From: Streptomyces sp. APSN-46.1
GTDB taxonomy: Bacteria; Actinomycetota; Actinomycetes; Streptomycetales; Streptomycetaceae
Assembly: GCF_022815725.1 (NCBI RefSeq)
Contig: NZ_JALGRF010000001.1
Coordinates: forward strand, 496,001-560,000
Direction: 5' to 3'
Length of the DNA: 64,000 nucleotides
The position numbers and the translations under genes are program-made. Of the stretch, positions 1 to 64,000 are shown in pieces. Each line of letters starts with the position of its first letter. Positions within the stretch are counted from its first letter, which is position 1. The notes below the pieces were generated by a model that saw nothing but the letters and a program-made list of their open reading frames with translations, was not told where the DNA came from and searched no databases.

Positions 1-1166
1 GGGCGGCCGCACGCCTGGCCGCTCTGCTGGCCGTGCCCGTCTCCCGCAGCACCGCACTGCGCCATCTGCGGCGCCTTCCGCTGCCCAAGCAGGCCATCCC
101 GCGGGTGATCGGCGTGGACGATTTCGCCCTGCGCCGCCGCCACCGCTACGCCACGATCATCACGGATGCCGAGACCGGCCGACGCATCGCGGTCCTGCCC
201 CACCGCGAGAGGGGCACCCTGGAGTCCTGGCTACGCGAGCATCCCGGCATCGAGGTTGTGTGCCGCGACGGCTCGGCCACCTACGCCGAGGCCGTCCGCC
301 GCGCCCTGCCCGACGCGGTGCAGCTCAGCGACAGATGGCACCTCTGGCGCAACCTCTGCGACAAAGCCCAGCTCGAGGTCCGCGCGCATGCCGGCTGCTG
401 GGCCACCATCAACCCGCCTCGCCCCGGCGGAGTACGCGAGCAGACCACCCGCGAACGCTGGAACAAGATCCACGATCTCCTCGGCCAAGGTATCGGCCTG
501 CTCGACTGCTCCCGCCGCCTGGGCCTGGCCCTGAACACCGTCAAACGCTATGCCCGCATGCCCGAACCCCAGGCCCTGCGCCTCACCCCTGCCTACCGGC
601 CCACGCTCGTCGACCCCTACCGCGAGCACCTGCGCCGGCGCCGCGCCGAAGAACCAGCCGTCCCCGTCACCCACCTCCTCGAGGAGATCCGGGAGTTGGG
701 CTACACCGGCAGCGCAAACCTCCTGGTCCGCTACCTCAACCAGGGCCGCGCCGAAGGCGACCGCCCCGTCACCACGGTGCGTCACGCCGGCCGCCTCCTG
801 CTCACCGACCCCGAAAATCTACGCCCGAAGGAAACGGCCCTGCTGGAGATGATCGCCGCAGCCTGCCCGGAGATGACCGCACTCGCCGATCTCATACGCG
901 ACTTCGCCGCCCTGCTGAAACCAGCCGAAGGCAACGACACGAAACTCACCGATTGGATCACAGCCGCCCGCGCCGCCGACCTGCCCCACCTGCGCAGTCT
1001 CACCAACGGGCTCGAAATCGACAGGCCCGCCGTGAATGCTGGCCTCACCTTGCCCTACCACAATGGCCGCACCGAAGGCGTCAACACCCGTACCAAGAGG
1101 ATCATGAGACAGATGCACGGACGCGCCGGATTCGACCTCCTCCGGCACCGCGTCCTCCTGCCCTGA
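1..1166 (+). CDS. ISL3-family transposase, 5' end outside window
   Basis: DDE-type transposase of the ISL3 family. The frame is open from base 3, so the true start lies left of the window; the first internal start codon is GTG at 33. Family signatures include VIGVDDFALRR near the beginning of the visible part, the CRDGSATYAEAV and SDRWHLWRNL segment typical of ISL3 enzymes, a central helix-turn-helix-like stretch (GIGLLDCSRRLGLALNTVKRYAR), and the C-terminal block GRTEGVNTRTKRIMRQMHGRAGFDLLRHR. The C-terminus looks complete. It lies just outside the left end of the Tn3-family transposon. Family assignment is confident; activity cannot be judged because the N-terminal zinc-binding region is not visible. 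Confidence 0.88.
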   Translation, partial: AAARLAALLAVPVSRSTALRHLRRLPLPKQAIPRVIGVDDFALRRRHRYATIITDAETGRRIAVLPHRERGTLESWLREHPGIEVVCRDGSATYAEAVRRALPDAVQLSDRWHLWRNLCDKAQLEVRAHAGCWATINPPRPGGVREQTTRERWNKIHDLLGQGIGLLDCSRRLGLALNTVKRYARMPEPQALRLTPAYRPTLVDPYREHLRRRRAEEPAVPVTHLLEEIRELGYTGSANLLVRYLNQGRAEGDRPVTTVRHAGRLLLTDPENLRPKETALLEMIAAACPEMTALADLIRDFAALLKPAEGNDTKLTDWITAARAADLPHLRSLTNGLEIDRPAVNAGLTLPYHNGRTEGVNTRTKRIMRQMHGRAGFDLLRHRVLLP

Positions 1167-1833
1167 CGCTACTCGGCGTCACCACCGACTACGGGCCAGA
1201 GCCACGAAAGCGGTGTTCACCACTCGGTTGGCGTAAAGGTTTCTCGTTGGTCTGGTTGCTCACACATGTTCGGCCGAGCGGCGGCCGTCGAAGGCGTTCA
1301 TGGCCTCCTTCCAGCATCCAGCGGCTGGGCCACCGTGCGGCCCTTCCCGGTCGGGTCGAGGGCGAGGGTGGTGAGGGGCGGGCCATTCTGCTCGGCTCCT
1401 CTGCCAAGGGCAACGAGGCCGGCGCACCACCGGGCCGGTATTCATGGCAACCACCCGCAAGGCGTAGTCGGTGAGGAGCACAATTACCGGGAAACCGTCT
1501 CGCCTTGGTTCCGTTCTGTTTTCACCCTGCAGCCGGACAACGACGCCATGGCTGCCGCACCGCTCTCCTTCCAGTTGCACAGGCTTATGGGCATGGAGCT
1601 CTGCTCCATCTAGCCGTTCACCCGGCTCGTGCACGCATTCACCGCGCCTGTCGGCTACGGCTGGGAACGCCCCGGCTCACAGAGCCGCAAGCTGAGCGTG
1701 CGGCCCTTCCTTCCCCCCACTCTCGCTCTGATAGCAATTACTCATCGCCCTGCGCCTGGCGGTAGGAAAGCCGCCGGCCTGCGGGCCGCCTTGGCAAGCA
1801 CAGCTCTGGGAAACGCCCTTCGTCCCCGGCCCT
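1167..1833. other. gene-poor stretch between ISL3 and the Tn3-family transposon
   Basis: About 670 bases without a convincing gene. Short open frames occur on both strands, but none shows a recognisable family or a credible ribosome site. The first 60 or so bases presumably hold the right end of the ISL3 element; its partner end is outside the window, so the inverted repeat cannot be paired. The rest may be decayed mobile-element DNA. Confidence 0.5.
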
Positions 1834-1875
1834 GGGGACCATCGGTACAGCCATTAGCGATAAGCAGTTGATCTT
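1834..1875 (+). repeat. left terminal inverted repeat of the Tn3-family transposon
   Basis: It begins GGGGACCATCGGTACAGCC and continues through ATTAGCG, TAAGCA and TTGATCTT. It matches the complement of 18361-18402 with two mismatches over about 41 bases. Confidence 0.88.
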
Positions 1876-1989
1876 TGTTTCCTGGCGGGTCAGACGCACG
1901 ATCGTGGGGCCTTGGGGTGAAACCGGGCGACGGGCTGCCGTGGGCGGCTAGGGTCGCCGGGTCTGTTGTCGTACGAGAGGGACGCCGCG

Positions 1990-2406
1990 ATGCCCGAGCG
2001 GATCTGGCACCCGATCAGCAAGCTGGAGTTCTTCGTCGAGCACACCCGGCGGTGGCTGGCCGATGTGCAGGAGAACGCCGACACGCTGGAGGAGGCCCGC
2101 ACGAAGCCGCACGTCCTTGCCGACACTGACGTGGTCCGGGTGAAGCGGGTCTACACCGAGCAGGCCGACGACCTGGCCTTGTTCGAGGAACAGGCGGAGA
2201 AGTGGGGCCAGCTCGCGGATCTCAGCCCGTCGCGGCGAGCGAAGCTGAAGAACCTGGACGAGCAGCTGGCCGAGCTGCGGGAGTTGAACAAGAAGGTGCT
2301 GGCGCTCGCCGACGAGCTGGCGAAGGGAATCATCGACACCGTGATGGCGGCCTCCGACGCGGAGCTGGGCCTGGCGGCGCTGCTCGGGCGGAGTCCCGGA
2401 GCGTAG
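1990..2406 (+). CDS. hypothetical protein, helical, 138 aa
   Basis: Unrecognised small soluble protein at the left end of the transposon. The ATG at 1990 is preferred over the in-frame TTG at 1966 because GAGAGGG (1975-1981) sits 8 bases upstream of it. The sequence is rich in Glu, Lys and Leu with heptad-like runs (about residues 55-120, LADLSPSRRAKLKNLDEQ onward), suggesting helical bundles or a coiled coil. There is no signal peptide, membrane segment or known motif. It converges on the hypothetical gene 2419-3057 with only 12 bases between stop codons. It is probably transposon cargo of unknown role. Confidence 0.7.
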   Translation: MPERIWHPISKLEFFVEHTRRWLADVQENADTLEEARTKPHVLADTDVVRVKRVYTEQADDLALFEEQAEKWGQLADLSPSRRAKLKNLDEQLAELRELNKKVLALADELAKGIIDTVMAASDAELGLAALLGRSPGA

Positions 2407-2418
2407 AAGTAGAAGGCG

Positions 2419-3057
2419 TCAGCCGTCGGCCTTGGCCCGCATCTTCCGGGCGAGTTCGGCGTCGCTGCGCAGTCTTTCGGGGACCTTGGCGTCGACCTCG
2501 TCCTGGCCGTGGGCCTCGGCGCACGGGCACAGGCTCCAGCCGCTGGTCTCGATCTGGGCGGCGACGTGCCCCAGGGCGTGCGCGGTCTCGTCGAGGACGC
2601 CGACAGGAATCTGTACGTCGTCGCTGTCGGGGTCGTCGCCGATCACCAGGCCGAGTTCGAAGATGAGGTCGGCGGCGTGCTGCACGGTGCGGGAGTCGCC
2701 GTTGTTGGAGGCGTACTTGACGGCCTGGGCCAGGGCCATCAGCGGGCGGGTGCACACCCACCGGGGCATCGGAACCCTGCGCTCATCGATGCGCACGGGC
2801 CGGACGCCATGGACTTCTTCCGCGCCCTCGGCGGCCGGGTCGCCGGCCTTGGCGATCTGATCGGCGATCGCGGAGGGCTCGATGTAGCGCAGGGCCGAGC
2901 GGGGCTGGATGTCCAGGCGGTCGGCGACCGTGGCGACAGCGTGGGCGAGCACGTTGTGCACCGCCACGGGGACCACGTCCAGGCCGCGGGTGAGGAGTTC
3001 GGCCTCGGTCTGCGCGGCCAGGGCCTTGAACGCCTGGGTGTTCCTGATGTCTGCCAC
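2419..3057 (-). CDS. hypothetical protein, 212 aa
   Basis: Unrecognised soluble protein starting at GTG 3057. It has mixed charge, a long helical N-terminal half (MADIRNTQAFKALAAQTEAE and following) and a short Cys-containing motif, SLCPCAEAHG, near residue 175. There is no signal peptide or membrane segment. It is convergent with 1990-2406; the two sit between the outer left end of the transposon and an internal copy of that end. Homologues may be a regulator or a helper of mobile DNA, but nothing in the sequence decides this. Confidence 0.65.
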   Translation of the reverse strand: MADIRNTQAFKALAAQTEAELLTRGLDVVPVAVHNVLAHAVATVADRLDIQPRSALRYIEPSAIADQIAKAGDPAAEGAEEVHGVRPVRIDERRVPMPRWVCTRPLMALAQAVKYASNNGDSRTVQHAADLIFELGLVIGDDPDSDDVQIPVGVLDETAHALGHVAAQIETSGWSLCPCAEAHGQDEVDAKVPERLRSDAELARKMRAKADG

Positions 3058-3142
3058 GGCGAACAGCGTAGGACCAGCGCAGGTGAGGATGGCGGCGAAG
3101 GGTGCACGGACGACCCGGACGCGTGTGTCCCCGAGGTGCGGT

Positions 3143-3183
3143 GAGGCACATTGGTACAGCCGTTAGCGCTGAGAAGGATCTTG
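3143..3183 (+). repeat. internal copy of the Tn3-type transposon end
   Basis: The core GGTACAGCCGTTAGCGCT here matches the terminal repeats at 1834 and 18402 (one A/G change in the 18 bases). Flanking bases match partially, including GATCTTG at the inner side. The orientation is the same as the left end. It looks like a decayed end of a related, shorter element. Confidence 0.6.
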
Positions 3184-3212
3184 AATGGAGCCGGGGCCTT
3201 GCCGGACAGGGC

Positions 3213-3252
3213 TGTGACCCAGATAAGTCCAAAGGCCGCCACTTCTTGATCT
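3213..3252 (+). repeat. 40-bp inverted repeat, left copy
   Basis: Starts TGTGACCCAGATAAG and ends CACTTCTTGATCT. The complement of 12345-12384 is identical except for one base (AAGT versus AAGC). The two copies are inverted and about 9.1 kb apart. The nature of the repeat is unknown. Confidence 0.75.
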
Positions 3253-3530
3253 TGAGCCTCTGAAGTGCCGCTCACCGACGTCGACCTGGGCAGCCGGAAT
3301 ACGGAACTGTGCCGCAGGTCGTTGGGGGGACGCTTGCCGCTTCGGGGCGCCATTCGTCGCAGAACTGGGAGAGGGCTTCGATGCAGAAGTCTTCGCGGAG
3401 CAGGTGAAAACGCGTGCGGCCGTCCGGGTGGCAGCTGTGGCGGGTGGCGTAGTCCCGGGCTGTCGATGCCGCCGCAGCGGGCAGGGATCGCAGTGCCCAT
3501 GACCCCTTGAGGTGAGGAGCTGACGTTTCC

Positions 3531-3806
3531 ATGCTGGAGCGCACCCGGCGCAAGAACCGCACCGAGATCACGTTCGTCCTGGCCGCCGGCCACCCGGCCG
3601 GTGAGGTCAGCGTGGTCGGCGACTTCAACGACTGGCGGCCCGGCGCCCACCCGATGGCCGAGCGCCCCGACGGCACCCGCGCCGTCACGGTCACTCTGCC
3701 GGTGAACGAGCGCCACGGCTTCCGCTATCTCGCGCACGGCGGCCGTTGGCTCGATGAAGACGGCGCGGACGGCCACGACGGCCGCAACAGCCTCCTGCAC
3801 ACCTGA
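3531..3806 (+). CDS. stand-alone CBM48/AMPK-type glycogen-binding domain protein
   Basis: A 91-residue protein that is little more than one isoamylase N-terminal/CBM48 fold. Residues 12-45 carry the family pattern, with VSVVGDFNDWRPGAHPM matching the FNDW signature of glycogen-branching enzymes and AMPK beta subunits, followed by GFRYLAHGGRWLDE. GGTGAGGAG lies upstream of the ATG. Such domains bind alpha-glucans; as a single domain it may target or regulate another enzyme. No catalytic glycosidase follows it here. The nearest alpha-glucan enzyme is the GH15 protein at 25.8-27.6 kb, outside the transposon. Domain call is confident, role unknown. Confidence 0.82.
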   Translation: MLERTRRKNRTEITFVLAAGHPAGEVSVVGDFNDWRPGAHPMAERPDGTRAVTVTLPVNERHGFRYLAHGGRWLDEDGADGHDGRNSLLHT

Positions 3807-3890
3807 CCTGCCGCACGACAGCGGCCGACCCCGAGGACCCCTGTGACTGACATGTGAAGGTCTAGATGATCGATTCCAAGGGGTCGGTGG

Positions 3891-4806
3891 TTAGTGGTCG
3901 TAGGCGGTCAGTGAGCGCAGGATGGGCTGTCCGGTGTGGTCGTTGTGCCAGATCGCGGCGGTGAGCGCGAGGATGCGTTGCATGATGCGGGCTATGACGC
4001 CGCCGGGTGTGCGTCCTCGGTGTCGTTCGAGGTCGAGCTGGCCCTTGAAGGTCTCGTTGACCGACTCGATGACCTGCCGTAACGGTTTGAACAGGGGGGC
4101 GCCGGGCCGTTCCGGCTCGCCTTTGCGAGCGGGTCGCAGCAGTCGGATGTCCTGCTCGGCCAGTTGATGTTCGAAGTCGCGGCCGAAGTAGTTCTTGTCG
4201 CCGATCAGCGTCTGTCCGGGCCGGTCGGCCACGAGCGCCGGTTCGGCCGCGAGCAGGTCCAGCAGGGTCTCGCGCTCGTCGGCCTTGGCCCCGGTCAGGG
4301 CGAAGGCGACGGGCAGGCCCTGGAGGGTGCACACCAGGTGCAGCCGCAGGCCCCAGAAGAAGCGGCTGTGACTGGCGCAGTACCCGTACTCGGCCCATCC
4401 GGCCAGGTCGGAACGTTTGACGGTCTCCCGGGAGCGGCCGCATTCCACCGGGGTGGAGTCCACGACCCACACGTCGTCGTTCCACGCGGAGGTGTCGGTG
4501 GCCAGCAGGCGGGTGACCCGGCGAAGCAGGTCGGCGCCCTTGCGCATCCGCTTGTTGTAGCGGGCTGCTTGGGCAGGTACGGGAAGAGATGCCGCAGGTG
4601 GGAGCAGGCGTGGCGAAGCCACCTGGCCTCGGAGGTGAAGCCGAGCATGGCCTGCATCATCGCCAGTGTGACCAGCTCGGCGTCGGTGAGCCGCGGAGCA
4701 ATCCCCACGGCCGGCCGCCATGGCGCGAGATGCGGAGACGCCTTCAGCAGGTCGTCGGTCTTCACATAGTGCTGCACCGCGTTGATTGGTTGAGGGTGTG
4801 CGTCCG
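3891..4806 (-). pseudogene. IS982-family transposase, frameshifted
   Basis: Two overlapping frames together give one IS982-family transposase. The N-terminal part (from about 4777, MQHYVKTDDLLKASPHLAP, then LTDAELVTLAMMQAMLGF) breaks near 4563-4580 at YLPKQ. The rest continues in another frame from YNKRMRKGADLLRRVTR through DDVWVVDSTPVECG and TLIGDKNYFGRDFE to the stop at 3891. The DDE catalytic core is in the second frame. The start also appears damaged: compared with the fragment at 9011-9045 a base or two is missing after ACCCTCAAC. It is probably inactive unless programmed frameshifting applies, which I see no signal for. Confidence 0.82.
4768..4803 (-). repeat. IS982 5' end, one of two inverted copies
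   Basis: On the complement this reads ACCCTCAAC...ACGCGGTGCAGCA, closely matching 9011-9045 on the plus strand (about 28 of 33 aligned positions). It covers the translation start region of the IS982 transposase. Confidence 0.6.
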
Positions 4807-4998
4807 GTGATGGGGGTTACACCCGCTTCGGTGCCGTCGACAGCGCGTATCTGAGCTGAGGATCAGGTGTCGCAGGCCGTTCCAGGGGTGATCGGGGTTC
4901 GGCTAGGGCGACGCCCGTGGCGTGCGGCAGTTCCTGTGGCCGGATCTGACAGAAACTGGTCATTGCGGCCGCGGGGACAGGCGGGGAACCATGGCGGC

Positions 4999-6051
4999 AT
5001 GCCCGCATCACGCAGAGTCGTCATCGTCGCCTTTCCCGGGGTGGAACTCCTGGATGTCACCGGTCCGGCCGAGGTCTTCTCCGTCGCCTCGGGCATCGCC
5101 GGGGCAGACCGTCCCGGCTACCGGGTGGAGATCGCGGCGACTCGGGCCGGCGAACTGCCCACCTCCAGTGGGGTCCGACTGGTGGCCGACGTGGCCCTGG
5201 AGGAGGTGGGCGGGCAGGTGGACACCCTGCTCGTGTCGGGTGCGATCAACCTGGTCGACGGTGGCGTCGAACCGGTAATCGACGCTGCTGTCGTCGAGTG
5301 GCTGCGTACGGCGGCCCCCCAGGCCCGCCGGACCGCCTCGGTCTGCGCGGGTGCGCATGTGCTGGCCGCGGCGGGGCTCTTGGACGGACTGTCTGCCACC
5401 ACGCACTGGCTCACCGCCGAGCGGCTCGCCGCCGATTACCCGCAGATCGCCGTCGACCCGGATCCGATCTTCATCCGGGCCGGGCAGGTGTGGACCTGTG
5501 CGGGTGTCACCTCGGGGATGGACATGGCCCTGGCCATGGTCGCCGAGGACCACGGCCAGGCTCTGGCGCTCGCCACCGCCCGCATGATGGTCATGTATGT
5601 GAAGCGTCCCGGCGGGCAGAGCCAGTTCAGCGTGCCGCTCTCGATCCACGCACCCTCGGGTGACCGGATCGATGAGCTACGCCTGTGGATCGCCGACCAT
5701 CTCGCCGATGACCTGTCGATCGAAACACTCGCCGAGCGGATGCACCTGAGCGTGCGCCACCTCGCCCGGCTGTTCCGGCAGCGCACCGGCAGCACGCCCG
5801 CCTCGTACATCGAAGCGGTCCGGGTGGAGACCGCGCGCCGCCTCCTGGAAGAGACCGACCGCAGTCTGCCCGATGTGGCAACCGCGAGCGGCCTCGGCTC
5901 CGTGGAGACCCTGCACCGGGCCTTCCGGCGGCGGCTCGTCACCACTCCGGCCGAATACCGGCGCCGCTTCCGGTCCCCGCCCGCTGCCGACACCGTCGGA
6001 GCGTTCCCTGACGGCCCTCTCCCCCTGCCCGACCAGATCCCGGCGCCATGA
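4999..6051 (+). CDS. GlxA-family transcriptional regulator (DJ-1/PfpI plus AraC-type HTH)
   Basis: A 350-residue regulator. Residues 1-190 form a DJ-1/PfpI-like domain (RRVVIVAFPGVELLDVTGPA; SVCAGAHVLAAAGLLDG with the nucleophile-elbow Cys; TTHWLTAERLAADYP). Residues 215-320 form an AraC-type double helix-turn-helix (LSIETLAERMHLSVRHLARL; SLPDVATASGLGSVETLHRAFR). ATG 4999 is chosen because the protein alignment begins at MPASRRVVIVAF and no domain precedes it. Its stop overlaps the next gene by ATGA, so it probably controls or is co-expressed with the HD-domain protein downstream. Members of this family regulate amine, amide and other small-molecule metabolism. Confidence 0.88.
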   Translation: MPASRRVVIVAFPGVELLDVTGPAEVFSVASGIAGADRPGYRVEIAATRAGELPTSSGVRLVADVALEEVGGQVDTLLVSGAINLVDGGVEPVIDAAVVEWLRTAAPQARRTASVCAGAHVLAAAGLLDGLSATTHWLTAERLAADYPQIAVDPDPIFIRAGQVWTCAGVTSGMDMALAMVAEDHGQALALATARMMVMYVKRPGGQSQFSVPLSIHAPSGDRIDELRLWIADHLADDLSIETLAERMHLSVRHLARLFRQRTGSTPASYIEAVRVETARRLLEETDRSLPDVATASGLGSVETLHRAFRRRLVTTPAEYRRRFRSPPAADTVGAFPDGPLPLPDQIPAP

Positions 6052-6662
6052 CCCGCAGAGAGAGTCCCATGCCGCTGTCCCCGTTCCCCGACTCGCCGCT
6101 CGCCCGCGCCGCCGACCAGATGCTGTGCGCCGCGAGCCCCCCGACGCTGGTGGCCCACTGTCACCGCACCTACCGTTTCGGTTCGGCCTTCCTCGAGGGA
6201 CAACGGCGCGCCTTCGACGCCGAGGCGCTGTTCATCGCCTCGGCCCTGCACGATCTGGCACTCACCGAGGCGTATGACGATCCGCAGACCCCGTTCGAGG
6301 TGCACGGAGCCTGGCTGGCCGAGCAGGAGTTGCACTCCCGCGGAGCCCGGCCCGATCTGGTCGGACTGGTCCGGGACGCCATCGCCCTGCACATGGAAAT
6401 CACCACTGCCGACGACCCCCGGCCGGAGGTGGCCGCGGTCCACCTGGGCGCCGCGGCGGACGTCATGGGGTTGCGCCTGGACCAGCTGCCGCCCGGCCTC
6501 CTCACCGACGTGCTCGAACTCCACCCCCGCCAGGGGTTCGCGGCTTTCGTGACCGACGCAGTACGCCGGCAGGCGGCTGCCAAGCCAGACTCGCGGATCG
6601 CCCTGCTGATCCGGCACACCGGTTTCCTGGACCTGATCGCTGCCGCACCGTTCGAGGACTGA
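6048..6662 (+). CDS. HD-domain metal-dependent phosphohydrolase-like protein
   Basis: A 204-residue HD-superfamily protein resembling the cyanamide-hydratase/HDIG-like group. Visible metal ligands are His in VAHCHRTYRFG (about residue 40), the HD pair in SALHDLALTE (about 67-68) and a downstream H (VHGAWLAEQEL), followed by RDAIALHMEI. The ATG at 6048 overlaps the preceding stop (ATGA) and suggests translational coupling; ATG at 6069, preceded by AGAGAG, is an alternative start. It is co-transcribed with the GlxA-type regulator, which hints at a small nitrogenous or nitrile-type substrate. That is inference from family and neighbour only. Confidence 0.8.
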   Translation: MTRRESPMPLSPFPDSPLARAADQMLCAASPPTLVAHCHRTYRFGSAFLEGQRRAFDAEALFIASALHDLALTEAYDDPQTPFEVHGAWLAEQELHSRGARPDLVGLVRDAIALHMEITTADDPRPEVAAVHLGAAADVMGLRLDQLPPGLLTDVLELHPRQGFAAFVTDAVRRQAAAKPDSRIALLIRHTGFLDLIAAAPFED

Positions 6663-6809
6663 ACGCACCACAGGCGACTGACGGATCACTCCGTCGATCC
6701 TCGACACGTCCGGGCCGTACCGGATGCCGGGGCCGGGCGGCGCGCCGGACTTCGCGCGCCTTGACCCACAGCCACGCCCGAGCCGAGGCGGAGGCACTTT
6801 GGAGGAACC

Positions 6810-7595
6810 ATGTCCCATACGAAGATCATTGCCATGCCCGTCCTTGGAAAGCACGCGATCAATACGTACCTGGTGCTGGGCCGACGCGCTGTCATCGTTG
6901 ACGCGGGGACACCGGGAAACGGCCGCAGGATCTACGACCAGGTAGCCCAGCACGGAGTGGATCCCCAGGACATCGCTCTGATCGTTCTGACGCACGGTCA
7001 CATCGACCACTTCGGCTCCGCGACCGAACTGCACCGGCTCACCGGTGCGCCGGTCGCGGGCCATGTCGCCGACCTCGACCCGTACAGCACCGGCCGTTCC
7101 CGCCGACCGTACCTGCCGACCGGGACGATGGGACGCCTGATGAACAGAAGCAAAGCCATGCACGTCACCGTGGAACGAGTCGAACCCGATGTGCTCGTCC
7201 GGGGAGAGATGAGTCTGTCCGACTACGGAGTCGAGGCTCGCATCATGCCCACTCCGGGGCACACCGCCGGCTCGGTGTCCGTCCTCACCGACGCCGGCGA
7301 CCTCGTCGCCGGCGACCTGGTGGCCAACTCCTTCAGTGGCCTCATCCCGGGCAAGCCGGCCAACCCGCCCTTCCACGACGACCCGCTGCGCAACCTGGCC
7401 AGCCTGCGCGAGATGCTCGCGCTGAAGCCGACCAGACTGCACGTGGGCCACGGCACTGCGCTCGATCCCGACCGGGTGCGCCAGTGGGCGGACAGAGAAG
7501 AACACCGACTGCGCAAACTGGCGGCTAAGGGCCGCCTGCCTCGGCGAACAGAGCCCGCGAGTTCCCATACGGAGCCCACGACCGGAGCAGGATGA
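6810..7595 (+). CDS. metallo-beta-lactamase-fold hydrolase
   Basis: A 261-residue MBL-fold enzyme. The zinc motif THGHIDHFG (about residues 63-71, HxHxDH) is complete, with the third-site His in TPGHTAGSV (about 150), an Asp in VAGDLVANSF (about 170) and a final His in HVGHG (about 212). GGAGG precedes the ATG by 4 bases (GGAGGAACC). It could be a lactonase, glyoxalase-II-like or related hydrolase; nothing fixes the substrate. It follows the GlxA/HD pair after 147 bases on the same strand. Confidence 0.87.
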   Translation: MSHTKIIAMPVLGKHAINTYLVLGRRAVIVDAGTPGNGRRIYDQVAQHGVDPQDIALIVLTHGHIDHFGSATELHRLTGAPVAGHVADLDPYSTGRSRRPYLPTGTMGRLMNRSKAMHVTVERVEPDVLVRGEMSLSDYGVEARIMPTPGHTAGSVSVLTDAGDLVAGDLVANSFSGLIPGKPANPPFHDDPLRNLASLREMLALKPTRLHVGHGTALDPDRVRQWADREEHRLRKLAAKGRLPRRTEPASSHTEPTTGAG

Positions 7596-7599
7596 GGCC

Positions 7600-7895
7600 C
7601 GTCGCTCCCGGCCTTCTACGACGGATCGCTCTGCCAGTCAGGTAGAACCGTCCTGGTAGCCGTCGCTTGGCGAGGTCGATGGCGAAGCCCCAGGTGTGCA
7701 TGACCCGGCGAAGCGCAGACGGCACAGCGGCAGGCTCTGCCCGCTGGGCCACGTCCCCGCGACGTCGGCAAATCCGGCCCGAAAGCGCACGTCGACACAG
7801 GTCAGCTGCGGCCGGCGCGAGCGGGCGCGCTCGTTCAGGCGCTGGCGCAGGTGGTGCTGCATCGACTCCGGCGGGTTCTTCAGCGTGGCGCCCAT
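7600..7895 (-). pseudogene. remnant of a conserved actinobacterial hypothetical protein
   Basis: Read leftward from 7895, the frame encodes MGATLKNPPESMQHHLRQRL and then LTCVDVRFRAGFADVAGTWP and GQSLPLCRLRFAGS. This resembles a Streptomyces family with the pattern VRFRG.FAYVDG...LPLCRLRY.GS..RWGFA. After that point the match switches to another frame (TWGFAIDLAKRR) and back (DGYQDGST), and the usual C-terminal EALDCACGLYL block is missing. At least two frameshifts plus a truncation mark it as decayed. It is cut off by the adjacent IS630 copy or an earlier deletion. Confidence 0.55.
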
Positions 7896-7961
7896 CGGGC
7901 CTGCTCCCGCCAGCGTCCGTCATGATCCCCTCCTGTCGGTTGGGGCACAGGGGTGGTCGGG

Positions 7962-9017
7962 ATGGCGCGGGCGCAAGCGATGCAGGTGGTGCTGGGAGAG
8001 GAGGTGCGCGCGAAGCTGGAACGAACGGCCTCCTCGGCCCGGGCCGAGGTCCGGGCGGCACTGCGAGCCAGGATCGTGCTGGCGGCGGCCTGCGGCGATT
8101 CCAACGTCGCGATCGCCAGGGCTCAGAGAGTGAGTGTGAACACGGTGCGCAAGTGGCGCCGGCGGTTCGCAGCCACCGGATTGCCCGGGCTGAGGGACGC
8201 ACCACGCCCGGGGCGCCCCCGCATCCACGGACCCGAGGTGCGCGTCGCCGTGGTGGCGACTGCGACCAGCGCTCCGCCGCACCCGGCGTCGACCTGGTCG
8301 CACAGAGCGATCGCCTCTCACCTGGCCAGGTGGGTGATCTCTGCCTCCCAAGTGGGAAGAATCCTGGCCGACTTGGACCTCAAGCCCCATCGGGTGCGCG
8401 GCTGGCTCACCCGTCGCGACACCCCCGACTTCTGGGACCGGGCCGCGGACGTGTGCCATCTCTACCTCTCTCCGCCCCCGGGCACGGTCGTACTGTCTAT
8501 CGACGAGAAGACAGCCATCGCCGCCCGCTCCCGCCGCCACCCAGGCCAGGCGCCCGCGCCCGGCCGCCCCGCGCGACAGGAGTTTGAGTACCGTCGGCAC
8601 GGCACCGTCTCCATCGCCGCTGCGCTGGACGTAAACACTGGTGAGGTCCTCACCCAGCCGATCACGCGCAACGACTCGGCGACATTCGTCCGCTTTCTGA
8701 AGATGCTCGACCGAATCATCGACCCGCGACGCGAGATCCACGTCGTCCTGGACAACGGATCAGCGCACACCGCGAAAACCAAGGCGTGGCTGGCCGCCCA
8801 TCCTCGCTGGCACGTGCACTGGACCCCGCCCCATGCCTCCTGGCTCAACCAGGTCGAGCTGTACTTCTCCGCGCTGGCACGCAGCGTCTTGCGACACGGC
8901 GACTTCCCCAGCAAAGGCGACCTCATCGACAAGATCGACACCTTCGCGATCCGACACAACACGACGGCCAAGCCATACCGCTGGACCTACGATGGCACGC
9001 CGCTCAAGGCTGCATGA
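7962..9017 (+). CDS. IS630-family transposase
   Basis: A full-length IS630-family transposase of 351 residues. An N-terminal helix-turn-helix (NVAIARAQRVSVNTVRKWRR) and a winged-helix region precede a DDE core: D in VLSIDEKTAI, D in VVLDNGSAHTAK, E in SWLNQVELYFSALAR. ATG 7962 is chosen with AGGGG 9 bases upstream; an in-frame GTG lies at 7953. It is inserted in transposon cargo between a decayed hypothetical gene and an IS982 scrap. I could not pair its terminal repeats or the expected TA duplication by eye. Confidence 0.88.
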   Translation: MARAQAMQVVLGEEVRAKLERTASSARAEVRAALRARIVLAAACGDSNVAIARAQRVSVNTVRKWRRRFAATGLPGLRDAPRPGRPRIHGPEVRVAVVATATSAPPHPASTWSHRAIASHLARWVISASQVGRILADLDLKPHRVRGWLTRRDTPDFWDRAADVCHLYLSPPPGTVVLSIDEKTAIAARSRRHPGQAPAPGRPARQEFEYRRHGTVSIAAALDVNTGEVLTQPITRNDSATFVRFLKMLDRIIDPRREIHVVLDNGSAHTAKTKAWLAAHPRWHVHWTPPHASWLNQVELYFSALARSVLRHGDFPSKGDLIDKIDTFAIRHNTTAKPYRWTYDGTPLKAA

Positions 9018-9045
9018 CCCTCAACGAACTGACGCGGTGCAGCAA
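9011..9045 (+). repeat. scrap of IS982 5' end, inverted relative to 4768-4803
   Basis: ATGACCCTCAACGAACTGAC followed by GCGGTGCAGCA reproduces the start region of the IS982 transposase. It begins inside the stop region of the IS630 gene. It is probably what remains of a second IS982 copy. Confidence 0.55.
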
Positions 9046-9059
9046 TAGAGTGCGGTCGC

Positions 9060-9104
9060 GAGGGAGTCCAACTCTGTCTTCACACACTGACGTTGGACTC
9101 CCTC
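9060..9104. terminator. hairpin downstream of IS630 and of the CGNR gene
   Basis: GAGGGAGTCCAAC (9060-9072) pairs perfectly with GTTGGACTCCCTC (9092-9104) across a 19-base loop. It sits between two convergent genes and can serve as a bidirectional terminator. There is no clear T tract, as is common in streptomycetes. Confidence 0.6.
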
Positions 9105-9139
9105 ACCTCATGCGCGCAGCCGATCTCTTGGAGTCGCAT

Positions 9140-9688
9140 CTAGGGTCGCGTTTCTTGTGGCTGGCGCCGGGTGGACCTCGCCCGGTTGCCGCAGCCGAGG
9201 GAACACCATGCCTGGTCGCGACGCCTGGCCAGGAAGAACATGCCGCAACTGGGGGCGTGGCAGCGCCGCACCCGCTGGCGGTTCGGACCCGCGGCCAGGA
9301 CGAGCGTCTCGCGAGCGACGACCGCGGCGGCGTCGCCGCCCTGTTCCTGCTGTCCGAGCAAGCCCTCCGCGGTCATCTGGAGGACGATGGGGGCTGATGA
9401 GGCGAGTTCGTTCAGCCGGGTCCGCTGTCTGTCGGTGAGCGGGTTCCGTCCGGCTGTCGAGTCCAGAGCGTCGCGGACCAACCCGCGCAACCGTTCCAGC
9501 TCCTCCAAGGGGAGGGCCGCCAGCCTGCGGTCGGCGGCGCGGGCCCGCCATCGCCTGGTGAGTTCCCGATCGGTGAAGAAGTCGATGTCGCCGCGACCCG
9601 GGCCCGCGCCGACGACAACGGTGTTGGCCAGGTCGAGAACCGGGTCCTCGCCGATCCACGGCATCTCCTGCAAGTCCCGGATGGTCAT
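9140..9688 (-). CDS. CGNR zinc-finger/ABATE-domain regulator
   Basis: A 182-residue protein of the CGNR zinc-finger family. Residues 1-125 form the ABATE-like domain (DPVLDLANTVV and LTDRQRTRLNELASSAP). The C-terminus holds the zinc finger RRCHAPSCGMFFLARRRDQAWCSLGCGNRAR, split over residues 138-172, with four Cys and the CGNR signature. These are putative stress regulators. It is divergent from the gene at 9792. The intervening 100 bases hold a perfect 11-bp inverted repeat that is a likely operator, so it probably autoregulates and controls the neighbour. Confidence 0.86.
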   Translation of the reverse strand: MTIRDLQEMPWIGEDPVLDLANTVVVGAGPGRGDIDFFTDRELTRRWRARAADRRLAALPLEELERLRGLVRDALDSTAGRNPLTDRQRTRLNELASSAPIVLQMTAEGLLGQQEQGGDAAAVVARETLVLAAGPNRQRVRRCHAPSCGMFFLARRRDQAWCSLGCGNRARSTRRQPQETRP

Positions 9689-9718
9689 GCTCTCAATCTA
9701 CTGGATTCAGCCCAGCAA

Positions 9719-9764
9719 ACCCGTGATAGCTTCATCTCACGGATTTGGTCTATCAAATCCGTGA
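9719..9764. promoter_or_regulatory. operator-like inverted repeat between divergent genes
   Basis: TCACGGATTTG (9737-9747) and CAAATCCGTGA (9754-9764) are perfect inverted repeats separated by 6 bases. A further half-like element, CCCGTGATAG, lies at 9720-9729. The position, about 30 bases upstream of the ATG at 9792 and 50 bases upstream of the CGNR start, suits an operator controlled by the CGNR-type regulator. Confidence 0.7.
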
Positions 9765-9791
9765 TTCACACGGTCGACGAAGGGTGATGTC

Positions 9792-10085
9792 ATGAGCGCA
9801 ACCATCGAGTACGTCAGGTTCGACACCGACGACCCCGCCGCCCTCACCGCCCACCGGGAGCAGCTGATCGCGCTGCTCAAGGAGCGGTACGGCGATGGCT
9901 TCCTGGGCGCCCACCTCGCCCTGTTCGACGACGGCACCGTCCTGGACTTCATCATCTGGTCGTCCGTCGACGTCGCCGAGCGCGCGGCCAAGGAGATGCC
10001 GACCGACCCTCGCGCGCAGGGCTTCTTCAGTCAGATCGGCACGGTTCACGAGATGCGGCACGCCCAGGTCCTGCACACGGCATAG
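9792..10085 (+). CDS. small dimeric alpha/beta-barrel-like protein, 97 aa
   Basis: A compact protein with a beta-alpha-beta pattern: IEYVRFDTDD, a helical HREQLIALLKERYGDGF, then AHLALFDDGTVLDFIIWSS and a second helix (DVAERAAKEMPTDP). This is compatible with the antibiotic-biosynthesis-monooxygenase/EthD-type fold. No catalytic residue can be assigned. It is divergently transcribed from the CGNR regulator across the palindromic operator and followed closely (24 bases) by the AlkC/AlkD-like gene. It is probably the CGNR regulator's target; the function is unknown. Confidence 0.68.
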   Translation: MSATIEYVRFDTDDPAALTAHREQLIALLKERYGDGFLGAHLALFDDGTVLDFIIWSSVDVAERAAKEMPTDPRAQGFFSQIGTVHEMRHAQVLHTA

Positions 10086-10109
10086 CCCCGTCCCAAGGAG
10101 AATGACGCC

Positions 10110-11195
10110 GTGCCCTCGGCAGACGAACTACTCAGCGCGGACACTGTGGCCGACCTTGCCCGATGCCTTACGCGAGCCGGCCACGGGATCACGGCCCATG
10201 AGACCCGGGGGTGCGGCGCGACCCTGGACGGGCTGACCTTCACCGAGCGTGTCGCCGCGATCAGAGATGCCATCCTGGCGGACCTTCCAGCGGACTACCC
10301 GGCCTTCGCACACGTGGTGCGCGATACGCTGCGGGACCCCGACTTCACCGGCTGGATGACCTTCCCTGTCGGCGAGGCCGTCGCCGTACGGGGCCTGGAC
10401 ACCTTCGAACCCGCGCTCGCCCTGCTTGCGGAACTCACCCCGCGCCTGACCGCTGAGACCGCGGTCCGCCCCTTCCTCCATACCGACCTGGAACGCGCGC
10501 TCCAGGTCATGACGGAATGGACCGCACACCCCGACCCCCACGTCCGCCGGCTGGCCAGCGAGGGCGCGCGGCCGCGACTTCCCTGGGCACCCAGGATTCC
10601 CGCGCTGATCACGGACCCGGCCCCGGCACTGCCCCTGCTCGACGCGCTCTACCGGGACGACTCCGAGTACGTCCGCAGATCAGTGGCCAACCACCTCAAC
10701 GACATCAGCCGCGACCATCCCGACACGGCCGTAGCTGTCGCGGCGCGCTGGCTGGGCACCCCCGCGCCGACAACGATCCAACTGGTCCGCCACGGCCTGC
10801 GGACCCTGATCAAGTCCGGACACGCCGGGGCACTCACGCTGCTCGGTCACTCCCCGGACCTCCCCGTCACCGTCGAAGGCCCACACGTGCAGACCCCGGA
10901 GATCCGGATCGGTGACCATCTCGTGTTCGACTACGCGGTGACCAACACCCACGACCAGACCGCCCGCGTCGTCATCGACTACGTCATCCACCACGTAAAG
11001 GCCAACGGCAGCCGCACTCCCAAGGTCTTCAAACTCACCACCCGGCCCCTGGCTCCCGGCGAGACATGGCGTGCCACGCGCAGGCACTCCTTCAAACCGA
11101 TCAGCACGCGGCGCTACCACCCGGGCGCCCATCTCGTCCACATCCAGGTCAACGGCCAGTCCCGCGGGGAAGCCTCGTTCATGCTGCACTGCTAA
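10110..11195 (+). CDS. HEAT-repeat DNA alkylation repair protein (AlkC/AlkD-like)
   Basis: A 361-residue HEAT-repeat protein of the AlkC/AlkD DNA glycosylase superfamily. Diagnostic stretches are HVRRLASEGARPRLPWAPRI (about residues 147-166) and DDSEYVRRSVANHLNDISRD (about 191-210), followed by paired helices. A C-terminal beta-rich segment (about 265-361) resembles the Ig-like extension seen in some AlkC-type proteins. Family members excise N3- and N7-alkyl purines. GTG 10110 follows AAGGAG by 7 bases and the previous stop by 24 bases, so it is co-transcribed with the 9792 gene and probably shares the CGNR-linked control. Confidence 0.85.
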   Translation: MPSADELLSADTVADLARCLTRAGHGITAHETRGCGATLDGLTFTERVAAIRDAILADLPADYPAFAHVVRDTLRDPDFTGWMTFPVGEAVAVRGLDTFEPALALLAELTPRLTAETAVRPFLHTDLERALQVMTEWTAHPDPHVRRLASEGARPRLPWAPRIPALITDPAPALPLLDALYRDDSEYVRRSVANHLNDISRDHPDTAVAVAARWLGTPAPTTIQLVRHGLRTLIKSGHAGALTLLGHSPDLPVTVEGPHVQTPEIRIGDHLVFDYAVTNTHDQTARVVIDYVIHHVKANGSRTPKVFKLTTRPLAPGETWRATRRHSFKPISTRRYHPGAHLVHIQVNGQSRGEASFMLHC

Positions 11196-11505
11196 GAGCA
11201 CCCGCCCCGCAGCCATCCCTTGGAATCAATCATCTAGGGTCCCGCCGGTAATCTGCTGAATTGAGCACTAAGTGGTCGGCTCCGGAAGTCCTTCGGGGGT
11301 GACGTGCAGGGCCCCCGCCTGGGTGAGACCGGCCAGGGCGACGATGTCCAGCTCGCTCCGGCTGGTATCCGGCTGGCGTACGAGGGGCCGGTGCGGTTGT
11401 GTGTGGTGTACCTGCGCTCCGGTAAAGCCCCGGTGTCGTCCGGTGGCTCGACCTGCCGCTCCGGCCCCGCGCAGCGTTCCGCCCGACTGACCGAAGGGCT
11501 CTTTC
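11196..11505. other. intergenic stretch with no gene I can support
   Basis: About 310 bases. A minus-strand frame ending near 11268 (SELDIVALAGLTQAGALHV and following) reads like the tail of a degraded gene, but I cannot assign a family. No clear hairpin or operator was found. Confidence 0.4.
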
Positions 11506-12021
11506 ATGAACCGTGAAGCCTCTGCCGTCCCGCTGCCGGATGCGCTGGGTGCGGCGGTCCGGGGCCCGGGAGCTGAGCTCCGGGAATCCGTGGGCAAAGG
11601 GGCAGGGGTATTCGCCACACGGCCTTTCCGGGCGGGAGAGCTGGTTCTGGCCGGTGTCATCGTGGCCGAGCTCGACCGCAACGATGCCCACGCCTCGCAG
11701 ATCAGCTGGAATCGCTTCGTGCGGCACGGCGGTCTGGTGCCGAAGGTGAACCACTCCTGCGACCCGAACTGCGGCATCGGGCCTAACGCGTCCGGGGCTC
11801 ATGACCTGCTCGCCCGGCTCCCCATCGCGACCGGCCAGGAGATCACCTTCGACTACGCGATGCGCAACTACACCATCGAGCACTTCCCGGCTCGGTGTCG
11901 GTGCGGGACACTCCTGTGCCGCGGTCGGATCACCGGCTGGAAGGACCTGCCCTCCGATCGAAGGGACGCCTACCGGGGCTTCGTCGCGCCCTATCTCCTC
12001 GACGGACCGACAGGTCCATGA
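11506..12021 (+). CDS. SET-domain protein-lysine methyltransferase
   Basis: A 171-residue protein that is essentially one SET domain with a post-SET Cys motif. The N-terminal GKGAGVFATRPFRAGELV, the VNHSCDPNCGIG segment (NHSC pseudoknot, about residues 83-92), GQEITFDYAM (about 112-121) and RCRCGTLLCRGRITGW (post-SET, about 132-147) are all present in order. SET enzymes transfer methyl groups from S-adenosylmethionine to lysine side chains; bacterial members are uncommon. It sits alone between decayed sequence on both sides in transposon cargo. The substrate is unknown; the neighbouring sIHF-like DNA-binding protein is a speculative candidate. Confidence 0.88.
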   Translation: MNREASAVPLPDALGAAVRGPGAELRESVGKGAGVFATRPFRAGELVLAGVIVAELDRNDAHASQISWNRFVRHGGLVPKVNHSCDPNCGIGPNASGAHDLLARLPIATGQEITFDYAMRNYTIEHFPARCRCGTLLCRGRITGWKDLPSDRRDAYRGFVAPYLLDGPTGP

Positions 12022-12421
12022 AGTGCGCCGAGACTGGTGACGACGGGCAGCACCCCCACGCCGCCACACCGGTGTGCGAGGCGGTCACCCGGCCCCGTTC
12101 CCCGCCCGCGTGGGGGGTGCGCGGCGGTCGTTCTCGGCGACCAGGAGCAGGCTGGGTAGCCCCTCGGCCAGCTGCGGCTTCGCGTACGCCATGATCGTGG
12201 CGGTGCAGAACGCCTCCCGGCTGCCGTCGAGCCGGTCATCAGGGCGAAGGACAGCGGCCCGTCGTCGAGCGAGCGCCGCAGGTAGGGGTCGAGTTCGACC
12301 CCGGCCGTGTGCACCAGGGTGTCGGCGGCGTCCGCCTTGCCGGGAGATCAAGAAGTGGCGGCCTTTGGGCTTATCTGGGTCACACCCCGGACACGGACGT
12401 GCGCCGACAGGGCACCACCAG
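12022..12421. other. decayed minus-strand gene and 40-bp repeat
   Basis: Between the SET gene and the sIHF gene lies a broken minus-strand frame, about 12330 to 12085. It reads TLVHTAGVELDPYLRRSLDD and then, after a frame change, TATIMAYAKPQLAEGLPSLL. The family is not recognised. It is cut at its 5' side close to the 40-bp repeat at 12345-12384. Confidence 0.45.
12345..12384 (-). repeat. 40-bp inverted repeat, right copy
   Basis: Begins AGATCAAGAAGTGGCGGCC and ends TTATCTGGGTCACA. It is the inverse of 3213-3252 with a single mismatch and lies 38 bases from the stop of the sIHF-like gene. Confidence 0.75.
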
Positions 12422-12736
12422 TCAGCCCTTGGACGGGAAGAGCGCGAGAAGCCGGGCGCGCTGGTTGGCGCCGAGTCCCTGGACACGTCGGCTCTCTGAG
12501 ATGCCGAGGTCCGAGAGCAGTTGGCCGGCGCGGACCGAGCCGATGCCGGGGAGCGATTCGAGGACGCGGCGTACCCGGACCTTGCCGACCACGTTGTCCT
12601 CGCGCGCGAGGAGGTCCGTAAGGGGCAGGGTCCCCGCCTTGAGTGCGGCCATCAGGTCGCCGCGTTCCTTGCGGACGGCGGCTGCTTTCTGAAGTGCTTC
12701 GGCCCTCTGGGCGGGGGAAAGTTTGGGCAGAGCCAT
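12422..12736 (-). CDS. integration host factor of the actinobacterial (sIHF/mIHF) type
   Basis: A 104-residue homologue of Streptomyces sIHF. It has the expected N-terminal helix (LSPAQRAEALQKAAAVRKER), the linker GTLPLTDLLARED, then the helix-two-turns-helix DNA-binding module with VGKVRVRRVLESLPGIGSVR and SDLGISESRRVQGLGANQR. sIHF binds and bends duplex DNA and affects recombination, topoisomerase activity and nucleoid structure. This copy is in a transposon, 75 bases downstream of the resolvase on the same strand, so it is probably an accessory paralogue that helps assemble recombination complexes. The core chromosomal copy is expected elsewhere. Confidence 0.9.
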   Translation of the reverse strand: MALPKLSPAQRAEALQKAAAVRKERGDLMAALKAGTLPLTDLLAREDNVVGKVRVRRVLESLPGIGSVRAGQLLSDLGISESRRVQGLGANQRARLLALFPSKG

Positions 12737-12811
12737 GGGTGTCGCTCTCCTCTTCTCGTACGGGCTGGAGCAGTCATCATCGCCGCACCGCCGGGCCTTT
12801 TACCAGCGGGT

Positions 12812-13888
12812 TTACGGCCTGGCTGCCGGGGCGGAGCGGTCCTGGCTCTGGAGCCGCTCGCGCAGTTCGGCCTGCTGTTCGGTGAGTTCGGCGCCGGGCC
12901 CGAGGATGCGGGCCGGGCGGGGCCGGGGGATGTCGTCGGTGCCCCAGAGGTCGGCGAAGTCGGCGTGCGCCTGGGCGATGGCTTCGGGGTAGCTCTGGGC
13001 TTTTTCGTGCTCGGCGAGCGCCCGGTAGATGCTGGCGACGCTGGGGCTTTGGCCTTTGCGTTTGCCGGTGGGGATGAGCAGGTCGGGCTGGATCGTCTCG
13101 ACCGACTCGCCGTTCGCCCTGCGGCGGAGCACGGTGTGCAGCATGTCGTCGGTGATGACCGGGGGCCGACCGCCGTGCTTGCCCTTGCGGGCGGCGGTGT
13201 CGAGTCCTTCGAGGGTGGCTTCGCGGATGTTCTCGCGTTCGGTCTCGGCCATCGCGGCGAAGAAGCCGAACAGCAGGCGGCCGGGGCCGCTGGGGTCGTA
13301 CATCCCCGGCAGAGGTCCGGCGAGCATCTCCAGCACCAGGCCGTGCGCGGTGAGGTGGTCGGCGAGGGCTGTCAGCTCTGCTGCGTCGCGTCCCAGCCGT
13401 TTCATCTCGTACACCGTGAAAATCACCCGGCAGTGCGGGGCGTGGGCCTTGATCTCCCGGGCCAGCGCGAGCGCCGCCTCGAACTGCGGGCGGACCCGGA
13501 TACGGGTGCTGATCTTCTCGGAGAAGATTTTGTCGCGGTCGATGCCGTGGGCGGCGAGCGCGTCGAGCTGGGACTGGAGTTCTTGGGTAAGCGTCGAGCA
13601 TCTCGCGTACGCGACCCTGATGTCCGCGGTCGGGGTGTCCGGGGCGATGGCGAGGGGGACGGGGGTGCCGGGCCGCCAGGGCTGCCCGGGGCCACGGTTG
13701 GCGGGGGTGGGGACACGCAGGAGTTTCGCGAGCCGGGGCACCTTCGTGAACCGGCCGGTGTGGTAGGTGCCGGCCACGGAGCCACCGCGCGAGCGGCAGG
13801 GTGATCCGGGCTCGGCCGTGCAGCGGGGGCAGGGATGGCGCTCGACTTCGTCGGCGTCGGCCGGGGAGGACTCTTGAGGGACCGTCAT
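12812..13888 (-). CDS. serine recombinase/resolvase with N-terminal Cys motif
   Basis: A resolvase/invertase-type serine recombinase of about 358 residues. An N-terminal extension carries CPRCTAEPGSPCRSRGG (a zinc-ribbon-like Cys set) before the catalytic domain, which starts at IRVAYARCSTLTQELQSQLD with the nucleophile Ser. VYEMKRLGRDAAELTALADH supplies the conserved Arg residues and FFAAMAETERENIREATLEG the E-helix. The C-terminal HTH follows at KHGGRPPVITDDMLHTVLRR and continues unusually far. ATG 13888 is preferred over ATG 13912 because the upstream one falls inside the repeated candidate binding sites. It probably resolves transposition cointegrates. Confidence 0.9.
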   Translation of the reverse strand: MTVPQESSPADADEVERHPCPRCTAEPGSPCRSRGGSVAGTYHTGRFTKVPRLAKLLRVPTPANRGPGQPWRPGTPVPLAIAPDTPTADIRVAYARCSTLTQELQSQLDALAAHGIDRDKIFSEKISTRIRVRPQFEAALALAREIKAHAPHCRVIFTVYEMKRLGRDAAELTALADHLTAHGLVLEMLAGPLPGMYDPSGPGRLLFGFFAAMAETERENIREATLEGLDTAARKGKHGGRPPVITDDMLHTVLRRRANGESVETIQPDLLIPTGKRKGQSPSVASIYRALAEHEKAQSYPEAIAQAHADFADLWGTDDIPRPRPARILGPGAELTEQQAELRERLQSQDRSAPAARP

Positions 13889-13900
13889 GCCCCGGAATCC

Positions 13901-14033
13901 TGTCACAAACATTTCTCACAAGGGGGTAGGACCCGCTTCCACGTGAGAACGAGTTGTGAGAACGAATCCGGGGCTGAGGCCGATCCGTCGGCCTACTTTT
14001 GATCTTGCTCCGGGAATGGAACGTTTGTGAGAG
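13901..14033. promoter_or_regulatory. candidate res site of the resolvase
   Basis: Five copies of a TTGTGAGA-like element: TGTCACAAAC (13901-13910, inverted), TTCTCACAAG (13913-13922, inverted), ACGTGAGAACG (13941-13951), GTTGTGAGAACG (13953-13964) and CGTTTGTGAGAG (14022-14033). They lie immediately upstream of the resolvase start. Clustered sites in the resolvase promoter are the usual res arrangement. Confidence 0.65.
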
Positions 14034-14119
14034 CAACGCTCGGACGGGGACGACCGCCTCGGCTGCACTCGCTTGCCAGCCCTGCGCAACCTTTCCTCGG
14101 TTTGCCCGTTTGCCTGAAC

Positions 14120-14956
14120 ATGACTATTTGCTTGAAAAGTGCGGCTGTGGGATCCCTGGCCGCTGCCATGTTTGCGCTGGCTGTCCCTCAAGTCGGAGCA
14201 CAGGCTTCCACCGGGGAAGCGTCGCAGCCGCAGACCCGGGCGGCCAGCCAGAACGAGGAAGCATGTGGGGACGCCGCGATCCGCGGCAGGGATCAGGCCG
14301 ACCGTGACAGCAAGGCGACATTCCGCCTGTGCGCCTCGACGAGCGGCGACCGGATGTACGTCAACACCTCGGGTGCGAAGTGCCAGTCGTATGTCTTCCT
14401 CAGCTGGAAGGACTACGACTACTCCTGCTACGCGGGGGTCGAGGCCTGGACGTTGAAGAAGGACGGCAAGGACGTCGCGGACAGTAGGGTCTATCCCGGG
14501 CCCGGCACCTACAAGCTCACGGTCACCGTCACCTCCCGGGGGCGGCGCTATGACGGGGGCGCCTTCTCCGATTCCAACTTGCGCGGCGAGGCGACGATCG
14601 ACGTCACTTTCACCGTCCCCGAAGATCACCCGAAGCCGCCGGAGCCGCCGAAGCCGACGCTTTCCACTTCGGCCACTCGCGAGGACGGCACTGTAACCGT
14701 CACCGTGACCAACACCGGAGACCGTGACGACAGCAGGCTCGTCATGTTCTACAACGGCATCAACGGGGCAGCCCTGCCGGAGGCCGGTGATTCACGCTGT
14801 CACTCGTGGCTCGATGGGAAGCACGGCTCGTGCGAACTTGGGGGGCTGGACCAGGGGAAGTCCACCACCATCCTCTTCAAGACTGCCGGGGCCATGTCCT
14901 GGAGCGTCTCGGGTGACGACGACATCGACGTCAACGGGACGTCCCCGGCTCCTTAA
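14120..14956 (+). CDS. secreted protein of unknown function, 278 aa
   Basis: ATG 14120 opens a classical signal peptide (MTICLKSAAVGSLAAAMFAL, then AVPQVGAQA with an AxA-type cleavage site near residue 29). The mature protein has two beta-rich halves. The first, around residues 70-170, contains four Cys (EEACGDAA, FRLCAST, AKCQSYV, YSCYAG). A Pro-rich linker (HPKPPEPPKPT) leads to a second, CARDB/Ig-like half with TVTVTVTNTGDRDDSRLVMF and two more Cys. It is divergent from the resolvase. It is probably an extracellular binding or adhesion protein carried as cargo; no enzyme motif is seen. Confidence 0.78.
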   Translation: MTICLKSAAVGSLAAAMFALAVPQVGAQASTGEASQPQTRAASQNEEACGDAAIRGRDQADRDSKATFRLCASTSGDRMYVNTSGAKCQSYVFLSWKDYDYSCYAGVEAWTLKKDGKDVADSRVYPGPGTYKLTVTVTSRGRRYDGGAFSDSNLRGEATIDVTFTVPEDHPKPPEPPKPTLSTSATREDGTVTVTVTNTGDRDDSRLVMFYNGINGAALPEAGDSRCHSWLDGKHGSCELGGLDQGKSTTILFKTAGAMSWSVSGDDDIDVNGTSPAP

Positions 14957-15140
14957 GTGGTGTAGAGCGCTGCCCGGTTGAGCTCGGCGTTCCCGCGCGG
15001 GGCGATCGGACAACAGATGCCTCACCCTCGGCCAAGGAGGGTGGGGCAGCACGGGTGAGGATTGGAGCTACTCCGCCTTACTCAGTCGGACCCAGGCCCG
15101 CACCTATAGCGACCTGCCCCAGGAGGCATGAGGCCAGGCG

Positions 15141-18100
15141 TCACTCCTCCCCGCCGTCGTCGTCATCGTCGAGCCCCGGGGCGTCCGGGTCACGCAGCGG
15201 CCGCAGTCCGTCGACCGGCTGGGAGGCGGTGAAGCTGTAGCGGCCCAGGACGTTCAAATTCCGGTGCTTGAGCGGGGACAGCCGGGCCACGTCCTCATCT
15301 CGGATCTCGTGCCCCTCCGCGCGGAGCTGGGCGACCGCGGCGTCGATGTAGCGCGTGGTCCAGAGCACCACGGCGTTCAGGACCAGGCCGAGCGCACCGA
15401 GCTGGTCCTCCATCCCGTCCCGGTACGCCTGGTGGATGGTGCCCTTCTTGCCGTGGCAGATATCCCGGGCCAGCTTGTGGCGGGACTCCTGGACGGTGAG
15501 CTGCTTGTGCATCTGCCGGCGGTAGGTGTCGTCGACCGGGTCGACCACGGCGAGCAGGTGGAGGGTCTTGGCGATCCGCCCGTACTCGGCGAACGCCTGC
15601 CCCAAGGGGGTGGGATGCCCGTCGCGGCCGAACATCCGCAGCAGGTCGTAGGCGCGGACCTGGTTGGTGACCAGGGATCCGGCCACCCGCAGCATGTCGG
15701 GCCAGGCGGTGAGCACCTTCTTCACGTTCACCTTGTTGCCGGCCAGTGCCTCCAGCGGCCCGTAGTTGCCCAAGGGCTCGCCGCCGGGCATCTGGGCCTT
15801 CCAGAACCGCTGGTCTTCGAGGTCCTTGAAGCGCGGGGAGAAGCGGTAGCCGAGCATCTTGAAGATGCCGAAGACGATGTCGGAGTAGGAGGCGTTGTCG
15901 GTGGCGACCATCTCCGGTTTCACGCCGCCGTCCAGATTCAGCAGGGCGTCCAGGATGAACAGCGAGTCGCGCGGGGTGCCGGGCACCACCATCTGCCCGA
16001 TCCCGATGACCTGGTCGTTGATGGCGTTCAGCCAGGTGACGCCCGTCTTCTTCGCGAAGTACTTGGGGCTGGGGGCGGCGTTGATGGTGCGGACGGGTAC
16101 GACGAAGCGCAGGCCGTCGACGGAGGCGAGCAGGCCCTTGCCCCAGTGCTGGACGATCGGCACCCGGGCCTGGGCCTCGATCAGCGCGGCGTTGGCCGCG
16201 GCGATGGTGTCGGCGCGCAGGTAGTACTGGTCGACGTGGACCAGGCGGGAGCGGGTGAGCGCCTCGGTGTTCAGGTTGATGACCGGGGTCATCCCGATGT
16301 TGCACGCCTCCGAGACGAGCAGCGCGACGACCGAGGTCGTGAGGTCCTTCATGCGGGTCTTCCCGTCGCCCAGGTGCACGAAGGCGTCCAGGAACCCGGT
16401 CCAGGCGTGTACCTCGAACAGCAGGTCCGGCAGGTCGATCTTCGGGAGCATCTTCTCGACCCGCTTGCGCAGCCACGCCAGGGACTTCGGCTCGCCCAGC
16501 GCGTGGAGTTTCTCCACGTTCAGCTTCGCCCGGCCGTTGGGCTGCACCTCGATGCTGATCTTCGCGTCCGCGCCGGCCTCCTCCAGACGCTCGGTCATCT
16601 GCCTCCAGGCCGCGTCCAGCACGGCGACCAGGTCACCGAGGTGCTGTTCGGCGTTCTCGTCCAGGCTCAGGCCCGCCAGGACGTCCTCGCGTACCGCCTC
16701 CCACCCCTTGCCCTGCAAGAGGCGGGCGCGCGGATCGGACCAGCGATGGGACGGGGAAGCGAAGATGTCGCGGCGCTTCAGGGCGCGGAAGAGCTGTTCC
16801 AGCACGCACACCGCGTACGCGTCACGGTCCACCGCACCCTCCGGCAGCTCCGCGTTCGCGTACACCGCCTTGCGCCAGGCCGGCGGCACCAGCCTGTCGT
16901 CGATCTCCCGCGGCAACAAAGGCTTCTCCGTCACCCGGCGCCGCGCCAGGGCAGGCAGGCGCCGCACCCCGGTCAGGACCCGTTTGCCACCGGTCGCGGC
17001 GTCCAGTGCCTTCGACTCGCCCAGCAGCGCGAGGAACGGCTTGACGGTGTTGTAGCGCAACGCCAGCGCGCTGCGCATGGCGGTCTCCGCCGAGTTGTCG
17101 TCCTCCGGGACCAGGCTCACCACCGTGGCGGCCGCACTCGACAGTGCGGTGCGGGGCGCGACCTCCTCCAGGGCCCGCCACAGCGCGGCCACGTCCACAT
17201 CGCAGCCGCTCTCCTCGATGAGCTCCAGCTCCTCGATGAACACCTTCGCCGCCCTGGCCACGATCCGCGACGACTTCTCCAGCTGCGGCAGGGTCGAGAG
17301 CCGTTCCTTGTCCGTGGACCGCTTCGCGGCGCTGATCAGCCTCGTGGCCATCAGGATCTCGAAGAGGTCCAGCGCGTCGTCGATCGCCTTTGCCTCCAGG
17401 TGCCGCATCACCGCGGTGAGCATCGCCGTGCGCTTCGGCTCGCTGGTCCGCTCCAGCTTCGGGGCCTTGGTGCCCAGCCCATACCGGGCCAGCGCCGCAA
17501 GCCGGTTCGGCGGGATCTTGTTCAGCTTCACCCGCCCCAGCTGGAACGAGGAGATGTCGTCGACCCGCTCCAGCGCCGCCTTCATCGCGGTGCCCGTGGT
17601 CCGCGTCGGCGGCCGGCGCAGCGACTCCAGGTACGAATACCGCTTGCCCTCCGGCGTCTTCAGCGTGGCCACCAGATCACCCGGCAGAGCCGGGTCCGCA
17701 CGGTGTGCTGCCTTCGCGACCGTGGTGTGCAACCGCTTCTCCGCGATTCCGCGGACCTCGGCCACCTGCCGGGCCAGCACCGAGACGCCCGGCAGCAACA
17801 CCCTGTTCCGGCGCAGCCAGCCCACTGCGTGGTCGAACAGAGCCTTCGGCCCCTCGGAGTGCGCCGTCCACGCCCGCCCGTGCAAGAAGATCCGGAACCT
17901 CCGGCCCTGGACGTGGTCCTCGTACAGGTGGTAGCCGTACGCGTCGCGGATCTCCCACGCATGCTCATACGGCGTCATCTGCCGCTCGGTGTACCGCTTG
18001 ATGCAGGAGACATCCTGGATCTCCAGCTGCTCGGCAAGGTGCTCCACCACCGGCCACGGAACAGCGAGAGGGTCCTCCAGGAACAGGCCGATGTACCGGA

Positions 18101-18275
18101 CCGTACAGATCTGGAGGGCGAAGCCCAGGCGGTTGTGGTCACCGCGCCGCTTCGCGATCAGCCTCCGGTCCTCGTCATCGAGGAAGAAGAAGCGCTCCAG
18201 CTCGGGCCTCGTCGGTTCCTCGGCGAACGCTCCGAACGCTTCGGCCTGCTCATCAGTCAAGAATTCCACGGGCAT
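15141..18275 (-). CDS. tnpA: Tn3-family transposase TnpA
   Basis: A 1,044-residue Tn3-type transposase, near the family's usual length of about 1,000. The start at ATG 18275 (MPVEFLTDEQAEAFGAF) matches the family N-terminus; codons upstream in the same frame do not. Residues 1-170 are the DUF4158-type N-terminal domain (RGDHNRLGFALQICTVRYIG). The catalytic part includes MVATDNASYSDIVFGIFKML with the catalytic Asp region, NQVRAYDLLRMFG, and the glutamate-containing GMEDQLGALGLVLNAVVLWT. The frame is uninterrupted. It lies at the right end of the transposon with its 5' end about 90 bases from the terminal repeat. Confidence 0.94.
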   Translation of the reverse strand: MPVEFLTDEQAEAFGAFAEEPTRPELERFFFLDDEDRRLIAKRRGDHNRLGFALQICTVRYIGLFLEDPLAVPWPVVEHLAEQLEIQDVSCIKRYTERQMTPYEHAWEIRDAYGYHLYEDHVQGRRFRIFLHGRAWTAHSEGPKALFDHAVGWLRRNRVLLPGVSVLARQVAEVRGIAEKRLHTTVAKAAHRADPALPGDLVATLKTPEGKRYSYLESLRRPPTRTTGTAMKAALERVDDISSFQLGRVKLNKIPPNRLAALARYGLGTKAPKLERTSEPKRTAMLTAVMRHLEAKAIDDALDLFEILMATRLISAAKRSTDKERLSTLPQLEKSSRIVARAAKVFIEELELIEESGCDVDVAALWRALEEVAPRTALSSAAATVVSLVPEDDNSAETAMRSALALRYNTVKPFLALLGESKALDAATGGKRVLTGVRRLPALARRRVTEKPLLPREIDDRLVPPAWRKAVYANAELPEGAVDRDAYAVCVLEQLFRALKRRDIFASPSHRWSDPRARLLQGKGWEAVREDVLAGLSLDENAEQHLGDLVAVLDAAWRQMTERLEEAGADAKISIEVQPNGRAKLNVEKLHALGEPKSLAWLRKRVEKMLPKIDLPDLLFEVHAWTGFLDAFVHLGDGKTRMKDLTTSVVALLVSEACNIGMTPVINLNTEALTRSRLVHVDQYYLRADTIAAANAALIEAQARVPIVQHWGKGLLASVDGLRFVVPVRTINAAPSPKYFAKKTGVTWLNAINDQVIGIGQMVVPGTPRDSLFILDALLNLDGGVKPEMVATDNASYSDIVFGIFKMLGYRFSPRFKDLEDQRFWKAQMPGGEPLGNYGPLEALAGNKVNVKKVLTAWPDMLRVAGSLVTNQVRAYDLLRMFGRDGHPTPLGQAFAEYGRIAKTLHLLAVVDPVDDTYRRQMHKQLTVQESRHKLARDICHGKKGTIHQAYRDGMEDQLGALGLVLNAVVLWTTRYIDAAVAQLRAEGHEIRDEDVARLSPLKHRNLNVLGRYSFTASQPVDGLRPLRDPDAPGLDDDDDGGEE

Positions 18276-18360
18276 GTGGCGGACGTAACCAGCCGCCGCG
18301 AGTGGTCGTGGATCTTCCACCGAAGATCCACACGAAGTCGATCACGTGTGCTACGCGGTC

Positions 18361-18402
18361 AAGATCAAGTGCTTAGCGCTAATGGCTGTACCGATGGTCC
18401 CC
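18361..18402 (-). repeat. right terminal inverted repeat of the Tn3-family transposon
   Basis: Read on the complement it begins GGGGACCATCGGTACAGCC, as does the left end at 1834, and matches for about 41 bases with two differences (GCGCTAAGCACTT here, GCGATAAGCAGTT on the left). Confidence 0.88.
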
Positions 18403-18433
18403 AAGGCCGGTCCCGTCTCGCCCGTCCGGCGGA

Positions 18434-19171
18434 TCACTCCTGCGCGGATCCTTCGCCGGAGGGCGGGACGTGGGTTTGCCGAGCAATGATCCGGCGACCG
18501 GTGACACGGGCGGGCGTGATGACCACCCAGAGATCACGGTCGCCTCCCGCCCAAGGCGTGGAGTACGCCTGCTCCTCCAGTCGGCGCACTGCGTCGGGGG
18601 CCGTGACGGTGCGAGCCTCGCCGACGACCAGGACGCTCCACCCCTGGCTCAGCGCGTCATCGACGTGATCCACCTCGAAGGCGGTCTCATGGCCGGCGGC
18701 GGCTGCCGGAAGCGCATGCGGTGCCGTTCGGAACGCCACCTCCCCTTCCGAGATGAAGTAGTTGACCGGCAGAATGGCAGGTCCCTGCGATGTGTTCACG
18801 GACACTCTGCCCACGCCATGTGTTCCCAGCAGGGAGCGGCACTCGTCGATGTCCAGCTCGACGAACTCCGGATGGTAGGGGGCCTTACCAATGCCCGGCG
18901 GCAGATCCACAGTCCCACCCGTCAGCTCCATGACCGTCGTCTTCAGAGCCTCCGCCAGGCGCAGGAGGAAGCTGATGTCGTGCGTGGCAGCACGTTCCTC
19001 CACGTACTGAATGTAGGTGGGCGCGCAACCGGCCCTCGCGGCGATCTCTTCCCGCGTGAGCCCGAGCTGTTTCCGGCGTGCCGCCACACGCCGGCCGATG
19101 TCGCCTGCTCTGCCTTTGGGACCCGGCGCGGCGGGGCCTCGCAGAGGGTTCTCGGACATGGACGCATCCAT
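18434..19171 (-). CDS. HTH (XRE) regulator fused to a pyridoxamine-5'-phosphate-oxidase-like domain
   Basis: A 245-residue two-domain protein. Residues 25-85 are an XRE-type HTH (IGRRVAARRKQLGLTREEIA, then AGCAPTYIQYVEE). Residues 105-225 form a split-barrel PPOX-like domain (ECRSLLGTHGVGRVSVNTSQ, then PVNYFISEGEVAFRT and GWSVLVVGEARTV), a fold that binds flavin, heme or F420. A redox- or flavin-sensing repressor is therefore plausible. It lies next to an Acg-type nitroreductase on the same strand (67 bases upstream), fitting a role in low-oxygen or nitrosative control. ATG 19171 follows GAAGGG; ATG 19159 is an alternative. Confidence 0.85.
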   Translation of the reverse strand: MDASMSENPLRGPAAPGPKGRAGDIGRRVAARRKQLGLTREEIAARAGCAPTYIQYVEERAATHDISFLLRLAEALKTTVMELTGGTVDLPPGIGKAPYHPEFVELDIDECRSLLGTHGVGRVSVNTSQGPAILPVNYFISEGEVAFRTAPHALPAAAAGHETAFEVDHVDDALSQGWSVLVVGEARTVTAPDAVRRLEEQAYSTPWAGGDRDLWVVITPARVTGRRIIARQTHVPPSGEGSAQE

Positions 19172-19238
19172 CCCTTCGTCGGGTTCAGCGGCGGGGTTCC
19201 CACCACGACGTCAGCAGACGCTGGAGCAGACGCTGGGA

Positions 19239-20228
19239 CTACTCGATGTCGAGCACCTCTTGCACGGGCCGACGTGGCGTGTCGGGGCCCGGGGGGCCGT
19301 ATCCGAGGCGAAGCACCATCTGGACGAATCCCACGGCCGACCCCGGATCCCGCACAGCCCAGCGCAGCTCTGGCCATTCGAGGGCGTGCGACGTGAGCGA
19401 GGTCGCGAGCCCGTCCAAGGTGGCTTGGAGCAGGACTCGCTCCATCGCCTGACCCGCATGCAGCCAGTCCTGCGGCCGATCGGTGGCGGTGCCCAGCAGG
19501 GCCAGCTGAGGTGCGTTCTCGAACGTGGTCGCCTTGCGGCCGACCACAGCGCGCCTGCCGGCGAAGTCGCGCACGGGTGCCTTGCCATCCCGCTTGCGTG
19601 GCCCGAAGGCGTAGTCCGGGATCCCGTCGGTCGCCGTATCGACAGCGGCGGAACCGATGCGGATCCAGCGCTCGGTGTCCTCGGAGGCGGTGGCGTCCAG
19701 GGCGTCGCGGCCTTCGGCGTCGTGGACCAGGTCAAGCAGCGACTCCACGTGCCATGCGGAGGGAAAGACCAGGCGCGCTCCCTCCAGGAGGGCGGCGCCA
19801 CACAGCTCGTCCTTGATGGCTGCGGGTACCTCCTCGTCCGTGAAGGGGTGGCGGCTGGTGTGCCGCCGATGGATCGCGGGATACAGCTGAGCGAGGTCGC
19901 TCTCGCGGGAGACGGGCTCGGTCAGCTGCACCGTTGCGAGCAGCTGCGGATCCCCGGGGTCAGGGAGCAGCCGGGTGGCCGGCTCCCAGCCCGCGTGAGC
20001 GGCAGCGACGCGCAGGTTGAACAGTGCGGCGCCGCAGCCCAGGTGTAGGGCGCGAGTGGTGGGGTCAGCGTGAGGCATGGTGCGCCCGAGGTCGGAGCGC
20101 ACCTGGAAGGTGCTGCTGTCGCGCAAGAAGCGGAACCTCCACGGCTGCGCGTTGTGCATGGACGGAGCGGCCGTGGCGTCCTTGACGAGCGCAGTCACGG
20201 CCTGCGCAGTGAGCGCCTCTCCTGTCAC
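19239..20228 (-). CDS. Acg-family nitroreductase-like FMN-binding protein
   Basis: A 329-residue two-lobed nitroreductase homologue of the Acg family, dormancy-associated flavoproteins in actinobacteria that sequester or use FMN. GTG 20228 is preferred because GGGAGG lies about 7 bases upstream and the family alignment begins at ALTAQAVTALVKDATAAPS, followed by HNAQPWRFRF. The second lobe contains RRHTSRHPFTDEEVPAA and the C-terminal ELRWAVRDPGSAVGFVQMVL block. It probably forms a unit with the HTH-PPOX regulator and is divergent from the membrane-protein/lactate dehydrogenase/NarK block, whose promoter region carries a DevR-like box. Confidence 0.85.
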   Translation of the reverse strand: MTGEALTAQAVTALVKDATAAPSMHNAQPWRFRFLRDSSTFQVRSDLGRTMPHADPTTRALHLGCGAALFNLRVAAAHAGWEPATRLLPDPGDPQLLATVQLTEPVSRESDLAQLYPAIHRRHTSRHPFTDEEVPAAIKDELCGAALLEGARLVFPSAWHVESLLDLVHDAEGRDALDATASEDTERWIRIGSAAVDTATDGIPDYAFGPRKRDGKAPVRDFAGRRAVVGRKATTFENAPQLALLGTATDRPQDWLHAGQAMERVLLQATLDGLATSLTSHALEWPELRWAVRDPGSAVGFVQMVLRLGYGPPGPDTPRRPVQEVLDIE

Positions 20229-20403
20229 CGGACACCTCCCTGGAGGAGCCGACGGGCCTGTCCAAGCGTTCCCGCCTCTCGCTTCACGATAGTCGTGGCA
20301 CATGACGGCCGCCGCTCAGCCCGTCGGCAGCGGCACGGCGCACACCTTGACCCGCAGAAAGAGAGCGCCTGCGCAATAGCGCCATCCGGCACATATACGC
20401 TCG

Positions 20404-20425
20404 TTTCGTGACTTCCGTCCCGGAA
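20404..20425 (+). promoter_or_regulatory. DevR/OsdR-type dormancy box
   Basis: TTTCGTGACTTCCGTCCC followed by GGAA forms an imperfect palindrome (TTTCGTGAC versus TTCCGGGAC across TTCC), close to the GGGAC-4N-GTCCC actinobacterial DevR/DosR box. It lies 44 bases upstream of the ATG at 20469. Confidence 0.6.
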
Positions 20426-20468
20426 TCCTGGCTCATCGAAGCTTCTGTCACCTTCGAAAGGCAAGCCA

Positions 20469-21020
20469 ATGACCACGCTTGTCCCGGGCACTGAACAGAC
20501 GATTGCCCTGAGCTTCACCGGCCGCGAGTGGTGGGCGATCATCCACGGCTTGATTCTCGGCGCCGCGTTCCTGCTCGCGTTCGCCGGCGGGCTTGCCGAG
20601 CTCTACAGCCTCAAGCCCGCGTTGATGACGCGCGAAGGAGTGGTTCGGCGCATGCGGCGGGTACGGATCGGCGTCACTGCCATGGCTGTGGCGGCGTGGG
20701 CGACCGTGATTACCGGGACGTGGGTCGTCTACCCCTGGTACCGGGAGAAGATCCCGAGCAGCCCCAGGTCGGAGCTGCTCGCCGACCCCGCCATCGCGGA
20801 CTGGCACGAATTCGGCATGGAGTGGAAGGAGCATATCGCCTGGTTCAGTCCGATCCTGGCCACCGCCGTCGCCTTCATCGTCTGGTACTACGGCCCGGGC
20901 CTGATCCGGCACAACCGGGTCCGCCATACCACCATCACCTTGTTCGTCCTTGCCTTCGCCTTCGCCGCGATCGCCGGGGCACTCGGTGCCTTCATCACCA
21001 AGGTCGCACCAGTCCAATAA
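20469..21020 (+). CDS. membrane protein of the low-oxygen block, four TM segments
   Basis: A 183-residue integral membrane protein. Hydrophobic segments lie at about residues 22-45 (WWAIIHGLILGAAFLLAFAG), 68-90 (IGVTAMAVAAWATVITGTWV), 126-145 (AWFSPILATAVAFIVWYYG) and 158-178 (ITLFVLAFAFAAIAGALGAF). It has the look of a small cytochrome- or quinone-associated membrane subunit, with conserved-looking His and Trp residues near the membrane, but I cannot name the family. AAAGG precedes the ATG. It is the first gene of an apparent operon with 21049, the lactate dehydrogenase and the NarK-type transporter, under the DevR-like box. Confidence 0.78.
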   Translation: MTTLVPGTEQTIALSFTGREWWAIIHGLILGAAFLLAFAGGLAELYSLKPALMTREGVVRRMRRVRIGVTAMAVAAWATVITGTWVVYPWYREKIPSSPRSELLADPAIADWHEFGMEWKEHIAWFSPILATAVAFIVWYYGPGLIRHNRVRHTTITLFVLAFAFAAIAGALGAFITKVAPVQ

Positions 21021-21048
21021 CCCAGGGCACCAAAGGAAGGCCGACGGC

Positions 21049-21423
21049 ATGGAATCCAGGAGCGGGGCAATCCCCTCGGAGGGAAGAGGGCAGGATGAAT
21101 TCCCCCTCAGCGAAAAGGCGGAAGGACCAATCTCGGCAGCAATCATCGCCGCAGGCATCGGCGCCGCCGTGCTCGGCCTGCTCACCACGCTTGCCGAGGC
21201 AAACGCGAGCGTGAAAGACGCGATGGAGTGGAGCACCTCTGTCGGTCCCCTCTCCGGCAAGACCACTCTGGCCGTAGTGGTCTGGCTGCTGGCGTGGGCC
21301 GCGCTGCACGCCGCGCTGCGCAGCAAGCCGTACGAGACAACTCGCGCCCTCGTCATCAGCCTCGTGCTCATCGGGCTGGGCGTCCTTGGCACCTTCCCGG
21401 AGTTCTTTCAGATCTTCGGCTGA
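21049..21423 (+). CDS. small membrane protein, 124 aa
   Basis: A 124-residue protein with a charged N-terminus and three hydrophobic segments (ISAAIIAAGIGAAVLGLLTT, TTLAVVVWLLAWAALHAALR and ALVISLVLIGLGVLGTFP). ATG 21049 has GGAAGG about 9 bases upstream and lies 28 bases after the previous stop. Its adjacency to the four-TM protein suggests the two form a complex. No family assigned. Confidence 0.75.
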   Translation: MESRSGAIPSEGRGQDEFPLSEKAEGPISAAIIAAGIGAAVLGLLTTLAEANASVKDAMEWSTSVGPLSGKTTLAVVVWLLAWAALHAALRSKPYETTRALVISLVLIGLGVLGTFPEFFQIFG

Positions 21424-21472
21424 AAACGTGCAGGCCCGTTCGGTCCTCTACCGCGGCGATGGAGGGTGCGCC

Positions 21473-22480
21473 TTGGAGATCCTCGCCTACGAGGTACAGC
21501 ACGATGAGCAGCCGCTGCTGGAGCGCGCTGTCAGAGACCGGCATGCGGTGCGCTGCCTGGAGGTGTTCCTCGACGAGGACACGGCTCCCTTGGCCGCCGG
21601 GTACCGGGTGGTGTCCACGGGCGTCAACGCCCGGCTCGACGCCCCCGTGCTGCGCCGGCTGGCCGAGGGCGGGACAAGGATGATCGCCCAGCGCTCCACC
21701 GGGTTCAACAACATCGACCTCCCCGTTGCCGAAGAGCTGGGCTTCACCGTGAGCAGGGTCGCTCACTACTCTCCGTATGCGGTGGCGGAGTTCGCCTGGG
21801 CGCTCGCACTGGCGGTCGACCGCAGGGTGGTCCGGGCCGCCCACCGCGCCCGCGAGTTCGACTTCCGGCTCACCGGGCTGATGGGCCGCGACATCCACGG
21901 CATGACCGTCGGGATCATCGGGACCGGCAAGATCGGCGAGGTTTTCACCCGTATCGCCCACGGCTTCGGCTGCCGCCTGCTCGGCCGGGACATTACCGAG
22001 AACCCCACCTGCCTCACCCTCGGGCTGCAGTACACGGACCTTGACCAGCTGCTCGCCGAATCCGACCTGATCAGCCTGCATCTGCCGCTGCTGCCCGAAA
22101 CCCACCACCTCATCGACGCCCGCGCACTGGACCTCATGAAGGACGACGCCATCCTGATCAACACAGGCCGCGGCGGGCTCATCGACGCACACGCCCTGGT
22201 CGAGACGCTGCGCGCGGGCCGGCTCGACGGCGTCGGCCTTGACGTGTACGAGGAGGAAGCCGGGCTCTTCTACCTTGACAAGTCCATCGGGGGGATCACC
22301 GACGACACCCTCGCCCGGCTGATGACCTTCCCTCAGGTGCTCGTCAGCTCCCACCAGGCGTACTTCACCCGCACCGCGGTCGGTGAAATCGTCGACACCA
22401 CCATCCGCAACATCGATGACTACCTCGCAGGCCGTACCAACGAGAACACCCTCGTTCCCCGGACAGCCCAGCTCATGTGA
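21473..22480 (+). CDS. ldhA: D-lactate dehydrogenase (LdhA-type 2-hydroxyacid dehydrogenase)
   Basis: A 335-residue NAD-dependent D-2-hydroxyacid dehydrogenase that most resembles LdhA, reducing pyruvate to D-lactate. TTG 21473, with GGAGG (21461-21465) at proper spacing, aligns with the family start (LEILAYEVQHDEQPLLERAV); longer frames have no support. The Rossmann motif is TVGIIGTGKIGEVFTRIAHG (about 147-166). The catalytic Arg is probably in INTGRGGLIDA, the Glu in DVYEEEAGLF, and the His in SSHQAYFT. In this block it would regenerate NAD without oxygen. It lies between the small membrane protein and NarK in one apparent operon. Confidence 0.9.
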   Translation: MEILAYEVQHDEQPLLERAVRDRHAVRCLEVFLDEDTAPLAAGYRVVSTGVNARLDAPVLRRLAEGGTRMIAQRSTGFNNIDLPVAEELGFTVSRVAHYSPYAVAEFAWALALAVDRRVVRAAHRAREFDFRLTGLMGRDIHGMTVGIIGTGKIGEVFTRIAHGFGCRLLGRDITENPTCLTLGLQYTDLDQLLAESDLISLHLPLLPETHHLIDARALDLMKDDAILINTGRGGLIDAHALVETLRAGRLDGVGLDVYEEEAGLFYLDKSIGGITDDTLARLMTFPQVLVSSHQAYFTRTAVGEIVDTTIRNIDDYLAGRTNENTLVPRTAQLM

Positions 22481-22547
22481 GCAGTCGCAGATGCCCACGC
22501 GACGTCATCGAGGCGACGCCTGGCAACTATCCGGGAGAGGCAGAGCT

Positions 22548-23756
22548 ATGGGCCGGAGCGACGGGCCGCAGCCGAAGCAGGCCGCGGCTTTCACCCAGCC
22601 CACCCGGATGCTTGCCCTTGCGACGGTCGGGTTCACGATCAGCTTCTGGGCCTGGGCGCTGCTGGCGCCGCTCGGTCCGACGCTGCGGCAGGAACTGAAC
22701 CTCACCTCGCTTCAGCAGTCCCTGGTCGTGGCGGTCCCCGTGATCGTCGGCTCGCTCGGCCGGATCCCCATCGGTGCCATCACCGACCGCGTCGGCGCAC
22801 GCCGGATGTTCCCCCTCGTCGTCGCCTTGACCATCCTTCCCGTGCTCTACCTCGGACACCTGGCCGATTCACTGGCCGAAGTGCTCGCGAGCGGCTTCCT
22901 CCTGGGCCTCGCCGGTACGACGTTCACCATCGGCGTGCCCTTCGTCAACGCCTGGTACCCGCCCGGGCGCCGGGGCCTGGCCCTCGGACTCTTCGGGCTC
23001 GGAGGGCTCGGCACCGCCATCTCGGGATTCACCACGGTCCAGCTGGCCGACGCCGCGGGACGCAGTTTCCCCTTCGACCTGGTCGCAACCCTCCTGGCCG
23101 CCTATGCCCTCACTGCGAGCCTGCTCCTGCACGACAAGCCAGAGCGTCCTGTCACGACCGGGTCGGTGCTCGCGCGCGCTGCAACGGCGCTACGCATGCC
23201 CGCGACCCTGCAACTGGCCCTGCTTTACGCCGTCGCTTTTGGCGGCTTCGTCGCCTTCAGCGTCTACCTGCCCACCTACCTCACCACGGCCTACGGTCTC
23301 GGACGCTCCGACGCCGCTGCACGAACAGCGGGCTTTGTCATGCTCGCCATCGCCATGCGCCCGGTCGGAGGATGGCTTTCCGACCGTACTCACCCCGTCC
23401 CGGTGCTCACCGGCGCGTACGCGGCATTGTCCGCACTCGCACTCGTAGCGGCACTCGAGCCACCCCTGATCCCGATCGGGACGATAGCCTTCCTGGGCAT
23501 GGCCGCTGCCCTCGGGGCCGCCGGAGGCGCCGTGTTCGCACTGGTGGCACGCCTCATTCCCCCGGAGCGGGTCGGGTCCGTCACCGGGGTCGTCGGCGCA
23601 GCGGGCGGAATGGGGGGCTTCTTCCCGCCGCTGGTCATGGGCACAATCCACAGCGCCGTGCACGACTACACCTGGGGATTTGTGCTACTCGCGATCACCG
23701 CGGCGGCAACCAGTGCATTCACAGCAATATCCGTACGCCGCCGCGCCACTCGCTGA
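22548..23756 (+). CDS. narK: NarK-type nitrate/nitrite MFS transporter
   Basis: A 402-residue MFS transporter with about 12 membrane segments and the features of the nitrate/nitrite porter family: FTISFWAWALLAPLGPTLRQ in TM1, the GSLGRIPIGAITDRVGARRM loop, and Gly-rich nitrate signatures GLAGTTFTIGVPFVNAWYPP and AALGAAGGAVFALVARLIPP. ATG 22548 has GAGAGG about 8 bases upstream. It is the last gene of the low-oxygen block. No nitrate reductase genes are in the window, so it would serve a reductase encoded elsewhere. Confidence 0.9.
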   Translation: MGRSDGPQPKQAAAFTQPTRMLALATVGFTISFWAWALLAPLGPTLRQELNLTSLQQSLVVAVPVIVGSLGRIPIGAITDRVGARRMFPLVVALTILPVLYLGHLADSLAEVLASGFLLGLAGTTFTIGVPFVNAWYPPGRRGLALGLFGLGGLGTAISGFTTVQLADAAGRSFPFDLVATLLAAYALTASLLLHDKPERPVTTGSVLARAATALRMPATLQLALLYAVAFGGFVAFSVYLPTYLTTAYGLGRSDAAARTAGFVMLAIAMRPVGGWLSDRTHPVPVLTGAYAALSALALVAALEPPLIPIGTIAFLGMAAALGAAGGAVFALVARLIPPERVGSVTGVVGAAGGMGGFFPPLVMGTIHSAVHDYTWGFVLLAITAAATSAFTAISVRRRATR

Positions 23757-23827
23757 CACGCCTGAGCGAGCCAGAGCTGCCCACCCACGGAGCCGGACCC
23801 CGCCACGCACTCGACCCGAACACCCCC

Positions 23828-23850
23828 GGCCGCACTTTCACAGTGCGGCC
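23828..23850. terminator. bidirectional hairpin between narK and the DUF305 gene
   Basis: GGCCGCACT (23828-23836) and AGTGCGGCC (23842-23850) form a perfect 9-bp stem with a TTCAC loop between two convergent genes. Confidence 0.65.
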
Positions 23851-23905
23851 AGGTCCGCCTCCTCCACCGGGCTCGACCGACTGCCCGCTGCGCTCCGTGC
23901 CCGGG

Positions 23906-24535
23906 TCACTTCGTGCCGAGCATCTCCTTCATCTGGGTGATCTCCGCCTTCTGGGCGGTGATGATGTCGTCGGCGAGTTCCTTGGCGGGGCCGTAGGCGC
24001 CTTGCTTCTTCTCCGTCTCGGCCATCTCGACCGCGCCTTCGTGGTGCTTGATCATTATGGTCAGGAACATGGTGTCGAAGGCTTTGCCGGAGGCGCCTCG
24101 CATGTCGTTCATCTGCTGGTCGTTCATCATGCCGGGCATGGATGAGGCGTCGCCGTGGTCCATCCCGTCCACGCCGTCCATGCCTTGGGGGACCTTCTCG
24201 CCCCAGGCCGTCAGCCAGGCGGACATGGTCTCGATCTCCGGCTCCTGCGCCTTCTTGATCTTCGCGGCGAGGGCCTTGACGTCGCTGGAGGAGGCCCGGG
24301 CCTCGGCCATGTCGGACATCATGACGGCCTGGCGGTGGTGCGGGATCATCCCCTGAGCGAAGGCGACGTCCGCTTGGTTGTGCTCGCCTGCCGGGACTGA
24401 GACGGATGTGGTGGGGCTGGGAGAGGTGGCGGCCCCACCGCTGCCGTCGTCACCACAGGCGGCAACAGAGAGCGCGATGGCGGCGACAGCAGCGGCCAGG
24501 GCAGTACGGCGGTGCAGGACGCGGGTGGTGTTCAC
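23906..24535 (-). CDS. DUF305 lipoprotein
   Basis: A 209-residue exported lipoprotein. GTG 24535 (GAGGAG upstream) gives a clean signal: VNTTRVLHRRTALAAAVAAI, then ALSVAACGDDG with the lipobox Cys near residue 27. The mature part is two DUF305 repeats, FAQGMIPHHRQAVMMSDMAE and FLTIMIKHHEGAVEMAETEK, each with a His-His pair on a helix, plus a Met/His-rich linker (GMDGVDGMDHGDASSMPGMM). The family forms ferritin-like four-helix bundles, is often found near copper genes and is probably metal-binding. It converges on narK and has no obvious operon partner. Confidence 0.87.
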   Translation of the reverse strand: MNTTRVLHRRTALAAAVAAIALSVAACGDDGSGGAATSPSPTTSVSVPAGEHNQADVAFAQGMIPHHRQAVMMSDMAEARASSSDVKALAAKIKKAQEPEIETMSAWLTAWGEKVPQGMDGVDGMDHGDASSMPGMMNDQQMNDMRGASGKAFDTMFLTIMIKHHEGAVEMAETEKKQGAYGPAKELADDIITAQKAEITQMKEMLGTK

Positions 24536-24944
24536 GGGGGTAGCTCCTCGGATCGAAGGCAATCAGGACAACCTGTACGCGCCGAACCGGCCGTGCTGGC
24601 GGGCGCCACGCCGCTCCGAGGCGTCTGCTGAATCCGCACGACCTTAGGCCCGAGGAGCGATGTCGGAACCTGTCCGCCAGTCGGCTGATCATGACGTCCG
24701 TCCGGTGCGAGTCGGGGTGACGGCAGGGCGGACAGTGCCGTGGCGGCGAGAGCGAGCCAGAGCCACCGCAGGAAGGCAGTGGCCCCAAGTCGCCACCGTG
24801 CTGGCTTCCTTGCCAGCACCCGTCCGAGTGATCTTCGCGCCCGGCCACTTTCGGGTATGGCCTGTCTCAACGTCCCTCGGAGCGGGTTCTGCCCATGCAT
24901 CCTCGAGACCGCACTGGCAAGCGATCTGTGGGGGGCGGAACGTC
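24536..24944. other. intergenic stretch of about 400 bases
   Basis: It contains the promoter side of the DUF305 gene and, on the far side, sequence into which the truncated IS630 frame runs. No intact gene or clear regulatory palindrome was found. Confidence 0.45.
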
Positions 24945-25770
24945 TCATGAGACATGCGGAACGCGAAGAACACCATGCGCCAGTTCTTGTGGGCGGACAG
25001 GTTGTCCAGGATCACGTAGATTGGGGCGCCGTCTGGACGGGCCGCCCGGATGCGCTTGAGCGCGGCCCAGGAGGGGCCGATGCCCTTGCGTCCCCGGTTG
25101 ATGCCCCACAGGGTGTCGTCGCCGACCGAGTAGCAGCCGTGGAAGTAGGTGACGCCGTGGGTGCGGTGGAAGGTCGCCGGCACCCGGTCCGGCTTGCCTC
25201 GCTCGGCCCAGCAGGAGCCGGCGGTCGGGCGGATGCCGAGCGGCCCGAACTCGTCGAAGGCGAAGGCGCGGTCGGGGCGCTCGGTCAGCGCGTACTCGAT
25301 CCGGTCCAGCTTGGCGTCGAAGTCCGGGTCGGTGGACTCCTTCCACGTCTTGGTGCGCTGGAACGTCACGCCCCGGCGGCCAGTAAGCACCGCAGGGCCT
25401 CGCGGCCGATCCGTATCGGACGAGCGACGTTGCGCCGCAGATGGTCGGCGAGCTTGCGGACCGACCACCTGGTGAAGGGCTTGCCGAGCTTGGTGGGGCG
25501 GGTGGTGGCCGTCTCGATGACGAAGTCCTCGTCGTCGGCGTCAAGCAGGCGGGGACGGCCTCCCGCCCATCGAGGGTCCAGGCAGGAGAGCCCGATCTCG
25601 TTGAAGCGGTGGATCACGTCACGGACGGTGTCCTCGTCCGCCTGCACGAGATTCGCGATCACCGGCACTGTGTTTCCACCCGCCGAGGCCAACAGCATCA
25701 TCGCTCTGCGGAAGCGCACCGTGCTGGTACGAGGCCAGTCAGCACCAACCCGGTGATCGTTTCCGGTCAC
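24945..25770 (-). pseudogene. IS630-family transposase, frameshifted and 3'-truncated
   Basis: From 25770 the frame encodes the N-terminal HTH half (TVRFRRAMMLLASAGGNTVP, then DEDTVRDVIHRFNEIGLSCL and KPFTRWSVRKLADHLRRN). Near 25390-25460 the match moves to another frame (VTFQRTKTWKESTDPDFDAK), continuing through FAFDEFGPLGIRP and PIYVILDNLSAHKNWR. After about 24965 the family sequence stops, so the last catalytic Glu region is missing. It is distinct from the intact IS630 at 7962-9017 and is inactive. Confidence 0.83.
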
Positions 25771-25774
25771 AGCA

Positions 25775-27634
25775 CTAGCCGAGCGTGCGGTCGAGGTTGA
25801 AGGCCGCGCTGATCAGAGCCAGGTGGGTGAAGGCCTGTGGGAAGTTCCCGCGCTGCTCACCGGTGTGGCCGATCTCCTCGGCGTACAGGCCGAGATGGTT
25901 GGCATACGTGAGCATCTTCTCGAACGCGAGCCGGGCCTCGTCCAGGCGGCCGGCGCGAGTCAGCGCCTCGACATACCAGAACGAGCAGATCGAGAACGTA
26001 CCCTCCTCGCCCCGCAGTCCGTCGGGGCTGGCCTGCGGGTCGTAGCGGTAGACCAGGGAGTCGGACACCAGGTCCTCGCCCAGCGCGTCCAGAGTGGCGA
26101 GCCACTTCGGGTCGGTGGGGGAGATGAACTTCGCCAGCGGCATCATCAGCACGGACGCGTCGAGGACGTGGCCGTCCTCATACTGCACGAAGGCGTGCCG
26201 CTCGGCGGACCAGCCGTGGCGCATGATGCGGCGGTAGATCGCATCCCGGGCCTGCCCCCAGCGCACCGTGTCGGCGGGCAGCCCGCGGTGCTGGGCCAGC
26301 CGCATGGCCCGTTCGATCGCCACCCAGCACATCAATCGCGAATAGAGGAAGTTCTTGCGCCCGCCGCGGGTCTCCCAGATGCCCTCATCCGGCTGGTCCC
26401 AGTGGGCGCACACCCAGTCGACCAGCTCGCTGATGTCGTCCCAGTGCGCGCTGGAGATGGGCTGCCCCCACTTGTCGTAGAGGTAGAGGGAGTCGACGAG
26501 CGCCCCGTAGATGTCCAGCTGCAGCTGATTGACTGCGTTGTTGCCGACGCGTACGGGGGCCGAGCCCCGGTAGCCCTCGAGGTGGGACAGCTCGCGCTCG
26601 GGCAGCTCATGGCGCCCGTCGATGCCGTACATGATCTGCAGCGGGCCGGTGGGGCGGGCGGCCTCGGTCGCCTGGAGGTGGACATGCTCGGACAGGAAGT
26701 CCATGAAGGCTTCGGCCTCATCAGTGAACCCGAGCCTGAGCATCGCGTACACACAGAAGGCGGCGTCACGGATCCACACGTAGCGGTAGTCCCAGTTGCG
26801 CTCGCCGCCGATCTGTTCGGGCAGGCTGGTGGTCGGCGCGGCGATGATGGCGCCGGTCGGGGCGTAGGTGAGCAGCTTCAGGGTGAGGGCTGAGCGGTGC
26901 ACCATCTCCCGCCAGCGACCCCGGTAGCGCGACTGCGACAGCCACCGCCTCCAGTACCCGACGGTGGCGTTGAACTGCTGCTCCGCCTCGGACAGCGGGC
27001 AGAAGCGGGGTGCCACGTCGCCGCCGACCCGGTCAAGGGCGAAGACGGCGGACTCGCCCTCGTGCAGCTTGAACAGTGACCACACGTCCGGGCCGGCGAC
27101 CTCGATCGGCACACTGGACGTCAGCGCGAGAGAGAGCGAGGGCGACTCAAAAACCGCCGAGCCGTGCTGCGCGTGCACGGTGTGCGGCTGCGCCCCGTAC
27201 TCGAAGCGGGGCGCCACCCGGGCGCGGAACGGCAGCGATCCGCGGACGCACACCACGCGGCGGATCAGCCGGTGCCGGTCGGCCTCGCGCGAGTCGTCGA
27301 CGATCGGCATGAAGTCCTGGATCTCGCCGACCCCGTCTTCCGCGAAGAAGCGGGTGATCAGCACATTGGTGTCGGGGAAGTAGAACTGTTTCGTGCGCGC
27401 CGGGACATCCGCGGCGAGCTCGAAGGACCCGCCCCGGTCAGCGTCCAGGATCGAGGCGAAGACGCTGGGTGCGTCGAAGCGCGGGCAGCAGTACCAGTCA
27501 ATGGTGCCGTTGGTGCCCACCAGCGCCGCGCTGCGCAGATCGCCGATCAGGCCGTGGTCGGCCACCGGCAAATAGCGGGTCGCGCCGACTTCCCCGCTAA
27601 ACGCACCAGCGGTCACTTTGGCCTCAATGGTCAC
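25775..27634 (-). CDS. GH15 trehalase/glucoamylase-type glycoside hydrolase
   Basis: A 619-residue GH15 protein of the type often annotated as trehalase or glucodextranase in actinobacteria. It has the N-terminal beta domain (YLPVADHGLIGDLRSAALVG, TIDWYCCPRFDAPSVFASIL) and an (alpha/alpha)6 catalytic barrel with the signature GGERNWDYRYVWIRDAAFCV (about 270-289), CWVAIERAMRLA, and the late acid region EEGTFSICSFWYVEALTRAG. It starts at GTG 27634 with GGGAGG upstream. No signal peptide, so it is cytoplasmic, probably cleaving trehalose or alpha-glucans. It ends 4 bases from the IS630 remnant. Confidence 0.9.
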   Translation of the reverse strand: MTIEAKVTAGAFSGEVGATRYLPVADHGLIGDLRSAALVGTNGTIDWYCCPRFDAPSVFASILDADRGGSFELAADVPARTKQFYFPDTNVLITRFFAEDGVGEIQDFMPIVDDSREADRHRLIRRVVCVRGSLPFRARVAPRFEYGAQPHTVHAQHGSAVFESPSLSLALTSSVPIEVAGPDVWSLFKLHEGESAVFALDRVGGDVAPRFCPLSEAEQQFNATVGYWRRWLSQSRYRGRWREMVHRSALTLKLLTYAPTGAIIAAPTTSLPEQIGGERNWDYRYVWIRDAAFCVYAMLRLGFTDEAEAFMDFLSEHVHLQATEAARPTGPLQIMYGIDGRHELPERELSHLEGYRGSAPVRVGNNAVNQLQLDIYGALVDSLYLYDKWGQPISSAHWDDISELVDWVCAHWDQPDEGIWETRGGRKNFLYSRLMCWVAIERAMRLAQHRGLPADTVRWGQARDAIYRRIMRHGWSAERHAFVQYEDGHVLDASVLMMPLAKFISPTDPKWLATLDALGEDLVSDSLVYRYDPQASPDGLRGEEGTFSICSFWYVEALTRAGRLDEARLAFEKMLTYANHLGLYAEEIGHTGEQRGNFPQAFTHLALISAAFNLDRTLG

Positions 27635-27941
27635 ATCGACCTCCCTGCCACCGCCACCCCACTCTTCAGGCTAACCAGTCGTCGAAATGCGGGCGACCGG
27701 AGTGGGCGCCGCGGTGCCATACGCCCTTGCCCCGTCAGCGATCAACGCGCCCGCTCCAGGAGTGAAGGTGGCCTCATTAACCTCGATCTTTCGTGACGGT
27801 CCGTCGGATTCCCTGACGGGCCGTTTCGGTTGTTCGGCCGAGTGGTGGGCACGCTGATGGCCCGGCTGTCGCGTCGGGTAAGCGCCGGTTTCCACGGCTC
27901 CGGTCAGGGTGGTGCTGCTCGTAGGGGCGGGAACAGGCTGG
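27635..27941. other. intergenic stretch between GH15 and IS1380
   Basis: It holds the GH15 promoter side and the left end of the IS1380 copy. ACGGTCCGT and ACGGGCCGT at about 27796-27830 could belong to an IS end or a hairpin, but I could not pair them with the other end. No gene is supported. Confidence 0.45.
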
Positions 27942-29205
27942 TCAGCCGGGGTCCGGGAGGGCTTCGAGCCGTCGCAGGGCTTCTGTGATCACGTCGGTCC
28001 AGGGCCATTGGCGTGCGAATCTCAGGTGCCAGCGGCGAGCGGTGGTGACGATCTGGGCGGCGGCGGCGGCGGCGGCGGAGAAGAGACGAAGCCGGAGACG
28101 ACGGGGCTCCCACCTGCGGGTCTTGCCCGTCAGGGCGAGCATGGGCATCCACGCGAGGAGATCGAGGGCGATCTGGACGACCTCCAGCCAGATCTGGTTC
28201 TGCGCTGTGTCGTGCAGGGGCAGGTTGCGCAGGCCAGTGGCGCGGGCGGCGCGGATACGGTCCTCGGCCCTCGCGCGTGTGCGGTGCCGCAGTTCGAGTG
28301 CGGCGATCGGGATGCCGGTGGTGTTGGTGGCGAACGCGGTCAGCCGCAGGCCGTCGGCGTCAGTGAACCGCAACTGTGCGCCGCCGCCCGGTTCGACGGC
28401 TGCTGTCCACGCGGTGGCGGGAACCTTCAACACCGCCTGGTGGGTGGCGTCGGTGATGGTCATGCCGACCGAGTACGACAGCCACCTGCCCCGCTGGGCG
28501 AGCCAGGCGACGAACTCATGTGTTCCGCCACCGGAGTCGGTGCGAATCAGCGTCTGGCGTCCGCGCCGGTACTTTTTCGGCAGCTGGGCCAGGGCGAGTT
28601 GGGTGGTGGTGATGTGGTCGGCGGCGGTGTTGCTGCCTGCGTTGCCCGGCCTGAGCAGGCCGGCCACCGGCTCCCCGCTGCCACCGCTTCCGTGATCGAC
28701 GAAGGCCATCAGAGGATGGTGTCCGAAGGTCTTCTTCCAGGTCGCAGTGGCGTCCTGCTTCTCGGAGTGGGCCAGTACGAGCACTCCGTCCAGGTCCACG
28801 ACCACCTGTCCGCCGGCATCCGGGGCCGCGTTCTTGGCCACGTCCCAGACGTGCTCGCGTGCTGCGGCTCGTGCGGACCGGATCGCGGTCAGGGCCTTCG
28901 GGCCGGCCGCGGCGAGGGTGTCGATGAGGCGGGAGACCGTCGGGTCGGAGGCCACCGGCCCGAACACGCCGGGCTCGGCCCGCAACATCCCGACATCCGC
29001 GGGGCAGTCCCCGCCCAGCGCGACCGCGAGGACCACGTCCAGCAGGACCTTGCCCGGATCGTGCACGGCCCTCGGACGTCGCCATGGCGTCAGCGCCGTC
29101 GATATCGCCTGGTCCAGCCCGGCTTTACGGGCGGTCTCGACCAGCAGAACGCCCCCGGCCTGGGACACCACCGCGTGACCGCCGCCCTCGACGCGGACGC
29201 GTGCC
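27942..29205 (-). mobile_element. IS1380-family insertion sequence, transposase 5' end lost
   Basis: The transposase frame (about 409 residues from GTG 29171) is IS1380-type: GGVLLVETARKAGLDQAIST, the DDE elements VVVDLDGVLVLAHSEKQDAT and TLIRTDSGGGTHEFVAWL, and the C-terminal AAAQIVTTARRWHLRFARQW. In frame upstream the sequence continues VRVEGGGHAVVSQAGG, as in longer family members. It then joins TauE/SafE coding sequence near 29205 without the expected N-terminus, so the first residues and probably one terminal repeat are gone. Translation could still begin at GTG 29171. The element has removed the end of the permease gene. Confidence 0.8.
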
Positions 29206-29907
29206 GGTCGCCATGAGTGCGGCGAAGCGCAGATTGTTGCCGAGGACGGCGAAGCTCCCGTCGCGGCTGTAGCGGGCGAAAGCGACCAGCACGGTGGGCA
29301 GGGACACCAGCAGGGACAGGCTTCCCGCCAGTTTGATGTCGGCGCCGTACAGCAGCACGATCGTGGGGATCAGCAGCTCCCCGCCGGCGACGCCCATGAT
29401 CGCGGCGACCACGCCGACGCCGAACCCGGCGGCCACTCCGGCCACCACCTGAACGGAGGTCGGCAGGGTGAGCGACCCCACGGCGGTGGTGTGCGTGAAG
29501 ACGAAGGCCGTGGCCATGGCGACCATGAGGATCGCGAGGACCTTGTAGAGGGTCGCGGACCGCATCCGCAGGGCCCATGAAGCTCCCGCCCATGCGCCGA
29601 GCAGGCTGCCGGCCAGGAGGTTGACCGCGATCGCCCAGTGGGAGCCCAGTTCGCCGAAGGGCACCGCAGCCAGCCGGGCGGGCAGGGCGGTGATCACGAC
29701 GACCAGGCTCATCGCCTTGTTCAGGATGACCGCCGACAACGCAGCGAACCCGAACATCCCGATCAGCAACGGCAGCCGGAACTCCGCACCGCCCAACCCG
29801 ATCATCCCGCCCAACAGGCCCACCAGGCTGCCCGCGCTGAATACCAGCGGCGCCGACCGCACCCGCGCAACTTTCACCGGACCCGCTTCCGACGTGACCT
29901 CGGTCAT
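29206..29907 (-). pseudogene. TauE/SafE-family permease, C-terminally truncated by IS1380
   Basis: From ATG 29907 the frame encodes about 233 residues of a TauE/SafE (DUF81) membrane permease: VFSAGSLVGLLGGMIGLGGA, FAALSAVILNKAMSLVVVIT, and FGVGVVAAIMGVAGGELLIP. It ends at RFAALMATG; the last membrane segment and C-terminus (usually about 30-40 more residues) are replaced by IS1380 sequence read in another frame. Family members export sulfite, sulfonates or related anions. It is coupled by ATGA to the small upstream frame. The truncated protein may be non-functional. Confidence 0.8.
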
Positions 29908-30071
29908 GCCGTTCCCCCGAGCGTCCAGCCCGCAGCCAAACGGTTGCGTAGCGCGGTGAGAATCTTGTGCCCGTTGTCGGCGGGGAAGCTCGCGGAGCCG
30001 GTGCCGGAGATTCTCACTGGCAGCCATGTGGCCAGGTCGGGCGTGCTCGCGGGTTGGGTGGTGTCGGACAT
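29904..30071 (-). CDS. small protein coupled to the TauE/SafE gene, 55 aa
   Basis: A short frame starting at ATG 30071 (MSDTTQPASTPDLATWLPVR) and ending in TGA that overlaps the permease ATG by four bases. No family is recognised; its support is the precise ATGA overlap. The ribosome site is weak, so it may be only part of a leader or remnant. Confidence 0.4.
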   Translation of the reverse strand: MSDTTQPASTPDLATWLPVRISGTGSASFPADNGHKILTALRNRLAAGWTLGGTA

Positions 30072-30134
30072 GCTCGGACGTGAGTCGGCCACCATCGCAT
30101 CCCGCGGCTTTTGCCTCAGCCGCGCGGGAGTGGA

Positions 30135-30159
30135 GGGCTGCCGACACGGTCGGCAGCCC
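30135..30159. terminator. hairpin downstream of the ECF sigma gene
   Basis: GGGCTGCCGAC (30135-30145) and GTCGGCAGCCC (30149-30159) form a perfect 11-bp stem with a three-base loop. It lies about 20 bases beyond the stop of the minus-strand sigma gene; on the plus strand it is followed by TTTCG. Confidence 0.65.
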
Positions 30160-30179
30160 TTTCGTGCGTTCTCTAACGA

Positions 30180-30878
30180 TCAGACCAGCGACGGTGTGCG
30201 CATGGCGGATCCGGTCCTTTGCGGGATGAATCCGGAGTCATGGATTGATCGTTGCTTCGGCAGTGCGGCAGGCGGTTCGGTGTCCGTCAGCAGGGCGATG
30301 AGCGTGGTACGGGCGCGGGCCAGGCGGGAGCGGACCGTGCCGATGGGGCAGCCGATGGCGGTGGCCGCCTCGGCGTACGGAAGACCCAGGAGCTGGGTGA
30401 GGACGAAGGCTTCTCGGCGTTCGGCCGGGATCGCGGCCAGGAGCTCCGCCAGGGCGATGCCGTCCTCGAAGCCGGGAAGGTCGTACGGCTGGCTCTGCTC
30501 GGCGGCGGTTTGCCAGTCGTACCGGTCCGACAGCCGGGGGCGGGCGGCGGCATGGCGCACGCTGTCCACGACGGTGCGCCGGGCGATGGACAGCAGCCAG
30601 GTGCGGGCGGAGGAGCGGCCTTCGAAGCGGGGGAGCGCGGCGAGGGCCCGCAGGAACACGTCCTGGGTGAGGTCTTCGGCCGCTTGGGGATCCGCGCTGA
30701 GGTAGGCCACGTAACGCCAGACGTCGCGGTGCAAGGCACGGACGAAACGGTCCGTCTTCGCGGGGTCGCCGTCGCGGGCGGCGAGGGCCAGTCGGGTCAC
30801 CACCGCGTCGGAGTCCGGGGTGTGCCGGGCCGGCCGGTCCCCGGCGGTACAGGGCAGGGTGGGCAGGGCAGGAGTCAT
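30180..30878 (-). CDS. ECF-type RNA polymerase sigma factor
   Basis: A 232-residue sigma-70 ECF factor. Region 2 is FVRALHRDVWRYVAYLSADP, then QAAEDLTQDVFLRALAALPR. Region 4 is PAERREAFVLTQLLGLPYAE and ATAIGCPIGTVRSRLARART. ATG 30878 is preferred, with AAGGA 9 bases upstream; GTG 30884 is close by. It lies 145 bases after the His/Met-rich membrane protein on the same strand. No recognisable anti-sigma gene adjoins it, and the membrane protein could fill that role only speculatively. A metal-stress role fits the neighbourhood but is inference. Confidence 0.88.
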   Translation of the reverse strand: MTPALPTLPCTAGDRPARHTPDSDAVVTRLALAARDGDPAKTDRFVRALHRDVWRYVAYLSADPQAAEDLTQDVFLRALAALPRFEGRSSARTWLLSIARRTVVDSVRHAAARPRLSDRYDWQTAAEQSQPYDLPGFEDGIALAELLAAIPAERREAFVLTQLLGLPYAEAATAIGCPIGTVRSRLARARTTLIALLTDTEPPAALPKQRSIHDSGFIPQRTGSAMRTPSLV

Positions 30879-31022
30879 CGCCACAGGTCCTTAAGGGCAA
30901 GGTGTCCGGCGCCGCGCGCGGCGGGGCCGGTGAAGGGGTACGGCCAGCCGGAGGGCATGGCCGATGCCCGAGGCGCGACGGGCAGGAGAAGAGCCGTCAG
31001 CGCGTACTCGGGGAACCAGCTG

Positions 31023-31823
31023 TCACAGGACAGCGGTTCCCGTCGGAGGACCCCGTGAGGTGATGGCGTGGACGAGGAACAGCTGCGGGAGCGCGCGGCT
31101 GCGCCGTACCCGGCGCACGCGGATGCGCGGCGGGAGGGGTGCCGTGGCGAGGCCGAAGAGCAGGCGCAGCGGCGTCCAGATCCAGCCTGCGACGGCGCGC
31201 AGGACACGGAAGGCGCCCTGCTCGCCGTAGGCCAGCCACAGGCCGCAGAGCAGCGCGGCCAGCAGGTGGGCGGCGAGCATTCCGGCCGGTGACATGCCGG
31301 CCACGTCGTGACCGCCCGCCGGCATGAAGGTGCCGGTGACCTCGGATGCGGCGCCGGCCATGCCGTGCATGGCGTGGTGGGCATGGGAGCCGGCGTCCGG
31401 GATGACGGTGCCGGGCGGCGGCTGGGACACGAGCCTGCCGAGCCCCGCGTCGTTGACGACCTTCAGGGCGTCAGGGGTGGACAGCGTCGAGGCCGTGCCT
31501 TCACCGCACATCAGGTACGCGGCCCATTGGCGGGCGAACGACGTGCCGGACGGCAGGGAAGGGTGCAGGACGGACTGGGCCAGGGAGAAGCCCGAGTGGA
31601 GCGCGGCCTGGACGGCGACCGTCGCCGCGATGACAGTGAGAGGCCCGCGTTCACGGCCGGCGAGGGACCAGGCTGCCGCGGCCGTTCCCACGAACGCAGC
31701 GCACACGGCCCACCAGGGCACGGCCAGGCCGGACATGAGCACGTGGCCGAGGGTCGCGAGCAGCACGCAGACGGCTGCGAACATCGCAGCCCGTACGGCT
31801 CGGAAACAGTGGCCTGGCGTCAT
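31023..31823 (-). CDS. His/Met-rich integral membrane protein, 266 aa
   Basis: A polytopic membrane protein starting at ATG 31823 (MTPGHCFRAVRAAMFAAVCV), with about five hydrophobic segments. A central exposed stretch is rich in His and Met (GSHAHHAMHGMAGAASE, MPAGGHDVAGMSPAGM), followed by AAHLLAALLCGLWLAYGEQG. The protein at 39202-39804 has the same architecture, including the HALATL...CVVYGE segment, so the two look paralogous. Metal handling, probably copper, is suggested by these residues and by the copper/zinc genes at 39.9-46.2 kb. Family name unknown. Confidence 0.72.
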   Translation of the reverse strand: MTPGHCFRAVRAAMFAAVCVLLATLGHVLMSGLAVPWWAVCAAFVGTAAAAWSLAGRERGPLTVIAATVAVQAALHSGFSLAQSVLHPSLPSGTSFARQWAAYLMCGEGTASTLSTPDALKVVNDAGLGRLVSQPPPGTVIPDAGSHAHHAMHGMAGAASEVTGTFMPAGGHDVAGMSPAGMLAAHLLAALLCGLWLAYGEQGAFRVLRAVAGWIWTPLRLLFGLATAPLPPRIRVRRVRRSRALPQLFLVHAITSRGPPTGTAVL

Positions 31824-32019
31824 GGCGGGTTCATCCTCGCACCAGCTTTCCGGACTGCGCAGGGGGGTGCGCACTTCCTGACAAGTTCTCAACCGAGCCT
31901 GTGATGCGCCGTGGAGGTCGTCCGCGTGGTGTGGTGCAGGGCACAGAGGGGAGAGGGAACTGTGGTGCCGGTTCATCCGACTGCCTTCCCAGTCGGTCGT
32001 GGTGTTCAACATCTGGGGA

Positions 32020-33255
32020 ATGGAGACTTCTGTGGCGGCAGCGGGGGCGGCGGCAGCAACGGCGGCGGTACCAGGTACGCGGGACCGGGAGTCCCGGAGC
32101 CTGACCGCGTTGCTCACCTGCGCCATGGCGTTCTCGATGCTGCAGTTGTTCCTGCTCGGTGCTCTGGGGCCGCGCCTGGTGGAGGAACTGAACATCTCCC
32201 CCACCGTATTGGGGCTGACGACCACGGTCGGATTCGGGACGGCCGCCGCGTTGTCCCCGACCGGCGGACGAATGGTGGACCGCATCGGGCCCCGGCGCTC
32301 GTTGGTGCTGCTGCTCGTCGTCTCCGCCCTTGCGCTCGCCTTGATCGGGGCGACTCCCGGCGCCGGTCTGCTGCTGGGTGCGGTCGCGCTGGGTGGAATA
32401 CCGCAGGCGTTGGCCAACCCCGCCACCAACAAGGCGATTCTGGCAACGGTTCCGCCTGCCCGGCGGGGTGCGGTGACCGGCCTGAAGCAGTCCGGTGTGC
32501 AGCTTGGTGCGTTCGCCGCCGGACTGCCGCTCGCCGCCCTCGCGGGCGGTCTCGGCTGGCGGGGCGCTGTGTGGACCGCCGCCGGGGCGGCGCTCCTCGC
32601 CGGAGCGTGGGCGCTGCGCGCGCTGCCTGCCGACCCGCCCGCGGCGTCGGCTCCGCCCGCTCGCACGTCGTTCGTTCCGCGGGGGATGGTGGCCTGGCTG
32701 GCGGGCTTCTCGCTGTTCCTGGGAGCCGGTATCGCTTCCGTGAACACCTACGTCGCTCTGTACGGGGTGCAGCGTCTGGGGATGGGTCCCACCGTGGCCG
32801 GTGGCCTGGTCGCCGTCCTCGGCGTCGCGGGCATCCTCGGCCGGGTCGGGTGGTCGAGGGCGGCCCGCCCGGGCCGGGCGGAGCGGCTGCCGGGTGTCCT
32901 GGCCTGCGGCGCCGTGGGCGCGGCGGCTCTCCTGGCCGGCGGGCTGCTGGCCAGTCCGCTGGTGTGGGCCGGCGCCGTCGCTATTGGAGTGTTCGCCGTG
33001 TCCGGCAACGCCGTCTCGATGGTGCTGGTCATGCAGCGGGCCGCCCCCGGACAGGCCGGACAGGACTCGGCTCTCGTCGCGGCCGGATTCTTCGCCGGGT
33101 TCGCGGCGGGCCCGCCCCTGTTCGGCCTGCTCGCGCAGAGCGGGCGGTACGGGGCGGGTTGGGTGCTGGTGGCAGTGGAGTTCGCGGCGGCGGGGGCGGT
33201 CGCGTTCCTCTGGGCCGTACGGGACCGGCGGGTGGGGACGGGGGCGGCAGCATGA
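32020..33255 (+). CDS. MFS transporter
   Basis: A 411-residue major facilitator with about 12 membrane segments. It has an MFS loop after TM2 (SPTGGRMVDRIGPRRSLVLL), a Pro/Asn-rich TM5 region (GGIPQALANPATNKAILATV) and the GAVTGLKQSGVQLGAFAAGL signature seen in CynX/NarK-like and sugar-acid porters. ATG 32020 (METSVAAAG) follows GGGGA. Its stop overlaps the next ATG (ATGA), so it is translationally coupled to the GH88-like hydrolase and probably imports that enzyme's substrate or an organic acid. Confidence 0.85.
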   Translation: METSVAAAGAAAATAAVPGTRDRESRSLTALLTCAMAFSMLQLFLLGALGPRLVEELNISPTVLGLTTTVGFGTAAALSPTGGRMVDRIGPRRSLVLLLVVSALALALIGATPGAGLLLGAVALGGIPQALANPATNKAILATVPPARRGAVTGLKQSGVQLGAFAAGLPLAALAGGLGWRGAVWTAAGAALLAGAWALRALPADPPAASAPPARTSFVPRGMVAWLAGFSLFLGAGIASVNTYVALYGVQRLGMGPTVAGGLVAVLGVAGILGRVGWSRAARPGRAERLPGVLACGAVGAAALLAGGLLASPLVWAGAVAIGVFAVSGNAVSMVLVMQRAAPGQAGQDSALVAAGFFAGFAAGPPLFGLLAQSGRYGAGWVLVAVEFAAAGAVAFLWAVRDRRVGTGAAA

Positions 33256-34346
33256 CCTCCGAAGACTGGGCCAGCCAGGCCTTGGCCGCCGTCATCGACC
33301 GGGTGACGGTGACCGAGGCCGAGGTGGGCACCCGCTTCCCCCTGTACGCCGACCCCGGGGACGGACGGTGGAAGACGACCGGCCGCGGCTCGTGGACCGG
33401 TGGCTTCTGGGCCGGACTGCTGTGGCTGCGGGCCCGCTACACCGGGGACGAGGCACACCGGCAGGCTGCGGAGGAATGCACGGCCCGGCTCGCGCCCTGG
33501 GCGGATGCGGACACCGCCACCCGGGGGTTGATCTTCTGGTACGGGACGGCTCCGGCCTTCGACTCCGCCGAGGCCACCGCACTGCAGGCGAAGGCGGGCC
33601 GGGCCTGTTTGAACTCCTACGACCCGGAGGCCGGGGTCGTGCCCTGGGGTGCGGCGCTCGGAGGACCCCGGCTCCTGGCCCGCGCGGACGCCGTACCGGG
33701 GCTGGTGCCCCTCCTGGCCGGAGCCGGATCCGAGGGGCCGGCCGTGGCGGCGGCCCATCTGCACCGGCACCTCGACCTCTGCCTCGGTGCGGAGGGAGCG
33801 GGGAGCGGCGTCCGGCCGCGGCCCGCATGGCAGTTCGACGCGGCAACTGAGTGGCACCCCTGCGAGGACCCGGCACCGGGCTGGAGCCGCGGCGAGGCGT
33901 GGCTGCTCCTGGCCGTGGCCGACGCACTGCTCCGTCCGTATGTGGCCGGCCACCGGCCGGAACGGCTCGCCTTCGCGGCCGAGCAACTGCTGGTGCAGGC
34001 GGAGGCGCTGACCGGGCGGATCATCCCGCCCAACGAGGCGTCCCGACCGTGGGGTCCCGTCGATACCTCGGCCGCGGCGATCACCGCCGTCGCGCTGCTC
34101 AAGCTGTCGCGTGCATGGGCTCCCCGGGCTGCGGTGTGTTCGTACCGGGCCGTGGCGATCCTGAGCCGCCTGGCCGAAGCGCACCTCACCGGACCGGGCT
34201 TCGGGCGCCCGGAGGGAATGCTGCTGGACGGCTGCTACGACGCGGCCAAGGGCCTGGCGGTGCGCCACGAACTGATCTGGGGCGACTTCTTCCTGGCCCT
34301 CGGGCTGGCCGCGCTCGACGATCTCGTCGACATCACCCGCGTGTAG
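33252..34346 (+). CDS. GH88/GH105-type unsaturated glucuronyl hydrolase-like protein
   Basis: A 364-residue (alpha/alpha)6-barrel protein of the GH88/GH105 type. Motifs include TTGRGSWTGGFWAGLLWLRA (about 38-57), the WYGTAPAFDS loop and PGWSRGEAWLLLAVADALLR (about 212-231; the GWSRGxAW signature), plus NEASRPWGPVDTSAAAITA. The family hydrates the unsaturated uronic acid released by polysaccharide lyases. It has no signal peptide. The gene shares four bases with the MFS gene and its 3' end overlaps the convergent acyl-CoA dehydrogenase gene by 14 bases. Confidence 0.8.
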   Translation: MTSEDWASQALAAVIDRVTVTEAEVGTRFPLYADPGDGRWKTTGRGSWTGGFWAGLLWLRARYTGDEAHRQAAEECTARLAPWADADTATRGLIFWYGTAPAFDSAEATALQAKAGRACLNSYDPEAGVVPWGAALGGPRLLARADAVPGLVPLLAGAGSEGPAVAAAHLHRHLDLCLGAEGAGSGVRPRPAWQFDAATEWHPCEDPAPGWSRGEAWLLLAVADALLRPYVAGHRPERLAFAAEQLLVQAEALTGRIIPPNEASRPWGPVDTSAAAITAVALLKLSRAWAPRAAVCSYRAVAILSRLAEAHLTGPGFGRPEGMLLDGCYDAAKGLAVRHELIWGDFFLALGLAALDDLVDITRV

Positions 34347-35547
34347 TGGACCCGTGCCCCTGGCCGTAGTCGCGCAGCACCCGGCGAGCCACCGAGGTGA
34401 TGTGCAGTTCGTCCGGGCCGTCCAGGATGCGAGCCGCGCGCCCGCCGCGGAACAGGGACGGCAGCGCGGTGTCGGGGCCGAGCCCGGCGGCGCCGTGGAC
34501 CTGGATCGCGGAGTCGGTGACCTGCTGGAGCATGCGGGCGGCGGCGACCTTGGCCAGTCCCACTTCGGTACGGGCGTCCTGTCCGGCCGCGATCAGCGCG
34601 ACCGCCTCGTGGACCAGGGGGCGGGTGGTGCGCAGCGCGAGGAGGGCGTCGAAGACGTGCTGCTGGACCAATTGGTGGTCGGCGAGCGGCCCGCGCGATC
34701 CGCTGCGGGTGGCGGCGCGTTCACACATGAGGTCGAAGGCGCGCTGGGCCTGGCCGAGCCAGCGCAGGCAGCGCAGGGTGCGGCCGAGTGCGAGCCGTTC
34801 GCCCGCGATGGCCAGGGCGTCGCCGCCTGAGCCGAGGAGGTGGTCGGCGGGTACGCGGACCTGGTCGAGTTCGATCTCGTACTGGCCGGCCGCCCCGAAG
34901 ATGGGCAGTTCGCGTACGACGCGGAATCCGGGTGAGCCGGTCGGTACGAGCAGCAGGGAGAGCCCGTCCCGGTCGCCGGCGCTCCCGCCCGTACGCGCCA
35001 TCACGGTGACGAGATCGGCGCCCGCGGCGCCGGACGTGAACCACTTGCGGCCGCTGACGCACCAGCTGCCGTCCGCCTGGACCTCGGCCCGGGTTTCGGT
35101 CAGAAGCGGGTCGGTGCCCGGCACGTCCGGTTCGGTCATGGCGTAGCAGGTACGTATCTCTCCTGCGACCAGCCGCTTCAGGTACTCCTCGCGTACCCGG
35201 GCGCTGCCGTGACGGTTCAGCATGGTGACGTCGAGCAGCGGGGCGGAGCCCAGCGCGGCGGGACCGTGGTCGCTGGCGCCCTCGGCCTCGGCCAGCGCCG
35301 CGTACTCCCGGAAGCTCAGGCCGCCGCCGCTCAGATCCGCCGGGAGCGGCAGCGCCCACAGTCCGGCGGCACGCGATTCGGCCCGCAATTCCGTCAGGGC
35401 GGCAGTCGCATCCTCTCCGCCCGCGTCCAGCACCGTCTCGGACGGGATCACCCTCGTACGGATGAACCGGTCGGCTCGCTCCCTCAACTCGACGATCCGC
35501 GGATCGGGTTGAGCCGCTCCGTCGTGCGCGGTGCCTGAATCCGTCAC
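34333..35547 (-). CDS. acyl-CoA dehydrogenase
   Basis: A 404-residue FAD-dependent acyl-CoA dehydrogenase. GTG 35547 is chosen because GAGGAGG sits 7-8 bases upstream. The N-terminal alpha domain contains GLWALPLPADLSGGGLSFRE. The middle domain has CYAMTEPDVPGTDPLL and GRKWFTSGAAGADLVTVMAR, and the C-terminal domain AIQVHGAAGLGPDTALPSLF and RILDGPDELHITSVARRVL. It is divergent from the CoA-transferase and ligase genes by about 140 bases. Together they look like a pathway that activates a carboxylic acid with CoA and dehydrogenates it. The substrate is unknown. Confidence 0.9.
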   Translation of the reverse strand: MTDSGTAHDGAAQPDPRIVELRERADRFIRTRVIPSETVLDAGGEDATAALTELRAESRAAGLWALPLPADLSGGGLSFREYAALAEAEGASDHGPAALGSAPLLDVTMLNRHGSARVREEYLKRLVAGEIRTCYAMTEPDVPGTDPLLTETRAEVQADGSWCVSGRKWFTSGAAGADLVTVMARTGGSAGDRDGLSLLLVPTGSPGFRVVRELPIFGAAGQYEIELDQVRVPADHLLGSGGDALAIAGERLALGRTLRCLRWLGQAQRAFDLMCERAATRSGSRGPLADHQLVQQHVFDALLALRTTRPLVHEAVALIAAGQDARTEVGLAKVAAARMLQQVTDSAIQVHGAAGLGPDTALPSLFRGGRAARILDGPDELHITSVARRVLRDYGQGHGSTTRG

Positions 35548-35690
35548 TGCATTCCTCCTCATTCCCGGGAACCCATGGGAACTGCTGTCCGACTCTCTGT
35601 CCGAGGAACTGGTCGGGTGCGCACCCCTCCGAGTTCCCGCGTTCCGTTCGACCTGGGCGACGGCCACCGCCGCGCCGGGAGAGGAGAGGC

Positions 35691-37475
35691 ATGGCGTCCC
35701 CCGCAACCACGCAGACGGTCCGGCCGCTCGACACACTGAGCTTCGGCACCTCGGGGCCCCCGCAGATCACCGACGTCGTCGCCGAACACCTGCGGCTGCT
35801 CGGAGCACGATCCGACGAGCTTGCCGACCGAGACCCGTCGGGCTGCACCACGCTCTCCGGAGCCGGCTTCGAGCCTGCTCACGCGACCGTCACCTGGGGG
35901 AACCCCGGGAGCGGGCTGGTAGACGAGGCGACCGTGCAGGCCGCCACCGGCGTGATGGCGGTCCACGGCCGGCGCGACGGCAGCCCGCGCGGCCTGGCCG
36001 CCGACTACTCGGCGACGGCCACCGCCGTCCTCACCGTCCAGGGACTGCTCGCCGGCCTGGTCGGACAGGCCCGCGGAGCCGCGGCCTCCCACGTCACCTC
36101 CAGTGCTGACCGGGCCGGGCTGCTCGCCGTGTCCCAGTACCTCGCCGCGGCCGGAGCCGACGAGGGTGAAGCCGCCGAACTCGCCCCAGGAGGCCCGCCC
36201 TTCACCTCGGCCGAGGGCGTGCTGTTCGAGCTGGAGACCCTCGACCCGGGAGCCTGGGCCGCGTTCTGGCGCGCCCTGGAGGCCCCGGCCGACGCGATAC
36301 GGGCCGGCTGGCGGCCGTTCCAATTCCGCTACGCCACCGCCTGTGCCCCCTTCCCGCAGGTCCTCCGCGCCGTGACCCGTTCACATTCCCTCCCGCGGAT
36401 CCGGCAGGCCGCGGTGCTCTCCGGCGCCGAGGTGTGCGTACTGCGCACCCTGGCCGAACGCGCCGAGGAGGCCGACGGCGCCGCGCCCTGGTCGCTGCGG
36501 CCGATGGCCGGCGGCCTCGCCTCATCGAGCACCCGTACGGCGCTTGCCCCTTCTCCCGGGCAACCGCTGGCCGGGCTGACGGTGCTGGAGGCGGGCCGCC
36601 GCATCCAGGCACCGCTCGCCGCGCACCTGCTCGGCCTGCTGGGGGCCGAGATCATCCGGATCGAGCCGCCGGGCGGGGACCCGCTGCGCGGCATGCCTCC
36701 CGCCTGCTCGGGGATCTCCGCACGCTGGCTCGCCCTCAACCGGGGCAAGAAGGCCGTCGAGATAGACATCAAGGCCGAGGCCGACCGCCGCCGACTGCGG
36801 GAGATGGCCGCGGAGGCCGACGTCTTCCTGCACAACTGGGCCCCGGGCAAGGCCGCCGAGCTCGGGCTCGACGCCGACGATCTCGCACTCGTCAATCCAG
36901 CCCTGGTCTACGCGTACACGAGTGGCTGGGCCGATCGGCTCCCGGATGCCCCCATGGGTACCGACTTCATGGTGCAGGCCCGTACGGGTGTGGGCGAGGC
37001 GGTCCGTCCCGAAGGAGAGCCCCCCGCGCCTTCGCTGATGACCCTGCTCGACGTACTCGGGGGCCTGCACGGAGCCGAAGCCGTGCTCGCGGGACTGCTG
37101 CTCAGGGAACGCACCGGCCACGGCGTACGAGTGGACTCCTCGCTCCTCGGCGCCGCCGACACCCTGACCGGCCCCGCCCTGCGGCGGGTGGCCCGCGGGG
37201 AGAACGCCAGACGGCCCGCCGGATTCCGGCACCCGCTGCCGACGGCCGACGGCTGGATCGCCCCTTCCGATGCGAGCGCCGGGGCCGCTACCGCGTACGA
37301 CCTGCGCGAGCTCTCCACGAACGACGCCCTGGCCCAGCTGAGCGCTCACGGCCTCACTGCCACCGCTGTCACCACCGACCTCGCCGACCTGCACCACGAC
37401 GCGCGCTTCGCCGGCTCGATCAGCCGTGATGCGCACGGTGCCCCCGCCGTTCCCGACCCCTGGAGCTTCGCATGA
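35691..37475 (+). CDS. family III CoA-transferase with a duplicated domain
   Basis: At 594 residues it is longer than the usual 380-420 for the CaiB/BaiF family. The C-terminal part (from about 280) is a recognisable CoA-transferase: LAGLTVLEAGRRIQAPLAAH, LLGAEIIRIEPPGGDPLRGM, ALNRGKKAVEIDIK, and MGTDFMVQARTGV, whose Asp matches the catalytic position. The N-terminal part (about 60-270) reads like a second, degenerate copy (LVDEATVQAATGVMAVHGRR, then GLAADYSATATAVLTVQGLL), so this is a tandem fusion. It transfers CoA between acyl groups. Its stop overlaps the ligase start by ATGA. Confidence 0.83.
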   Translation: MASPATTQTVRPLDTLSFGTSGPPQITDVVAEHLRLLGARSDELADRDPSGCTTLSGAGFEPAHATVTWGNPGSGLVDEATVQAATGVMAVHGRRDGSPRGLAADYSATATAVLTVQGLLAGLVGQARGAAASHVTSSADRAGLLAVSQYLAAAGADEGEAAELAPGGPPFTSAEGVLFELETLDPGAWAAFWRALEAPADAIRAGWRPFQFRYATACAPFPQVLRAVTRSHSLPRIRQAAVLSGAEVCVLRTLAERAEEADGAAPWSLRPMAGGLASSSTRTALAPSPGQPLAGLTVLEAGRRIQAPLAAHLLGLLGAEIIRIEPPGGDPLRGMPPACSGISARWLALNRGKKAVEIDIKAEADRRRLREMAAEADVFLHNWAPGKAAELGLDADDLALVNPALVYAYTSGWADRLPDAPMGTDFMVQARTGVGEAVRPEGEPPAPSLMTLLDVLGGLHGAEAVLAGLLLRERTGHGVRVDSSLLGAADTLTGPALRRVARGENARRPAGFRHPLPTADGWIAPSDASAGAATAYDLRELSTNDALAQLSAHGLTATAVTTDLADLHHDARFAGSISRDAHGAPAVPDPWSFA

Positions 37476-39169
37476 CCGCCAACAGGCCCGTACTGCACGA
37501 CCTGCTGCCCGCCGAACTCCGCCGCTCCTGGGTGGTCGACGGCACCTGCCCCGACCTCGACCTCTACAGCCTGTTCCGGGCCCGCCAGATCGCCGACCTG
37601 CACGCCACAGCCGTCCTGGATGCCAAGGGCAAACTCTGTTACACCGCCCTGGACCGCAAGGTGCGATGTCTGGCCACCGGCCTCAGAAGCCTCGGCATAC
37701 GCGAGGGCGACGTGGTCGGCGTGCAACTGCCCAACAACCGCAACGCCGTCATCGCCGACCTGGCCTTGGCCGCGCTCGGCGCCGTCGCCCTGCCCTTCCC
37801 CGTCGGCCGCGGCACCCTTGAGGCCGAGTGCCTACTGCGTCGGGCCGAAGCCGTCGCCGTCGTCGCCGCGATCGAACACCGCGACTTCCACCACGCGGCC
37901 GACCTGCACACCCTCTCGCGCGCGCTGCCCGCCCTCCGCCATGTCATCGCGGTAGGCCCCGGCACCGCACTTGAAGAAACGATTCCGTGGTCGGACCTCA
38001 TGCGCTCCGACCCCAGCGGCTTCGTCCCTGCCCGCCCGGATCCTGACAGCGCGGCGCGGATCCTGGTCTCCTCCGGCTCCGAAGCCGAGCCGAAGATGAT
38101 CGCCTACTCGCACAACGCGCTCGCCGGCGGGCGAGGGAACTTCCTCGCCTCCCTCATCCCCGACGGGACCCCGCCGCGCTGCCTGTTCCTCGTACCGCTG
38201 GCCTCCGCCTTCGGTTCCAACGGCACCGCCGTCACCCTCGCCCGGCACGGCGGCACCCTGGTCCTGCTCGACCACTTCTCACCCGAGGCCGCCATCGCGG
38301 CGATGCGAGAGCACGAGCCGACCCACGTCCTCGGCGTGCCCACCATGGTCCGCATGATGCTCGAACGCCTCGACGCGACGAGCGAGCAGCTACCTGCCCC
38401 CACCGCGCTGGTCCTGGGCGGCGCCCCGCTCGACGAGACCACCGCTGCCGCCGCCGCGAAGGCCTTCGGCTGCCCGGTGGTCAACCTCTACGGCTCCGCC
38501 GACGGGGTCAACTGCCACACGGGGCTGACCAACACCGTGCCGCCGACCGACGCGTCGGGCGTCGTGGCGGGCCACCCCGACCCCCGGGTTGCCGAGATCC
38601 GCATCGCCGACCCCGAGACCCACGAACCGCTGTCCGACGGCGACATCGGGGAGATCATCTCCCGGGGCCCCATGACGCCCCTGTGCTATGTGGGCGCCCC
38701 TGATCTGGATGCCCTCTACCGCACCCCCGACGGCTGGGTGCGCACCGGCGACCTCGGCTACCTCGACGCCGACAGCGTCCTGCACGTCGTGGGCCGCCTG
38801 AAGGACATCGTGATCCGGGGCGGCGCCAACATCAGCCCGGCCGAAGTCGAACGGGAACTCCGTTCGCACCCGCAGGTCCGGGACGTGGTGTGCGTGGGCG
38901 TTCCCGATCCGCTGATGGGGGAGCGGCTGGCGGCCTGCGTGGTGGCACGGGGCCCGCAGGCTCCGACGCTGGACACCCTCGGCGATCACCTGACCGCGCG
39001 AGGACTGGAGCGGCGCAAGCACCCCGAGCGCCTCCTGGTGGTGGAGGAGATTCCCCTGACGGCGGCGGGCAAGCCGGACCGGTCGGCCCTGCGGGAGCGC
39101 CTGGCCGAGAGCCTGCCGCAGTCGCAGCACGGCTTGCCTGAGGCGGTGCCCCTCGCCGAGGCCGGATGA
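37472..39169 (+). CDS. AMP-forming acyl-CoA synthetase
   Basis: A 565-residue member of the ANL adenylating family. Motifs in order: ILVSSGSEAEPKMIAYSHNA (the P-loop-like A3, about residue 193, with an atypical SEAEPK for STGxPK), NLYGSADGVN (A5), WVRTGDLGYLDADSVLHVVG (A7), RLKDIVIRGGANISPAEVE (A8) and the catalytic Lys in LTAAGKPDRSAL. It activates a carboxylic acid to acyl-AMP and then acyl-CoA. It is translationally coupled to the CoA-transferase and ends at a strong hairpin. The divergence in A3 may reflect an unusual substrate. Confidence 0.88.
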   Translation: MTANRPVLHDLLPAELRRSWVVDGTCPDLDLYSLFRARQIADLHATAVLDAKGKLCYTALDRKVRCLATGLRSLGIREGDVVGVQLPNNRNAVIADLALAALGAVALPFPVGRGTLEAECLLRRAEAVAVVAAIEHRDFHHAADLHTLSRALPALRHVIAVGPGTALEETIPWSDLMRSDPSGFVPARPDPDSAARILVSSGSEAEPKMIAYSHNALAGGRGNFLASLIPDGTPPRCLFLVPLASAFGSNGTAVTLARHGGTLVLLDHFSPEAAIAAMREHEPTHVLGVPTMVRMMLERLDATSEQLPAPTALVLGGAPLDETTAAAAAKAFGCPVVNLYGSADGVNCHTGLTNTVPPTDASGVVAGHPDPRVAEIRIADPETHEPLSDGDIGEIISRGPMTPLCYVGAPDLDALYRTPDGWVRTGDLGYLDADSVLHVVGRLKDIVIRGGANISPAEVERELRSHPQVRDVVCVGVPDPLMGERLAACVVARGPQAPTLDTLGDHLTARGLERRKHPERLLVVEEIPLTAAGKPDRSALRERLAESLPQSQHGLPEAVPLAEAG

Positions 39170-39172
39170 CCG

Positions 39173-39205
39173 ATGAGCCCGGCAGCCGAGGGCTGCCGGG
39201 CTCAT
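39173..39205. terminator. strong bidirectional terminator hairpin
   Basis: ATGAGCCCGGCAGCC (39173-39187) pairs perfectly with GGCTGCCGGGCTCAT (39191-39205) across a three-base loop, between the ligase and the convergent membrane protein gene. The right arm includes that gene's stop codon. Confidence 0.8.
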
Positions 39206-39804
39206 GAGGCGGGGAGGGCACGTGCAGACGTTGCCGGCAGCCGGGGCCCGGGCGGCAGGGGGAGAGGCGTGAGGGCGGCGAGGGGGGAGCGCGGCAGGAC
39301 CAAGGCGGCCAGCCGTCGCAGGATCCGCTCGCCGTAGACCACGCACAGGGCGGTCCCGAGCGTGGCAAGGGCGTGCGCCAGCGTCATCGTCGCCGTCATC
39401 GCGTGCCCGGGGCCCGCAGGGGCCATGTCCGTCGCGTCCATGCCCGCGTGCGTGCCCGGGGCGTGAGCGGCCATGGTGTGGTGGCCGATACCGCCGGTGG
39501 GCATCGGGGCCGTGGTGGGCGATGGCGTGCCGTCCGCCATCGACAGACGGTGCAAGGCCAGGTGCAGGCCGAACTGTGTCGCGCCCAGCAGGAGAGTGGT
39601 GACGTCAAAGCGCCGTCGACGACCAACGAAGTGGCCGGTGCCCAGAACGGTCAGAGTGGCGAAGACGAGCCCCAGGCCTCCCGGCCCCGGCAGCGTTCCG
39701 CCAGCGGCGACGTGACTGACCGCGCCCAGAAACAGGCAGGCAGAAGCACAGAGCAGACCCTTCGAGGTCCGCCTCAGCCAGCTGTCCGGTCGGTGGACCG
39801 GCAC
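39202..39804 (-). CDS. His/Met-rich integral membrane protein, 200 aa
   Basis: A polytopic membrane protein from GTG 39804, with hydrophobic segments at about residues 15-35 (GLLCASACLFLGAVSHVAAG), 42-58, 70-86 and 140-160. The loop between the third and fourth carries many His and Met (GGIGHHTMAAHAPGTHAGMD, then ATDMAPAGPGHAM). The final membrane segment HALATLGTALCVVYGERILR parallels the protein at 31023-31823. It lies between the catabolic cassette and the zinc-type ABC operon on the same strand as the metal genes. A copper or zinc role is inference. Confidence 0.72.
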   Translation of the reverse strand: MPVHRPDSWLRRTSKGLLCASACLFLGAVSHVAAGGTLPGPGGLGLVFATLTVLGTGHFVGRRRRFDVTTLLLGATQFGLHLALHRLSMADGTPSPTTAPMPTGGIGHHTMAAHAPGTHAGMDATDMAPAGPGHAMTATMTLAHALATLGTALCVVYGERILRRLAALVLPRSPLAALTPLPLPPGPRLPATSARALPAS

Positions 39805-39873
39805 AACCTATCCAAGTCCGTCACACCACGGTGGGCCGAATCACAGGCAGAATCAAACCGGCACAAGGGGCAT

Positions 39874-39903
39874 CCCGGGGCAGTGTGTGCACACTGCTCC
39901 GGG
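39874..39903. terminator. hairpin after the zinc-type ABC operon
   Basis: CCCGGGGCAGTGTG (39874-39887) pairs with CACACTGCTCCGGG (39890-39903) with one mismatch, about 35 bases downstream of the znuA-like stop on the minus strand. Confidence 0.65.
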
Positions 39904-39937
39904 ACGGAAGGCAACGGCGCGGGCCGCGCCGCCCGGT

Positions 39938-40762
39938 TCAGGAGGTGCCCATGGCCTTCTTCAGCTCCGCAGCCGCGTTGCGGTACACGGCCAGCAGGTC
40001 GAGGTCCTCGCCCGGGTAATTGACGATCTTCACCTGCTTGGCTCCAGAGTCGGGCAGTACGGTCCCGGTCGACATGTGGGCGTTGTCGAGGACGAGCGCG
40101 GGCTTCTTCGCGGAGAGCTCGGCCAACTGCCCGGGGGTCACTGCCTCGGGCCCGTACGTGCCCACGACGGTGGCGCCCGCCAGCTTCGCCGACCAGCCGG
40201 TGAAGACCTGGGTCACGGCCGAGGGGCTCTTGCCGCCGGGCCACCCGGCCTGGACCTCCTTGTTCAGCTTCCCGTATTCGGCATCGAAGCCGGTCTTCCA
40301 CTTCGTGGCCGCGTCCTGTGTGCCGAAGAGCGCGCCCAGCTTGTCGACCTCGGCCTTGACCTTGTCCGGGTCGTTGTCGAGGTTGACCTCGACCAGCTTC
40401 GCCTTGGAGCCCGCGGCCTCCTTGATCTTCGCGGCGTACGGCTCGAACGGCGCGTACAGCACGAAGTCCGCCTTGGCTACGGCGGCGAGGTCGGACGGCT
40501 TGGGGTCGTAGTCGGGGGCGTGGTGCACGGACTGCGGCACGATGACCTTGACATCCTCGGCCCCGGCGGCCTTGGCGAACGCGCCCTCCCAGGTGGTGGT
40601 CACGACCACCACGGGCTTGTCCTTCCCGGCAGCCGGGGCACCGGCCTTCGCGGGGGTGTCGGTGGCGGCATCGGAGTCGGTGCCGTTCCCGCAGCCGGTA
40701 ACGAGAGCGAGTGCCGCGCTCAGTGCGAGGAGGGAAGAGATACGGACGCGGGTGCGCGCCAT
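39938..40762 (-). CDS. metal ABC transporter substrate-binding lipoprotein (ZnuA/TroA-like)
   Basis: A 274-residue solute-binding protein with a lipoprotein signal (ISSLLALSAALALVTGCGNG, Cys near residue 24). The cluster A-1 fold contains SVHHAPDYDPKPSDLAAVAK followed by ADFVLYAPFEPYAA; the His and Asp residues correspond to the ZnuA/MntA metal-site pattern. The C-lobe holds ALVLDNAHMSTGTVL. There is no long His-rich loop. It is the last gene of the ATPase-permease-SBP operon on the minus strand and overlaps the permease gene by about 40 bases. Zinc or manganese import is the family role; zinc is favoured by the context. Confidence 0.82.
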   Translation of the reverse strand: MARTRVRISSLLALSAALALVTGCGNGTDSDAATDTPAKAGAPAAGKDKPVVVVTTTWEGAFAKAAGAEDVKVIVPQSVHHAPDYDPKPSDLAAVAKADFVLYAPFEPYAAKIKEAAGSKAKLVEVNLDNDPDKVKAEVDKLGALFGTQDAATKWKTGFDAEYGKLNKEVQAGWPGGKSPSAVTQVFTGWSAKLAGATVVGTYGPEAVTPGQLAELSAKKPALVLDNAHMSTGTVLPDSGAKQVKIVNYPGEDLDLLAVYRNAAAELKKAMGTS

Positions 40763-41595
40763 GAGCTGATTCTCCGTTCGGGTATGAAGTGGACGGCGAG
40801 GACGAGTGCCCCCGCCGTCAGGACGAGTACGGGGCCGGGCGGCCAGTCGAGCCACAGGGCCAGCAGGAACCCGGCCGTGTTGACGGCCACGCCGATGCCG
40901 ACTGCCCAAAGGGTGATCGATTTGAGTGAGCTGCCCAGGCGGCGCGCGGCGAGTGCGGGCAGCAGGGTCAGAGCGTCGACGAGCAGGGCGCCGGTGAGCT
41001 TGATCGCCCCGGCGACGGCGATCGCGACGAGGATCAGGAGGGCCGCGGTCAGGGCGCGGACCGGGACGCCGGAGCAGTGGGCGAGCTCACGGTCGTAGAG
41101 GAGCAGGCCGATGTCGCGCCGCTTCCACCAGAACACGCCCGGTACGACGGTCGCGAGTACGCCTAGGACGACGAGGTCGGGGGTGCCGACGGAGAGGATC
41201 GACCCCCACAGGAGGGCGAAGGCCCCGGACGCGTTGACCCCCGAGACGGCGAGCAGCAGCAGCGCGGCGGCGATGGCGAGACTCATCAGCAGGCCCATGG
41301 CTCCGGACAGGCCGTCGGGTGTGCGGGCGAGCGGGGCGACTCCCGCTCCGGCCAGGGCGCAGGCGACGAGCGCGCACAGCATGGGGTCGAGGCCGGTGAG
41401 CAGCCCGATCGCGATGCCCAGCAGGGCCACGTGCATCATCGCGAACCGGACCGGCATGATGTCGAGCCCGACGATGACCACGCCGATGACGGGCAGGCCG
41501 ATCGCCGCGAGCAGCAGCGCGAGACCGGCCCGCTGGACCGGAAGCAGCTGGAGCAGCGCACCGAGGTCGGCGGTGGCGAGGTTCACCGCAGTCAC
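40720..41595 (-). CDS. metal ABC transporter permease (ZnuB-like, ABC-3 family)
   Basis: A 291-residue membrane protein with about eight segments and the ABC-3 pattern: VIGVVIVGLDIMPVRFAMMH, ALLWGSILSVGTPDLVVLGV, and VAGAIKLTGALLVDALTLLP, then ALAARRLGSSLKSI. GTG 41595 overlaps the ATPase stop by four bases (GTGA), so translation is coupled. It forms the channel for the neighbouring ATPase and substrate-binding lipoprotein. Confidence 0.85.
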   Translation of the reverse strand: MTAVNLATADLGALLQLLPVQRAGLALLLAAIGLPVIGVVIVGLDIMPVRFAMMHVALLGIAIGLLTGLDPMLCALVACALAGAGVAPLARTPDGLSGAMGLLMSLAIAAALLLLAVSGVNASGAFALLWGSILSVGTPDLVVLGVLATVVPGVFWWKRRDIGLLLYDRELAHCSGVPVRALTAALLILVAIAVAGAIKLTGALLVDALTLLPALAARRLGSSLKSITLWAVGIGVAVNTAGFLLALWLDWPPGPVLVLTAGALVLAVHFIPERRISSWRAPASVSLPSSH

Positions 41596-42227
41596 CGGGC
41601 CTCCCGCAGTCGGCCCGCGGCCATCTCCAGCACGCGGTCGCAGCGGTCCGCCAGGGCGCGGTCGTGCGTGACGACGACCAGGGTGACCGGGAGTGAGGTG
41701 AGGACGTCCGCGGCCTCCGCCTGCCCGTCGAAGTCGAGGGCGGCGGTGGGCTCGTCGGCCAGCAGCACCTGGGCTCCGGCGGCGACGCAGCCGATCGCCC
41801 TGGCCAGGTACATCCGCTGCAACTGGCCGCCGGAGAGGGTGTGCAACGGGCGTTCGACCAGCGTCCCGACCCCCAGCCGGGCGGCGGCTTCGCCGGCGTC
41901 CTCGGGCGCGGTACTGCTGGCGAGCAACTCGGCGCCGAGCAGGGGGAAACGGCCGGCGGCCGGCTTCTGGGGGATCCAGGCGCAGGCACGGCGCCGCCAG
42001 GCCCACTCGGCGGGTGAGCCGGTCTCCCGGCCGCCGACCGAAATGGAGCCCGTCACCTGGCGGTGCAGGCCGAGCACCGCACGCAGCAGGGTGGTCTTGC
42101 CGGAGCCGTTGGTGCCGGTCAGCGCCACGCGCTCACCGGCGGCGATCTCCAGACTCACGTCGGAGACCGCTTCCACCCGGCCGTGCCGGCAGGCGACTGC
42201 CCTCATGCGCACATCCAGCCCGCCCAT
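41592..42227 (-). CDS. metal ABC transporter ATPase (ZnuC-like)
   Basis: A 211-residue ABC ATPase with Walker A GTNGSGKTTLL (about 38-48), Q-loop WIPQKPAAGRFPL, signature LSGGQLQRMYLARAI, Walker B VLLADEPTAALD and switch His in VVVTHDRALADRC. ATG 42227 has GGAAAGG upstream. It is the first gene of the importer operon. I found no Zur-like box just upstream, only a GC-rich palindrome at 42328-42347. Confidence 0.87.
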   Translation of the reverse strand: MGGLDVRMRAVACRHGRVEAVSDVSLEIAAGERVALTGTNGSGKTTLLRAVLGLHRQVTGSISVGGRETGSPAEWAWRRRACAWIPQKPAAGRFPLLGAELLASSTAPEDAGEAAARLGVGTLVERPLHTLSGGQLQRMYLARAIGCVAAGAQVLLADEPTAALDFDGQAEAADVLTSLPVTLVVVTHDRALADRCDRVLEMAAGRLREAR

Positions 42228-42327
42228 CCCACACCTTTCCGTCGTTCCGAGCCGCGTGGAGCGACGGGTGTCCGCCGCCCACGTCCCAGTAGTCGGACGG
42301 AGAAAGGCCGGAGTTCCCGCGAACCGA

Positions 42328-42347
42328 GGATTCTCGCGCGCGAATCC
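42328..42347. promoter_or_regulatory. GC-rich palindrome between copZ and the znuC-like gene
   Basis: GGATTCTCGCGCGCGAATCC is nearly self-complementary (arms GGATTC and GAATCC). It lies 40 bases beyond the copZ stop and about 100 bases before the znuC-like start, so it may be an operator or a weak terminator. Confidence 0.4.
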
Positions 42348-42387
42348 CTCCAACCTGCGGCGCCCCCAGCATCCGCCGCCCGTGCGC

Positions 42388-42597
42388 TCAGATCGCCGCG
42401 GCGACTTCGTAGCCTGCCCCGACGATGGCGGCACGGATCAGACGGTCGTCGAGCGGCGCACCGCTCACCGTGACGGCATGCGCGTCGAGATCGACGACGA
42501 CGTCGCTCACCCCGGTCACCTGCTTGACCTCCTCGGTGATGTGGCCGGCACAGTGGCCGCAGGTCATACCGGTCACGCGGTAGCGCTGCTCATCCAT
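42388..42597 (-). CDS. copZ: CopZ-like heavy-metal-associated domain protein
   Basis: A 69-residue HMA-domain protein. The metal motif GMTCGHCAGHITEEVKQVTG (about 10-29, CxxC) is followed by VVVDLDAHAVTVSGAPLDD and AIVGAGYEVAA. Such proteins carry Cu(I) to P-type ATPases or repressors. ATG 42597 has GAGGAG upstream. The copper ATPase at 43651-45957 is the likely partner. Confidence 0.9.
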   Translation of the reverse strand: MDEQRYRVTGMTCGHCAGHITEEVKQVTGVSDVVVDLDAHAVTVSGAPLDDRLIRAAIVGAGYEVAAAI

Positions 42598-42878
42598 GGC
42601 GTTCTCTCCTCGACAGTGACGTACAGGGTGGAGGGTCCGGTCGGCTCTCGCTCGCAGAGCTCGGAGACCGTCTGCCTCTCCCACGTAGTCGTACGGAGTG
42701 GCCTTCTGGTTTCCGCGAGTTGGGGCCGGCTGGGAGCAGTCGAAGCACAGGCCCGGACCGCTGTGCTCCCACGGGGGTTCACCAGGGTGCTTGCGCTCGC
42801 TACCGAACGGGCATTCCCTTCACGTCCGGTGGCGGGAGGCCGTTCCGTGGACGGACGCGAAAGGAAAGGGCACGTGTG

Positions 42879-43094
42879 ATGACCGATATCAATTCCCTGG
42901 CCCCGATAGCGACGTTCTGCGGCAAGTGCGACTGCGGCTGCCCCCAGTTGTTCGTGGACGAGTCCGCGCCGGTCGAACGGCGCGTCGTCATCACTGATGA
43001 CTTCGGACAGCGTGTGGAGATGAGCGCCGACCAGTTCGGCTCGCTCATCGAGGACGCCAAGGCGGGCGAACTCGACGCCGTCGCCGCTGTCTGA
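42879..43094 (+). CDS. small Cys-rich protein, 71 aa
   Basis: It starts at ATG 42879 after AAAGGAAAGGG. Residues 9-30 read PIATFCGKCDCGCPQLFVDE, with four Cys in a CxxCxCxC cluster, followed by an acidic half (RRVVITDDFGQRVEMSADQF) and a helical tail. The Cys spacing suits metal binding; the family is not recognised. It is divergent from copZ and convergent with the PCuAC gene, so it may be a metallochaperone or sensor of the copper/zinc island. A modified-peptide precursor is an alternative, but no modification enzymes are nearby. Confidence 0.7.
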   Translation: MTDINSLAPIATFCGKCDCGCPQLFVDESAPVERRVVITDDFGQRVEMSADQFGSLIEDAKAGELDAVAAV

Positions 43095-43126
43095 GTCGAC
43101 GTGTGTCGCCCACCGGCCGGTGGCGT

Positions 43127-43654
43127 TCAGCTGCCGGGCCGGACCACGATCGCGATGGTTTCGACCGGCTTGCTGTGGCGGAAGTGCAGGACGAAGCGAA
43201 CGACCTGACCCGCCTGCCAGCGTTCCTTCACCTTCACCATCACGTCCGCTCCGAAGGGGGACATGGCGAGGGTGTCCCCGGCCGGGATGTCGAGGGGCCC
43301 GGTCATGTTCATGGAGTCGGCCCCGGTACCCGCGCTCTGGTGCCGGCTCAGCATGGCCTGCTCCACGTCCGGGGAGGTGACGGAGACCAACTGATCATCT
43401 GCGCCACCCAGGTTCGAGACCCGGAAGAACGCCGCGGTGTTCTCCTTGCCGGCGTACGGGAGGAAGACGCGGCCGTCGTCGACCGCGATGCGGGGCGGAG
43501 CGCCGGCAGCTCCGGAGCCGGCCCAGGCCGTCAGTCCGCACAGTCCGACCAAGCACGCGATCACAGGAAGGGCCGCGGTCAGGTACGCCTCGCGCAGACG
43601 CCGGCGCGTCGGCCACCAGCCGTCCACCGCTTCTCGTCGAGTGGAATCGGTCAT
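43127..43654 (-). CDS. PCuAC-family periplasmic-type copper chaperone
   Basis: A 175-residue membrane-anchored or exported protein: an N-terminal segment with LTAALPVIACLVGLCGLTAW, then the PCuAC (DUF461) beta-sandwich. Copper ligands of the family, H(M)x10Mx21HxM-like, are visible as QAMLSRHQSAGTGADSMNMT and the later FGADVMVKVKERW with LHFRHSK. The family delivers Cu(I) outside the membrane, for example to cytochrome oxidase. Its ATG overlaps the copper-ATPase stop by four bases (ATGA), so the two are translationally coupled. Confidence 0.83.
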   Translation of the reverse strand: MTDSTRREAVDGWWPTRRRLREAYLTAALPVIACLVGLCGLTAWAGSGAAGAPPRIAVDDGRVFLPYAGKENTAAFFRVSNLGGADDQLVSVTSPDVEQAMLSRHQSAGTGADSMNMTGPLDIPAGDTLAMSPFGADVMVKVKERWQAGQVVRFVLHFRHSKPVETIAIVVRPGS

Positions 43655-45957
43655 CGTTCACTTCCTCCCCGGGCGCGGCGGGCCCGCGACGCACCGGCAG
43701 TTCGGCGGCCTGCGGGGTCCCAGCCTCGAAGGCGCAGGCTGTTCCCCACGACCAGGAGCGAGCTGGCCGACATCGCCGCCGCGGCGACCATCGGGTTGAG
43801 CAGGCCCACGGCTGCCAGGGGGACGGTGACGAGGTTGTAGCCGAACGCCCAGACCAGGTTGACCCGGATGGTCGCGAGGGTGCGCCGGGCCAGGCGGACC
43901 GCGTCCGCGACCGCCTCCACGTCACCGCGCACCAGGGTCACGTCCGCCGCCCCGATGGCCACGTCCGTACCGCTGCCCATGGCGATCCCGAGGTCCGCGG
44001 CGGCCAGCGCGATGGCGTCGTTGACGCCGTCGCCGATGACGGCGACCCGTCGGCCGTCGTCCCTCAACTGCCGTACGAGAGCGGCTTTGTCCTCCGGGGT
44101 GCAGCGGGCATGGAGGCGGGTGATCCCGAGTGCGGAGGCGACGGCCTCCGCGGGGGCCTCGCGGTCGCCGGTGGCTAGGATCGGCTCCACCCCAAGTCGC
44201 CGGAGGCGGTCGACGGCCCGGTAGCTGCCCGGACGCAGGACGTCCCCAAGGCCGATGAGCGCCTGGGCGACGCCGTCGACCCGTACCAGGACGGGCGTGA
44301 GCGCGGCGGCTTCGGCGGCTGCCAGTGCCTTCGCCAGGGCCTCGGGGAGATCGTCGCCCGGTGCGCACACCTCGACCGCACGGCCGTCCACCACACCGCT
44401 GACACCGGACCCGGGGGTGGCCCGAAATCCGGTCACCTGTGGCAATGTCTGGTCGGGTAGGTTCCGTCTCGCGTACGCCGCCAGCGCGACCCCGAGCGGA
44501 TGCTCGGAGCCCTGCTCCACCGCGCCGGCCAGCCGCAGGACCCTCTCCCGGCCCAAGCCTTCGGGGAGCGGGGTGAGCTGGGCGACGGTCATGTGCCCGG
44601 TCGTGAGGGTGCCGGTCTTGTCGAGGACGACCGTGTCGACGTGCCGCAGGGCCTCCAGGGCCTGGGGTCCGCTGACCAGGATGCCCAGTTGGGCGCCGCG
44701 GCCGGTGGCGGCCAGCAGGGCGGTGGGCGTCGCCAGGCCGAGAGCGCAGGGGCACGCGACGACGAGGACGGCCACGGCCGCGGTCACCGCCGGCTGCGGA
44801 TCCGCACCGGCGCCGAGCCAGAAGCCGAGCACGGTGACGGCCAATACCAGGACGACCGGTACGAAGACGCCCGCCACGCGATCGGCCAGACGCTGCGCCG
44901 CCGCCTTGCCGGCCTGGGCGTCGGTGACCATGCGGGTGATCCGGGCGAGCCGGGTGTCCGCGCCGACGGCGGTGGCCCGTACGAGGAGCAGCCCGCCCGC
45001 GTTCACCGCGGCCCCGATCACGGCCTGGTCCGGCCCGACCTCGACGGGATCGCTCTCGCCGGTCAGCAGGGACAGGTCCAAGGCGGAGTTCCCGGACACC
45101 ACGACGCCGTCCGTGGCGACCCGCTCCCCGGGCCGGACGACGAATTCCTGCCCGACGGTGAGCCGTTCGACCGGGATCCGCCGCTCCTTCCCGTTCTTGC
45201 GCACGGTCACGTCCTTGACCGCCAGCGCGGACAGCGAGCGCAACGCCGCGCCCGTACCGCGCCGCGCCCGTGCCTCCAGGAACCGGCCGGTCAGGACGAA
45301 CAGCGGTACACCGACCGCCGCTTCCAGATAGACGTCGGCGACATGACCACCGGCCGAGGGGAGGAGGGTGAAGGGCATCCGCATCCCCGGCTGCCCCGCG
45401 CCGCCGAGGAACAACGCGTACAGGGACCAGAGGAACGAGGCGACGACACCGAGCGAGACGAGCGTGTCCATGGTGGCCGCCGAATGCCGCAGGCCCCGCA
45501 GCGCGCGGACATGGAAGGGCCAGGCGCTCCACACGACCACTGGGGCGGCGAGCACGAGGCACAGCCACTGCCAGTTGCGGAACTGCAGAGCCGGGACCAT
45601 CGACAGGGCCATGACCGGCACGCAGAGCAGCACGGTGATCAGCAGCCGCTCGCGCTCGCTCCGATTCTCCTCCTCCGGTGCCGGATCCGCCGTTTCGCTC
45701 TCCGCCCGGCCCCGAGGTTCGGGAGGCGCGTGGAGTTCGGCCGTGTAGCCCGCACGCTCGACCGCTGCCACCAGCTCGTCCGTCGTGATGCCGGGCGGAT
45801 GGACCACTCGTGCCCGGCCGGTCGCCAGGTTGACCGTGGCACTGACGCCCTCGATCCGCCCGAGCCGCTTCTCCACGCGGCTGACGCAGGCCGCGCACGT
45901 CATGCCGCCGACGGTGAGGTCCGTGCTGGTAGGGGCGGTCGCCAGCTCCGGGCTCAC
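43651..45957 (-). CDS. copA: copper-translocating P-type ATPase
   Basis: A 768-residue P1B-type ATPase. The N-terminal HMA domain has TVGGMTCAACVSRVEKRLGR (about 15-34). Core motifs are LTGESDP, VVACPCALGLATP (the CPC membrane motif for Cu+), the phosphorylation site VVLDKTGTLTTGHMTV, the HP dipeptide in GSEHPLGVALA, and VIGDGVNDAIALAAADLGIA. GTG 45957 overlaps the upstream small membrane gene by four bases. It exports Cu(I) from the cytoplasm and is the central gene of the operon membrane protein-copA-PCuAC. Confidence 0.94.
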   Translation of the reverse strand: MSPELATAPTSTDLTVGGMTCAACVSRVEKRLGRIEGVSATVNLATGRARVVHPPGITTDELVAAVERAGYTAELHAPPEPRGRAESETADPAPEEENRSERERLLITVLLCVPVMALSMVPALQFRNWQWLCLVLAAPVVVWSAWPFHVRALRGLRHSAATMDTLVSLGVVASFLWSLYALFLGGAGQPGMRMPFTLLPSAGGHVADVYLEAAVGVPLFVLTGRFLEARARRGTGAALRSLSALAVKDVTVRKNGKERRIPVERLTVGQEFVVRPGERVATDGVVVSGNSALDLSLLTGESDPVEVGPDQAVIGAAVNAGGLLLVRATAVGADTRLARITRMVTDAQAGKAAAQRLADRVAGVFVPVVLVLAVTVLGFWLGAGADPQPAVTAAVAVLVVACPCALGLATPTALLAATGRGAQLGILVSGPQALEALRHVDTVVLDKTGTLTTGHMTVAQLTPLPEGLGRERVLRLAGAVEQGSEHPLGVALAAYARRNLPDQTLPQVTGFRATPGSGVSGVVDGRAVEVCAPGDDLPEALAKALAAAEAAALTPVLVRVDGVAQALIGLGDVLRPGSYRAVDRLRRLGVEPILATGDREAPAEAVASALGITRLHARCTPEDKAALVRQLRDDGRRVAVIGDGVNDAIALAAADLGIAMGSGTDVAIGAADVTLVRGDVEAVADAVRLARRTLATIRVNLVWAFGYNLVTVPLAAVGLLNPMVAAAAMSASSLLVVGNSLRLRGWDPAGRRTAGASRARRARGGSER

Positions 45958-46211
45958 CGCGCACCGCCCGTCTGCGTGCCGCCCGAGCCGCCGTGACCGT
46001 GCCGTCCGGGGCTGCCGACTTCGGGGGCGGCGCCCGTCCCGCTGGAGTGCATACCCGGTGCGACCGGACCGGCCGCAGCACCGATCACGTACGACAGGCA
46101 GAACATCAGCCCCAGCAACACCACGAACCCCGTGAGCGCCGGCGGCGGCACACAACGCCGCAGCGAGAGGTACACACCGGCGGGGAACTGCTGAGGTTGC
46201 GCCATCGCCAC
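45954..46211 (-). CDS. small membrane protein heading the copA operon, 85 aa
   Basis: A short protein with one strong membrane segment (ALTGFVVLLGLMFCLSYVIG, about 25-44), followed by a His/Met/Gly-rich tail (GPVAPGMHSSGTGAAPEV, then GRHGHGGSGG). ATG 46211 or 46205. Its stop overlaps the copA GTG (GTGA), so it is translated with the ATPase. The tail suggests a copper-binding partner, but the family is unknown. Confidence 0.68.
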   Translation of the reverse strand: MAMAQPQQFPAGVYLSLRRCVPPPALTGFVVLLGLMFCLSYVIGAAAGPVAPGMHSSGTGAAPEVGSPGRHGHGGSGGTQTGGAR

Positions 46212-46402
46212 TCCACTGAACGGGCGCTGTCCGGCGCCCCTCGCTCGTCAGGTGCTGCGGTACGCGGACCGCCGCCGAGGTGGCATCCCCTGGTGCGCTG
46301 ATGCCGTCCCCATGAGTAGTCGGGGGGACGCGTCCATGAGTTCCCGGGCTTCGCGACTCTCCCGACCGGCTTCCAGTCCAGAACTCCGAACCGAGTATCT
46401 TG

Positions 46403-46419
46403 TTGCATATCATTTGCAA
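46403..46419. promoter_or_regulatory. Zur-like zinc regulator box upstream of the tsaD homologue
   Basis: TTGCATATCATTTGCAA is a near-perfect 17-bp palindrome. Its central TGCATATCATTTGCA has the spacing of actinobacterial Zur boxes (TGAAAATCATTTTCA type). It lies 29 bases upstream of the proposed GTG, over the likely -10 region, as a repressor site would. Confidence 0.68.
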
Positions 46420-46447
46420 TTACAGATCAAGTGTGAAAGAGGTCGTG

Positions 46448-47518
46448 GTGGGCTCTCCTGTGGTGCTGGGCATCGAGTCGTCCTGCGACGAGACCGGGGC
46501 CGGAATCGTGTCCGGCGGACGGCTGCTCGCGCACGTGGTGGCGTCGAGCATGGACGAGCACGCGAGATTCGGCGGAGTCGTGCCGGAGATCGCCGCCCGC
46601 GCGCACGTGCAGGCCTTCAACCCGGTCGTACAGGAGGCCCTGAACCAGGCGGGGATGCGGATCTCGGACATCGACGCGGTCGCGGTGACGACCGGGCCGG
46701 GCCTGTCGGGCGCGCTCCAAGTGGGGCTGGCCGGGGCGAAGACCCTGGCCTACGCGGCCGGGGTGCCGCTGTACGGCGTCCATCACCTCGCCGGGCACGT
46801 CGCCGCCGACACCTTGGAGCACGGGCCGCTGCCCAATCCGTGCATGGTGCTGATCGTCTCGGGCGGGCACACCTCGCTGCTGTTCGTACGGGACCTCGTA
46901 CGCGATCCGATCCTCCACCTCGGCGACACCGTGGACGACGCGGCCGGGGAGTGCTTCGACAAAGTCGCGCGGGTCTTCGGCCTGCCCTACCCGGGCGGAC
47001 CGGCCATCGATCGGGCGGCACACGGGGGCAACGGCTGCGCGGTGGTGTTCCCGCGGCCCCTGACCCGGCCGGGCGACGCCCGGTACACCTTCTCGTTCTC
47101 CGGACTGAAGACCGCAGCCGCGCGCTGGGCCGAACAGCACCACATCCGCGGCGAGGAGATCCCCCTCGCCGACGGCGCCGCTTCGCTCCAGGAGGCCGTC
47201 GCGGACGTGCTCACCCGCAAGGCGCTGGCCGCCTGCCGGGAGTACGAAGTGCGCACGCTCGTCGTCGTGGGCGGGGTGGCCGCGAACTCGCGGGTGCGCG
47301 CGCTGGCCGAGCAGCGGTGCGCGGCGGCCGGGGTCGAGCTTCGGGTGCCGCCGCTGACTCTGTGCACCGACAACGGGGCGATGATCGCCGCGGTCGGCGA
47401 CCTGTTGGTACGCGCGGGCTCGGCTCCCGCGCAGCTCGACATGTCGATCGATCCGTCCGCTCCGCTGGAGTACGCGACCCTGCACCCTGTCGCCCGTGCC
47501 GCTGCGAGAGTCGCGTGA
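46448..47518 (+). CDS. tsaD: TsaD-family tRNA threonylcarbamoyladenosine transferase (likely paralogue)
   Basis: A 356-residue full-length TsaD/Kae1 homologue. [20 protein letters not shown] opens the ASKHA ATPase fold. [12 protein letters not shown] (about 111-122) supplies the metal-binding HxxxH pair, and [17 protein letters not shown] and [20 protein letters not shown] are family blocks. GTG 46448 is chosen with AGAGG 5 bases upstream; GTG 46445 is adjacent. TsaD acts with TsaB and TsaE to form t6A on tRNA. Those partner genes are absent here, and a Zur-like box precedes the gene, so this is probably a zinc-regulated second copy. Confidence 0.88.
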
Positions 47519-47523
47519 GCGGG

Positions 47524-47700
47524 ATGGTCGTACGGAGGGTGTCCGCGGCGGAGTTGCCCGGGCTGCGGTGAGAGGTGGGGAGGGTGTACGCGGACGCGTT
47601 CGGGGGCCCGCCGTGGCACGAGGGTGAGTTCGGCCTGGACGCGTTCCTTGCCCGGCTCGCTTCGGATGTCGACCTCTGGCGGCGGGCACTGCATCGCCTA
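47524..47700 (+). pseudogene. GNAT acetyltransferase remnant
   Basis: MVVRRVSAAELPGLR is followed by an in-frame TGA (47569-47571), then in the same frame EVGRVYADAFGGPPWHEGEF and LDAFLARLASDVDLWRR, after which similarity ends. The pattern is the N-terminal third of a GNAT protein with a nonsense change and a lost C-terminus. Confidence 0.55.
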
Positions 47701-47929
47701 CGGCTTCGCCATCGCCCTCTCCCTGGCGACGGACACCCTCAGCGGCTCCGGTGCGGAACGCGCCCGTAGACGGTGGACGCGATGACCGGCGCCACCCGGC
47801 CCCGGTAGGAAGGCGGCAGCGTCGGGCCGCACGCGGTCAGTTGGCCGACGCACGCCTCCGATCCCGACGCTCGCCAGACACACGCGGGCCCCCCTCGATC
47901 TGGGGTTCGGCGTCGAAGGAGGCCCCGCG
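47700..47929. other. short unassigned stretch
   Basis: A plus-strand frame reads YGFAIALSLATDTLSGSGAE near 47698-47760, like the tail of a membrane protein, but it is too short to assign. Nothing else is seen before the riboswitch. Confidence 0.35.
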
Positions 47930-48060
47930 TGCACGTTATGCTGCAACCCGTCCCGCGGGGGAAGTCCGGTCGAAGTCCGGCGCTGACCCGCAACGGTAGA
48001 TGGAGCCGCACACGCGGTTCCGTGAGCCCGATTACCCGCGGTGATGAAGGCTCCTGTCAA
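47930..48060 (+). promoter_or_regulatory. cobalamin riboswitch
   Basis: The B12-box region reads GGGGAAGTCCGGTCGAAGTC then CGGCGCTGACCCGCAACGGT (about 47957-47996), with the downstream GAGCCCGATTAC (48023-48034). The order and spacing match cobalamin riboswitches of streptomycetes. It ends about 100 bases before the permease gene and should reduce its expression when cobalamin is plentiful. Confidence 0.85.
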
Positions 48061-48160
48061 TTCGCCGTGGACTGCGAGAAGGCGCTGCGCAGGGCGCCCC
48101 GCGTCCCGGGCCGCTCCTGTGCTCATGTAGGGCACGGCCTGAGGCGAAGGCGATCCGCCC

Positions 48161-49269
48161 GTGGCCACACCCCTGGAACTTGAACCAGCCGCGCCACTTC
48201 ACACGGCGCCTACCGGCGTCGGCCCCGCGCCGCCCAAGCGCGTATCACTGCCCCTTCTCTTCGTCACCCTGTGCGTCGCGCTTGTGCTCTCCATCGTGTG
48301 TGGGGCGGGGATGGGGGCGTCGGGACTGTCCTGGGGCGAGGCGCTGCGTTTTCTGTGGGCCGGGCTGGCAGGCGGATCCATAGCCCATGACGAAGTCTCT
48401 GCTTACACGATCGTGTGGGAACTGCGCTTCCCGCGAGCCGTGCTGGCCGCGGTCGTCGGAGCCGGCCTGTCGGCGATCGGCGTCGCCGTGCAGGCCATGG
48501 TCCGCAACGCCCTCGCCGATCCGTTCGTCCTGGGCATATCCTCGGGCGCGGCCGTCGGTGCCAATGCAGTCCTCCTCTTCGGGGCCTTCGGCGCTCTCGG
48601 TCTGTGGGCCCTGTCCACGGCGGCCTTCCTCTCCGCCCTCCTCGCCATGGCGCTGGTGTACGCGATCGCCCGCACCGCTGATGGTCTGACCCCGCTGCGG
48701 CTCGTCCTGACGGGCACCGCGATGTACTACGGCTTCTCGGCCGTCACCACGTTCATGGTGTTCGCGGCCGAGCGCGGCGAGGCGGCCCGCTCCGCGATGA
48801 TGTGGCTGCTCGGCAGCCTCGGCGGAGCCAGCTGGGCCTCCGTGCCGATCGCCGCGGGAGCCGTGCTCGTCGGCCTCGCCCACCTCACTGTGTCAGCGCG
48901 TCGCCTCAACGCCCTGGCGATGGGTGACGAGACCGCGGCCGCCCTGGGGGTGGACGCGGGGAGGCTGCGCAAGGAGCTGTTCCTGGTCTGTGCCGCCGTC
49001 ACGGGTGCCGTGGTCGCGGTAAGCGGTGCGATCGGTTTCGTCGGCCTGATGGTCCCGCACGCCGCACGGATGCTGGTCGGCGCGGACCACCGCCGGCTGC
49101 TGGCCGTCGCCCCACTAGCGGGCGCCGTCCTGCTGATCTGGGTGGACATCCTGTCCCGTGTGGTGCTCGCGCCCGTCGAGCTGCCGGTGGGCGTGCTGAC
49201 CGCCGTCATCGGCGTGCCGTGCTTCGTCCTGCTGATGCGCCGCCGCTCCTACACCTTCGGAGGCGCGTG

Positions 49270-49270
<1 letters not shown>
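48161..49270 (+). CDS. BtuC/FecCD-type ABC transporter permease
   Basis: A 369-residue FecCD-family permease with about ten membrane segments. It contains LRFPRAVLAAVVGAGLSAIG, QAMVRNALADPFVLGISSGA, GDETAAALGVDAGRLRKELF and VSGAIGFVGLMVPHAARMLV. GTG 48161 follows the riboswitch. Its TGA shares one base with the ATPase ATG. The riboswitch marks the substrate as cobalamin or another corrinoid, although the same fold also serves siderophores. Confidence 0.88.
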
Positions 49271-50055
<785 letters not shown>

Positions 50056-50061
50056 GGAGTC

Positions 50062-51096
50062 ATGGCCATCATGCCGAACCTCGTACGCCCCGCCGCACTC
50101 GCATTCGCCGCCGCCCTGGTGCTTACCGGATGCGGCGCGGAGGTCACCTCTCGGGACGGAGAGGGTGGTGATGCCAAGGCACGCGGCGGCCACTATCCGG
50201 TGACCATCGAGAACTGCGGCCAGAAGAAGAGCTACGACAAGGCCCCGCAGCGCGTGGTCACCAATGACGTCGGCATCACCGAAATCATGTTCGCGCTCGG
50301 ACTCGAGGACCGTATGGCGGGCTATGTGACGCCCGACGACAGGGGCGATCTCGCATCCGTTCCCTGGAAGGACGCTTACGACAAGACGAAGTGGCTCTCG
50401 AAGAAGACGATCAACAAGGAGCTGGTCCTCGACGCCCGCGCCGATCTGGTGTTCGCGGGCTGGAATTACGGCTTCAACGAGGGGGAGGGCTTCAGCCCCG
50501 CCGAGCTGGAGAAGGTGGGCATCGAATCGTACCTGCTGAGCGAATCGTGCCGCAACGGGCAGGGAAAGGCACGCGGGGTGATGCCGCCGCTCGAAGCGCT
50601 GTACACCGACCTGCGGAACCTGGGAAAGATCTTCGACGTCGATGACCGTGCGGAGGCTCTCATCGCGGACTTCGAGAAGCAGGTGGCCGAAGCGGAGGCG
50701 AAGGCCCTGAAGGGCGCTGACCGTCCGCGCGTCTTCCTCTATGACGGCGGTCAGGACAAGCCGCTGACCTCGGGTCTGTATGCCGGGCCGCACGACATCA
50801 TCACCAAGGCGGGTGGCGATCACGTCATGAAGGACCTCAAGGACAGCTGGGCGACGGTGGGCTGGGAGACCGTGGTCGAGCGTGACCCCGAGGTGATCGT
50901 GATCAACGATTACGGTGACACCACCGCGGAGCAGAAGCGGAATTTTCTGAAGTCCTATCCGCCGCTCGCCGGCGTCTCGGCCGTCAAGAACGACCGGATC
51001 GTCGTCCTCGACTACGCGGAACTGGTGGAAAGCCCGCGCAATCCCGCGGCCATCGCCTCACTCGCCTCGGATCTGAGGAAATTCTCTCGTGACTGA
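50062..51096 (+). CDS. BtuF/FepB-type substrate-binding lipoprotein
   Basis: A 344-residue class III solute-binding protein. The lipoprotein signal is AALAFAAALVLTGCGAEVTS (Cys near residue 24). The mature lobes include PQRVVTNDVGITEIMFALGL, DLVFAGWNYGFNEGEGFSPA and the C-terminal VGWETVVERDPEVIVINDYG. GAGGAG precedes the ATG. It is the third gene of the riboswitch-controlled operon and would capture the corrinoid. Confidence 0.88.
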   Translation: MAIMPNLVRPAALAFAAALVLTGCGAEVTSRDGEGGDAKARGGHYPVTIENCGQKKSYDKAPQRVVTNDVGITEIMFALGLEDRMAGYVTPDDRGDLASVPWKDAYDKTKWLSKKTINKELVLDARADLVFAGWNYGFNEGEGFSPAELEKVGIESYLLSESCRNGQGKARGVMPPLEALYTDLRNLGKIFDVDDRAEALIADFEKQVAEAEAKALKGADRPRVFLYDGGQDKPLTSGLYAGPHDIITKAGGDHVMKDLKDSWATVGWETVVERDPEVIVINDYGDTTAEQKRNFLKSYPPLAGVSAVKNDRIVVLDYAELVESPRNPAAIASLASDLRKFSRD

Positions 51097-51847
51097 CCGA
51101 AGAGACTCCGGCCGCCGCCTCAGCAGGCGGGCGGCGGTGCCCGCCGTCGCAGCAGCGCCGCCTAGGCCCACCAGTGGGCCACGACCAGCCGCACTACAGC
51201 CTCTGACGTAGCCTCGGGGCCGGCCCGGGTCCCGAGAACGGTCTTGTAGACGTGCAGCCTTCCTGCGTGCTCAGGCCGCTGCGGCGCTGAGTGCCCTTTC
51301 CCGCTGGGTCGGACTGGTCTGCTGCGTTCACGTCCCGCGTCTCGCCTGGTGTACGCATTCGGGGCTCGCTGGCCGCGAATGGCCCGGATCCTGCTCGTGG
51401 GGTGTGCCGGGACTACCGGGGCCTTCGTGTCGTTGCTGTGGCACCCGATTCGTCGCTTCGGGTGTGGTGGGGCGGCCGAGGGCGGAGGCGGGCGGCGAGG
51501 ACGCGTTCGTTACGGGCGCTGCGTCCGATCAGGTCGACCGCCGCCGCGTCGCACAGCGTGCGGAAGAGGAATCCGGCCGGCTCCCGGCAAGTCTCCCGTT
51601 CGCCGAAGGACGTTCCGATCTGATCGAGGGCCTCTTCCGTGGAGCGGAGTCGCGCCCCCAACCTGTCCTGTTCGGACACGTGTCTCCCTCGCCCGCCCTC
51701 CGTCGCCCAACTGCCGTGGAAGGCATTTCATCAGCCGGCGTGGGTTCCGAGGGTCAACGTGGGGGTGTTGCCGGACCGGTCGCCCGTACCGAGTGGCCTC
51801 TCGTGGGTCAGTCGCGCAGCGGGCGGATCGGAGGCCCCGCCGCCGCC
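51097..51847. other. 750-base gap with possible gene remnants
   Basis: Just after the transporter, CCGCCGCC and GGCGGCGG (about 51112-51137) could form a hairpin terminator. A minus-strand frame from 51679 (RLRSTEEALDQIGTSFGERE, then RTLCDAAAVDLIGRSARNER) resembles a GAF/PAS-type segment of a regulatory phosphatase and may be a fragment. Nothing intact is supported. Confidence 0.4.
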
Positions 51848-53314
51848 TTACCCGAAGTGGGCGGTGTGGCGGTCCAGGTGGGCGGCGGCCAGTTCCGCGA
51901 GGGCCGGTCCGCCTTCCTCGTAGGCCAGGGGGGCGAGGTCCGGCGGCGGTACGTACCCGTCGGGCATGGCCGCGTACGCCCGGTCCATCAGGCCCTGGTA
52001 GCCATCGGTCAGCATCTGCGGCCAGAACCCTGTCAACGGAGGCCGCATCCGGGCTTCGGCCGCGAGCGCCGCATGGTGGGCTGCGGCTTCGGTGGCAGCC
52101 TCTTTGGTGGTGAGGTCTGCGATAAGCGGGCGGCATGGGGTGAAAGCGGCGAGCGGCCCGGGCAGCGGGGCAGGGGTGCCGGTGGGGGCCAGGAGGGCTT
52201 CGGTCAGGGTGGTGGCGATGAGGGGGGAGGTGTGGAGGCCGTCGCGGTGGGTGCCCGAGGCCACCCACAGGCCGTCTTTGGGGGTGGGGCCGATGACGGG
52301 GTGCCCGTCCAGGGCGATGGGCCGGTTGCCGCGGTGGGTGTGCGTGATGGCGGCGGTGGCCAGGTGGTGGTCGAGCTGGCCCAGGGCGGCGTCGAGGAGG
52401 AAGCGCAGGGCGCCGGCCGTGGGATGGGGGGCGGGGGTCATGCAGGGCTGGGCGCTGGCGCCGATGTAGCGGGATCCGTCTGCCTGCGGGACGGTGTGCA
52501 GACCGCAGGCGTAGGCCCGGTTGGGGGTACGGATCACCGCCGGAAGAGGCTCGGGTCCGGTGACGGTCAGCGCGGTGCCGGCCGCGGCCAGGACCGGTAC
52601 GACGGGCAGGTCCGGGTCCAGGGCTTCGAGGAGCGGGGTGGTCCAGGCGCCGGCCGCCACGACCGCGCGTGGGGCGCGGAAGGCGCCGGTGGGGGTGTCG
52701 AGGAGGTAGTTGTGGGAGGGCAGGGCGGTGAGGGTGCCGGCCGGTGTGCGGATCACGTTCGGCAGGGCGGCCAGGGCGGCGTCCAGGGTGGCCAGCCAGG
52801 CCCGGGCGTCGAGGAAGCCTTCCGCGGGCAGGTACCAGGCGCGCAGGGCGCGGTCGTTGTCCAGCGGATGGTAGCCGGGGATGTCCGACGGGGCCGTTTC
52901 CTGGCAGCCCAGCTTGTACTCGGCCGCGGCCCGGGCGATCGCGGTGAACGAGGCGTCGTCCAGAGGCGAGGAGACCGCGTTCAGGACGACGAAGGTGCCG
53001 GTGCCGTACCCGTCCACCGGCGGGGCACCGGTGCCCGCGCGGGCGCGTACTTGCTTCCGCCAGGCCGGCCACCGGGCGGCTGCCGTCACCGCGAGCTCGG
53101 TGCGCAGCCGCCCGTGCCGGGTCCGCGCGGCCTGGTCGGTGACCTCACCGAGAGCGCCGAGCATCGCGCCCGCCGCATGTGATGCCGCCGCACCGCCGAC
53201 CGCGCCGGCCAGCACCACCCGCACAGCCGGCTCCGCCGAGGCGAGCGCGAACGCGACCGACCGGCCCACCACTCCGGCGCCGACCACCAGAACGTCCGCA
53301 CCCTGCAGCGCCAT
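51848..53314 (-). CDS. DAO-family FAD-dependent oxidoreductase
   Basis: A 488-residue flavoprotein of the glycine oxidase/D-amino acid oxidase (DAO) family. The N-terminal dinucleotide motif is ADVLVVGAGVVGRSVAFALA. Substrate-domain segments are GYHPLDNDRALRAWYLPAEG and APRAVVAAGAWTTPLLEALD. The C-terminal HTHRGNRPIALDGHPVIGPT plus GLWVASGTHRDGLHTSPLIA is the FAD-binding end seen in ThiO-like enzymes. An extra Ala-rich helical tail follows. ATG 53314 is preferred over the codon two residues upstream. It probably oxidises a secondary or D-amino acid. No thiamine genes adjoin it. Confidence 0.83.
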   Translation of the reverse strand: MALQGADVLVVGAGVVGRSVAFALASAEPAVRVVLAGAVGGAAASHAAGAMLGALGEVTDQAARTRHGRLRTELAVTAAARWPAWRKQVRARAGTGAPPVDGYGTGTFVVLNAVSSPLDDASFTAIARAAAEYKLGCQETAPSDIPGYHPLDNDRALRAWYLPAEGFLDARAWLATLDAALAALPNVIRTPAGTLTALPSHNYLLDTPTGAFRAPRAVVAAGAWTTPLLEALDPDLPVVPVLAAAGTALTVTGPEPLPAVIRTPNRAYACGLHTVPQADGSRYIGASAQPCMTPAPHPTAGALRFLLDAALGQLDHHLATAAITHTHRGNRPIALDGHPVIGPTPKDGLWVASGTHRDGLHTSPLIATTLTEALLAPTGTPAPLPGPLAAFTPCRPLIADLTTKEAATEAAAHHAALAAEARMRPPLTGFWPQMLTDGYQGLMDRAYAAMPDGYVPPPDLAPLAYEEGGPALAELAAAHLDRHTAHFG

Positions 53315-53713
53315 GACCACTCTCCCTACTCATCAGCCCCGCGCATCTGGCCGTCCCGCTACCTACCCCAGCCACTCCCGCCATCCAGCCACCTCTCCAC
53401 AACCAAGATCAAGACCACTCCCGGCCACCCTGCAAAGGAAGCGGACACCGGAATCCCGACGGCGGCCCGCGCAGACGGTCCGCACAGGGCCTCGCCCAAC
53501 TGTCCGCGATGGCGACCACTCCTCTCACCGCGCGGATTGCGGGGCGCAGATGAGCTGCCTCCGGCCGGCACCCCTCAGCGGCCCAAACAGGAAAATATCT
53601 CCAGGTAGAGCAAGTTTCAGCCAAAATCGCGACACTCCACCCTATTTCAACGGGTGGGCGTGGGGCCTCGGATAGTCAGTGGATCTTCCTGATCCCTGAC
53701 CGAGGAGCCCCCC
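53315..53713. other. intergenic stretch of about 400 bases
   Basis: The promoter regions of the divergent flavin oxidoreductase and lipase genes. GGAAAATATCTCC near 53590 is AT-rich for this DNA and may be promoter. No gene was found. Confidence 0.45.
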
Positions 53714-54934
53714 GTGCTTGGTCGTCGCGCCCTTGGCGGACGTGCTGTGGCAGCCATCACCGCCGCGGCCTCCGCCGTGCTCACCTTCAACGTGTCCTCC
53801 GGCGAGGCGGCCGCAGCCGATCAGCTGCGTCCCCAGCGGCCGGCGAGCCTGCCCGCCGCGAACGGCGACGCGATCAGCTCGGAGCCGGGCGTCTTCTACC
53901 TGGACCCGCTCGAGGCCTTCAAGGTCAACGCGAGCGTGCACCGCATCATGTACCGCACCACCGACCGCACGGGGAAGGCCAGCGCCGTCACCGGCACCGT
54001 GCTGATCCCCACGAACCCCCGTGCCGGCCAACGTCCGATCGTCGCCTTCGCCCCCGGCACCCAGGGCCTGGCCGACAAGTGCGCCCCCTCCCGGCAAATG
54101 GCCGCGGGCACCGAGTACGAGGCGCTGCCCATCAAGAAGCTCCTCGACCAGGGCTACGCCGTGGTGGTGACCGACTACCAGGGGCTCGGCACGCCCGGGG
54201 TACACACGTACATGGACCGCGAGGCCCAGGGCCGCGCGGTCCTGGATTCCGTCCGGGCGGCGCAGCGTCTGGATGCCGTGGATCTGCCGGACGCCGGTCC
54301 GGTCGCGCTCTACGGCTACTCCCAGGGCGGCGGTGCGTCGGCGTCCGCCGCAGAGCTGGCCCCTACGTACGCGCCCGAGCTGAAGATCAAGGGCGCCGTC
54401 GTCGGCGCTCCACCCGCGGACATGAACAGGGTCGCCGCGAGCATGGACGGCTCCGCCTACGGGGCGTTCTTCAACTACGCGCTCTCCGGGCTGGCCACCT
54501 CGTACGGCATCGACATCGGCCCGTACCTGAGCGCCCACGGCAAGCGCGTGACGAACAACCTGCGGGACAACCTGTGCACGACTCAGGCCCTCGCCAAATA
54601 CCCCTTCCTCAACTCACGCTTCCTGACCGCCGACGGGCGCCCTCTGACCGAACGCCTCGGGCGCGCCCCGTGGGCCACGGTCGTGGCCGACCAGCAGCTC
54701 GGCAAGCGCAAGCCCGCCGTACCCGTCCTGCTCTCCCACAGCGCCCTGGACGACGTCGTCCCCCAGCAGGTCGGCAAGAACCTGGCCGCTGACTGGTGCC
54801 GCCGGGGTACGACGGTCAAGTTTTCCAGCAACATCGTCCCCGGCCACATCGCCGCGACCGAAGCCACCAGCGCCGAAGGCATCCCCTGGCTCGCGGACCG
54901 CTTCGCGGGCAGGACCGCACCCACCACCTGCTGA
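53714..54934 (+). CDS. secreted lipase of the secretory lipase (LIP) family
   Basis: A 406-residue exported alpha/beta hydrolase. GTG 53714 (GAGGAG upstream) starts a signal peptide with RRALGGRAVAAITAAASAVL and an AxA site before residue 35. The catalytic serine lies in VALYGYSQGGGASASAAELA (GYSQGG, about 200), the Asp probably in LLSHSALDDVVPQQVGKNLA, and the His in VPGHIAATEATSA. Four Cys in the mature part suggest disulfides. Family members hydrolyse triacylglycerols and esters outside the cell. It ends at a perfect hairpin. Confidence 0.88.
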   Translation: MLGRRALGGRAVAAITAAASAVLTFNVSSGEAAAADQLRPQRPASLPAANGDAISSEPGVFYLDPLEAFKVNASVHRIMYRTTDRTGKASAVTGTVLIPTNPRAGQRPIVAFAPGTQGLADKCAPSRQMAAGTEYEALPIKKLLDQGYAVVVTDYQGLGTPGVHTYMDREAQGRAVLDSVRAAQRLDAVDLPDAGPVALYGYSQGGGASASAAELAPTYAPELKIKGAVVGAPPADMNRVAASMDGSAYGAFFNYALSGLATSYGIDIGPYLSAHGKRVTNNLRDNLCTTQALAKYPFLNSRFLTADGRPLTERLGRAPWATVVADQQLGKRKPAVPVLLSHSALDDVVPQQVGKNLAADWCRRGTTVKFSSNIVPGHIAATEATSAEGIPWLADRFAGRTAPTTC

Positions 54935-54952
54935 CCTCCTGCGACCGCCTCT

Positions 54953-54980
54953 GCTGTCCCTCCGTACCTGGAGGGACAGC
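54953..54980. terminator. hairpin after the lipase gene
   Basis: GCTGTCCCTCC (54953-54963) and GGAGGGACAGC (54970-54980) form a perfect 11-bp stem with a six-base loop, 19 bases beyond the stop. Confidence 0.75.
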
Positions 54981-55029
54981 ACCGCTGACGGACTGCAGGG
55001 GGATTGCGCTGCTCGGCTGGCCCCATCTG

Positions 55030-55330
55030 TTACGACGGCGGTGGTGGTTGGTCGATGGTCCAGGGGGCGGTGCGGATGTCGATGACGTCCATCCGGGCGG
55101 TGTGGGCGGCGCTGATGCCTTCGTCGGTCTCGTAGGCGATGCAGCTGGCAGGTTCCAGGCCAAGGCGGGTTGCTGCGGTGAGGTAGGCGTCGGGAGCCGG
55201 TTCGAGACGGACGACATCCTCGCGGGCGACGATGACGGGGAAGAGGTGGGCCAGTCCGGCCACGGCGATTCCGGCTCGCCCGATGCGGCCGTCGTTGGCG
55301 GATGCAACCGCGACGGGGCCCGTGTGGCCG
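55030..55330 (-). pseudogene. C-terminal fragment of a HAD-superfamily hydrolase
   Basis: On the minus strand: VAVASANDGRIGRAGIAVAG, then LAHLFPVIVAREDVVRLEPA, PDAYLTAATRLGLEPASCIA and YETDEGISAAHTARMDVIDI, ending at TAA. This is the second half of a beta-phosphoglucomutase-like HAD protein (conserved KPAPD here EPAPD, and the acidic EDxxxG motif as ETDEG). The N-terminal DxD half is missing upstream of about 55330. Confidence 0.65.
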
Positions 55331-55371
55331 CGGCCCGGGCGGCTGCGGCAACGGCCGCGACGGGTTGGACA

Positions 55372-55540
55372 GACCGCCACCCACATCATCACCACCGCGT
55401 GCGCCCGCCCGCTCGACGACGCGATGCGGACCGCGTTCGCCGAAATGACCCACTGGCTCCAGGCCGGCTGCGGACTCACCAGCACCGAGCCCCAGCTCCT
55501 CCTCGCCCCGACCGCGGGACCCCGGCCCTTCCTACGGTCC
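55372..55540 (+). pseudogene. possible C-terminal fragment of an acetamidase/formamidase-type protein
   Basis: The plus frame reads THIITTACARPLDDAMRTAF, then AEMTHWLQAGCGLTSTEPQL, resembling the tail of the acetamidase/formamidase family (DDAMR.A..EM..WL...GL). It has no N-terminal part, lies between a HAD fragment and the MetE-like gene, and runs into unrelated sequence. Assignment is tentative. Confidence 0.4.
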
Positions 55541-55544
55541 GCTC

Positions 55545-56609
55545 ATGAGCATCCCCACCGAGCCGATCGGCAGCCTTCCCCGTCCGCGCGCCCTTCTGGA
55601 CGCGATCGCCTCGCATGCTGAAGGCCGCCTGAGCGCCGCGGAGCTGGAGAAGCAGCAGGACCAGGCCATCGTCGATACCCTCGCCAGGCTGGAGAAGCTG
55701 GGCTGCGAGGTCCTGGTCGACGGCGACCAGGCCAAGCCCAGTTCGATCACGTACCCCCTCCGGGGGCTCACGACCCTCGCCCCCGACGGCGTGATCATCC
55801 CCTACGCCGACGGCCACACCCGGCAGCTGCCCCGCCTGACTACGGGCTCCTTCCGCTACCAGGTCCGCGCGGACACCTACCTGCGCGCCGCCCGCAGGCA
55901 CACCGACCGACCGGTCAAGCAGTCCGTCGTCGCCCCCTCCGCCCTCAGCCTGCTCTACCCCCACGACTCCATCGCTTGATACTCCCGCGAGGCGTTCCTG
56001 CGGGACCTCGCCAACGAGTCCGCGGCCGAGATCCGAGCCTGTCTCGACGCCGGGGCGCACCGTGTGCAGCTGGACTTCACGGAGGCCCGGCTGTCGCTGA
56101 AGCTGGATCCGTCCGGCGGCGTCCTCGGCGACTTCATCGCCCTCAACAACGAGGTCCTGGGCCGGTTCAGCGAGAAGGAAAGGGCCCGGCTCGGCGTACA
56201 CACCTGCCCCGGAGCGGACCAGGACTCCACGCACAGCCTGGACGTCGACTACAGGGACCTGCTGCCCAGGCTGTTCCAGCTCAAGGTCGGCAACTTCTAC
56301 CTCCAGCTCGCCAGCGAGCCCGATCCCGAGCGAGTGCTGCGGATCGTCGCCGACCAGCTGCCCGCCGGCACCCGTGTCTTCGTCGGCGTCACCGACCCCA
56401 CCCAGCCCACCGTCGAGACCCCCGAGGAGGTGCGCGACCGGATCCTGCTCGCCGCCCGCTACCTTCCCGTCGACCAGCTCGGCACCTGCGACGACGCCGG
56501 CTTCGCCCCGTACGCCGATGACACCTCCACCTCCCGCGACCTCGCCTTTGCCAAGATCGACGCCCGCGTACGCGGCACCGAACTCGCCGCCCAGGTCCTG
56601 GGCCTGTAG
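55545..56609 (+). pseudogene. MetE-C-terminal-like methyltransferase interrupted by an in-frame TGA
   Basis: ATG 55545 opens a cobalamin-independent methionine-synthase-like (MetE C-terminal/UROD superfamily) protein: IPTEPIGSLPRPRALLDAIA, VLVDGDQAKPSSITYPL, LTTGSFRYQVRADTYLRAAR. At 55977-55979 a TGA stops it after HDSIA, and the same frame continues without other damage: YSREAFLRDLANESAAEIRA, HRVQLDFTEARLSLKLDPSG, the zinc ligands in GVHTCPGADQDS and QLGTCDDAGFAPYADD. Relatives have Gly (GGN) at the stop position, so a single G-to-T change explains it. Of 354 sense codons only this one is lost. Recent nonsense mutation, readthrough or sequencing error are all possible. Confidence 0.8.
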
Positions 56610-56644
56610 CCGCGACGGCGCCGATCCCCGTCGCCCGCTCCTGC

Positions 56645-56677
56645 ACGAAGGCCAAGGTCAGCGACCTGGGCCTTCGT
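56645..56677. terminator. hairpin after the MetE-like gene
   Basis: CGAAGGCC (56646-56653) pairs with GGCCTTCG (56669-56676), with further pairing of AGGT and ACCT inside, followed by TTGTTG. It is a likely terminator. Confidence 0.65.
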
Positions 56678-57233
56678 TGTTGACCGGGCCTCCCCAAGAA
56701 CTGGGCACCGCCTACCTGCCATGCGCTGACCGCCTCTGCCAGGGTGTGAGACGACCAGGCGGCCGGTGCCCCGCCCGGGCAAGACACGCCAGTACCACGT
56801 TGACCTCGTCCAGCGGATACTCGGCGCCGGTGCACCCACGGAGGAGCCCGGCTGCGGCCATACCGGCAGCGGTCCGAGCGTCGGTGAAAGTGGCTCCGGA
56901 CGGAGTCTGGAAGTGCGGACTTCACCCGCGATCGACCGGGGCAGCGGCCCGCGCCGAATCCACTCCGCCGTCATCCTGGTCTGCGGCCGTCTTGCGTATC
57001 GGCTATTCGCCCCCGCTCGCACTCGCCTTCGGTGGTCACGTGCAACGTGGCAGCGGTCCGCGGGCGCACCCGAAGGGGCCACACCTGGGGAAGGTGCCGG
57101 GGCCAGGCGGAAGTGAGTCGTTGCTAGGGGGTGTCCGGCGGATCATGTCGGGCGGCCGGACGTGGGTGGAGCAGGTTGGGCCCTCTGCGAAATGCCTCGA
57201 CAACGGTCGGGGTGATCGGGGACGCTTCGCGCG
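56678..57233. other. 550-base gap with no intact gene
   Basis: A short minus-strand stretch near 56720-56850 (RYPLDEVNVVLACLARAGHR in one frame) resembles the tail of a zinc alcohol dehydrogenase, probably a scrap. GGGGGTGTCCGGCGGATCAT at 57126-57145 resembles an insertion-sequence end and may mark the lost right or left border of the IS5 copy downstream. No gene is supported. Confidence 0.4.
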
Positions 57234-57740
57234 ATGACCAAAATCGATGACACGCCGCCCGCATGGGACGAACGCACCCAGCTCACCACGTTCCTCGACT
57301 ACGCACGGGAAACCGCCCGCGCCAAGTGCGACGGCGTCTCGGCGGAGAACGCCCGCAAGGCGCTCCTGCCGGGCTCACCGCTGATGACCATGAGCGGAGT
57401 GATCAACCACCTCCGTTGGGTCGAGTACTACTGGTTCCAGGTGGTCTTCCTCGGCGAGGAAGACCGGGCCCCCATGACGGATGAAGACCCCGACCGCGAG
57501 ATGCGTATCGCCGTCGACTTCCCGCTCACGCAGTTGCTCGACGAGTACGCCGAACAGAGCGCCCACTACCGCGAGCTGGCCGCCGAGAACGACCTGGACA
57601 AGCGGGCCGAGGGAACCATCCGCAACGGCCTCCACGTCGACCTGCGCTGGATCCTCCTCCACCTCACCGAGGAGACGGCCCGCCACAACGGCCACCTGGA
57701 CATCCTGCGCGAGATGCTCGACGGCACGACCGGCGACTAG
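57234..57740 (+). CDS. DinB-like/mycothiol-dependent metalloprotein
   Basis: A 168-residue four-helix-bundle protein of the DinB/DUF664 type, common in streptomycetes. Helix 1 is ERTQLTTFLDYARETARAKC. The metal His residues are expected in MSGVINHLRWVEYYWFQVVF (His about 61), and in the closing ILLHLTEETARHNGHLDILR segment (His about 143 and 151). Family members are putative thiol-dependent transferases. It is monocistronic, ahead of the IS5 remnant, whose end begins 12 bases after the stop. Confidence 0.83.
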   Translation: MTKIDDTPPAWDERTQLTTFLDYARETARAKCDGVSAENARKALLPGSPLMTMSGVINHLRWVEYYWFQVVFLGEEDRAPMTDEDPDREMRIAVDFPLTQLLDEYAEQSAHYRELAAENDLDKRAEGTIRNGLHVDLRWILLHLTEETARHNGHLDILREMLDGTTGD

Positions 57741-57752
57741 ATCCGGCGGAGA

Positions 57753-58036
57753 TCACGGGCGGAGCCAAAGTCGGATCGAGGCGACGGTGACGGTGCCGTG
57801 GAAGATGTAGCCGCGCTTGTCGAACCTCGTGGCCACGGCCCGAGAATTCTTCAACGCGTTGATCGTCCGCTCGACTTCGTTCCTCCGCTTGTAGATCGTT
57901 TTGTCGAAGCCTGCGGGTCGGCCGCCCCTGCTGCCCCTTCGCTGGCGGTTGGCCCGCTGGTTCCTCGGTTCGGGGATCGTGTGCTTGATCTGGCGCCGCC
58001 GCAGGTAGCGGCGGTTGCGGCGGGAGGAGTACGCCT
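57753..58036 (-). pseudogene. IS5-family transposase, C-terminal part, split by IS110
   Basis: On the minus strand the frame reads AYSSRRNRRYLRRRQIKHTI, PEPRNQRANRQRRGSRGGRP, then GFDKTIYKRRNEVERTINAL and RFDKRGYIFHGTVTVASIRL, ending at TGA 57753-57755. This is the C-terminal third of an IS5-family transposase, with the YKRRNEVERTIN block carrying the catalytic Glu. The adjoining upstream codons (VLADK) are found on the other side of the IS110 element at 59741 onward. Confidence 0.85.
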
Positions 58037-58059
58037 AATGGGAAGCGAACGTCAGCGGT

Positions 58060-58410
58060 AGCTGCCGTTCTGGGGGCGCGAGCCGAGCCTTTGAATACGC
58101 CCGGGCCTGAGAGCCCTGTTGACAAGACGAGGCTGGCTCGCGCCCAGCAGTCTGGGCATGAGTGTTCGGAATCGGGTGCGGTTCTGTCTGTATGGGCCTC
58201 GTAGCGGTCCTGTTGCTGCGGGCTGGTCCATCTGCGGACGCCGGGCGGTTTGCTTTTCGTAGTCCGAGCCGGTTGTGCGGATCACCTCTCAGCTCTGCCT
58301 TGAGCTTCCAGCTCTGACGCGGACCGAGGGCCGTACGACTCGCTGGGGTTGCGAACGGCTGGTGGGATGACGTGCCTTGAGCACTTCCATTAGGGAGCAC
58401 GCGCACCCTG
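58060..58410 (+). ncRNA. bridge RNA of the IS110 element (candidate)
   Basis: In the 5' non-coding end, GGGCGCGAGCCGAGCC (58074-58089) pairs with GGCTGGCTCGCGCCC (58131-58145). The loop between holds TACGCC (58096-58101), identical to the left target half TACGC plus the first core base, and TGACAAG (58120-58126), the complement of core CT plus right target TGTCA. Further on, GTGGGATG (58362-58369) equals the element's right end just before the core, and CCATTAG (58387-58393) complements core CT plus left end AATGG. These are the four guides expected of the target- and donor-binding loops. Exact RNA ends are not visible. Confidence 0.82.
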
Positions 58411-58455
58411 CACAGGCTCTGGCCTGGGAAAAGAGTCGCGACGAAGGAGGAGCAG

Positions 58456-59718
58456 GTGGAGATCACAGGGTTACCGACGCCAGTGTTCTGTGGCGTGGAC
58501 TGGGCCGAAGACCACCACGACATTGCACTGGTCGATGCCGGCGGAAAGCAACTCTCCAAGGTGCGGATCAGCGACGATGCTGCAGGGTTTGCCCAGCTCA
58601 TGGCTCTGTTGGCTGAGCATGGCGATAGCGAGGACGCCCCGATTCCGGTGGCGATCGAGACGTCACGCGGACTGCTTGTTGCCTGCCTGCGGGCCACCGG
58701 TCGGCCAGTCTTCGCGATCAATCCGCTGGCAGTCGCCCGATACCGGGACCGCCACTCCGTGGCACGCAAGAAGTCAGACGCCGTTGATGCCGCGGCCCTG
58801 GCCAACATCCTGCGGACCGATATGGCCGCCCATCGGCCGCTGCCTGCCGACTCCGAGCTCGTGCAGGCCATCGCCGTGCTCGCCCGGGCTCAACAAGACG
58901 CCGTCTGGGCCCGTTGCCAGGCCCACAACAAGCTTCGTTCCCAGCTCAGAGAGTTCTACCCGGCGATCATCGACGCCTTCGCCCCGCACAAGCACGGTCT
59001 GTGTTCAAGGGAAGCCCGCACCATCCTGGCCTCAGTACCGACCCCGACCATGGCTGCGAAGCTGACACGGCGGCGCCTGCAGTCGCTGCTCAAGCAGGCC
59101 GGCCGGGTCCGCGGCATCCAGGCCGAAGCCGAAAGGCTCCACGAGGTTTTCAAACGCGACTACCTCCACCAGCTCCCGCAGGTCGAGGCGGCTCTCGGGC
59201 ATCAGACGTCCGCTCTGCTCAGGCAGCTGAACACCGCCTGCGACAACGCCGACCAGCTCGAAGAAGCTGTCACGCAGGCCTTCGAAGAGCATCCGGATGC
59301 ACCGGTCATCCGCAGCTTTCCGGGTCTAGCCTCACTGACCGGCGCCCGGGTCCTGGCGGAGATCGGCGATGACCGGGCCCGATTTGCCAACGCCGGATCT
59401 TTGAAGGCCTACGCGGGAAGCGCTCCGGTCACCAGGGCCAGCGGCAAGAGCTGCATGGTCATGAGCCGGAAGGTCAAAAACCAGCGACTGGCTGCCGTCG
59501 GCTACGTCTGGGCCTTCGTCTCTCTCACCCGGTCACCAGGTGCCAGAGCCCACTACGACCGCCGACGAGCAGCTGGGGACCGTCACGTCGCGGCACAGCG
59601 GAACCTCTTCAATCGCTTCATGGGCATGCTATTCCACTGCCTCCAGAACGGTCACACCTACGACGAAGCAATCGCCTTCCCACAGCCTTCAGCCGGCCTT
59701 GCCGCAGCGGCAGCTTGA
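58456..59718 (+). CDS. IS110-family recombinase
   Basis: A 420-residue IS110-type DEDD recombinase. The RuvC-like N-terminal domain has FCGVDWAEDHHDIALVDAGG (first Asp), IPVAIETSRGLLVACL (Glu) and ARKKSDAVDAAALANILRTD (Asp pair). A coiled central region (RRLQSLLKQAGRVRGIQAEA) leads to the C-terminal Tnp domain with IRSFPGLASLTGARVLAEIG, AGSLKAYAGSAPVTRASGKS (catalytic-Ser region) and RNLFNRFMGMLFHCLQNG. GTG 58456 has GGAGGAG upstream. The frame is intact, so the element is probably active. Confidence 0.94.
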   Translation: MEITGLPTPVFCGVDWAEDHHDIALVDAGGKQLSKVRISDDAAGFAQLMALLAEHGDSEDAPIPVAIETSRGLLVACLRATGRPVFAINPLAVARYRDRHSVARKKSDAVDAAALANILRTDMAAHRPLPADSELVQAIAVLARAQQDAVWARCQAHNKLRSQLREFYPAIIDAFAPHKHGLCSREARTILASVPTPTMAAKLTRRRLQSLLKQAGRVRGIQAEAERLHEVFKRDYLHQLPQVEAALGHQTSALLRQLNTACDNADQLEEAVTQAFEEHPDAPVIRSFPGLASLTGARVLAEIGDDRARFANAGSLKAYAGSAPVTRASGKSCMVMSRKVKNQRLAAVGYVWAFVSLTRSPGARAHYDRRRAAGDRHVAAQRNLFNRFMGMLFHCLQNGHTYDEAIAFPQPSAGLAAAAA

Positions 59719-59740
59719 CGCTTATCCGCGTGGGATGTCT

Positions 59741-59850
59741 TGTCAGCCAGGACCATGTCCGGCCTGGTGCGGGGACGTCCACGGCGGCGGGGCACGCGCA
59801 GACGGGCCATCACGTTCGTGAAGGCGGGTGCGTCACCGGCCTGTTCTGAC
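59741..59850 (-). pseudogene. IS5-family transposase, middle part, split by IS110
   Basis: Minus-strand frame QAGDAPAFTNVMARLRVPRR, then RGRPRTRPDMVLADK, breaking exactly at the IS110 border. It continues into the C-terminal part at 58036-57753. Upstream of QAGDAPAF the family sequence is already lost (about 59850), so the IS5 copy was dead before IS110 arrived. Confidence 0.82.
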
Positions 59851-60099
59851 CTGGGACGATGCCGGGCGGTTGGAGTGTAGCGGGGCGCTAGCCGGTCAGC
59901 GGCGGTCTCTTCGAGGCTGCCCCTCGATCGTACGACAGCGTCGCTGGTCGTGGCAGCGACGTGGCAGCGACGGGGCAGCCTCCTCACGTGATCACCAGCA
60001 TGCTGCCGAGCAGTAAGGCCTGGAACTGGACGACCTCTTCGTGCTTCTCCTGCCCGGGGGCCAGAACACTCGCCCGACCCCCCAAGCTTCCGCCGCCGG
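59851..60099. other. non-coding stretch between IS5 remnant and the PLP lyase gene
   Basis: About 250 bases containing the direct repeat GTGGCAGCGACG (59950-59973, two adjoining imperfect copies). No gene is supported. Confidence 0.4.
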
Positions 60100-61299
60100 C
60101 TACTTCGTCTTGCGGTTCGCGGAGAAGGCGGGCGCTTTCCCCAGCACTTCGATCGTCTCTTCCATCTCGCGGACTTTACGGCGCAGTTGCACCAGTTCCT
60201 CGCGCTCGGCCGTGGTCAGCGCGCCCGCCGACCCTTGGCCTCGCTCCGCCGCCAGTTCCTCCGCGATCGCCGCCGCGAACGCGTCCACGTCGTCCTCGGT
60301 GGTGTCGAAGGAGGTCATCCAGCGGACCTCGCCGGCCTGCTCGTCCCAGGTGTAGAAGCGGAAACGCTTCTGGAGACGCTCGGTGACGGCCGGCGGCAGG
60401 ACGGCGAAGATCTGGTTGGCCTGCACCGGGCGGGGGATCTCCAAGCCCGGCAGTTCGCGCACCGCCTCGTACAGCCGCTGGGTCATCGCGTTGGAGCGGG
60501 CCGCCGAGCGCAGCCAGAGGTCGCCGCCGAGCAGCGCCTCGAACTGCACCGACATGAAACGCATCTTGGAGCCCAGCTGCATGCTCGTCTTGCGCAGGTG
60601 GGCCATGCCGCGCACCGCGTTCTCGTTGAGCACGATCACCACCTCGCCGAAGAGCAGCCCGTTCTTGGTGCCGCCGAGCGAGAGGACGTCCACGCCGGCG
60701 TCGGTGGTCATCTCGCGCAGGGACACGCCGAGGGTGGCGGCGGCGTTGGCGAGCCGGGCGCCGTCCAGGTAGACGAGCATGCCGAGGTCGTGCGCGTGGT
60801 CGCAGATCGCACGTATCTCGTCCGGCGTGTAGCAGGTGCCGAGCTCGGTGGACTGGGCGATCGAGACGACCTTGGGCCGGGCCCGGTGCTCGTCCTCGAA
60901 GCCCCATGCCTGACGATCGATCAGCTCAGGGGTAAGCTTGCCGTCCCATGTGGGCACCGTCAGGAGCTTGATCCCGGCGACCTTCTCGGGCGCCCCGCCC
61001 TCGTCGACGTTGATGTGGGCCGACTCGGCGCAGACCACGGCGTCCCAGCGGTCGAGCATGGTCTGGAGCGCGAACACGTTCGCGCCGGTGCCGTTGAAGA
61101 CCGGGTACGTGTGCGCGGTGGGGCCGAAGTGGCCGCGCACCACTTCCTGGAGGCGCTCGGTGTAGACGTCGGCACCGTAGCTGGCCTGGTGGCCGCCGTT
61201 GGCCAGGGCGATCGCCGCAAGGATCTCGGGGTGCGCACCCGCGTAGTTGTCGCTGGCGAAGCCGCGCTCGTCCGGGTCGTGTCGTCGCTGTATGGTCAT
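60100..61299 (-). CDS. threonine-aldolase-type PLP lyase with an IS3 OrfA-like tail
   Basis: A 399-residue fold-type I PLP enzyme of the beta-eliminating lyase/low-specificity threonine aldolase family. Motifs: FASDNYAGAHPEILAAIALA at the start, YPVFNGTGANVFALQTML, LDGARLANAAATLG, and the PLP Lys in DVLSLGGTKNGLLFGEVVIV (about 216). The family ends near residue 355 (DDVDAFAAAIAEELAAERG). The last ~40 residues, LTTAEREELVQLRRKVREME then TIEVLGKAPAFSANRKTK, match the C-terminus of an IS3-family OrfA, so the gene has been fused to an insertion-sequence scrap. It cleaves or forms beta-hydroxy amino acids, plausibly in a pathway with the next two genes. Confidence 0.86.
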   Translation of the reverse strand: MTIQRRHDPDERGFASDNYAGAHPEILAAIALANGGHQASYGADVYTERLQEVVRGHFGPTAHTYPVFNGTGANVFALQTMLDRWDAVVCAESAHINVDEGGAPEKVAGIKLLTVPTWDGKLTPELIDRQAWGFEDEHRARPKVVSIAQSTELGTCYTPDEIRAICDHAHDLGMLVYLDGARLANAAATLGVSLREMTTDAGVDVLSLGGTKNGLLFGEVVIVLNENAVRGMAHLRKTSMQLGSKMRFMSVQFEALLGGDLWLRSAARSNAMTQRLYEAVRELPGLEIPRPVQANQIFAVLPPAVTERLQKRFRFYTWDEQAGEVRWMTSFDTTEDDVDAFAAAIAEELAAERGQGSAGALTTAEREELVQLRRKVREMEETIEVLGKAPAFSANRKTK

Positions 61300-61369
61300 G
61301 GTGCTCGCTCACTTGTTTCGGTCGTACGGGTGTGACACATGTGGTCCGGACGGGCGCCGGCCGGTCCGC

Positions 61370-62662
61370 TCAGGCCGGCGCCGGCTCCGGCGACGCCGGC
61401 TCCGTCCGCGCGCGGGCCTTCTCCAGGCCGCGCACCAACGGCGGCGCGGCGAGCCCGAGCAGGGCGAAGAGCGCCGCGAGGACCAGCCATCCGGTCGCCG
61501 CCGCGCCGACGACCAGGGAGGTCATCAGCCACGGCCCGGCGAACTGCTGGAGCCCGCGCCCCAGGGAGAACACCGCCTGGTACTCCCCCTGCCGGCCCGC
61601 CGGGGCGAGCCCGAAGGACAGGCCCCAGCTCGCCGACGCCTGGTACAGCTCGCCGAGGACAAGCACCAGCGCGCCGCCCAGCAGGGCCGCGCTGTCCAGG
61701 AGCGCGCCGTGTCCCCCGCTCGCCGCGAAGACCAGGCAGGACGCCCCCAGTGCCCACCCCGCCCAGCGCAGCATGCGTGCCGCTCCCGCCGGGGTACGCG
61801 CGCCCCTGCTGACCGTGACCTGGAAAAACAGCACCAGGACGGTGTCCAGGATCAGCAGCCCCGACACCAGCAGCGCGGGCGCGTCGGTGCCGGTGACGAT
61901 CCACAGCGGCAGACCGACCGTCAGCAACGGGTGGTACAGCTCCAGAGCGCCGCACACCAGCGCGACCGCCACATAGCGCACGTCCCGCAGCGCGGCGCTG
62001 CGCAGCACCCCGCCCGGCGCCTCGGCGGCGGTGGCCCGGGGCCCGGCGCCCGCGGGCAGCCGCATTCCGAGCAGCACGGCGACGGAGACCAACTGGAGGG
62101 CGGCGTTGGCGAGGACCGTGGCGTACAGGGCGGTCGAGGTGCCGGCCGCGATGGCGGCTCCGGCCAGCGCGGCGCCGCCGAGGAAGCCCAGGTTGAACAG
62201 GCTGCGCATCTGCGCGCTCACCCTGACCCGTTCCGCCTCGCCCACCAGCGCGTCGGTGAGCGACGCCTGGAGCGCGCCCGCCGAGGTCTCCAGGACCGCG
62301 ATGGCGCAGGCGACCGCGAGGAAGGCGGCGAAGCCGTCCACCAGGCAGTACGCGGTGAAGCCGACGGCCGCGAGCAGGAAGTTGACGGTGAGTACCCGGG
62401 CCGCGCCGAGCCGGTCCGCGAGTCGGCCGATGGGCACGGTGCAGACCAGACCGCAGAGCCCGGCGACCGACAGGGCGAGGCCCACGCGCTGGGCGGGGAT
62501 GCCGATGGTCCGGGTGAAGAACACGGCGCTGGAGGTGAGGAACACCCCGAGCCCCAGGGACTGGATGAGCGTGAGGACGCCGAGTCTGCGCGCGTTCCCG
62601 GCGGCCGGAAGGATCTCCCGGAACCAGGCGTGCAGCATTCCGTACCGGCGTGCCTCAGCCAT
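61370..62662 (-). CDS. MFS transporter
   Basis: A 430-residue major facilitator with about 12 membrane segments. It contains SLGLGVFLTSSAVFFTRTIG in TM1, VCTVPIGRLADRLGAARVLT (MFS loop motif) and QGEYQAVFSLGRGLQQFAGP in the second half. ATG 62662 overlaps the end of the ATP-grasp gene by 8 bases, so they are co-translated. In this setting it probably exports the ATP-grasp product and gives self-protection. The substrate is unknown. Confidence 0.87.
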   Translation of the reverse strand: MAEARRYGMLHAWFREILPAAGNARRLGVLTLIQSLGLGVFLTSSAVFFTRTIGIPAQRVGLALSVAGLCGLVCTVPIGRLADRLGAARVLTVNFLLAAVGFTAYCLVDGFAAFLAVACAIAVLETSAGALQASLTDALVGEAERVRVSAQMRSLFNLGFLGGAALAGAAIAAGTSTALYATVLANAALQLVSVAVLLGMRLPAGAGPRATAAEAPGGVLRSAALRDVRYVAVALVCGALELYHPLLTVGLPLWIVTGTDAPALLVSGLLILDTVLVLFFQVTVSRGARTPAGAARMLRWAGWALGASCLVFAASGGHGALLDSAALLGGALVLVLGELYQASASWGLSFGLAPAGRQGEYQAVFSLGRGLQQFAGPWLMTSLVVGAAATGWLVLAALFALLGLAAPPLVRGLEKARARTEPASPEPAPA

Positions 62663-63902
62663 GCGGCTCAGCTCCCTCGGCCCGCTCGGTCCGCAGCCCG
62701 TACACCTCCATCGCGGTGTGCACGGCGGCGCGAACCCCGGCGGCGCTCCGCCCTCGGAACCGGAAGATCCCGCAGCCCTCGTCATAACTGCCGGGCCCGG
62801 TCATGATCTGGCCGATCGCGGGCAGTTCCTCGTGGTAGACCTCGGGGACGGCCGACCCGGGCGAGGTGCGCGCGACGACCCGTCCGGGCAGCTCGCGCGG
62901 GGCGGGGTAGATGAGCCAGCCGCCGGCCCGGGGCCCGACCGGTTCGGACGGCTGCCACAGCGGGGGCAGGCCCAGGGCCGCCCGGAACGCCTCGGCGAAC
63001 AGGTCGATGCCGTAGAGGTCGACGTGCAGGAACGGCACCTGCGCGCCGCCCGGCCGCAGCCCGACCTCCAGGAACACCAGCTCGCCCCCCGGACGTCGGA
63101 TCGCCTCCAGGTGGAACGCGCCGTCGCGCAGCCCGAGCGCCCGCAGACAGCGGTCGGCGAACGTGGTGAGCTTCTCGCGCTGGGGGCCCGGGTCGAGCAG
63201 GACCGAGCCCAGCGGGCGGCCGTGTGCGTAGTCCAGGCAGGTGTGGACGTACTGGGAAGCGGTGACGAAGTGGAGGCGGCCGGAGCGGCGGACGCCGTCG
63301 ACGTGGAAGATGTCCCCGTCGACGTACTCCTCGCACTCGTACGCCTCGGGGTCGACGCCCCCCAGCGCGTCGCGCAGTTCGTCGGCGCTGTGGACGACCG
63401 TGACTCCCTGGGAGCCCGCCGCGGCGCGCGGCTTGAGGACCAGGGGCAGACCGCCGAGGGCGTCGACGACCGCCTCCGCCGAGGGCGCGTCGTCGAGGCT
63501 CCGGAATCGGGGAACCCGCAGTCCGGCCGCGCCTACCGCGCTCTTCATGGCGGGCTTGTCCTTGAACCGCTGGACGAGGTCGAGGCCGTAGCCGCCGGGG
63601 ACGCCGAGTGCGGCCGAGAGCCGGGCGGCCGTCAGGATGTCGTACTCGGACTGGCCGAAGACGGCCTCGGGCGTGCCGTGCCGGTCCGCGATCTCCCGTA
63701 CGAGGGGCAGCAGGTCGTCGTGGTCGAGGCTGTCGCGCACATGGACCTCGGTCGCCCCGTCCTGGTCGAGCGCGGGCAGCCCGCCGGGCGTGGTGAGGTA
63801 CACCATCCGGCAGAGGTGGCCGTCGAGGAAACGGTGGTATTCGCCGAACTCGTCGCCGGAGCGGTTGAGGACGACGTACAGCGGTGTGGTCCGGTCGGTC
63901 AC
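62655..63902 (-). CDS. ATP-grasp ligase
   Basis: A 415-residue ATP-grasp enzyme of the amino-acid/dipeptide ligase type. VLNRSGDEFGEYHRFLDGHL opens an N-terminal domain. KDKPAMKSAVGAAGLRVPRF and LVLKPRAAAGSQGVTVVHSA give the ATP-grasp Lys and glycine-rich loop. YECEEYVDGDIFHVDGV supplies the adenine-binding acid segment, and ELVFLEVGLRPGGAQVPFLH the magnesium-binding Glu/Asn-type block, here with Gly-Leu in place of Asn. GTG 63902 overlaps the previous stop by four bases. It would join two amino acids or an amino acid and another acid by an acyl-phosphate. Confidence 0.86.
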   Translation of the reverse strand: MTDRTTPLYVVLNRSGDEFGEYHRFLDGHLCRMVYLTTPGGLPALDQDGATEVHVRDSLDHDDLLPLVREIADRHGTPEAVFGQSEYDILTAARLSAALGVPGGYGLDLVQRFKDKPAMKSAVGAAGLRVPRFRSLDDAPSAEAVVDALGGLPLVLKPRAAAGSQGVTVVHSADELRDALGGVDPEAYECEEYVDGDIFHVDGVRRSGRLHFVTASQYVHTCLDYAHGRPLGSVLLDPGPQREKLTTFADRCLRALGLRDGAFHLEAIRRPGGELVFLEVGLRPGGAQVPFLHVDLYGIDLFAEAFRAALGLPPLWQPSEPVGPRAGGWLIYPAPRELPGRVVARTSPGSAVPEVYHEELPAIGQIMTGPGSYDEGCGIFRFRGRSAAGVRAAVHTAMEVYGLRTERAEGAEPHG

Positions 63903-64000
63903 GCGTCCGCTCCCGGTCGCAGGGTGTCGGGCAGGCAGGCGTCGAGATCGGCGGCGCTCACCCGGCCGAAGCCGGGCGCGGGCCGGTCACGGTGAGCCGG
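63899..64000 (-). CDS. C-terminus of an upstream gene, cut by the window edge
   Basis: The frame reads PAHRDRPAPGFGRVSAADLD then ACLPDTLRPGADA before TGA at 63899-63901, which overlaps the ATP-grasp GTG (GTGA). This four-base overlap marks it as a real gene of the same operon. Too little is visible to name it. Confidence 0.6.
   Translation of the reverse strand, partial: PAHRDRPAPGFGRVSAADLDACLPDTLRPGADA

What the first reader, a model, noticed from the sequence alone, without database searches (positions are those of the whole stretch)
58037..59740. IS110 element with a readable bridge RNA: all four guides match its own ends and its natural target
The IS5 reading frame split by the element gives the original target, GTACGC-CT-TGTCAG, with no base lost or gained. 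Within the 419-base 5' non-coding end I find: TACGCC (58096-58101), equal to left target plus first core base; TGACAAG (58120-58126), complement of core plus right target; GTGGGATG (58362-58369), equal to the element's right end before the core; CCATTAG (58387-58393), complement of core plus the left end. The first two lie in a loop closed by a roughly 15-bp stem. IS110-family recombinases (IS621 is the known model) use such a bridge RNA with a CT core. This gives a Streptomyces bridge system with donor and target guides deduced from one genomic copy. The two loops are far apart, implying a longer RNA than the IS621 one.
Basis: partly seen in the sequence, partly recalled or inferred. Interest (0 to 1): 0.93.

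Follow-up and report, generated by a model that had tools for sequence, protein, structure and literature searches.

The report
Jumping-gene guide RNA aimed at transposons
A bacterial jumping gene carries the DNA for a predicted guide RNA whose guide stretches match the gene's own ends and its landing site inside another jumping gene, and in three relatives' genomes near-identical copies of one element carry at least two such landing guides and sit at two different sites, each matched by a different guide.

Summary
The element is an IS110-group insertion sequence (recombinase 58456-59718) with a CT core; its 419-base 5' end encodes a predicted bridge RNA with target guides at 58096-58101 and 58120-58126 and donor guides at 58362-58369 and 58387-58393. 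0 of 2000 shuffles reach either match. Over 79 relative/site pairs, 65 match their own site at 10 of 12 bases or better, against 2.3% of swapped pairs; donor stems covary. The landing site is a DKAY-coding stretch of an IS5-type transposase gene; uninterrupted alleles exist.

Following the remark that the loops lie far apart led to something not found in the papers searched: relatives carry two or three tandem target loops before one donor loop. In three genomes, copies differing at no more than one base sit at two different sites, each matched at 13-14 of 14 by a different loop. A guide-blind test finds two or more loops in 24 of 59 long 5' ends (null 5 of 590). The window element shows one target loop. 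No RNA was measured.

The parts
57753..58034 (-). C-terminal part of the interrupted IS5-type DDE transposase gene (left flank; stop codon at 57753-57755)
   Evidence: Joined frame reads VLADK/AYSSRRNRRYLR across the insertion point; Pfam DDE_Tnp_1 E=2.1e-8; uninterrupted alleles
59739..59870 (-). Upstream part of the same IS5-type transposase gene (right flank; start codon not determined, end coordinate approximate)
58035..58036 (.). Left copy of the CT core
   Evidence: sequence
59739..59740 (.). Right copy of the CT core
   Evidence: sequence
58037..59738 (+). IS110-group element between the cores
   Evidence: Ends agree with donor guides and with relatives; empty site
58074..58146 (+). Predicted target-binding loop: outer stem within 58074-58093 and 58127-58146, inner hairpin 58103-58106 with 58113-58116
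   Evidence: 17 outer and 4 inner pairs, -42.5 kcal/mol with guides unpaired; the only strict target loop in this 5' end
58094..58101 (+). Left target guide (AATACGCC; TACGCC matches target plus first core base)
58120..58126 (+). Right target guide (TGACAAG, complement of CT-TGTCA)
58147..58255 (+). Unassigned stretch; relative L142 (95% identical recombinase) has a 5' end 93 bases shorter and still sits at an IS5 site
   Evidence: L142 NCR 328 against 421
58256..58336 (+). Conserved middle stretch between target and donor loops, no guide recognised; likely structured
   Evidence: DNA matches of relatives of about 70% identity begin at 58256-58258; a lax finder reports a hairpin near this place in many of the printed relatives, but not in the window's own 5' end
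58346..58408 (+). Predicted donor-binding loop: outer stem 58346-58353 with 58402-58408, inner hairpin 58372-58375 with 58381-58384
   Evidence: 27 sequences: 92.6% of 297 cells paired, 8 of 11 pairs with changes on both sides
58362..58369 (+). Left donor guide (GTGGGATG, equal to right end 59730-59737)
58387..58393 (+). Right donor guide (CCATTAG, complement of CTAATGG 58035-58041)
58456..59718 (+). IS110 recombinase, 420 aa, GTG start
   Evidence: Pfam DEDD_Tnp_IS110 8e-35 and Transposase_20 1.8e-12
59715..59720 (+). -35-like TTGACG, overlaps the recombinase stop codon
   Evidence: 17 bases from TCTAAT in the circle junction
58035..58039 (+). CTAAT: with T59738 forms the -10-like TCTAAT only when the element is a circle
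   Evidence: a -35-like hexamer of at least 4 of 6 at 17-18 bases in 76 of 76 distinct junctions (8.7% of shuffles); TCTAAT itself in 72 of 76

Best explanation
The window holds an IS110-group insertion sequence whose 5' non-coding end contains guide stretches matching its insertion site and its own two ends, set in predicted stem-loops, and it likely works as a bridge RNA that directs the element's recombinase into IS5-type transposase genes. Proposed cycle (inferred from IS621 and ISEc21): the recombinase excises the element as a circle; the joined ends make a promoter-like site (TTGACG-17-TCTAAT) that would transcribe an RNA of up to about 400 nt through the target loop, a conserved middle stretch and the donor loop; one recombinase dimer would hold the target loop on GTACGC-CT-TGTC and another the donor loop on the RE-CT-LE junction, and strands would be exchanged at CT. 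Shown by sequence: ends, guides, covariation of guides with sites, junction promoter-like site, empty sites. Predicted: stems. Within this clade the target loop is a repeatable module: relatives carry two or three in tandem before one donor loop, and near-identical copies in one genome lie at sites matching different loops. The window element itself has one recognisable target loop.
For: Pfam domains of the recombinase. Guides present, 0 of 2000 shuffles. Own-site matches: 65 of 79 distinct 5'-end/site pairs score 10 of 12 or better (core left out) against 2.3% of 5606 swapped pairs; at 11 or better 62% against 0.6%. Donor guides change together with element ends (left ends CTAATGG, CTAATAG, CTAATCC, CTAATTC, CTAATGAC with the complementary right donor guide; right ends GTGGGATG, ATCGGATG, ATGGGGTG, ATGAGATG, TCGGAGGT with the same left donor guide). 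Donor-loop covariation: 32 cells changed on both sides against 9.6 in shuffles, 0 of 500 as high (27 of 41 available sequences). Target-loop outer stem of 12-17 pairs in 39 of 41 loops. -35-like hexamer at 17-18 bases in 76 of 76 junctions against 8.7% of shuffles. Empty alleles. Tandem loops: L006/L147 (same genome, 1 difference in 1708 bp), L040/L041 (same genome, 1 in 1846) and L243/L244/L148 (same genome, 0 in 1696), each set at two kinds of site with a different loop fitting (14 and 14; 13 and 14; 13, 14 and 14 of 14), the next-best place scoring at most 10.5.
Against: No RNA, circle or transposition was measured. 14 of 79 pairs score under 10 of 12 (L009, L077, L130, L132, L133, L162, L199, L050, L060, L125, L121, L053, L186, L066). 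In genome G101, which has six copies of a multi-loop element, one copy with both ends fits a loop (L241, 13 of 14), two sit at a site that no loop explains (L239, L242, 9.5 of 14), and three lack an end that I could place. Element ends were located by their fit to the donor guides and to CTAA, so donor covariation and the -10-like site are partly built in; the -35-like hexamer, the empty sites and the target guides are not. One of five covariation measures, further pair types, does not exceed shuffles (13 against 11.7, 117 of 500), and pair 12/76 is unpaired in 13 of 27. Two target loops folded poorly (L059 6, L049 0 outer pairs). 66 loci failed the end-finding rule, 18 of the 25 printed for want of a left end. 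No Rfam family matched.
Confidence: 0.93

Rival explanations
1. The guide matches are chance words in a GC-rich 5' end, and the site preference comes from the protein alone.
For: Each word is only 6-8 bases long.
Against: 0 of 2000 shuffles; covariation with sites across relatives; near-identical elements at different sites, each matching a different loop.
Confidence: 0.02
2. The target loop is cut out as a short seekRNA that guides insertion on its own, and the donor loop acts separately; there is no single long bridge RNA. Tandem loops would then be an array of separate guides.
For: ISEc21's abundant RNA is a 74-nt target piece (PMC11187229 section 12); separate target and donor loops support IS621 recombination in vitro (PMC11208158 passages); the loops here are far apart.
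Against: Donor guides are present and covary, and the junction promoter-like site lies upstream of all loops. It does not conflict with the guide assignments.
Confidence: 0.35
3. In multi-loop relatives only one loop is active; the others are relics, and copies at other sites were guided in trans by other elements or moved passively.
For: Some loops have no known site, and two G101 copies sit where no loop fits; IS110 relatives are common in these genomes (207 of 295 with a match); trans action of NCR RNA is published for ISEc21.
Against: In three genomes the fitting loop lies in the element itself and fits 13-14 of 14, while the next-best place in the same 5' end fits at most 10.5; the loops concerned keep strong predicted stems.
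Confidence: 0.12

Closest known systems
IS621 bridge RNA system (Durrant 2024, PMC11208160; Hiraizumi 2024, PMC11208158)
   Same: Recombinase domains, CT core, 5'-end location, loop order, guide polarity, internal loop with inner stem-loop, expression predicted from the circle (sections and passages read)
   Different: IS621 target loop is at nt 34-98 and donor loop at 110-177; here about 235 nt lie between the guides, with a conserved middle stretch; relatives carry two or three target loops. A leading 5' stem-loop as in IS621 was not looked for.
ISEc21 seekRNA (Siddiquee 2024, PMC11187229)
   Same: Upstream NCR, promoter made at the circle junction, target inside another transposase gene at the second D of a DDE motif (section 12)
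   Different: ISEc21 aims at IS3-family genes, and one pair of target guides is described; tested sites of this clade lie in IS5-type, IS110 and Mutator-type transposase genes, and some members carry several guide pairs
TIGR arrays (PMC12045711)
   Same: Tandem units with paired guides, one per DNA strand; the paper proposes kinship with IS110 RNAs
   Different: That paper describes IS110 bridge RNAs as a single two-stem unit, in contrast to arrays (passage); relatives here have arrays of target loops. Different proteins.
IS1111 group
   Same: DEDD recombinase with NCR-coded guide RNA
   Different: NCR usually downstream of the gene and order of target matches reversed (abstract); here it is upstream

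Membership tests
IS110 group of IS110-family insertion sequences | DEDD plus Transposase_20 recombinase | tested here: met
   Pfam 8e-35 and 1.8e-12; single catalytic residues not checked
IS110 group of IS110-family insertion sequences | Long non-coding left end upstream of the gene, short right end | tested here: met
   419 against 20 bases
IS110 group of IS110-family insertion sequences | Insertion without target duplication beyond the core | tested here: met
   Gapless empty alleles L208, L210, L211
Bridge RNA system | Target loop with LTG for the bottom and RTG for the top strand | tested here: met
Bridge RNA system | Donor loop with LDG and RDG matching the RE-core-LE junction | tested here: met
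Bridge RNA system | Conserved RNA structure with compensatory changes | tested here: met
   Donor loop, (27 of 41 sequences; four of five measures above all 500 shuffles). Target loops: predicted folds only, 39 of 41
Bridge RNA system | RNA is transcribed, bound by the recombinase and needed for insertion | not testable with these tools
   Only the promoter-like junction was seen
IS621-like compact bridge RNA (one target loop directly before the donor loop) | Single target loop next to the donor loop | tested here: not met
   Window: one target loop but about 235 nt away. Relatives: two or three target loops
IS1111 group | Guide RNA region downstream of the gene | tested here: not met
   20 bases between stop codon and core; guides upstream

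The most novel reading that the evidence does not exclude
A clade of actinobacterial IS110 elements carries guide arrays: two or three interchangeable target-binding loops in tandem before one donor-binding loop, so that one element can insert at several unrelated sites, mostly conserved stretches of rival transposase genes and in one case the donor loop of another IS110 element's own bridge RNA.
Probability: 0.85. Interest if true: 0.86.

Novelty: new variant of a known kind. Interest (0 to 1): 0.75.

Why it matters
Natural guide arrays in a recombinase system would show that target loops are modules that can be added, lost and used one at a time, would suggest multiplexed bridge editing from one RNA, and would supply the IS110 counterpart to TIGR arrays, against which published work sets IS110 as a single unit. 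The clade also shows RNA-guided elements aimed, in four places of the recombinase tree (two of them the two-site pairs L006/L147 and L040/L041), at the same conserved stretch of IS5-type transposases, a target that is common in the genus (joined flanks matched in 132 of 150 genomes) and presumably dispensable to the host.

Tried and rejected
RNAalifold on a MAFFT alignment of 31 of 41 target loops gave no pairs: outer stems vary in length and MAFFT put them out of register; I used constrained folds per loop instead. A lax loop finder gave 1.6 loops per shuffled 5' end (3.7 per real one) and was dropped as proof in favour of the strict one; the strict one finds no loop in 13 of 105 real 5' ends. 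Choosing the target gene by longest frame misled in GC-rich DNA; third-position GC was used instead, and still missed the DKAY frame in some (L039, L043, L044, L047). Rfam: no match. Distant relatives of about 45% identity (Humibacillus, Nocardia, Smaragdicoccus, Mycobacterium) share stretches of about 1.5 kb and were not pursued. I looked for a second target loop in the window element and found none. Rows dropped before counts: one search left out 22 named rows with doubtful ends; searches use only elements with both ends located by rule (95 of 126 elements; 79 distinct pairs); one search failed on 66 loci, of which 25 are printed (18 without a left end, 6 lacking the N-terminal part, 1 too short); one search used 27 of 41 donor loops, picked by eye, many of those left out being of the GGATTAG/GAATTAG kind; searches tested 20 site peptides of my choice.

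Full report
What is there. The element lies between two CT dinucleotides (58035-58036 and 59739-59740), interrupts an IS5-type transposase gene on the minus strand, and codes for a 420-aa recombinase with DEDD_Tnp_IS110 and Transposase_20 domains. Another IS110 gene, 67% identical in DNA, lies elsewhere in the same genome.

The paired target match scores 13 of 14 and the paired donor match 14 of 14; none of 2000 dinucleotide shuffles of the 5' end reaches either. The reading frame across the joined flanks gives VLADK/AYSSR and a DDE_Tnp_1 match (E=2.1e-8): the target GTACGC-CT-TGTC is the complement of codons for D-K-A-Y. That this aspartate is catalytic is recalled knowledge of DDE transposases, not from a call. 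Uninterrupted alleles cross the junction without a gap in L208, L210 and L211 (84.7-95% identical over 140-176 bases); L209 aligns with gaps just right of the junction.

Relatives. I collected relatives by DNA search of 295 and 392 genomes of the genus, a protein-pattern scan of named genomes (79 loci) and plasmids, and located ends by rule in 126 loci, 66 failing; these give 105 distinct 5' ends. Left ends CTAATGG, CTAATAG, CTAATCC, CTAATTC and CTAATGAC go with the complementary right donor guide, and five kinds of right end go with an equal left donor guide. Because ends were found by this fit (and by CTAA), I lean on checks outside it. In the circle junction RE-CT-LE a -35-like hexamer scoring at least 4 of 6 to TTGACA lies 17-18 bases before the -10-like site in 76 of 76 distinct junctions (8.7% of shuffles; 69 of the 70 printed are TTGAC plus any base; the -10-like hexamer is TCTAAT in 72 of 76). 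Near-identical copies in one genome share this stretch and differ outside it.

Target guides were not used to place ends. In 79 distinct pairs of 5' end and site, 65 match their own site at 10 of 12 bases or better with the core left out, against 2.3% of 5606 swapped pairs; 62% against 0.6% at 11 or better. An earlier count over 95 elements with repeats found a loop for 78 at 11.5 of 14 or better. The 14 pairs that fall short are listed under evidence against; some carry one common guide with three mismatches of 14 (L130, L132, L133), and L009 and the G101 copies L239 and L242 are unexplained.

Structure. With guides held unpaired, 39 of 41 target loops fold into an outer stem of 12-17 pairs; exceptions L059 (6) and L049 (0). 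For the donor loop, a structure written by hand on 27 of 41 sequences has 92.6% of 297 cells paired, 8 of 11 pairs with changes on both sides, 32 such cells against 9.6 in shuffles, 0 of 500 as high; the count of further pair types is not above shuffles (117 of 500); sliding by one to three columns drops pairing to 18-63%.

Tandem target loops. Looking into why the loops lie so far apart, I found that elements of one type match their sites at different places of the 5' end because they hold more than one target loop. Three genomes give the clearest case. G244: L006 and L147 differ at 1 of 1708 bases; L006 sits at CGAGTACGC-CT-TGTCC (loop 2, 14 of 14; next best 8.5) and L147 at AGGCCCACC-CT-CTTTCC (loop 1, 14 of 14; next best 9.5). 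Trebonia kvetii: L040 and L041 differ at 1 of 1846 bases with an identical 544-base 5' end; sites CTGGTACCC-CT-TGTCC (loop at 31, 13 of 14; next best 10.5) and CGACATCAC-CT-TCGAC (loop at 233, 14 of 14; next best 9.5); no third full copy in that genome. G058: three copies identical over 1696 bases; two at AGGCCCACC-CT-CTTTCC (loop 1, 14 of 14; next best 10), one at CTTCACCCC-CT-TGACC (loop 2, 13 of 14; next best 10.5). A fourth genome is mixed: G101 has six copies; L241 fits its first loop (13 of 14), L239 and L242 fit none (9.5), the other three lack a placeable end. Further, L033, L144 and L077 carry three loops; L033's own site fits its middle loop (13.5) while its other two fit the sites of L007 and L144 (14 each); L169 and L031 each carry loops fitting the sites of L048 and L016 (14 each). 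Over distinct 5' ends, hits of 13 or better to other elements' sites number 143 against about 6 for base-shuffled sites (many come from kindred elements with shared loops). A guide-blind finder (hairpin with GA, AG-ended right guide, outer stem) gives 1.15 loops per real and 0.07 per shuffled 5' end; two or more in 24 of 59 ends of 400 bases or longer (null 5 of 590) and 2 of 46 shorter ones; 25 of 29 spacings are 71-126 bases. It misses known loops (L006's second; no loop at all in 13 of 105), so this is a low count. The window element shows one. Its nearest relatives outside the IS5-aimed clade in the tree, L033 and L144, show three, so gain or loss of loops in the window's ancestry is possible but undecided.

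What the targets are. Of 20 site peptides that I chose (19 from the 63 distinct sites, plus L029), 13 match transposase families (12 above Pfam's cut-off: DDE_Tnp_1, DDE_Tnp_4, DUF4096, Transposase_20, Transposase_mut, DEDD_Tnp_IS110; L035 below it) and 7 match nothing. The IS5 DKAY-type site, labelled by its bases, is used by 19 rows in the tree (duplicates included), and starred branches force at least four changes of that label against the multi-loop rows; two of the four are the two-site pairs. L144 lies inside what reads as the donor loop of another IS110 element: the reverse complement of its flanks, GGCTACTGAG/GTGGCGGACC, nearly equals L002's donor loop over a longer stretch, and the frame downstream is an IS110 recombinase start (DEDD_Tnp_IS110 8.8e-9).

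Mechanism. Published structures hold the target and donor loops in separate recombinase dimers, probably from two RNA molecules, and separate loop molecules support recombination in vitro (PMC11208158 passages). Tandem target loops therefore need no new chemistry: any one loop-dimer could meet a donor-loop dimer. Whether the RNA stays whole or is cut into seekRNA-like pieces (PMC11187229 section 12) is open.

Known or new. Bridge RNAs are known in IS110-family elements at large (predicted in 85.7% of IS110s; PMC11208160 section 12), so the window element as such is a new member. A transposase-gene target has one precedent that I read (ISEc21). For tandem target loops I searched the open-access library with the terms, and read sections or passages, not whole texts, of four main papers and passages of a meeting report; what I saw does not describe them, and the TIGR-Tas paper calls the IS110 RNA a single two-stem unit. 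Most subscription papers and bioRxiv preprints are not held in that library, and supplements were not readable, so prior notice elsewhere cannot be excluded.

Noticed in passing
window 58147-58255: About 110 unassigned bases between the target loop and the middle stretch. Close relatives carry different sequence there, and L142 has a 5' end 93 bases shorter yet sits at an IS5 site.
   Followed up: partly
L046 left end; L010 left end: Partial left-end repeats: a second CTAATGGG 32 bases (L046) or 53 bases (L010) inside the first, as if an element had entered its own left end and the rest was lost.
   Followed up: no
L239 and L242 (genome G101): Two copies of a multi-loop element at GCCCACGAT-CT-GCTTCGC, a site that none of its loops explains (best 9.5 of 14).
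   Followed up: partly
L245 (genome G187): Copy about 250 bases shorter than its kin in G058 (1442 against 1696) but with both ends and a loop-2 match (13 of 14); looks like an internal deletion, perhaps moved in trans.
   Followed up: no
L144, both flanks of the element: IS110 element sitting in what reads as the donor loop of another IS110 element's bridge RNA region, at a site its own last target loop matches 14 of 14.
   Followed up: partly
L013 (genome G246): Left-end fragment matching only 58024-58513 of the window, with target and donor loop remnants whose right donor guide no longer fits its end.
   Followed up: no
L075/L076 and L083/L085: Distant relatives (about 45% aa identity) keep CCTAATGGG and GGGATGTCTAG-type (GGGATATCTAGG in L075/L076) ends; two copies share only about 1.5 kb.
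   Followed up: no
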